Made by a program: the position numbers and the translations under genes
Origin: a virus
Virus record (IMG/VR): IMGVR_UViG_3300010354_000613
Span: 1-24,689 of that record
Direction: 5' to 3' (one strand)
Length of the DNA stretch: 24,689 nt
Notes under the pieces: model-generated
What the model saw: only the letters and a program-made list of their open reading frames with translations
Database searches by the model: none
What the model was told of the DNA's origin: nothing
In this document: piece by piece, positions 1 to 24,689 of the stretch
Position numbering within the stretch: the stretch's first letter is position 1
Layout: every line of letters starts with the position of its first letter

Positions 1-611
1 AACAATGCTTCCTCTTCGGAAGCCCATACGACCGAACCGTTGGTTGATTGGGCGAGCCACAACGGGCGAGTGGTCGTTCGCACCAACTTGATATCGGTTG
101 GGTTTTCGTTGTCGACATAGGCGAAGGCGGCCGAACCGCGAACCGACCGGAGCATCTCGGGCTTGAAGTCTTCCCGACCGACCATGTGAAACAGAGCCTG
201 AGAGTCCACTTCACCGATGTAGTCGGCATTCATGTCAGCCATCAGATCCCGATGGTTGTCAATGATTCCGTTGTGCGTCCCGATGATTGATCCACCGGAG
301 TGTGACGGCACGATAATCGGATGGTTGTTCTCGTTCTGCTGAGGGCTACCGGTTGTCGCATATCGAACATGGAGCAAAGCCCTACGGCTGTGCCGAGGCA
401 TCAGACTGATGTTCTCCCCGAATTGGCGAGCAGGAACCGGTGCTTTTGAGTAGTACCACAACAAGCCGTTTTCGTCGGTTTCTGTCCAAGCCATCCCGGT
501 GGCATGGCGGCCACGATGCTCAATGTTGATCAGCAGACAGCCAGCGAGAACACGACTGTCCACTTTGACCGCGTCAGGCTTGACGAGGCTGAATCCTGCA
601 ATTCCACACAT
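1..611 (-). CDS. Class II glutamine amidotransferase (3' end beyond window)
   Basis: I translated this frame directly; it is open from the ATG at 611 to the window edge (about 203 codons) with no stop. It begins MCGIAGFS, so Cys2 would be the N-terminal nucleophile after Met removal, as in GlmS, PurF and AsnB glutaminase domains. Other family marks are HRGRHATG (32-39), HVRYATTG with Arg83 (81-88), NHPI (96-99), THNGI with the oxyanion Asn-Gly (112-116) and VDSQ (135-138). The family hydrolyses glutamine and passes ammonia to a partner. The partner here is probably the amidoligase 14 bases upstream, which supports an amide-forming pair. The start is fixed by a GGGAGG ribosome site 8 bases upstream and by the need for Cys2. 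Whether a synthetase or isomerase domain follows cannot be seen, so GlmS- or AsnB-like fusions remain possible. Confidence 0.9.
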   Translation of the reverse strand, partial: MCGIAGFSLVKPDAVKVDSRVLAGCLLINIEHRGRHATGMAWTETDENGLLWYYSKAPVPARQFGENISLMPRHSRRALLHVRYATTGSPQQNENNHPIIVPSHSGGSIIGTHNGIIDNHRDLMADMNADYIGEVDSQALFHMVGREDFKPEMLRSVRGSAAFAYVDNENPTDIKLVRTTTRPLWLAQSTNGSVVWASEEEAL

Positions 612-625
612 CTTCGTTTCCTCCC

Positions 626-1525
626 TTAGATCCAGCGTCCGACACGCTCAGCGATTTTCTCTGCACTCTTCGGCGGCAAATACTTGCCCTCCACCAAGTA
701 GGTGAGAACCGACTGGTTTTCCGGAATCGTTCTGTCGACGAGGCTCTCGTCGTCCACCTGCGAATCCACGAAGCCCAAGCAGAACCGAACCCAAGGGGCG
801 ATCAGGTTCGTGTCCACCGATCCTTGGTGGTGGCGAAACTCCACAGTTCCGATCTTCATAATGGGCAGAAGGTTGAGTCCCCGATACTTGTCACCCAACG
901 AGCAATTTCGCTGACCCTCTTTGAAAGCCTTGAGTCCCTGAGCCAACGAACCACTCCAACTGGGAAGCCAAGGCTTTGAGTAAGTCCCGACCTTTCTCCG
1001 ACTTGGCATCCAAGAGTAAATTTCGCTCTGAACCGTTTCATAGTTGTGAGCGAGTCGTTGCAGTCCGTTCACCGTTATGTCTTGGACACCGATGTGAACA
1101 TGGAGTCCGCATCGGGTGTTGGTTTTGCATCCGACCGACCGCATGGCGGCCAACACTTTCTTGAGGGTATCGAGTCCAGCCTCACCCTTGAGAACCGGCG
1201 ACACTACTTCGCCGGTTGTTGAATGGAGTTCAATGCCCCGACCGTTCAGCGAACCATCGTTGCACACCTTCCATTTGTCGTATCCGACGACTTGGTTGCA
1301 TCGGTAGCAATGAGGGGAGTGGTAGCCGGTCACATGGACATGTTCCCCGACCACTTGCTCAATCGCTTCGGCAACCACCAATTTGATTGGATCACCGACA
1401 TACTCGATCTCCACGCCGAATGTCCGCTTGGAGAGCGTCCGGTTGCGATCCAGCACCTCCTGCTGGCGCGTCCGGTGCGCCCGTCGTGCCGCCTTTGAAA
1501 GGTCGGCGGTGAATGTCCGTGTCAC
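626..1525 (-). CDS. Amidoligase (COOH-NH2 ligase, glutamine-synthetase fold)
   Basis: The 299-residue product carries the Amidoligase_2 pattern: FGVEIE (36-41, first metal/ATP strand), NDGSL (89-93), EVVSPVL (106-112), NTRCGLHVHI (136-145) and TVEFRHHQGSVD (227-238). These match the acidic, His and Arg positions of the GCS/GS-fold carboxylate-amine ligases that join a carboxyl to an amine using ATP. A CYRC pair (73-76) plus Cys88 may form a small metal site; this is an inference. The GTG start is supported by GAAGGAGGGAAA just upstream. It begins after the widest gap in this part of the window, where a promoter-like sequence lies, and is followed by the class II amidotransferase, so the two are likely co-transcribed and functionally coupled. 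The substrate is unknown; cell-wall peptide or protein modification has been proposed for relatives. Confidence 0.85.
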   Translation of the reverse strand: MTRTFTADLSKAARRAHRTRQQEVLDRNRTLSKRTFGVEIEYVGDPIKLVVAEAIEQVVGEHVHVTGYHSPHCYRCNQVVGYDKWKVCNDGSLNGRGIELHSTTGEVVSPVLKGEAGLDTLKKVLAAMRSVGCKTNTRCGLHVHIGVQDITVNGLQRLAHNYETVQSEIYSWMPSRRKVGTYSKPWLPSWSGSLAQGLKAFKEGQRNCSLGDKYRGLNLLPIMKIGTVEFRHHQGSVDTNLIAPWVRFCLGFVDSQVDDESLVDRTIPENQSVLTYLVEGKYLPPKSAEKIAERVGRWI

Positions 1526-1564
1526 TTTCCCTCCTTCTCCGGAAGCCCCTCTCCCGGCAACTCA

Positions 1565-1594
1565 ATTATTGCTCATGGACTATACCTAAGTCAA
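1565..1594 (-). promoter_or_regulatory. Candidate sigma-70-type promoter for the amidoligase pair
   Basis: On the minus strand TTGACT (1594-1589) is followed after 17-18 bases by CAATAA/AATAAT (1571-1565), upstream of the amidoligase GTG at 1525. The -35 box overlaps the stop of the preceding gene, and the distance to the start leaves a short leader containing the ribosome site. Based on consensus match only. Confidence 0.35.
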
Positions 1595-1939
1595 GTCTTT
1601 TATGTTTTCCCTGCTCAGAAGCCCTTTTTGCCTCTCCCAATTCGCCATCGTCTGCTTGGCCGCGTCAAATGCCTCACGCATAGTCCCATGTTTCCCGAAA
1701 GATCCAACATCAAAATGCACTTCTCGAGCGTCATCAGCCAGCCATGCCACTCGCACCGTGAACCTTCGTTCACCATCCCACGCAACCCCATGCGGATCTT
1801 CTTCACTTGTGATGAACAGGTCAACACCGTCACCCAAATCAAAACCACACGCCTCTAAACGAGAACCAAAAAACTTCATCGTTGCTACATCAAAGAATCG
1901 CGGATACTTCTTCATCAATCCTGTTTTGGTCATCACCAT
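1586..1939 (-). CDS. Hypothetical phage protein, 117 aa
   Basis: I do not recognise this protein. It is 117 residues, soluble and mixed alpha/beta, with an acidic middle (FITSEEDPHG), a beta-rich stretch RRFTVRVAWLADDAREVHFDVGS split over about 60-82, and a C-terminal helix (MREAFDAAKQTMANWERQ) resembling a small nucleic-acid or protein-binding helix. The ATG at 1939 overlaps the upstream stop as TGATG; a GTG one codon further up (1942) is possible. It is the last gene before the amidoligase promoter region and sits in a run of three small unknown genes with tight overlaps, typical of early accessory phage genes. Confidence 0.7.
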   Translation of the reverse strand: MVMTKTGLMKKYPRFFDVATMKFFGSRLEACGFDLGDGVDLFITSEEDPHGVAWDGERRFTVRVAWLADDAREVHFDVGSFGKHGTMREAFDAAKQTMANWERQKGLLSRENIKDLT

Positions 1940-2148
1940 CACAACATCACCTCTTCTCCAATAACTCGAATTTCAACTGAATGAAACGACTTGCGAAGTT
2001 CGGCCGCCTTCACTTTCGCTTGTTCCTCAGCGAATGGTGAGTTTGCAAAAACCACCCACTCAGCCTGAGAGAACGGAAAATCTTCATGCGTTTCGCACTC
2101 CGGAAATTTTGGCAAATGAGCCAACACAACGAACTGCTTTGCTTTCAT
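1939..2148 (-). CDS. Hypothetical small phage protein, 69 aa
   Basis: The product begins MKAKQFVVLAHLPKFPEC and ends VIGEEVML. An open frame extends five codons further, but the ATG at 2148 overlaps the preceding stop as TGATG, the junction used repeatedly in this genome, so I choose it. The pattern is strand-strand, a central helix rich in Ala, Glu and Lys (AEEQAKVKAAELRKS) and a final strand (VEIRVI), a compact alpha/beta fold. It has the same general layout (a WxVF strand, then a helix, then a strand) as its upstream neighbour; common descent is possible but not shown. No function can be assigned. Confidence 0.7.
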   Translation of the reverse strand: MKAKQFVVLAHLPKFPECETHEDFPFSQAEWVVFANSPFAEEQAKVKAAELRKSFHSVEIRVIGEEVML

Positions 2149-2339
2149 CACTCTTCCCACCATGTTGATTCATCGCTACCGGGATCATGCATCTGCACAA
2201 ACCCAACAGAAAAAGTCAAACCTCGAGACTTGACCCATGCAAAACAATCGTCCACAGAATCAAAAGGTCCCCAATAAACCGACGACGAACCGGCAGCTCT
2301 TGACCGATAAACGAACCACTTGCCCGATCTTTCCATCAT
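2148..2339 (-). CDS. Hypothetical small phage protein, 63 aa
   Basis: The product starts MMERSGKWFVYRS and ends STWWEE. The frame is open for 36 further codons upstream, but those overlap the metallopeptidase gene; the ATG at 2339 forms an ATGA overlap with that gene's stop and is the likely start. The sequence reads WFVYR, then YWGPFDSVDDCFAWVKS, then FSVGFVQMH: a strand, a GPF turn, an aromatic helix and a strand. Short phage proteins with W-GPF-helix patterns are common, but I know no function for them. Confidence 0.65.
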   Translation of the reverse strand: MMERSGKWFVYRSRAAGSSSVYWGPFDSVDDCFAWVKSRGLTFSVGFVQMHDPGSDESTWWEE

Positions 2340-2761
2340 CGTCCGTCCCGGTTCTTCATCCGTGCATCCAAATGCAAAACACGATCCTCCCGAGCGAGTC
2401 GTCGGAGAGTGTTCGGGGCTACCGAATGAAGAAGCGACAACGACCATCCGCGAGCATCATCTTCCACATCGGCAACGGTAGAGCCAGTCATCAATTGCCA
2501 ATGATGCCGAAACTCATGCCAAGCCGTAATCGAACTAGCCTCAGACAACCAAATTTGACCGACGAAATAGAAGTCAGTATTCGGAGCGAAACCCACTTCC
2601 GGAACAGAGATCCGGTAAACCTCGCTGGCCGCCTTCACGAATCGGACAATGGCTTGCTGGCGATCCGCCTCGGTCATCGTCGCCCACCCTCGTCGCATCT
2701 CTCGAGCGAGCCTTACGACCTCGGGATGTATCCGACTGAACCGCTTGTGATATGGCTTCAT
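2336..2761 (-). CDS. HExxH metallopeptidase-like protein, 141 aa
   Basis: The only diagnostic element is WHEFRHHWQ at 81-89, containing HEFRH (82-86), the gluzincin-type HExxH zinc-binding and catalytic motif. It is preceded by a strand (FYFVGQIWLSE, 64-74) and followed by an acidic helix (VADVEDDARGWSLSLLH), one of whose Asp or Glu residues could be the third zinc ligand. This order (substrate strand, HExxH helix, acidic helix) resembles small phage and bacterial zinc peptidases of the IrrE/SprT kind. A strong ribosome site (AAGGAGGG) precedes the ATG, and a possible promoter lies in the 73-base gap upstream. It may cleave a host regulator or a virion protein; the target is unknown. It could also be a non-catalytic zinc protein. 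Confidence 0.65.
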   Translation of the reverse strand: MKPYHKRFSRIHPEVVRLAREMRRGWATMTEADRQQAIVRFVKAASEVYRISVPEVGFAPNTDFYFVGQIWLSEASSITAWHEFRHHWQLMTGSTVADVEDDARGWSLSLLHSVAPNTLRRLAREDRVLHLDARMKNRDGR

Positions 2762-2786
2762 AACCCTCCTTGGTTGAAGTGGACAG

Positions 2787-2815
2787 AGTCTGCCACCTAA
2801 CTAAACGAGAGTCAA
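2787..2815 (-). promoter_or_regulatory. Weak candidate promoter upstream of the metallopeptidase gene
   Basis: In the 73-base gap after SSB the minus strand has a TTGACT hexamer (2815-2810), then 17 bases, then CAGACT (2792-2787), a poor -10 match. Just upstream, GCACA-AAAAA-TGTGT (about 2817-2831) is a small inverted repeat that could act as an operator or weak hairpin. The evidence is limited to consensus similarity and the gap itself. Confidence 0.22.
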
Positions 2816-2834
2816 CACATTTTTTGTGCGTGGG

Positions 2835-3206
2835 TCAGAAAGGTTCTTCGGGAGTCTCCGGTCGAGTACCCCGACCCTGAGTCTTCGGTGGCTTCACAGA
2901 GATACCCACATCTTCTGCGGCCAACTCCCAAACCGTCTTCTTGTCACCCTTCGCATCCTCATACGACCGGGACGACATTCTGCCGACAACGATGGCTCGG
3001 TCACCCTTCTCAAAGTTCGCGGTGACCGCCTCAGCCAACTCAGCCCAAGTCACACACACAAAAAATGTGGCTTCCTGCTTCCACTCATTGTTGGACTGAT
3101 AACGCCGATTCACCCCAAGTCGGAATGTCGCCTGAGCGATCCCCTTTTCGGTATACCGGATCACCGGCTTCTCGACCATGTTCCCGACAATCGTTACCTG
3201 ATTCAC
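2835..3206 (-). CDS. ssb: Single-stranded DNA-binding protein
   Basis: The 123-residue product has the OB-fold order of SSB: MNQVTIVGNMVEKPVIRYTEKGIAQATFRLGVNRR (split over 1-35), FFVCVTWAELAEAVTANFEKGDRAIVVGRM (about 48-77) and a further strand (KTVWELAAEDVGISV). The short Pro-rich, acidic tail ends in EEPF, like the DIPF tip of bacterial SSB that recruits replication and repair partners. It overlaps the preceding HTH gene by ATGA. It lies directly downstream of the initiator and loader genes, so it should coat single-stranded DNA during phage replication and annealing-based recombination. It is shorter than host SSBs, as phage versions often are. Confidence 0.93.
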   Translation of the reverse strand: MNQVTIVGNMVEKPVIRYTEKGIAQATFRLGVNRRYQSNNEWKQEATFFVCVTWAELAEAVTANFEKGDRAIVVGRMSSRSYEDAKGDKKTVWELAAEDVGISVKPPKTQGRGTRPETPEEPF

Positions 3207-3457
3207 TTCGTTTCCTCCACAGGATGCTTTCTAAGATCCGCGTACAACGCCTGATCCGACACGCCAGCTGCATGGGCGATCTTCCGATACGGCACTCGAA
3301 GTACCCGTAACGACCGGACGACCCGGCGACGCTGAGCGTTCAACAAGGTAATCGCCTGCTGGTGATCCCTCATCTGTTCCGTCAACAACCCACATTGACG
3401 CAACAAATCGCTCTCCTGCTCAGCCCTCACATTCATGTCCACGACCCCGAAATCCAC
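3203..3457 (-). CDS. Small helix-turn-helix protein, 84 aa
   Basis: The C-terminal third, VPYRKIAHAAGVSDQALYADLRK, is a helix-turn-helix of the kind 'establish the element, then recognise it' (AHAAGVSDQALY). It follows a long charged helix (ESDLLRQCGLLTEQM...LLNAQRRRVVRSLRVLR) that could dimerise. An open frame continues upstream to 3532, but the best ribosome site, AAAGGAGG followed by CTCCT, directly precedes the GTG at 3457. That start also avoids overlap with the small gene upstream. The protein ends in an ATGA overlap with SSB. It may control the replication operon or organise DNA near the origin; this is inferred from position only. Confidence 0.7.
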   Translation of the reverse strand: MDFGVVDMNVRAEQESDLLRQCGLLTEQMRDHQQAITLLNAQRRRVVRSLRVLRVPYRKIAHAAGVSDQALYADLRKHPVEETK

Positions 3458-3483
3458 AGGAGCCTCCTTTCGTTGAGGAGACT

Positions 3484-3615
3484 TTAGCGGCCGAGTGGAA
3501 CTTTTCGCATCTCCAACGACTTCATCAACCACAACAATTCCCTTTCCTCTTCCCTGCCCCGAGGGGTCAGCCTTGACAAGTATTTCAGAACCAGTTCGAT
3601 CTGCTCCGACGACAT
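3484..3615 (-). CDS. Short ORF with strong ribosome site, 43 aa
   Basis: An ATG at 3615 preceded by GAAGGAGAGAAA opens a 43-codon frame ending in TAA at 3486-3484. The product (MSSEQIELVLKYLSRL..., then a charged helix REEERELLWLMKSLEMRK) is predicted to be all helical. It fills the gap between the helicase-loader gene and the HTH gene without overlapping either if the HTH gene starts at 3457. The ribosome site is as good as any in the window, which is the main argument for translation. I do not recognise a family; a small partner of the replication proteins is plausible. Confidence 0.55.
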   Translation of the reverse strand: MSSEQIELVLKYLSRLTPRGREEERELLWLMKSLEMRKVPLGR

Positions 3616-3639
3616 TTTCTCTCCTTCGTGGGTTTCAGA

Positions 3640-4116
3640 TCATGGCATAATTTGACGCATTCCGGATACCAACTCTTGTGGCGTAAGGAGGGTTTGCTGT
3701 ATCTCACCAGCGACTTTCTCGTAGGCACGAAAGAAATCCCGTCGAATCATGTCAGGCTGAGTGGACATACAAATATTCCACCAGCCAATCGCATCCACGA
3801 TCCGCTCCACAATCGGGCTAAACATCGGTTTACCCCTCAGACCATGCTCATCAACCGCGGCACACACCTCGGACCACGCCTGATCGACCGGCATCGGCAA
3901 CATCCCCATAGACGACAGCACAGACTTCCTAATGGCGGCCACCGTTGGGAAATACTCCGAACCGGTGATCAACCTCACCACCGCCACTTTCACCTCGTCA
4001 TACGGCAAATCCTGAAGAAACTCATGCCACACCTCGGCAGTCTCGGAAGTCACCTTCGCCTGCGGAAACCCGGCAACAAGCATCGCCAAAATTGACGCTG
4101 TCTCTTTCCTGATCAT
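3640..4116 (-). CDS. Probable helicase loader-like replication protein, 158 aa
   Basis: The N-terminal part has the pattern ETASILAMLVAGFPQ (5-19), VWHEFLQDLPYDEVKVAVVRLI (29-50), then FPTVAAIRKSV (56-66). This closely follows small phage proteins that load the replicative helicase (G39P-like: an amphipathic helix, a W-H-LL-DLPY-V-AV helix, then P-T-AEIR). The C-terminal half (VDQAWSEVCAAVDEHG ... IGWWNIC ... RRDFFRAYEKV) is also helical. The ATG overlaps the stop of the initiator gene by ATGA. This initiator-loader order beside a candidate origin is the usual phage arrangement and supports the role. There is no ATP-binding P-loop, so it is not a DnaC-type AAA+ loader. Confidence 0.7.
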   Translation of the reverse strand: MIRKETASILAMLVAGFPQAKVTSETAEVWHEFLQDLPYDEVKVAVVRLITGSEYFPTVAAIRKSVLSSMGMLPMPVDQAWSEVCAAVDEHGLRGKPMFSPIVERIVDAIGWWNICMSTQPDMIRRDFFRAYEKVAGEIQQTLLTPQELVSGMRQIMP

Positions 4117-4856
4117 CTTCCCTCCCTCAAAAATTCTTCGATACCGGAGAACCTCGCCGTTCCCGAACTACCACGATTCTGCTCCATCAGCAACCGATCA
4201 AAATGCTTCCTCAACTTCTGAGGCGACCCGATGTTGGCCGCCCAAAACGAATTCGTCGCCACCCACCGAATCACAGACTCAATCAACTCAGGCTCACGCT
4301 CATCCAACCGAATCAACCGATCCATCTCGACCAACCATCCCGCGGTCACCTTCGGTCGTCGCACCCGACCATTCCCGGCTCTCACCCAAGAATCCGCCAA
4401 AAGATCACACAGTTCCTGACACTTGTTATTGGACAGTTCTATGGACAGTTCTATGGATGTATTGGGTGACACGACTGTCACCCCGTCACTACCTCCGGTG
4501 TCACCCCGTACGCCCAAAATGTCACCCCGTAAGACCTCCGGTGTCACCCCGTCAGCCGAACGAGGTGACAACGCTGTCACCCCGAGAATCCGATACCGAT
4601 TCGGCCGCCGATCAGACCGGTAATCCCAAGTACCGCCCTTATTCTCCTCAATTTCCAGCAGACCCTCGTCGCATAGCCGTCGAAGAATCCTCTGAACACT
4701 CCGCTCGCTCATGGACGCTCGCCGTGCGACCCTCCGAACGCTAGGGAATGCGTTAGCCCCATCATCATCGGCATGATCCGCGATGACCAGCAACACCAAC
4801 TTCTCGCTAGGTGGAAGGTCAATCTCCCAAACAAGGGACATGACCTTGATACTCAT
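4113..4856 (-). CDS. Replication initiator with N-terminal winged helix, origin in its gene
   Basis: Residues 14-92 form a winged-helix domain of the HTH_36/phage replisome-organiser kind: PSEKLVLLVIADHAD, FPSVRRVARRASMSERSVQRILRRL, then the wing GGTWDYRSDRRPNRYRI. Residues 93-145 are a low-complexity linker (GVTALSP, GVTPEVL, GVTVVSP, SIELSIELS) encoded by DNA repeats that look like iterons. Residues 146-247 are helical (CQELCDLLADSW, IESVIRWVATNSFW, PQKLRKHFDRLL), like domains that contact helicase or loader. This is the layout of lambda-type O proteins, where the origin lies in the linker-coding DNA. The start overlaps the preceding stop (TAATG). It should bind the iterons and recruit the downstream loader and helicase. 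Confidence 0.8.
   Translation of the reverse strand: MSIKVMSLVWEIDLPPSEKLVLLVIADHADDDGANAFPSVRRVARRASMSERSVQRILRRLCDEGLLEIEENKGGTWDYRSDRRPNRYRILGVTALSPRSADGVTPEVLRGDILGVRGDTGGSDGVTVVSPNTSIELSIELSNNKCQELCDLLADSWVRAGNGRVRRPKVTAGWLVEMDRLIRLDEREPELIESVIRWVATNSFWAANIGSPQKLRKHFDRLLMEQNRGSSGTARFSGIEEFLREGR
4431..4454. repeat. Tandem 12-mer next to the iterons
   Basis: GGACAGTTCTAT occurs twice head to tail (4431-4442 and 4443-4454), followed by a partial third copy (GGATGTAT). It encodes the repeated SIEL in the initiator linker and lies just beyond the iteron cluster. It is less GC-rich than its surroundings, so it could be part of the unwinding region. Confidence 0.8.
4464..4584. repeat. Iteron cluster with flanking inverted repeats (probable replication origin)
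   Basis: TGTCACCCCGT occurs exactly at 4476, 4499, 4520 and 4542, and a fifth copy at 4575 matches 10 of 11 (TGTCACCCCGA). The start-to-start spacings are 23, 21, 22 and 33 bases, close to two, two, two and three helical turns, so the copies face one side of the DNA. Both ends are inverted repeats: GGGTGACA-cgac-TGTCACCC (4464-4483) and GGTGACA-acgc-TGTCACC (4564-4581). The cluster lies within the linker-coding part of the initiator gene. Repeats seen directly; the origin role is inferred from iteron-type phage origins. Confidence 0.75.
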
Positions 4857-5557
4857 TATCCGTTCTGCTCCGAAATGAACTTCTTGAGGGCTACAACTAC
4901 CTTCGCCATGTCTTCGGTACTCAGATCCAAAGCATTCACGACCTCACGCTCCAAAACCATTGAGCAGTAATCTCGCATTTCCTGTCGGTTCGTGATCCCA
5001 GCCTCGGTCGCCAACTCGACGATTCGTGCCACCGTGGCATCGGTCTTGGAGACAGGTTGCTCGTTCGTCTTCTTCGGAGCGTCCTCGCCGGACTTCGGCT
5101 CATCTTTCGGAATGCCTTGATCCGAGGGGGCAGCAACAGCCGTTTTGTCCGGTTTAGCGACAGCCGAACCAGCAGTCACAACCTTCCGCGGAGGCTTCGG
5201 AGCCTCAGTCTGACGATTCCTGACCTCCTCGGCAGAGGCGATCCGCTTCGTGTCTGCAGCTAGGGCGGCCACAATCGCCCGACCCCAACTAGAGGTTTCA
5301 CAAACCATCAATTCGGAATCTCGAGTGAAACTCGTCTTGCCGGGAAATGGTTCCCAAGCAACACCGATACCGGGGCGAACATCGTCCGGACTGCGATACG
5401 CGGCCGACACATAGACAATGAAAGTCTTGTCCCCGATCACCACGATCTCAAACGGCTTGTCCACATTCGCCGGTTGCAAAGAACCGGTCGGATACAACTC
5501 CTTGAAAATGCGGATCCGCTCAGCAACATCCACATAATCTTTCATCATGTCAGCCAT
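4856..5557 (-). CDS. Probable single-strand annealing/recombination protein, 233 aa
   Basis: The conserved N-terminal domain (about 7-115) contains YVDVAERIRIFKELYPTGS, two strands (FEIVVIGDKTFIVYVSAAY), GIGVAWEPF and CETSSWGRAIVAALA (86-100). The last element resembles the ETSAxGRALA helix of phage single-strand annealing proteins (ERF/Rad52-like groups). A Pro, Lys and Glu-rich linker follows (about 116-165), then a helical C-terminal domain (ATVARIVELATEAGI ... EDMAKVVVALKKF). Position immediately before the initiator, loader and SSB fits recombination-dependent replication. The start has a GAGAGGG site about 5 bases upstream; internal ATGs lie nearby. The annealing role is a family-level inference; it could also be an uncharacterised DNA-metabolism protein. 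Confidence 0.55.
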   Translation of the reverse strand: MADMMKDYVDVAERIRIFKELYPTGSLQPANVDKPFEIVVIGDKTFIVYVSAAYRSPDDVRPGIGVAWEPFPGKTSFTRDSELMVCETSSWGRAIVAALAADTKRIASAEEVRNRQTEAPKPPRKVVTAGSAVAKPDKTAVAAPSDQGIPKDEPKSGEDAPKKTNEQPVSKTDATVARIVELATEAGITNRQEMRDYCSMVLEREVVNALDLSTEDMAKVVVALKKFISEQNG

Positions 5558-5588
5558 AAGTTTTCCCTCTCTCTCGGCTTCAACCGAT

Positions 5589-5617
5589 CCTATACAGAGG
5601 GTGTGGCACAGTTACGA
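5589..5617 (-). promoter_or_regulatory. Weak candidate promoter before the replication operon
   Basis: The 73-base gap upstream of the annealing-protein gene contains TATAGG (5594-5589), 17 bases downstream of TCGTAA (5617-5612) on the minus strand, three of six matches at -35. A small palindrome, TGTG-C-CACA (about 5602-5610), sits in the spacer and could be an operator. A TCGG-CCGA hairpin lies just before the ribosome site. Confidence 0.25.
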
Positions 5618-5630
5618 CATTCACCAAAAA

Positions 5631-5831
5631 TTAGATGGGGTAAAACTTCCTTGCCGTTTCGTAGGACAACTCCCACAAATCATGCAACCCTTCGACTAAG
5701 TGTTCTGACGGAACGGATGACTCAATCCATCCGGTCGGAGTCCACTTCTGCTCCACAATGCCAGCATCAGAAACCTCAAACCGAAACAACGAATGCGGTC
5801 GACCATCACGTTCAGTAGCGAAGTATCGCAT
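5631..5831 (-). CDS. Small protein overlapping the RelA/SpoT-like gene, 66 aa (possible antitoxin or partner)
   Basis: The product runs MRYFATERDGRPHSLFRF, an acidic turn, QKWTPTGWIESS, then an acidic helix (LVEGLHDLWELSYETARKFYPI). The frame has four more codons upstream, but the ATG at 5831 overlaps the preceding stop as TGATG. The pattern (short beta strands with W-x-W-like positions, then an acidic helix with ETAxxF) is one I associate with small actinobacterial and actinophage proteins of unknown function. Translation coupled to a GNAT-RelA/SpoT fusion, small size and acidity make it a candidate neutralising partner, but nothing in the sequence proves that. It is the last gene of the accessory block before the 73-base gap. 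Confidence 0.7.
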   Translation of the reverse strand: MRYFATERDGRPHSLFRFEVSDAGIVEQKWTPTGWIESSVPSEHLVEGLHDLWELSYETARKFYPI

Positions 5832-7402
5832 CACAAAGCCCAATCCGGTTTCTGCAAAATCAAAGTACCAATAGTCAACAGAGTAGCCAAACCTGCCGGT
5901 CGCGGAGTCTTAGAGGCAATATCAACCATCGCCTGCCACGCCTTACGCCGCTTTGACTCAGGTTGACCCTTATCACGATAAACCTCGTAATGAGGATGAG
6001 TCTGCTCTTTAGACTTCATCGCATCGGGGGTCAACATCTGCAACTCGACAGTAACCCCATCCTTCGTCAACTTCAGAGTCATAGAGTCAAACGGATCGCC
6101 GGGTTGCCAAAAATTCTTGTTACGGCTCGAATATCCGCGTCCCTCAAACTCTTTCAGAACATCCTGCACCGCTTCCGTGTAACGGTCGCCATCCACAATC
6201 ATCGTGTAACGAACCGAATCGGAAATAGCCTTAGCCGCCGCCTGTAAATCTCCTCCATGCTCACTCTGACCTTCATTGTAAATCTTGCGAGCCAAACTCC
6301 CGGTCGTCTTCAACCGTTCACCTAACTGACCCAAATCGGCTCCATGACGAGCTGCAACCTCCAAAATGGTTTCCGTGAACTCGGGTTCGATTTGCTCGGC
6401 ACGGTAACGAAGTTGCATGGCGAGCCTTTTCGCATCCGGACCATACTTCGGGTCAGGTTCAGTATCAGGAGCAAGAGGATGTTCAGCCTTCATAGCCAAA
6501 TTCATCTCAGCCTCTGCCAACTTCAACCGATATTCAGCGTCCATCATCAATGAGACATGACGCGTAAGAGGAACAAGATTGTTGTCGATCCTCCGTTTTG
6601 TTTCTACTAGGTGTGCCCGTGCTGCGGCCAGCACCGTTCGCATCTCAGCAAGCGAACGAATTCCGGAATGACCCTTCCAACGCTGAGTTGCCGCAAAACG
6701 ACCAGCCTCCGAACGAGAAGCAAAACGAGCCTTCTCGACCGAGCCACTTGTCAAATCCAACTCATAAACATCAAAGTACCGGGACATTGAAGTTGACGGA
6801 ACTGACCTAAAACCTAACTTTTCATAAAAGCCTTTTGCGCCTGCGTCAGCGTTCAATCTCAACCGTTTTTTGCCCATTGATCGTGCCGCATCAATAGTGT
6901 TTGCGATCAGAGCCGAACCTATACCAGCGGTGTTGCCGAACGACGCAATGATCGAAACAAACACTTCGTCATCTTTGACTGCCGACAGACCACGCAACGC
7001 CGGGTCAGAAGGTGCTGTGCGAAATGAAACGACTCCCTCAACCTTTCCGCTAGGACTTCTTGCAACCAAGGTTTGAGCGTTGCTGTGATAAGCAGCTAGT
7101 TCGTCGTCATCTTCAATCTGAGGGAAAAGTGCGTTGTCAATAGCATCAAACAACGCACTTTTCTCGTCTACAGTCCGTGAATTGTCTTGAGCCAATACCT
7201 GATCAATCTCGCTGAGTAGGTTTACGCGATCTTTGTAGTTCTGATGACTGATTTTTCCAAACTTGTAGCCACGAGACTCTAATTGATTTAGTTGACCTCG
7301 CATGTCATTTGAATCAATCGAAGCAACATCCTTGTTTTCCCATCTGACATCGGCCGCAAAACGACCAGCCTCAGATTTAGAACCAAAACGAGCCTTCTCC
7401 AC
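5831..7402 (-). CDS. Tagged GNAT acetyltransferase fused to a RelA/SpoT-like domain
   Basis: The 523-residue product is modular. Residues 3-24 are the recurrent KAxFxSxSEAGRFAAxxRW module. Residues about 95-215 are a GNAT: a VEGVVSFRTA strand, an acetyl-CoA loop GNTAGIGSALI (156-166) and KGFYEKLGFRSV (190-201). Residues 224-245 repeat the module (KARFASRSEAGRFAATQRW). A helical region follows, and residues about 360-485 resemble the RelA/SpoT nucleotidyltransferase fold: RLKTTGSLARKI (363-374), AISDSVRYTMIV (392-403), NKNFWQPGDPFDS (428-440), VELQMLTPD (452-460) and HPHYEVYR (469-476). The last two parallel the ELQxxTP and HxLYE elements of toxin-like members. A short hydrophobic tail ends the protein. 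It could transfer pyrophosphate or a nucleotide to a nucleotide or tRNA; activity is unproven. It overlaps a small partner gene. Confidence 0.75.
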   Translation of the reverse strand: MEKARFGSKSEAGRFAADVRWENKDVASIDSNDMRGQLNQLESRGYKFGKISHQNYKDRVNLLSEIDQVLAQDNSRTVDEKSALFDAIDNALFPQIEDDDELAAYHSNAQTLVARSPSGKVEGVVSFRTAPSDPALRGLSAVKDDEVFVSIIASFGNTAGIGSALIANTIDAARSMGKKRLRLNADAGAKGFYEKLGFRSVPSTSMSRYFDVYELDLTSGSVEKARFASRSEAGRFAATQRWKGHSGIRSLAEMRTVLAAARAHLVETKRRIDNNLVPLTRHVSLMMDAEYRLKLAEAEMNLAMKAEHPLAPDTEPDPKYGPDAKRLAMQLRYRAEQIEPEFTETILEVAARHGADLGQLGERLKTTGSLARKIYNEGQSEHGGDLQAAAKAISDSVRYTMIVDGDRYTEAVQDVLKEFEGRGYSSRNKNFWQPGDPFDSMTLKLTKDGVTVELQMLTPDAMKSKEQTHPHYEVYRDKGQPESKRRKAWQAMVDIASKTPRPAGLATLLTIGTLILQKPDWAL

Positions 7403-9265
7403 GGTTCTACGCCCCGTTTATGCTGTCTTGTTGCGCCAAAAATTCAGCATCTTCATCGGGTGTACTCATAGTCATTCCGACCATTTTGTCGCCGTTGTAG
7501 GCGATCAATGTTCCGCCGCGACCACTTTCCAACGGCAAAAATTTGAACGTTGTAGAGCGAGCAGAACCAGTTTTTCCGACCATAACTGCGACAGCACTTG
7601 CCTTGATAGAAAACCTTCTACCATCCTCAAGACGAGCAATAACACGATCCTCTTGACTACTGCCCTTCGCATTATCAATGGTTTTCGAGTAGAGCGTTTC
7701 CATCATCACACTCTGTTGACCGGGCTTACCTGCAATACCCTTGAGCGTTCTCGTTTGCTCAGTACGGCGAGTCTTCATGTCTTCAGGTGATAACCGATCT
7801 TGAGCCTTGGGATTTGCGTCCTCATACGATACAAACTTGGGCTTCTTACCAAATGGGATTTGATCAAGCCTCACAGCAGTAAATGGAGTCAACATCCATT
7901 CATTGCCCTCGTCATCAGTAGCAACAGTCTTCCAAATATCATCTTTTGCAGCAGGTCCCTTCGGGAACTTCACGCCTTGAGCAACCAGCGTCGACAACTG
8001 CTTTTCAGACAAAGAATCAAATGCGGCCACAGACGAAGGCTCATCTGTCGAGGCAGTTGCAGAATTAGAAGCACCCTCGGTAAACGGCATAGTGACCGGT
8101 GTCCGGAAAGGATGCCCGGTCAAACTTTCGTACCATGACATTGCCCTTGCAAGTTGACGTTTGCGTTGTTCTAACGCAACCATCATTCTGTCAGTCTTCC
8201 TCGTAGCCATGCGCATTTGAGCAATTCGACGTTCCAAATCAAGAATTTGCCGGTGCAGTTTGTCAGCCTTCGCTTCATTCGCATCCGGTTTAGCGGTCGT
8301 TGCAGGTTGTTTCGCCGCTCCAGTCGTCTTTTTCGGGTTATTTTTCCACCGCTGTTCTGCCGCAAACCGAGCTGCCTCAGAACGAGAAGCGAACTTTGCC
8401 TTCTCCAGCACCCGACGCGAACTCAAAGACACTTCGACCACAGAATTAGCCTTCGTCACCTCAGCAACAACGGCCGCCCACACATCAGGGCTATTGGAAA
8501 GCAAAGCAAAAGGCTCCAAAGCCTTCAAAACCTTTTCCAACGACGAATCCATAGTCGCATCGTATATCGGCTCAGTAAACCCCATTTCATCCTCGCCCTG
8601 AGACTCGACAGCCCACGCCTCATCATAAAAATCAAGGTCTTTCACGATGCACCACCCAAAATCAACTCCAACTTGTCAGTCGGATTACCCAACTCATCAT
8701 GCTCCAAATTGGCGAAACCCATTGACCGCCAAAAACCCTCAGACCCCTCGTCCGGGTAAACACCCACCGTCCGCTTCCCCTGCCTCGTCGCATCCTCCAC
8801 AATTGATGCGAACAACGCCGAACCAGCCTTATCAACAAGACCGGTTGACAGAAAATCGAACACCACAGGGCCGCCGAAAGTGTCGTGAATCAAAGCAACA
8901 GCCCCAACCCGATCACCAAGACGCAAAGTAGCAACCCTCAAACTGTTCTTTCGATCCGTCAAAGCCTGACCGAACAAGCCATCTACATCCTGCATAACTA
9001 AGCGAATCCGCTCAGTTGCGACCTCGTCACCGGAAACACGATCCGCGACCTCAGCCAGCGTCCTCATCACCATGCCACGCTGACCGGCGATCAACATCCG
9101 ATCCTCAGTCGAACCAACCGAAACAAAATCGACCGAACCACCCGACCGTCGCATCTGAGCCAAACCAGCCTGCAACCGGGAAGCCAACGCAGGGTTCATA
9201 TGACCATTCCATCGCTGATTAGCGGCATAACGCCCAGCCTCCGACCGGGAAGCAAACTGAGCCTT
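6668..9265 (-). repeat. Four dispersed copies of a KAxFaSrSEAgRfAAxxRW module
   Basis: A near-identical segment of about 22 residues is encoded at 9265-9200, 8402-8337, 7396-7331 and 6733-6668, spread over three consecutive genes. Invariant positions are K-A-x-F, S-x-S-E-A, R-[YF]-A-A and R-W. DNA of the copies is similar but not identical, pointing to divergence after duplication or to selection on the protein. The remaining parts of the three proteins are unrelated, so the module behaves like a transferable tag or docking element. Confidence 0.85.
7407..8645 (-). CDS. Tagged accessory protein of unknown function, 412 aa
   Basis: The N-terminal 75 residues are acidic (DEAWAVESQGEDEMGF, then helices). 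The recurrent module is at 82-103 (KAKFASRSEAARFAAEQRW). A Lys/Ala-rich linker follows, then a long coiled coil (about 125-165: ADKLHRQILDLERRIAQMR ... MVALEQRKRQLARAM), then a Ser/Thr-rich linker. The C-terminal domain (about 205-400) contains EKQLSTLVAQGVKFPKG, DDIWKTVATDDEGNEWMLT, RLEDGRRFSIKASAVAVMVG and GGTLIAYNGDKMVGMTMS, which suggest a beta-rich fold. I cannot assign that domain. It overlaps the preceding GNAT gene by ATGA and ends 5 bases before the next tagged gene, so all three are one transcription unit. A virion-packaged or host-directed role is a guess based on the shared module. Confidence 0.7.
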   Translation of the reverse strand: MKDLDFYDEAWAVESQGEDEMGFTEPIYDATMDSSLEKVLKALEPFALLSNSPDVWAAVVAEVTKANSVVEVSLSSRRVLEKAKFASRSEAARFAAEQRWKNNPKKTTGAAKQPATTAKPDANEAKADKLHRQILDLERRIAQMRMATRKTDRMMVALEQRKRQLARAMSWYESLTGHPFRTPVTMPFTEGASNSATASTDEPSSVAAFDSLSEKQLSTLVAQGVKFPKGPAAKDDIWKTVATDDEGNEWMLTPFTAVRLDQIPFGKKPKFVSYEDANPKAQDRLSPEDMKTRRTEQTRTLKGIAGKPGQQSVMMETLYSKTIDNAKGSSQEDRVIARLEDGRRFSIKASAVAVMVGKTGSARSTTFKFLPLESGRGGTLIAYNGDKMVGMTMSTPDEDAEFLAQQDSINGA

Positions 9266-9304
9266 CAAAACCTCAGTATGAGCAGTAAATCGACTGTTAT
9301 GCAC
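8642..9304 (-). CDS. Tagged GNAT-family acetyltransferase, 220 aa
   Basis: Residues 14-35 hold the recurrent module (KAQFASRSEAGRYAANQRW, ending NGH). Residues about 120-215 look like a GNAT: strands SLRVATLRLGDRVGAVALIHD and GPVVFDFLSTGL, a loop VDKAGSALFASIVEDAT (157-173) at the acetyl-CoA site, then GKRTVGVYPDEGSEGFWRSMGFANL (176-200), the usual FYxxxGF end in the form FWRSMGF. The acetyl-CoA loop lacks the full R/QxxGxG/A signature, so binding is uncertain. The frame starts with GTG at 9304 after an in-frame stop, without a clear ribosome site; a TTG at residue 13 after GAGG is an alternative and would start right at the module. The target is unknown. Confidence 0.7.
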   Translation of the reverse strand: MHNSRFTAHTEVLKAQFASRSEAGRYAANQRWNGHMNPALASRLQAGLAQMRRSGGSVDFVSVGSTEDRMLIAGQRGMVMRTLAEVADRVSGDEVATERIRLVMQDVDGLFGQALTDRKNSLRVATLRLGDRVGAVALIHDTFGGPVVFDFLSTGLVDKAGSALFASIVEDATRQGKRTVGVYPDEGSEGFWRSMGFANLEHDELGNPTDKLELILGGAS

Positions 9305-9338
9305 GGCATAACCGTATCAACACGAAGTCAACCAGCGT

Positions 9339-9473
9339 TCAGTCGTCGGACTCCGACTCGTCAGGCTTTTTCGTCAGATCCACCTGCACATCACCCAACT
9401 CGCGACACAACGGACAATGCTTTGGTCCGCTCCACTCAATGTCGCATTCCCAGCAGTAATAACTACGATCCAA
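9339..9473 (-). CDS. Zinc-ribbon miniprotein, 44 aa
   Basis: Translating the minus strand from 9473 gives DRSYYCWECDIEWSG, then HCPLCRELG, then an acidic tail ending ESDD. Two CxxC knuckles (CWEC at 7-10, CPLC at 20-23) separated by nine residues form a rubredoxin/zinc-ribbon site. There is no ATG; TTG codons at 9473, 9479 and 9482 are in frame, and AAGAAAG lies just upstream of the latter pair, so the exact start is uncertain. The frame overlaps the end of the preceding gene slightly and stops at 9339. Such miniproteins bind nucleic acid or partner proteins. It is too short for usual gene-length cut-offs, but the paired cysteines make chance unlikely. Confidence 0.65.
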   Translation of the reverse strand: MDRSYYCWECDIEWSGPKHCPLCRELGDVQVDLTKKPDESESDD

Positions 9474-9696
9474 TGTCAACAACTTTCTTGATCATTCCTC
9501 GAGGGATCACGATTACACCAGCACACGAATCGCCCTGCTTGTCATAGGTATGAGCCACCGAAAGACCCCACTTGGACTCAGCAACAATGAACCCGACACT
9601 CACCATAGGACGCGACGCTGGCGGATCAAGCGGAAGATCATGCCAATCATCCGGAAGCGAATAAGCGTCATCCCACAGAACTTTGACGAGCCTCAT
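9463..9696 (-). CDS. Small beta-rich phage protein, 77 aa
   Basis: The product begins MRLVKVLWDDAYS and ends IPRGMIKKVVDIGS. The frame is open further up, inside the metallophosphoesterase gene, but the ATG at 9696 has GGGGAAAGAGAT directly upstream and leaves a 29-base overlap. The layout is a strand with WxDA, a DDWHDL turn, SVGFIVAES, WGLSVAHTYD, then GDSCAGVIVIPRGMI. I have the impression of a small, widely spread phage family with the ending CxGVxxIPRxxI. Its fold looks like a compact beta barrel; no function is known to me. Its stop overlaps the zinc-ribbon frame. Confidence 0.75.
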   Translation of the reverse strand: MRLVKVLWDDAYSLPDDWHDLPLDPPASRPMVSVGFIVAESKWGLSVAHTYDKQGDSCAGVIVIPRGMIKKVVDIGS

Positions 9697-10834
9697 ATCT
9701 CTTTCCCCTGTAAATGGCCGCCCCGTGGAAAATCGGGACAATTTCGACCTGATAGAAGCCATCTTCGCACTCCTCCACTACCGCAATACCCTGTTGCCAT
9801 GCCTCCCATCTCAGCAGAGGCATACCACGCTCGTCAACCGCCGAACGAGTCGACGGTACACCCCCATCAATTCGGCATAAACACCCCGGCGACAACGCCA
9901 AAACCGTTTCAGGCTCCCCCGAAACCTCATAAGTAACCGCATGCATGGCTTGTCGATGAATATGACCCTGAACATACGACTGCCGCTCATCCTTGGCGAC
10001 CTTCGCTATATCCAACTTCTCACCATGTATCGCATACAGGGGGGTTTGCCCCTTGCCACCGCGAGCGATCTGAATCCGCCCAGCCGGGTAACCCGACACA
10101 TACTGAACACCCAATTCGTCCAATCGAAGCAAAAACTGCATGGACAAAACCGGCAATTCGTGTGGCGAATCAGCCCGACGCAACCTCAAAGCTGCCATCG
10201 CGTTCTTCGCCACAGCCTTCCCGAGCCGATCATCATGGTTCCCCGCCAGCAAACTGATCGTCGCATCGGGGGCTATAGCCCTCTGTTCAGCCAAAAACCG
10301 GTGTGCCCGGTCAATCGAAGGCTGAGTGGTCAACACGAACTCGGGTAAAACGAGGAACTTGGAAGACCATTCAGGCAGGTCAATGAAGTCCCCAAGGTTG
10401 CAGATCGCATCGGGCTTGACCGCTCGAGTTATCTGAAGAGCGACCTCCATCGCGACCTCATCGTGCATCGGGATCAACTCGCCGGAATCCATCCGCCGAT
10501 AACCGATCTGAGGATCAGGCAAAATGACCGTGACCTTGCCCGTACGGCTCACCGGAATCGCCTTCACCGGGCGAATAATCGTCGGGGCGGCCGGTTGCAC
10601 CACCGGATACTCAGGTGCTTCCCCCCATTTAGGCGACAGCACGATCCCGTGCATATCGACCGTATGGGCTACACCCTCCTCATCCTTATAGAACCCCTGA
10701 TAAACATTGACCCTCTTCACCGCGCCAATGTCGTCAACTTCAATACCGGATCGCTCCAAAAGATCAGCAAGAGCACCCAATTTGTCTCTGATCCCCTTCG
10801 GAGGGCTATTCAAAGCGTTCTCAAGATCGCTCAC
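9668..10834 (-). CDS. Calcineurin-like metallophosphoesterase, 388 aa
   Basis: The five metallophosphoesterase motifs are present in order: DPQ (107-109, with Gln replacing the usual His of DxH), GDFID (148-152), GNHDD (198-202), HG (270-271) and GHIH (290-293). They would hold two metal ions for phosphodiester or phosphomonoester hydrolysis. A helical N-terminal part of about 95 residues precedes the domain (LGALADLLERSGIEVDDIG, then YQGFYKDEEG), and a Cys-containing stretch (SPGCLCRIDGG) follows. The start is GTG at 10834 with AAAAGGAA upstream; it overlaps the HTH gene by 14 bases. Substrates in phages may include DNA ends, nucleotides or RNA caps; the DxQ variant is found in some phage DNA-repair nuclease-like members, but I cannot choose. 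Confidence 0.88.
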   Translation of the reverse strand: MSDLENALNSPPKGIRDKLGALADLLERSGIEVDDIGAVKRVNVYQGFYKDEEGVAHTVDMHGIVLSPKWGEAPEYPVVQPAAPTIIRPVKAIPVSRTGKVTVILPDPQIGYRRMDSGELIPMHDEVAMEVALQITRAVKPDAICNLGDFIDLPEWSSKFLVLPEFVLTTQPSIDRAHRFLAEQRAIAPDATISLLAGNHDDRLGKAVAKNAMAALRLRRADSPHELPVLSMQFLLRLDELGVQYVSGYPAGRIQIARGGKGQTPLYAIHGEKLDIAKVAKDERQSYVQGHIHRQAMHAVTYEVSGEPETVLALSPGCLCRIDGGVPSTRSAVDERGMPLLRWEAWQQGIAVVEECEDGFYQVEIVPIFHGAAIYRGKRYEARQSSVG

Positions 10835-11090
10835 AGCAACAATTCCTTTTCACATGACGGTAAATCGTGTTATCAGACACCGAATAACCATGTTCTCTCA
10901 GAATCCGCCCAAGCCAAGACGAAGTATGACCCTTCGACTTTGCCTCCGCCTGCCGGTTTCGCATCTCGTCCATGATCAGACAAATCTGATCCCATTCGGC
11001 CGCGTCAAGACTGTCAGCCAACAAACTGAACCCACACCGGGTCTGCCGACTCTTTGTTGAGGATTGCAATTTTGATAACAACTCGCTCAT
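10821..11090 (-). CDS. Helix-turn-helix DNA-binding protein, 89 aa
   Basis: The start is set at the ATG at 11090 by a perfect GGAGG five bases upstream; an open frame continues 14 codons higher without such a site. The N-terminal half (SLLADSLDAAEWDQICLIMDEMRNRQAEAK) is helical and acidic. The C-terminal part, TSSWLGRILREHGYSVSDNTIYRHVKRNC, is an HTH with recognition helix SDNTIYRHVK. It ends in an unusual CCC (residues 84-86), which could bind metal. It is the first gene after the lysis cassette and follows a 75-base gap with small inverted repeats, so it may regulate the switch between the modules or start the downstream operon. The identity of the regulated promoter is unknown. Confidence 0.75.
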   Translation of the reverse strand: MSELLSKLQSSTKSRQTRCGFSLLADSLDAAEWDQICLIMDEMRNRQAEAKSKGHTSSWLGRILREHGYSVSDNTIYRHVKRNCCCERS

Positions 11091-11165
11091 CTCAACCTCC
11101 GTTGCTAAACAGTAACCCACAGGTGGTTTCAATGCTGTCTAGCCACAAAACAGGCTATCTACCTG

Positions 11166-11360
11166 CTACTTCTTCCCTAAATGCCAATCAATATGGTCAG
11201 AAAGACGGTCGTCCACCTTCTCAACCTTGGACTCGATTCGCTCCAACACCTTCATATTCGCCCCGTGTTGCTCGGTGTTTCGACGATCAAACCGGTGCAA
11301 TAGCCACATAATTGGGCCGCCGATAACAGCCACCGCGATAGGGACAAAGATCGCATCCAT
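11166..11360 (-). CDS. Single-pass membrane protein with coiled coil, 64 aa (DUF2746-like)
   Basis: Residues about 4-21 are a transmembrane helix (IFVPIAVAVIGGPIMWLL), followed by basic HRFDRRN and then a coiled coil (MKVLERIESKVEKVDDRLSDHIDWHL). This N-in single-helix plus heptad layout, with the DHIxWH ending, resembles actinophage lysis-cassette proteins annotated DUF2746. It starts three bases after the endolysin stop. It could be a second holin, antiholin or a spanin-like factor for the actinobacterial envelope. After it lies a 75-base gap (11091-11165) with a TAGCC-GGCTA inverted repeat but no convincing terminator. Confidence 0.75.
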   Translation of the reverse strand: MDAIFVPIAVAVIGGPIMWLLHRFDRRNTEQHGANMKVLERIESKVEKVDDRLSDHIDWHLGKK

Positions 11361-11363
11361 CGG

Positions 11364-12173
11364 TCACCCGAACATCTTCGCCCAAGTGATCTTGCCGACC
11401 ACTCCGTCGCTACTCAACCCATTCTTCGCCTGATATTCCTTGACGCGAGCCTCAGTCCGAGCACCAAAATCGCCGTCAGGGGTTGCCCCGACAATCGACT
11501 GGATCAACTTCACCGCGTCCCCCTTAGAACCCTTCCGCAACGGCTTACCCGGAAAATCAAACCTCAAGGCAGGCGTTCCGGCAGGGGCAGAAGTCGCTGG
11601 AGCTGCCGGGGCAACCGATCCATCGGGGTTCGCATCACCCAAAACATACTGCCAATGCCAAAATTCAAACTCTTTTGAACTCTTATCGGCGGTCTGCAAA
11701 AAGAACCCGTAGCGAGGAGCGTTGGCACACATCCAATCACGAACTCGAGCGTCCGAATCCAATGCGACCGTCTTCCCGTTCGCATTCAACCCGAGATCCA
11801 TTGCAAGACCCCACCCGTGGTTAGAACCCTTCTTTCCGGTCGGGTCAGGAGCGGCAGAGGGGGCTTTACCGGGCTTCAAATACCATGTTTTCCCCTCATA
11901 TTGGCGTGTGACCTGCGGATTTCTTCCCTGATTGTTCAGGGAATACCGATCCATGAACATCTTCAACTGACCGTCAAACGACCGGTAATCACCGATATTC
12001 ACCAACTTGATGCCATTCGACAGAGCGTCATCAAACAGTCGATTGAAATGAGCTGCAACCGGGGCGTACATCAGGCCGCCAGTCTTCACCTTGGCAAGCA
12101 TTTGTGCAGGTAGTTGCCCATTTTTCTGTGCCAGCAAGGCAGACGGAAGAACCAACTTCTGAAACGGGTACAT
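11364..12173 (-). CDS. Endolysin: M15 (VanY-type) peptidase plus peptidoglycan-binding domain
   Basis: The catalytic domain (about 45-180) shows the LAS/M15 zinc motif SNHGWGLAMDLG (118-129, ligands H120 and D127) and EFWHWQY (171-177, with E171 as base and H174 as third ligand), counting from a GTG one codon upstream of the chosen ATG. Upstream, YRSFDGQLKMF is the substrate Arg strand. A Pro/Ala linker (about 184-203) leads to a peptidoglycan_binding_1 domain (209-269: LRKGSKGDAVKLIQSIVG, DGDFGARTEARVKEYQ, DGVVGKITWAKM). It should cut stem-peptide bonds of the host wall. There is no signal peptide, so holin-dependent release is expected. The ATG at 12173 overlaps the holin stop as TGATG. Confidence 0.93.
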   Translation of the reverse strand: MYPFQKLVLPSALLAQKNGQLPAQMLAKVKTGGLMYAPVAAHFNRLFDDALSNGIKLVNIGDYRSFDGQLKMFMDRYSLNNQGRNPQVTRQYEGKTWYLKPGKAPSAAPDPTGKKGSNHGWGLAMDLGLNANGKTVALDSDARVRDWMCANAPRYGFFLQTADKSSKEFEFWHWQYVLGDANPDGSVAPAAPATSAPAGTPALRFDFPGKPLRKGSKGDAVKLIQSIVGATPDGDFGARTEARVKEYQAKNGLSSDGVVGKITWAKMFG

Positions 12174-12439
12174 CACTTACCGTCTTTCGCATTGGTCGCC
12201 TTCGATGGCAGAAACGCCTCATTTATCTCCGCAGTCGTCAAATTGCCGTCCAAAGAGGCGCGAGCAAGCCTTTCGACAACCTGAGCACACGCAGCAATGC
12301 CAGCCAACCCGGCTGATTGAAGAATCGAAATGTCCGTATCGGTGAAAGCATTCATTACCGACGAACCACCAACAATCGCCAACGCGGACGACAAAAAGGT
12401 GGCAACAATCCGACCCAAAATGTCCTGAAACTTCTTCAT
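12173..12439 (-). CDS. Putative holin, 88 aa
   Basis: Two hydrophobic helices are visible: about 11-29 (IVATFLSSALAIVGGSSVM) and about 38-55 (ISILQSAGLAGIAACAQV), separated by a short polar turn (NAFTDTD). A charged, polar C-terminus follows (ERLARASLDGN...SKATNAKDGK). This is the class II, r1t-like holin layout and the gene immediately precedes the endolysin with a TGATG overlap. It should form the membrane lesions that release the endolysin. The start overlaps the stop of the preceding membrane gene by ATGA, so the expression of the cassette is coupled. Confidence 0.8.
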   Translation of the reverse strand: MKKFQDILGRIVATFLSSALAIVGGSSVMNAFTDTDISILQSAGLAGIAACAQVVERLARASLDGNLTTAEINEAFLPSKATNAKDGK

Positions 12440-12606
12440 TCGTCCTCAGACTCCTTCAAAAGCAACCCTAGCAACTGCACCCCAACCCCCATAAAGGTCA
12501 AAATCAGCCCGGTGCGGAAAACCGAACCGGACACCGTCATCAGCACAAACCCAGCCCCGACCACACTCCAACCAAGACTCACCACTTCTCGCATGAACCG
12601 ATTCAT
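12436..12606 (-). CDS. Two-helix membrane protein, 56 aa (second holin or antiholin candidate)
   Basis: Translated by hand between the Thr-rich protein and the holin: it starts MNRFMREVVSLGWSVVGAG and ends LLLKESEDE. Two transmembrane stretches are clear, about 9-25 (VSLGWSVVGAGFVLMTV) and 33-50 (GLILTFMGVGVQLLGLLL), with a basic N-terminus and acidic C-terminus. The start overlaps the upstream stop as TGATG and the end overlaps the holin start as ATGA, exactly the spacing pattern of its neighbours, which makes a real gene very likely despite its size. Pairs of small membrane proteins are common before actinophage endolysins; which one is holin and which modulator cannot be told. Confidence 0.75.
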   Translation of the reverse strand: MNRFMREVVSLGWSVVGAGFVLMTVSGSVFRTGLILTFMGVGVQLLGLLLKESEDE

Positions 12607-13814
12607 CACTTCTTGCCTTTCTTTGAGGGACTACCGCTACCGGTCGAGGTCGGGACAGGCATCACCAGCACAGTCGCTGTGGCCGCCACAACCACCCTCC
12701 GTTGCCCCACATTGATCACAGATCCAAGGGGCACATACAGGTCAAACTGCCCACCAAACACATTGACCTGATCCTCAAACTCCTCCTTCACATTGTCCGG
12801 AGCATCAGACAAAGCGACCGCTATCGCATCCGCCTGCTCCTCGGTCAAATCCGCGTCAGCGATTGACTCGACAAGCTGCTCAACCGCGTCATCAGACAAC
12901 AACTCCAAACTCTCCGGAGCCAACTCCTCAGCAATATCGGCCGCCGACTGCTCAGCAAAATTCACCTGCTCAAGAGGCACATCATCCTCACCAGCAGGAT
13001 CATCACCAGCATCTACCGGGTCAGTCGTGGGAACATCCGTCGCATCCGGAACAAGACTCTCGGTGGAGTCGATACTTGTCGAAGAGCCGGGAGCAATGGT
13101 GCTTGTACTGGTCACCGGTAAAGATGACGAAGGTACGACCGTTGTCCGCGGCGGAGGGGCTACCGCAGGGACAGTTGTCGTCGTCGCATTTATCGTCGTT
13201 GTAGTCCATGACACCTCAGTCGTAGTAGTTGTAGGGAGATCCACGCTAGTTGACGGCTCTACGACCGTGGTCGTAGTCGTTTCAACAAACACGCTGGTAG
13301 AAGGCACATTTTCGGTTGTCGTCGTAACCTCGGCAACCGTAGTAGTTGTCTCCTCGGGCAAGGTCGTCGTCAAAGTAGTTGAAGTGGACGGCTCGACAGT
13401 CGTCGTCGTTGTCGCATCCGGTAACACCGGTTGCCCGGTGAACCTCAACTCATATTGCTGGTTCCAGCCACCGCCCACATACCAACCGTCAGGGTTACCG
13501 CAACAAACCGCCGCCCTCAACCGATACAAACCTGCTGGTAGACGAAGCGAAATATGCGACTGTAAACCGTTCCAATCGTCATTAGCGGCAAGCAGCTCGC
13601 CAGTCGTCGCATCGTAAAGCCATAAATGTGGATCAGACGGAAATTCCGGCGACATAAAAGTCTCCGCGAGAAAGTCGGTGTCGCTCGAGAACTCAACAAA
13701 AAAATCGGTGGGCGAAGTCACAACGATTGAAGTGGACTCCTCGGCACGAACCCCCATCGGCCGCCCACCCCAAAGCAACACCAACGCCACCACCAACGGT
13801 AAACGCCAACGCAT
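12606..13814 (-). CDS. Secreted Thr-rich protein with N-terminal beta domain, about 402 aa
   Basis: A signal peptide is clear (MRWRLPLVVALVLLWGG ... VRA, cut near residue 24). Residues about 28-130 look like a pre-peptidase C-terminal type beta domain: DFFVEFSSDTDFLAETF, then HLWLYDATTGELLAANDD, then GLYRLRAAVCCGNPDGWY. Residues about 133-240 are a Thr/Ser/Val linker of TTTT-V repeats, then an Asp/Glu-rich segment and alternating acidic helices (AADIAEELAPESLELLSDDAVEQLVESI, split here by residue numbers about 285-345). Near the end VVVAATATVLVM is hydrophobic, then a basic tail (KKGKK). The ATG at 13814 overlaps the stop upstream (TGATG). It sits in the lysis region, yet looks like a host cell-surface protein. 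It could act in the envelope during lysis or superinfection exclusion; function unknown. Confidence 0.75.
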   Translation of the reverse strand: MRWRLPLVVALVLLWGGRPMGVRAEESTSIVVTSPTDFFVEFSSDTDFLAETFMSPEFPSDPHLWLYDATTGELLAANDDWNGLQSHISLRLPAGLYRLRAAVCCGNPDGWYVGGGWNQQYELRFTGQPVLPDATTTTTVEPSTSTTLTTTLPEETTTTVAEVTTTTENVPSTSVFVETTTTTVVEPSTSVDLPTTTTTEVSWTTTTINATTTTVPAVAPPPRTTVVPSSSLPVTSTSTIAPGSSTSIDSTESLVPDATDVPTTDPVDAGDDPAGEDDVPLEQVNFAEQSAADIAEELAPESLELLSDDAVEQLVESIADADLTEEQADAIAVALSDAPDNVKEEFEDQVNVFGGQFDLYVPLGSVINVGQRRVVVAATATVLVMPVPTSTGSGSPSKKGKK

Positions 13815-13999
13815 CACTTATCAGTAAGAAAAGACGCGACCCCTCGCTCACCGACCAAAGTAGACAACCACGCAAACAACCCAGCCGAAACCGGGACAAC
13901 TAGCATCATCACCTCGGGCTTATCCCTGAACCATGATGCGATCATGCCAAGAACAAGACCCTTACCGATCTGATCAACTATTTGGTATGTTTGTCGCAC
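13814..13999 (-). CDS. Small membrane protein, 61 aa
   Basis: The product is MRQTYQIVDQIGKGLVLGMIASWF, then DKPEVMMLVVPVSAGLFAWLSTLV, ending LTDK. A weakly hydrophobic first helix (about 8-23) and a clear transmembrane helix (30-47) are visible. The start is GTG at 13999; a GGTGA sequence about 11 bases upstream is a weak ribosome site, and the frame stays open higher up without ATG, GTG or TTG. The stop overlaps the start of the Thr-rich protein (TGATG). A holin-like or envelope role in the lysis region is likely but not shown. Confidence 0.6.
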   Translation of the reverse strand: MRQTYQIVDQIGKGLVLGMIASWFRDKPEVMMLVVPVSAGLFAWLSTLVGERGVASFLTDK

Positions 14000-14023
14000 A
14001 CGGCGACAATATCACCGTCAACA

Positions 14024-14164
14024 TCAATCGGTCTGCACGGGGGTTGGTGCTCGTTCCGCCTGCAATTGAGTGCGAAGAATCGCCACCTGTAACCACGCTT
14101 GCTTCAACTGCTCCAACAGTTCATTGATCACCATCTGAACATCGACTTGAGTTTCGTCGTTCAT
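14024..14164 (-). CDS. Coiled-coil miniprotein, 46 aa
   Basis: An ATG at 14164 overlaps the tail-fibre stop as ATGA and opens 46 codons to TGA at 14026-14024. The protein is almost one amphipathic helix (QVDVQMVINELLEQLKQAW, then QVAILRTQLQAE) with a short Pro-Thr tail. It belongs at the junction between tail fibres and the lysis cassette. Short coiled-coil proteins at that place occur in many phages, where they may attach to fibres or assist their folding; the role here is inferred. It is missed by length cut-offs of 60 codons. Confidence 0.65.
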   Translation of the reverse strand: MNDETQVDVQMVINELLEQLKQAWLQVAILRTQLQAERAPTPVQTD

Positions 14165-15414
14165 TTTTCCTCCAACTCGCTGAGTCGCCGGTCAAGGTCT
14201 TTTATCCCGGCTGTGAGCAACGCTACCATCCACGATGTATCAATCTGCTGATACATCGGATACCCATTCTCCCCGACAGCGTCCTTCGTTCCGGAAACCG
14301 CGACCGGCACAATGTCCTCAACTTCGTGGGCAAGAAAACCGTCAAACACCGTTTCCGATGGATCATCAATAAATTTGAATCGTTTCGGCCGCAGCTGACG
14401 AATTCGAGCGATCCCATCATCAATGTCAACAACATCCCTCTTCAACCTGTAGTCGGAAGATGTGTTATATGAGGTCGCATTATTGGCGTTGGAACGAATG
14501 TCTCCCGAGTGTGTCGTTCCTGCCAAGAAAACAGCGTGTGCGTTCGGTGTGAAACCGCTAGGTGATGCTCCGCCTGTGCTGATCCACGAAATGCCGACAC
14601 CGTAACCACAAGTGGTTCGCAAGTTTCCGTATGCGGTATAGCCGAACAGCGTGGCGTTTGAGTCGGTAGCACCAGTACCTAACTTCACATAGTTCGTTTG
14701 GTTTCCCGAGTTCGTTGCAGAATATGAGGAGGTTGAGGTGATCGGCAAATCAATGTTGATGATTCCTGTAGTACCATTGACAACCAAATACGATGTGCTT
14801 CCATATCCAAGTTCGACACTTTGAGCAGATCCTGTGCTACTGCCAAAACCAACAAATCCCATTCGCGTCGCATCGACGAGACGACCAAGACGGTAGTACG
14901 CGGTTGTCCAATCAGAACCAGTAGTTCTACGAATCAAACGCAAATCAACATAATCACCATTCGTTGTAGTGGCAGATGTTGTCCACGGTGTCAGAGTTGT
15001 ACCCGATGTACTACTCAAAGAACCCATTGAAATTGTTTCTGTCCCTGTGACGGTCGGTGAACTCAGCGACGGCGAAGTAAGAGTGATCCCAGCCAAAGTC
15101 AATGCACCACTCGATCGCGTCAAATCAACCGAAGTCGTACCAATATTTACCGATGGCAGTCGAGCCGCGGCAATAGTTCCGGACGAAATATTCGTGGCAT
15201 TCAAAGTTGTCAAATTCGCCCCGGACACCGACCCGAACGAACCCGACCATGTGCCAGTCGTAATCGTCCCAACACTCGTCAAAGACGAACTAACAACATT
15301 TGATGCCAGCGTCGTACCAGTAAGCGACGAAGCATCAGGACTTCCGATGGCCGCAAAAGCGGCGTTCAAATCCGATGCTGTAAGTGTTTGACCACCACTC
15401 CACGGGTACGGCAT
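14161..15414 (-). CDS. Tail fibre with C-terminal S74 intramolecular chaperone, 417 aa
   Basis: The N-terminus (PWSGGQTLTASDLNAAFAAI) carries the TAsDlN motif shared with two other appendage proteins of this window, a likely attachment element. Residues 25-300 are Ser/Thr/Gly-rich beta repeats. From about 318 the S74 domain begins: SDYRLK (320-325) gives the catalytic Ser320 and Lys325, with self-cleavage expected just before Ser320. RPKRFKFID and GFLAHEVEDIVP (359-370) are the further family marks, and the C-terminal helix (IDTSWMVALLTAGIKDLDRRLSELEEK) drives trimer formation. The chaperone folds the fibre trimer and is then released. The mature fibre would recognise the host surface. Confidence 0.88.
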   Translation of the reverse strand: MPYPWSGGQTLTASDLNAAFAAIGSPDASSLTGTTLASNVVSSSLTSVGTITTGTWSGSFGSVSGANLTTLNATNISSGTIAAARLPSVNIGTTSVDLTRSSGALTLAGITLTSPSLSSPTVTGTETISMGSLSSTSGTTLTPWTTSATTTNGDYVDLRLIRRTTGSDWTTAYYRLGRLVDATRMGFVGFGSSTGSAQSVELGYGSTSYLVVNGTTGIINIDLPITSTSSYSATNSGNQTNYVKLGTGATDSNATLFGYTAYGNLRTTCGYGVGISWISTGGASPSGFTPNAHAVFLAGTTHSGDIRSNANNATSYNTSSDYRLKRDVVDIDDGIARIRQLRPKRFKFIDDPSETVFDGFLAHEVEDIVPVAVSGTKDAVGENGYPMYQQIDTSWMVALLTAGIKDLDRRLSELEEK

Positions 15415-15441
15415 ATCAGCAACCTCCGTTCATCATTCGCA

Positions 15442-15918
15442 TCACGCCGGTCCAATATCCTCGACGAGTAGAAACGCAGTCCTATTTACTAAACCACCCC
15501 TAGTGCAAGTGATGTTGTTCCCCGAACCTGATACACCTGTTGCCACAAAGTTAGTTGTTCCAGCGGAGAGCGTTGTAACAACGACGAGAGAGATAGAACT
15601 TGACCCCACCGAGAGGGTATTCACGAGTGTGTCTGCACTTCCGTAAACTGTTCCGCTGATGTTAGTCAGTCGGATTCGTGTCTGATAGAACGAAGCTGCT
15701 GTCGCAATCGTTATTGCTGGCTCGTAATAGGTGATGCGATAGTAGCGATTCGCGACCGCGGTAAACGACGAGCCGGTGATCGTGACTGTCTCTGATGAAA
15801 AAGAGGCGGGTGTCGTTGTGCTTGAGGTGAACGCCATTACCCCACGGGGGAAGCGATTCATCTGCGAAGCAGTCAGAACCGCACTAACCGTAAAATCCGT
15901 GTTGGGGTTGATTGCCAT
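15442..15918 (-). CDS. Minor tail/appendage protein, 158 aa
   Basis: The product begins MAINPNTDFTVSAVLTASQMNRFPRGVMA; the TASQMN element lines up with TASDLN in the downstream fibre gene. The rest is Ser/Thr/Val-rich beta sequence (ETVTITGSSFTAVANRYYRITYYEP, FYQTRIRLTNISGTVYG, SLVVVTTLSAGTTNFVATGVSG) ending FLLVEDIGPA. This resembles small beta-sandwich appendage proteins at the tail tip of actinophages. It lies between two fibre genes with short gaps and a ribosome-site-like purine stretch before the start. A receptor-binding or fibre-connecting role is inferred from position and composition. Confidence 0.75.
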   Translation of the reverse strand: MAINPNTDFTVSAVLTASQMNRFPRGVMAFTSSTTTPASFSSETVTITGSSFTAVANRYYRITYYEPAITIATAASFYQTRIRLTNISGTVYGSADTLVNTLSVGSSSISLVVVTTLSAGTTNFVATGVSGSGNNITCTRGGLVNRTAFLLVEDIGPA

Positions 15919-15927
15919 AGTTGATCC

Positions 15928-16929
15928 TTAGTTGAAAGTGAGGGTGAGTCGACCGGAAATTGAATCCACGAACGGCGAATCAAATTTACGGTAGGTGGAT
16001 CCTGTAGCACACGATGTTGAAGCCGTACCGTCTAGGGTTCCGTTTGAGTCTGCCGGGTACATGAAAATTCCGAAGTTGGAGTAAACCGGGATACGACCCA
16101 AGGTCGCTGCCGACAATGTGTAGTCCTTTCCAGCCCCAACTGCTTGTGATTGACCTTTCGTGAAATAGGTCGTGTCGTTCGCTGGTGCTCCAGCAGGTTG
16201 AGAACCATAGTTATGTGTTCCGAAACCAAACCATCCTGACGTACATCCATCGGCACTACTTCGATAGGTACGGATAATTCCGCTATCAGGCGTGTAACCC
16301 TTCGCAACCGCGGCGACAGAAGTTCCATAGAACCAATGTCCATACTGGTAGCCGTAAGTGCTGCCGATCCAACCTGTGAAAATGCTCCCGACATTGTCAA
16401 GATCCGACCGCCATCCACCGGACGAGCCATAAGTACCGTGACCAGAGGCGGTGATATAGAACGTGCCGAGCGGTTTCGCATAGATGGATGAACTCGCTGA
16501 AGTGGTTGTGTTCCCGGCGTTATCTACGGCAACAGTCCGGAAATAGTGCAGGTTTCCGCGGTTTCCGCTCGTCACCGTGTACGAGTAGCTGCTTCCAGCG
16601 GTCGAAATAGCACTAACCGTGGACCATGCCGAATTATCAGCCGAATACTGAAGATCGTACGATGCGACACCGGATTCGGAGTCGCTGGTGGCCGCATAGT
16701 TGACCGTGAACCCCGGCAAAGCCTGATTCCATGAGATAGATGAGATACCGCCACCAGTCGGACCGGTGTTGTCGTACTGGTAGACGAGCGTGTAGGTCGA
16801 CGCTCCGGTCTGAACATACGCCTGTTTCACCTGTGTGTATGTTGATGCACCGGTCTGAGCGTAAATCCCTTTTGTTCCGGAAATCTGCGTGTATGTCGAT
16901 GCACCGGTCTGAATATAGGTTCCAGCCAT
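15928..16929 (-). CDS. Tail adhesin with N-terminal TGASTYTQ repeats and fibronectin-like domain, 333 aa
   Basis: Residues 5-15, 23-33 and 38-48 are three copies of YxQTGASTYTQ (last copy ends TYTL). After DNTGPTGGG comes a fibronectin III-like domain (about 62-150: SISWNQALPGFTVNYAAT, VASYDLQYSADNSAWSTVS, NLHYFRTVAVDNAGNTT). The C-terminal 180 residues are rich in Gly, Tyr and Ser (FYITASGHGTYGSSGGW, YGYQYGHWFYGTS, GCTSGWFGFGTHNYG), likely a carbohydrate-binding receptor domain. The gene directly follows the preceding minor tail gene. The repeats suggest a short fibre stalk and the domain order suggests attachment, spacer, then receptor head. The receptor is unknown. Confidence 0.75.
   Translation of the reverse strand: MAGTYIQTGASTYTQISGTKGIYAQTGASTYTQVKQAYVQTGASTYTLVYQYDNTGPTGGGISSISWNQALPGFTVNYAATSDSESGVASYDLQYSADNSAWSTVSAISTAGSSYSYTVTSGNRGNLHYFRTVAVDNAGNTTTSASSSIYAKPLGTFYITASGHGTYGSSGGWRSDLDNVGSIFTGWIGSTYGYQYGHWFYGTSVAAVAKGYTPDSGIIRTYRSSADGCTSGWFGFGTHNYGSQPAGAPANDTTYFTKGQSQAVGAGKDYTLSAATLGRIPVYSNFGIFMYPADSNGTLDGTASTSCATGSTYRKFDSPFVDSISGRLTLTFN
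16790..16912 (-). repeat. Three direct DNA repeats coding the TGASTYTQ stalk
   Basis: Near-identical 24-base units on the plus strand, beginning GTGTATGT and ending CCGGTCTGA, lie at 16889-16912, 16835-16858 and 16790-16813 (the last more diverged). Spacings are 54 and 45 bases, both multiples of three, so unit loss or gain would keep the frame. Confidence 0.85.
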
Positions 16930-16930
16930 A

Positions 16931-17401
16931 TCAAGCCGTCACAAACCAAATGTCACCAATACTTCCACCGGTAGTTGGCGCACCGGAGGTCGTTTTGAAA
17001 TGAATTTTTGAGGAGGCGGCACTTGTCAAAGCAGTACCGACGCTGAAAATTGATTTGGCCGCACCGTTCGCCTGACAGTTATCGGAGGTCACCGTGTTCG
17101 TCGCAATCTTCGCGGATGTGATGGCGAGGTTCTCGATGCCTGCCGTTGGAACTTGTCCCCATTTCATTTTGTATGTGCCAACGGTCGTGTCTGCGATCAG
17201 CACATAACCGGTAGTTCCCGAAACCGCCAATTTGGCTGCTGTTCCGACTCCCGAACCAACGAGAAGATCGCCAGCGGACACCGCGAGTTTGTTGTACGAG
17301 TAATCGTAGAGAGCATTGATTCCGTTGCCGTAGGCGTTCACATCCGTGGCCGCCCAAGCGTTTCCGTTCACATAACTGGCTGATACAGGCAGAGTGGGCA
17401 T
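16931..17401 (-). CDS. Minor tail/appendage protein, 156 aa
   Basis: The product begins MPTLPVSASYVNGNAWAATDVNAYGNGINALYD; AWAATDVN matches the position of TASDLN and TASQMN in the other two appendage proteins. The middle (LLVGSGVGTAAKLAVSGTTGYVLIAD, TYKMKWGQVPTAGIENLAIT) and end (KIHFKTTSGAPTTGGSIGDIWFVTA) are repetitive, Gly/Thr/Ser-rich beta sequence common in fibre shafts of actinophages. No catalytic motif is visible. It lies nine bases after the hub-like gene and leads directly into the adhesin gene. It probably forms part of the tail tip or a short fibre. Confidence 0.75.
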   Translation of the reverse strand: MPTLPVSASYVNGNAWAATDVNAYGNGINALYDYSYNKLAVSAGDLLVGSGVGTAAKLAVSGTTGYVLIADTTVGTYKMKWGQVPTAGIENLAITSAKIATNTVTSDNCQANGAAKSIFSVGTALTSAASSKIHFKTTSGAPTTGGSIGDIWFVTA

Positions 17402-17409
17402 TGTTTCTC

Positions 17410-18693
17410 CTAAAACGAAAGCACATTGGTGTCAAGAACACCGTAGGTGGATGAGTCAAGTATGAAACCTTCACCGGCAATCGGTTCGGCGGTTTCGACC
17501 GCAATATTCCATGACCCCGGCGTAATGTCGTGTGAAATTCCTTGAATCGTCAGGGTTTTTGTCAGGGTTGTACCACAATAATTTTTGCTGACCGTCAGAG
17601 GATCTAAAAGATCGGCAGACAACATTGAGGCGAGGTTCGCATCGCTGATTGCCGCGCCGTTCAACTGAACATTGTCAATATGCAGCTCCGGTGTCGAACG
17701 GTAGCCGAGCAGGAACTTGGCATGGTCGGTCGCCTCTGACCCTGTTTGGATCAATGTTCCACTCTTGGATGCTGAGCGAGCAAAATATTTGTTGATACTG
17801 GTCGTGTCAGTCTGTTGATACACCGTTCCAGCCGAGTCAGACACCGAAACATCATTCAAAATCTGTTCGTCATCAAACCGTTGTGTCAGTCCAACGAACG
17901 GAATACCGCTGGTTTCATTGATCACAATTGGTGTTGCGGTGATCCCCTGAGCAAGTTTTTGAACCGAATGTCGACCAAGGAATTGGGCAACCCCGGTTGG
18001 ATCCACCCAAAATGCTCCGAGTTCACTTGTTTCGCATTGCTGAACCAAGTCCAATGCGGACGACACCCCATCATCGTTCAAATCCACATTCGTTTGTCCA
18101 GTTTCGATGCTGTACAGCGAGTTCGGTACACCAGCCGCCGCCAACAATTTGGTAATACGCGCCCCCGACGACTCTCCGGTAGTCAAGGTTTGAGTGATCG
18201 CACCGGAGGAACCGTACCCGGTGACGACACCGGCCGCCGTCGTCATTGAAGCAAGGTGTAATAGACGGAACATATCAACACACTCGATCGTGACAACCGA
18301 AGCATTGAATCCTGTCTGATACTGATAGTTGAATGACTCCGTAAAGCCCCTGAACAGGTAATACTCCGAGCCACCCACCGTCGCGGTCACCCTAATGTGA
18401 CGAAGAGGTTCAATGTAACCGTACAAAGGTGACGAAGTGTTGTCGGGATTGAACAGTCCGGTGGTGTCAACTACCTCAACACTACAGCGACCGGCATCAA
18501 ACGATTCGGTAACTCGAGTGCGTCCTCGTCGCACGGAGATAGCCCGAACGACACTAGAAATCTCGTAATCCGATCCGACCGGAGCACCAAGCAACGACCC
18601 GACCCCGAGGGTGGTCGTTCCAAGAGTGAAGTTGCCGCCAATGTTGAATGACGACGCGGTACGGAACCAAACACGGATATTGGGCAGGGTCAT
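17410..18693 (-). CDS. Minor tail protein (tail-tip/hub-like), 427 aa
   Basis: The gene overlaps the tape measure stop by ATGA, the position where tail-tip proteins are encoded. The sequence has RRGRTRVTESFDAGRCSVEVVDTTGLFNPDN (about 55-85), a motif I associate with actinophage minor tail proteins (T-x-FxAGxxxVxLxNxxGxFxPxN). It continues with PLRHIRVTATVGGSEYYLFRGFTE and ECVDMFRLLHLASM, then a helical segment (SGARITKLLAAAGVP) and VDLNDDGVSSALDLVQQCETSELGAFWVDPTG, which fits a baseplate-hub fold. The C-terminal part (HDITPGSWNIAVETAEPI) is beta-rich. It would link the tube end and tape measure to the fibres. The family assignment rests on motif memory and position. Confidence 0.8.
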   Translation of the reverse strand: MTLPNIRVWFRTASSFNIGGNFTLGTTTLGVGSLLGAPVGSDYEISSVVRAISVRRGRTRVTESFDAGRCSVEVVDTTGLFNPDNTSSPLYGYIEPLRHIRVTATVGGSEYYLFRGFTESFNYQYQTGFNASVVTIECVDMFRLLHLASMTTAAGVVTGYGSSGAITQTLTTGESSGARITKLLAAAGVPNSLYSIETGQTNVDLNDDGVSSALDLVQQCETSELGAFWVDPTGVAQFLGRHSVQKLAQGITATPIVINETSGIPFVGLTQRFDDEQILNDVSVSDSAGTVYQQTDTTSINKYFARSASKSGTLIQTGSEATDHAKFLLGYRSTPELHIDNVQLNGAAISDANLASMLSADLLDPLTVSKNYCGTTLTKTLTIQGISHDITPGSWNIAVETAEPIAGEGFILDSSTYGVLDTNVLSF

Positions 18694-21600
18694 AGGACAA
18701 CCCGTCCCCCGGACTTCTGAACACGCAACAATCCGATCCGAATAGCCTCGACCAAATCGCGCTCAGATGAAACCGAGCCTTGAACAGTCACATTGACGGT
18801 TGTCCCACCGAACGAGCCGAGTTGGGACAGGGGAATAACCGCCTCCGCTCCAGCCTCACCGACGAGGGCAAGAGTACCCCGAGTCACCACGCCACCATCA
18901 GCCAACGGAACCGGCGACGCTAAAGCGGTCGGAGTTTGCAACCGATCCAAAGCCCCGGTAAAGCCAGCCAAGAACTCAAACATGGTGTCATGGAAACTGG
19001 TCTGAATGACATTGATCAAATCCACAATCGAGTCATTCGCACCATTGATAGCCGTCTGCAAATCGGACACGACAGTCTGTTGCTGACCCCAAGCCGATTC
19101 TGCCTGAGAAATCGCGGTAGCCCACAACGACTGCACCAGCGTCAATTGGCTATCAACCGCCGTCTGAGCCTCATTCAGGTCGGTTTGGAACAGGACAGTC
19201 GTAGCAATCTGAGCCGTTTCGGCGGCCACAGTACGAATCTGCTCACGCATTGAGACAAGTTGCTGGAAGTCCGAACCGGACATATTCAGCAATCGGTCGG
19301 CTAACGCACCGCCCTCACGCGCCCCCAAACCAACAACCTCAGCAATCAGATCATTCGGGAAACCACGATCCCTCATCTGAATCAACCCGTCACGGAACCG
19401 GCGAACCTCATCCAACACCCGTGCCGTGTTCGCTATCGCATTCCCTCGAGTTCCGACAGACGGCATCATTGACTGGGCGACAGACTGGGCGTACTGGGCG
19501 GCGTTCTCAATAATTGAGTTCCGGCGATCAACAAGACGCTGATATTCGGTCAAAGCCGCCTGTGCCCGACTCAAATCCGTATCGGTCGGCAACACCGCCC
19601 CGGCAATATCAATACCCAAACTGGAGGCAACCTGACCAGCCTCTTGCTTGATCGCATCCAGCGTCGAACCCAAATCGCTCAGTTTCGCTAACGCCGCGTC
19701 CAACTGTCCGACAAGTCCATCCCGAGCCTCAATAGCAGACCCGAGTTGCACAAATTTGGTCTTGAGCAGGTCTAATGCACCCGAAACAGCCGGGATTTTC
19801 CTAAGTCCGAGTGTTTCCGCCTTAGCATTCAACTCGTCAAAAACACCGATAATCCGAGTCGAAGCCGTTTCAACTGCGGTCACCCCGGCAATATCAGCAA
19901 GAGCACTAGATCCGATCTGATCGTTCGCATAAGCCACAAGATCGTCAACCCAACTCTTTACCCAGCCGAAAGGATCCGACGATGACCGCGAGCCACCGCC
20001 ACCGCTTCGTTTGGATTCGGTTCGACTTCCTGTGAATGCATCCACCGCCCTCTGAGCCTCTTGAATACCGGCGAGAACCTTCGCTATGTCGGCACTAGCA
20101 CCCGGAATCGAATAGAGGGCGGCATAAACCTTGCCAAGAACCTCCAACGCTTGCTTCGCGGAATCCAAGTTGAAGTAAATGGTGATGCTCGGGTCAAGAT
20201 TGTTGAGAAGCCCCATCTGCTCCAACAGCATCCGGATATCACCCTCAAGGCGACCAGCCTCGACACCGGCGGCGATGAACTCCTGAACGAACGCCTGAAT
20301 GTTCGCATTCGCCTCTTTTTGATCCAACCCCTGATCAACAACTGTTTTTTGATACGACAAAATGGCATCACCGAGGTCGTACGCCGAATTTTTGAAGTCG
20401 TCAAATGACTGTGTCCCATTGACAATCTCTTTACCTAGAGCCTGTACCTGTTGCATGGTCGTACGCGTCGACCGGAAGAGCAGAATGTCCGCCCTTGCTG
20501 CACCTTGCACCGTCTTCGCATAGTCCTCGAGGGCGACTTCGGCTCCATCGGCCGCCTCTCGTAGCCCGTCATAAATGTTCGCCAAAGTCCTATTGCCCGC
20601 CCCGTAACCCTTGAGAGCCATTTCCACACCTTCCAAACGAGCCTGATACTCCGCAGCCCAAGCCTCCTGTTCTTTGAACCGGTTCGTTGCATAGGTTGTC
20701 GCCTCCGCCATCAGATAGTTATTGAACGCAACCGCTTTTTGTGCCTCGCCCCAACCGTTAGCCGCAGCTTCAGCCTCAGCAAGAGCCATTGCCTCATTGA
20801 TCATGGCAGTCGTGATCTGACCGCTACCAACCATCAAATTGACCTGATCCTGAACGATCTTAGAAATATCCGTCTTCTCGATCTGATCTTGAATCTCCTC
20901 CAAAGCCTTCGCCGTGCCTTGGAACTTCCCGGTCATATCCAATGCCTGCCAACTAAGGGAATCAAAATTGTTGTCATCGGTTCTATCGATATAGGCGGCC
21001 ATAGCCTTCGCCGCCTCAAGACTTGCACCCTTTGAACGAAGAATCTCAGTAGCAAAACCCTTGAAATCGTCCTCGGCGCGAGCGAAAGCATCCAAAGTTG
21101 CCGTCATCCCAAGACGACCAAAAGCAGCGACCAACTTTTCGCTATTTTCCCCGGTCGTCAATATCGCATCGGACAAAAGTTCTTGCCCGGTAGCACCCTC
21201 CTCCAAGGCTTCCTTATTCTTCAATAATTCCTGAGTGTTAGCACGAAGAGCATCCGACAACTCATTAGTTCGAGCAGCATTTTCACGCTGTTTAGCACCA
21301 AACGCACTAATCGCGGCTACGACCAATTGGATGGCGACCATCATCGCAATCATCGGTCCAAGAGAAGCCATCAAACTCACAGCCCCAGCCTTCAAAGCCA
21401 TGAATGTTGAAACACCTGCCGCTCGTAATGCTTGGAACGATGTGATCGTCAAACCTTGCTGAGCAGCCAAAGTTTTCTGATAGGCGATCTGCTCGGCAAT
21501 CTGCCCTCGCATCTTCGTGAAACCCATCGCCAGTCGAGTGAACGCCTTCGCGGTTCCATCGGCATTCACGCCCATCAACCGTTTTTGAACCACCAAAGCT

Positions 21601-23051
21601 GCAATGATCGGCAACAAAGCAACCATCAACACTTTGTTAGAGGTCAAAACAGCCAACAACGAGGCAAACGCCGAGACAACCGGCAACACAACCTTCGCCA
21701 AACCGAGGATCACATTCGCCAACCCGGCGATTGTCGTCCCAACAACCCCCTGCAAATTGGAGGCAAGGTTGATGACGCTTGCCATCACCTTGTCAAAGAC
21801 CTCGTAGAGCGTCTTGCCCATATCCAACAATGCCGGAATCAGAGGCTTCAAATTCTCCAATAAACCAACGAAAATCTCTCGAAGTTCAGGTGACAAAGCG
21901 ACAAGTGCCGCTAAACCTATGCCGACCGGACTCAACTTGACCGCAAAATTCTGCAACAACGGTCCAATCATCGGCAATTGACCCAACAGGTTTTTGCCTG
22001 CAAACGCCGACAAACCGGCCGCCAACGCCCCAATCAAAGGCAAAAATTCATTGATGGTCTTGGACAACTCTCCGGTATTGATCGTCGTCAACTCAATCGA
22101 CTTCAAAAAATCTTTGATCTTGTCAAAAACCCCTGTCAAAGGTTCAACAAGCGTCGTAAACGACTCGCGGAGAGCAGTCATAATCGGGAACAACGCACCG
22201 CCTTCCCTCACAAGAAGGCTGAATTGCTTGAAAGTGTTGTAAGCCCCAAGAATGACCGGACTCATACCCTCCAAAAACAGGCGACCAAACTCCAATTGAA
22301 CATCGTTCAAAATTCGGGGGAAAGACCGCAACACCTTGCCCGGTTCGGTCATTGCCGCCTCGTAAGTACCGGCGACCTTCGCACCCTCCTCCATAACCAT
22401 GTTCAAAACCGCTTGCTGTCGCTCAGTAGCAGTCAAATTGTTGGCACTTTTACCCAACTCTCGAGCGTACGAGGCGTACGCCTCACCGGCATACCGGGTA
22501 ATACCAACGCCTTTCAAGAGTTGCGAGTTACCAGTCTGAATCGCATACGCCAAAGTTTTCGCCGTATCAGTCGAGTTCCTCTGCGAAAGAACAGCGAAGT
22601 CCTGAGCGACGCGAGCGAGATCAGAAGCCCGTGCCAAATCCAAATTTGATTTCACGAAAAGCAACGCAATTTCTTGGGCCGCTTTCATTTCAATACCCTT
22701 AGACCGAACGGCATTTGCCGCCTCTTTCAGGGCTTTTGCACCAACCCCGGACGACTTACCGACAGCGTCCATAGCAACAGCCATTTCCGCAACCGAATCA
22801 GCAACCTCAAACGACTCATGCCCAAAATGAACGAGCGAGACAGCAACTCCACCGACTACCACACCAAGTGTGTTCAAAACCTTCGTCAGATCCGAAACAC
22901 CCGACGACATGGAAGACATGGTCGTATTGACCATTTGACCGTTACCTTGGATTACTCGAGCGGTTTCCTCAAACGAGGTACGCGCTTTCCCCATTCCGGA
23001 GACAAACCCCGAAACATCAGCACCAAGGACAGCGTCGACGGTGATAGCCAT
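18690..23051 (-). CDS. Tape measure protein, 1453 aa
   Basis: By far the largest gene, directly downstream of the tail chaperone pair. The N-terminal part has the opening of long tape measures (AVLGADVSGFVSGMGKARTSFEETAR), several hydrophobic segments (LNTLGVVVGGVAVSLVHF near 60; FLPLIGALAAGLSAFAG near 330; two stretches near 440-480; MIAMMVAIQLVVAAISAF near 570) and long Ala-rich helices. The C-terminal end has GGVVTRGTLALVGEAGAEAVIPLSQLG and ERDLVEAIRIGLLRVQKSGGR, typical of this class. It sets tail length and takes part in DNA ejection. By the usual rule of about 0.15 nm per residue the tail would be near 215 nm. No lysozyme or peptidase domain is visible. Confidence 0.95.
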   Translation of the reverse strand: MAITVDAVLGADVSGFVSGMGKARTSFEETARVIQGNGQMVNTTMSSMSSGVSDLTKVLNTLGVVVGGVAVSLVHFGHESFEVADSVAEMAVAMDAVGKSSGVGAKALKEAANAVRSKGIEMKAAQEIALLFVKSNLDLARASDLARVAQDFAVLSQRNSTDTAKTLAYAIQTGNSQLLKGVGITRYAGEAYASYARELGKSANNLTATERQQAVLNMVMEEGAKVAGTYEAAMTEPGKVLRSFPRILNDVQLEFGRLFLEGMSPVILGAYNTFKQFSLLVREGGALFPIMTALRESFTTLVEPLTGVFDKIKDFLKSIELTTINTGELSKTINEFLPLIGALAAGLSAFAGKNLLGQLPMIGPLLQNFAVKLSPVGIGLAALVALSPELREIFVGLLENLKPLIPALLDMGKTLYEVFDKVMASVINLASNLQGVVGTTIAGLANVILGLAKVVLPVVSAFASLLAVLTSNKVLMVALLPIIAALVVQKRLMGVNADGTAKAFTRLAMGFTKMRGQIAEQIAYQKTLAAQQGLTITSFQALRAAGVSTFMALKAGAVSLMASLGPMIAMMVAIQLVVAAISAFGAKQRENAARTNELSDALRANTQELLKNKEALEEGATGQELLSDAILTTGENSEKLVAAFGRLGMTATLDAFARAEDDFKGFATEILRSKGASLEAAKAMAAYIDRTDDNNFDSLSWQALDMTGKFQGTAKALEEIQDQIEKTDISKIVQDQVNLMVGSGQITTAMINEAMALAEAEAAANGWGEAQKAVAFNNYLMAEATTYATNRFKEQEAWAAEYQARLEGVEMALKGYGAGNRTLANIYDGLREAADGAEVALEDYAKTVQGAARADILLFRSTRTTMQQVQALGKEIVNGTQSFDDFKNSAYDLGDAILSYQKTVVDQGLDQKEANANIQAFVQEFIAAGVEAGRLEGDIRMLLEQMGLLNNLDPSITIYFNLDSAKQALEVLGKVYAALYSIPGASADIAKVLAGIQEAQRAVDAFTGSRTESKRSGGGGSRSSSDPFGWVKSWVDDLVAYANDQIGSSALADIAGVTAVETASTRIIGVFDELNAKAETLGLRKIPAVSGALDLLKTKFVQLGSAIEARDGLVGQLDAALAKLSDLGSTLDAIKQEAGQVASSLGIDIAGAVLPTDTDLSRAQAALTEYQRLVDRRNSIIENAAQYAQSVAQSMMPSVGTRGNAIANTARVLDEVRRFRDGLIQMRDRGFPNDLIAEVVGLGAREGGALADRLLNMSGSDFQQLVSMREQIRTVAAETAQIATTVLFQTDLNEAQTAVDSQLTLVQSLWATAISQAESAWGQQQTVVSDLQTAINGANDSIVDLINVIQTSFHDTMFEFLAGFTGALDRLQTPTALASPVPLADGGVVTRGTLALVGEAGAEAVIPLSQLGSFGGTTVNVTVQGSVSSERDLVEAIRIGLLRVQKSGGRVVL

Positions 23052-23053
23052 GC

Positions 23054-23245
23054 TTACTTCCTGCTCTTCGCCATCTGTTGTTCACGCTCCCATGCGGTCA
23101 ATTTGTCGTGTGCTGCCCACCCCACCAGTTCATCCGAACTGAGCGGACGATGATTAGGTGATCCCCACAGCAACTCTTCAACTGTCCGCCCAAGACGCTC
23201 TGCTAGGACGAAGTAATACCTATATTCCTGATCGGCTAGTTGCCT
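23054..23245 (-). CDS. Tail-assembly chaperone, frameshifted C-terminal part (gpT-like), 63 residues
   Basis: Read in the -1 frame from the slippery site, this segment is open for 63 codons: RQLADQEYRYYFVLAERLG, then VEELLWGSPNHRPLSSDEL, VGWAAHDKLTAWEREQQM, ending KSRK, with TAA two bases before the tape measure ATG. It has no suitable start codon or ribosome site of its own at its head. The content (LAERLGRTVEELL ... LSSDEL..W.A) is the typical second part of tail chaperones, equivalent to the T frame of lambda gpGT. With residues 1-114 of the upstream frame it gives a fusion of about 177 residues that would bind the tape measure protein during assembly. Codon-level translation was done by hand. 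Confidence 0.88.
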   Translation of the reverse strand, partial: RQLADQEYRYYFVLAERLGRTVEELLWGSPNHRPLSSDELVGWAAHDKLTAWEREQQMAKSRK

Positions 23246-23586
23246 TTTCCCTCCACATCAATGGCATCAGGCTTCATTCCGGACATTTCCATCGCCTTTT
23301 GGGCGACGAACTCGATGGCGGAAGCCGACTTATCGGCAATCGCATCCATGTCTTCCTCCGAGAACACACGACCCTTCGTTTCCGGGTCGTACACGCAAGC
23401 GATGATCAGCGACGGATACATCTTCTCGACATTCACGGTCCCCTCGGGGGTCATGCACGATGAGATGAGTTTCGCACGGTCAGCTGCACTCAGGGTTCTG
23501 AGTTCAATGTCCAAGTCCCATTGGGGAACATGGAGGGTAGACGACTCAATGTCGTTGCTGGCGAGGATTCGGTCACGAAGGGACAC
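23236..23586 (-). CDS. Tail-assembly chaperone, short form (gpG-like), 116 aa
   Basis: The product (MSLRDRILASNDIESSTLHVPQWDLDIELRTL, then SAADRAKLISSC, KMYPSLIIACVYDPETKGRVFSEEDMDAIADKSASAIEFVAQKAMEMSG, segments given in order) matches tail-assembly chaperones placed between the tail tube and tape measure genes. The W-D-v-EvRxLs element followed by a YPxLIxxCxxDP element is characteristic. It starts with GTG after GGAGAAAAA. It ends nine bases after a G-GGA-AAA slippery site, so a minority of ribosomes can shift and add 63 residues. Both forms are expected to coat the tape measure protein before tube polymerisation, without being part of the virion. Confidence 0.88.
   Translation of the reverse strand: MSLRDRILASNDIESSTLHVPQWDLDIELRTLSAADRAKLISSCMTPEGTVNVEKMYPSLIIACVYDPETKGRVFSEEDMDAIADKSASAIEFVAQKAMEMSGMKPDAIDVEGKGN
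23245..23251 (-). promoter_or_regulatory. -1 ribosomal frameshift slippery site G-GGA-AAA
   Basis: On the minus strand the heptamer GGGAAAA occurs in the zero frame as G GGA AAA, three codons before the TAG of the short chaperone. It is the same class as the lambda GGGAAAG site. Both tRNAs can re-pair after slipping one base back. A small GGC-GCC stem may follow; no strong pseudoknot is evident. Confidence 0.85.
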
Positions 23587-23609
23587 TTTTTCTCCTTATG
23601 TTGTTGGGG

Positions 23610-24026
23610 TTACGACCAAGTGCCGCGAGTAACGGCTCCGGTCACTTGCAATTCCACGGAGGCGGACACCACATCCGCGACCGGGGAACCGATGTTGTAC
23701 GAGGTCACGAATGCCTCGCCCGAATACTTGACGAGTCCAGCGGTCGAACCAGCCGGTCCGTATTCGAACGACAGCGAGGCGGTCTGTCCGAGAACGGCCG
23801 CAATGTGGGCATCAAACGTGGAGTCCCACTTGCCGGTCAGGCTGATCGTCGCATCCTTCAGACCGACGATGTAGGACTTCGCCCCGGTAGTGCCGAATGC
23901 GGTCACATCTGCGGTGTCGATGGACTCCGGAAAGGAGACTTCCATGAGGTACGAACTGATATCGGTGAGCGTTCCGCCCGAGTTATCCAGTTTGAAAACT
24001 GCTGACTTTCCATGAACGAATGCCAT
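23610..24026 (-). CDS. Tail tube protein, 138 aa (second paralog)
   Basis: The product begins MAFVHGKSAVFKLDNSGGTLTDISSYLMEVSFPESIDTADVTAFG, the tail-tube opening with a strand-loop-strand and a DTADVTAFGTTG motif, then SYIVGLKDATISLTGKWD and SLSFEYGPAGST, YSGEAFVTSYNIGSPVADVVSASVELQVTG. These are the marks of siphovirus tube subunits (an S-x-xGxWD strand and a P-V-x-D-V-x-x-x-x-x-LQxTG end). It is a clear paralog of the gene just upstream, without that gene's C-terminal extra domain. It probably forms the major tube, with the larger copy as an ornamented or minor subunit; which is major cannot be settled here. Confidence 0.85.
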   Translation of the reverse strand: MAFVHGKSAVFKLDNSGGTLTDISSYLMEVSFPESIDTADVTAFGTTGAKSYIVGLKDATISLTGKWDSTFDAHIAAVLGQTASLSFEYGPAGSTAGLVKYSGEAFVTSYNIGSPVADVVSASVELQVTGAVTRGTWS

Positions 24027-24038
24027 GACTTTGCCTTT

Positions 24039-24689
24039 CTATCGCCGTGCGAATGATGTTTGGTAGGTGATGGAACCGGTAGAACCGGCGAGAGTGTGCT
24101 GAGTCCGCAAATACCTGTTCACGGTCGTTCCAGCGGCCACCACGACTCGTTCCGAGGTTGTGGTAGAGGTTGAAACAGCGGTAAATGTCACCAAGTCCGC
24201 CCATGTTGAGTTATCTGCGGAATGCTGAATCTTCACGGTAGTTGAACCGTTACGCGAGTTCGCCGTCACATGGAGGTGAGCCACACCGCCATTCGTCGAA
24301 GAGGTCGTATTGTCGCTCGCCGTTCCATTTCCGGTAGTCGTTTCAGCCGACAAAGCATGAAGCGAAACGGCATAATCAATTCCACCGGTCGTCTGAAACT
24401 CAGCCGAAGCCTGCACCACATCGGCAACCGGGCTACTGATGTTGTAGGTCGTTTCATTGACCGAAGCGACAAAACCACGCTTGCCCAATGCGGCACCATC
24501 GGGGAACGAACTGATTACGCCTGCCGAAGCACCGAGAGCAGCTTGGAACACCGAATCGGACGCGTTACTTGCACCGTCAAACATCCCGGCGGCTGAAATC
24601 GCCCCGTCTTTCAGACCAACGATGTACGCCTTCGCACCGGTAGTGCCAAACGCGGTCACATCGGCGGTATCAACACCCTGATTAGCCTG
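24039..24689 (-). CDS. Tail tube protein with extra C-terminal domain (5' end beyond window)
   Basis: The frame is open to the window edge (first visible residues QANQGVDTADV), so a GTG at 24659 is only an internal Val and the true start is outside. The visible part shows DTADVTAFGTTGAKAYIVGLKDGAISAAGMFDG, then NETTYNISSPVADVVQASAEFQTTGG, aligning with the downstream paralog. After this the protein continues with a 75-90 residue beta domain (AHLHVTANSRNGSTTVKIQHSADNSTWADLVTF, then RYLRTQHTLAGSTGSITYQTSFARR). Extra C-terminal Ig-like domains are known on some phage tube proteins, where they decorate the outside of the tail. A similar SADNSxW element is found in the adhesin of this phage. Confidence 0.82.
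   Translation of the reverse strand, partial: QANQGVDTADVTAFGTTGAKAYIVGLKDGAISAAGMFDGASNASDSVFQAALGASAGVISSFPDGAALGKRGFVASVNETTYNISSPVADVVQASAEFQTTGGIDYAVSLHALSAETTTGNGTASDNTTSSTNGGVAHLHVTANSRNGSTTVKIQHSADNSTWADLVTFTAVSTSTTTSERVVVAAGTTVNRYLRTQHTLAGSTGSITYQTSFARR

Follow-up and report, generated by a model that had tools for sequence, protein, structure and literature searches.

Why should a viral gene carry, in its middle, an array of near-identical short repeats flanked by inverted copies, and what would read them? The question is raised by a 24.7-kb fragment of viral DNA, a record of 24,689 bases that was analysed whole and is referred to here as the window.

The repeat array and the gene that carries it

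The word TGTCACCCCGW, also written TGTCACCCCG[T/A], occurs exactly five times on the plus strand, starting at positions 4476, 4499, 4520, 4542 and 4575, with steps of 23, 21, 22 and 33 bases. The first four copies (4476..4486, 4499..4509, 4520..4530 and 4542..4552) read TGTCACCCCGT and the fifth (4575..4585) reads TGTCACCCCGA. Two inverted copies lie on the minus strand, each separated by a 4-base spacer from the iteron that it faces: TGTCACCCAAT (4461..4471) faces iteron 1 and TGTCACCTCGT (4560..4570) faces iteron 5. The facing pairs read GGGTGACA-cgac-TGTCACCC at 4464-4483 and GGTGACA-acgc-TGTCACC at 4564-4581. The first of these inverted copies is retained in three relatives (L007-L009); the second is retained in two others (L020 and L021) and degenerate in L007-L009. 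Five copies, their spacings and inverted repeats with 4-base spacers at both ends had been listed in the preliminary description of this DNA, and all are present where it placed them. Its further view, that the spacings come near to whole numbers of helical turns, holds fairly well for 21-23 and only loosely for 33, yet 22 and 33 are both spacing peaks among the homologs.

Allowing at most one mismatch to the iteron word, the whole 24,689-base record contains the five array copies and a single copy in reverse orientation; the backwards pattern has no match in it at the same threshold. At two mismatches, 17 occurrences were seen in the window against 14.8 expected, which is not significant, so the claim of a repeat is based on the near-exact, clustered copies only.

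The array lies within a predicted initiator gene (4113..4856, minus strand) that encodes 247 amino acids and was assigned by Pfam HTH_36, by phrog_391/1032/2514 and by an AF2 model. The protein comprises a winged helix (aa 3-90), a disordered linker (aa 96-141) and a helical C-terminal domain (aa 143-247). In profile searches its N-terminus matches HTH_36 (6.6e-16) and phrog_391, 'replication initiation O-like' (1.7e-27), and the C-terminal PHROG matches are to DnaD-like loader and O-like families. Foldseek searches with the wing returned Fur and MarR regulators, plasmid initiators and the N-domain of DnaD, with a weak E-value in every case. In the AF2 model the recognition helix carries residues 51-63, and the part encoded by the array is the disordered linker; the repeats are therefore placed as in an in-gene origin, between the regions for the DNA-binding and C-terminal domains. 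Residues E51 to R56 of the recognition helix, which covary with the iteron, are encoded at 4689..4706 (minus strand).

The initiator stop is overlapped by a helicase-loader gene of the G39P type (3640..4116, minus strand; Inhibitor_G39P, PF11417, 1.6e-6). This match is above the cut-off and places a loader gene next to the initiator gene. A gene for single-strand binding protein (SSB; 2835..3206, minus strand) lies downstream of the loader, and L007 has the same families in the same order. The HTH_36, phrog_391 and PF11417 matches bear out the earlier placement of the array in the linker-coding part of a winged-helix initiator followed by a loader gene. In a search for near relatives among named phages, the window gave no matches.

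Several other genes of the window deserve mention. One (626-1525) encodes an Amidoligase_2 protein (3.8e-29). Three adjacent genes (5831-9304) share by eye a motif like KARFASRSEAGRFAAxQRWxxH, present in four copies, with an acetyltransferase-like stretch next to two of them. The product of 12606-13817 has a signal-like N-terminus followed by long Thr-rich low-complexity stretches, and the C-terminus encoded by 14161-15414 resembles, by eye only, a tail-fibre intramolecular chaperone (SSDYRLKRDVVDIDDGIARI..). All of these are on the minus strand.

Conservation of the word and its covariation with the recognition helix

On the coding strand, nine bases of the word read GVT in iterons 5, 4 and 1 (coding nt 274, 307 and 373) and RGD in iterons 3 and 2 (329 and 350), and the reversed word reads SP at coding nt 287 and 386. 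GGTGACA occurs 7 times in the initiator gene against a null mean of 2.3, and none of 200 synonymous-codon shuffles reaches 7. In L007-L009, whose proteins are ~60% identical to the window initiator, CGRGGTGACA is retained at all five positions, except that L008 and L009 differ by one base in their first copy. The third copy of these relatives reads EVT instead of RGD because compensating indels shift it by one base, to 328 from 329 in the window, with the DNA word retained. The array is selected as DNA and not as protein, as seen from the three reading contexts, the change of frame and the excess over synonymous shuffles; selection at the DNA level is also what an in-gene origin calls for. The expectation that relatives would retain repeats and spacing held for all five copies, which keep almost the spacing of the window, one of them in another frame.

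Initiator homologs were collected from IMG/VR and bacterial genomes and reduced to 188 representatives, 183 of them testable. A 7-mer repeat in the linker was significant against synonymous shuffles in 140 of the 183 genes and not significant by this test in 43, with a mean repeat count over all genes of 4.55 versus 2.32 in the shuffles. Where a gene had at least four copies, the word nearly always (141/144) occurred in at least two strand/frame contexts. The distances between copies on the same strand have maxima at 17, 22 and 33, and 35% of spacings are divisible by 3, which is the chance level. The iteron word varies from clade to clade; exact CGRGGTGACA is confined to the initiator gene in three relatives of 47-62 kb. 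For the phages Amelia, D77 and 14E30.1 the whole-gene repeat test was not significant, though their linkers do show the expected words. L010 (4001-4843), L042, L044, L051 and L114 have unrelated iteron words, including GGGGGCTCC, CTAGGGGTA, GAGTTCC and TTCCGGG, and the recognition helices of these clades read VETNRIRT, SESQARR, KRQVSNH and ERGAR. The initiator of L039 (3001-3681 of IMGVR_UViG_3300016474_000578) combines an N-terminal HTH_36 domain and seven GGGTGACA-like iterons with a C-terminal DnaA_N match (5.5e-8, above the cut-off), so this phage initiator apparently borrows DnaA domain I.

With the iteron written T-G-T-C-ACC for base numbering, base 2 is G with Arg at residue 56 and T with any other residue. 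The counts were 44/4 versus 3/58 in the first (training) set, with 7 of 109 cases discordant, and 12/0 versus 0/23 in a hold-out of 71 later-fetched representatives that were labelled by the same DNA procedure, come from the same collection and are phylogenetically not fully independent. This wording postdates the rule as originally fixed (GTC class versus TGC/TTC), which gave 4/0 versus 0/21 on the hold-out. Since the class labels were derived on the first set, it is the hold-out figures that carry the weight. In phylogenetically independent pairs that differ at residue 56, the change for the GTC class was concordant in 11 cases, opposite in none and absent in one. L039 and L041 have GGGTGACA with Arg at this residue, whereas their relative L048 has Tyr, with GGGTGCAA at the seven places of L039, a concerted switch. 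Asp or Glu at residue 51 goes more loosely with T or G at base 3 (6/10 versus 1/11 on the hold-out, p = 0.024), and this rule is ranked below that for Arg56 because of its weaker performance there. The named phages checked fit as well: LESphi3 has Gln with seven copies of TGCACCC, D77 has Arg with TGTCACC and VpM-pA2SJ1 has Gly with TGCGG. The repeats are thus very probably binding sites of the phage's own initiator, located within the gene for that protein, and to judge by the covariation Arg56 would read the G of T-G-TCACC.

The AT-rich zone and a second repeated element

Just beyond the array lies a zone (4401..4460) with 55-60% AT against a gene mean of 45%, the proposed unwinding region; an AT-rich tract, modest in the window, is thereby found directly downstream of the iterons. 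It includes two tandem copies of the 12-mer TGGACAGTTCTA (4430..4453, plus strand), which reads TAGAACTGTCCA on the coding strand. This tandem had been suggested as a candidate unwinding region, and its place is indeed that of the AT-rich zone of the homologs, in which a conserved word is repeated. When 140 genes are aligned on their last iteron, AT content rises sharply over the following 60 nt, by 0.147 at 20-40 nt, and the zone has an AT fraction of 0.519 versus 0.453 (sd 0.0027) in synonymous shuffles. In lambda O, phi80 15 and P22 18, used as controls, the annotated iterons or origin coincide with the regional AT maximum or directly precede it.

The conserved word, AACC[AG]TC, occurs 185 times in the post-iteron zone versus 35 in shuffles, with one copy in the opposite sense, and its density is 13.2 per kb in the zone versus 0.3 in the remaining gene. 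The copies are mostly 10-12 nt apart and encode EPS/KPS, NHQ/NRQ or RTI/LTV depending on the frame; the word was found again in the later-fetched set. Closely paired copies number 127 within initiator genes versus 4 in 1.8 Mb elsewhere, and those four, at two loci, are 402-462 nt from the initiator start used, so they probably belong to the same initiator gene past the called ORF. AACC[AG]TC accompanies all three main iteron classes (24/38, 34/42 and 31/34); as an element common to phages with different iterons, it probably has a reader that is a common component. Its occurrence did not follow a crude sorting of the C-termini by presence or absence of YP[RKH].

The strict word AACCRTC is absent from the window, as it is from lambda, phi80 and P22. 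In the window two copies of AACTGTCC at a distance of 12 nt occupy the element's place, and L007 and L020-L022 have AACCATCC; the 12-bp tandem is probably a variant of the AACC[AG]TCA element of the homologs. A possible parallel to AACCRTCA is the DnaD recognition element of Bacillus subtilis oriC, a strand-specific single-strand element in the unwinding zone beside the initiator sites (PMC10201434). That element has paired TnnT as its core, AACCRTCA in its G variant does not provide this, and a reading of AACCRTCA as a DnaD TnnT element was rejected on that ground.

A putative origin of replication inside the initiator gene

That an origin can lie within a gene is textbook knowledge for lambda. 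We consider it highly likely that the array belongs to an in-gene iteron origin of this kind, at which iterons would be bound, the AT-rich zone melted and a helicase placed via the loader. The array would form the iteron portion of the phage's origin of replication, which would lie within the gene for the initiator, as the lambda origin lies within O. The N-terminal winged helix of the initiator would bind the TGTCACC words, and the bound copies, on roughly one helix face, would form an initiator-DNA complex that destabilises the adjoining AT-rich zone. The repeated 12-mer (AACC[AG]TCA in homologs) would be exposed as a single strand and held through this repeated element, after which the C-terminal domain and the G39P-type loader would place the host DnaB helicase. 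We infer this succession of initiator binding, AT-zone melting and helicase loading from the sequence.

The arrangement resembles the lambda origin in gene O, as well as phi80 gene 15 and P22 gene 18, in having mid-gene iterons followed by an AT-rich tract, with a loader or helicase gene next. The origin described for lambdoid phages, situated midway along O, comprises iterons and an AT-rich tract, and O binds A/T-rich single strands (PMC7466680). Unlike lambda, the window has another iteron word, facing inverted copies at both ends of the array, an HTH_36 domain, and a loader of the G39P rather than the P type. The same domain and linker array are found in HTH_36/O-like initiators (phrog_391, phrog_1032), for example those of Pseudomonas phage LESphi3, Vibrio phage D77 and Arthrobacter phage Amelia, from which the window differs in the iteron word and in how many copies there are; the group also varies in its C-terminal domain (DnaA_N in L039). 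The SPP1 module likewise consists of an initiator gene followed by a G39P loader, and the window shares this succession of initiator and G39P-family loader. In the Vibrio satellite PLEs, the initiator domain covaries with its origin (PMC8263062).

Cumulative GC skew, which had been predicted to turn at the array, is monotonic in the window and also in a 52-kb relative; a 47-kb relative has no turn at the array and has its skew minimum elsewhere. Because the skew follows the coding strand there, we treat it as uninformative.

The array might instead be an operator for autoregulation, the winged-helix protein blocking transcription inside its own gene while replication starts elsewhere. The HTH_36/MarR-like fold is common to repressors and the covariation shows DNA recognition, not its purpose; however, the sites lie ~270 nt into the gene, the array of homologs is typically followed by an AT-rich zone that carries a conserved element of its own, the C-terminal matches are to replication initiators and loaders with loader and SSB genes adjoining, and the layout equals that of the mapped origins of lambda and phi80, all of which makes an operator improbable. 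A role of the inverted repeats as mRNA hairpins that control translation or termination, the direct repeats being incidental, is very unlikely. Both fold well as RNA (-15.9 and -14.5 kcal/mol) and their L007 counterparts also fold, one via G-U pairs, but the majority of the copies are direct repeats that have no partner, covariation ties the word to a DNA-binding helix, and the second element is strand-specific and adjacent. Iteron arrays of plasmids can act as centromeres or incompatibility sites, and the repeats might be targets of a partition system or of some other DNA-binding factor while the initiator acts at a different site; the covariation, however, is with the initiator of the very same gene and we recognised no partition gene in the window, so this too has very little probability. 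That the linker needs its apparently repetitive GVT/GD/SP peptides, which the DNA repeats merely follow, is barely credible given one DNA word read in three contexts, spacings divisible by 3 at the chance level of 35%, an excess over synonymous shuffles and a linker predicted to be disordered.

As a putative in-gene origin, the window joins a known, lambda-like kind, and the interesting part is the readable code together with the shared element. Since each such gene would specify a protein together with the site that it binds, the sequence by itself would suffice for reading out a recognition code. For the large HTH_36 phage group we favour, on balance, a two-part reading: a clade-specific iteron dictated by a few helix residues (Arg56 with G at base 2, Asp/Glu51 with T/G at base 3) may be combined with a common AACC[A/G]TCA unwinding element that is helically phased and strand-specific. 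Neither the helix-site code nor AACC[A/G]TCA had an earlier description in the literature searched, whose scope left subscription journals largely outside, and a search on AACCATCA and on iterons within genes of phages other than the lambdoid ones brought up nothing of relevance. Most phages, to our knowledge, have no assigned origin. If the two-part reading is true, the start of replication would be predictable from one gene in hundreds of uncultured phages, the group would constitute a natural library of DNA-binding helices matched to their sites, and AACC[A/G]TCA would be a candidate for a shared single-strand loading signal, comparable in its role to DnaA-trios or the DnaD element.
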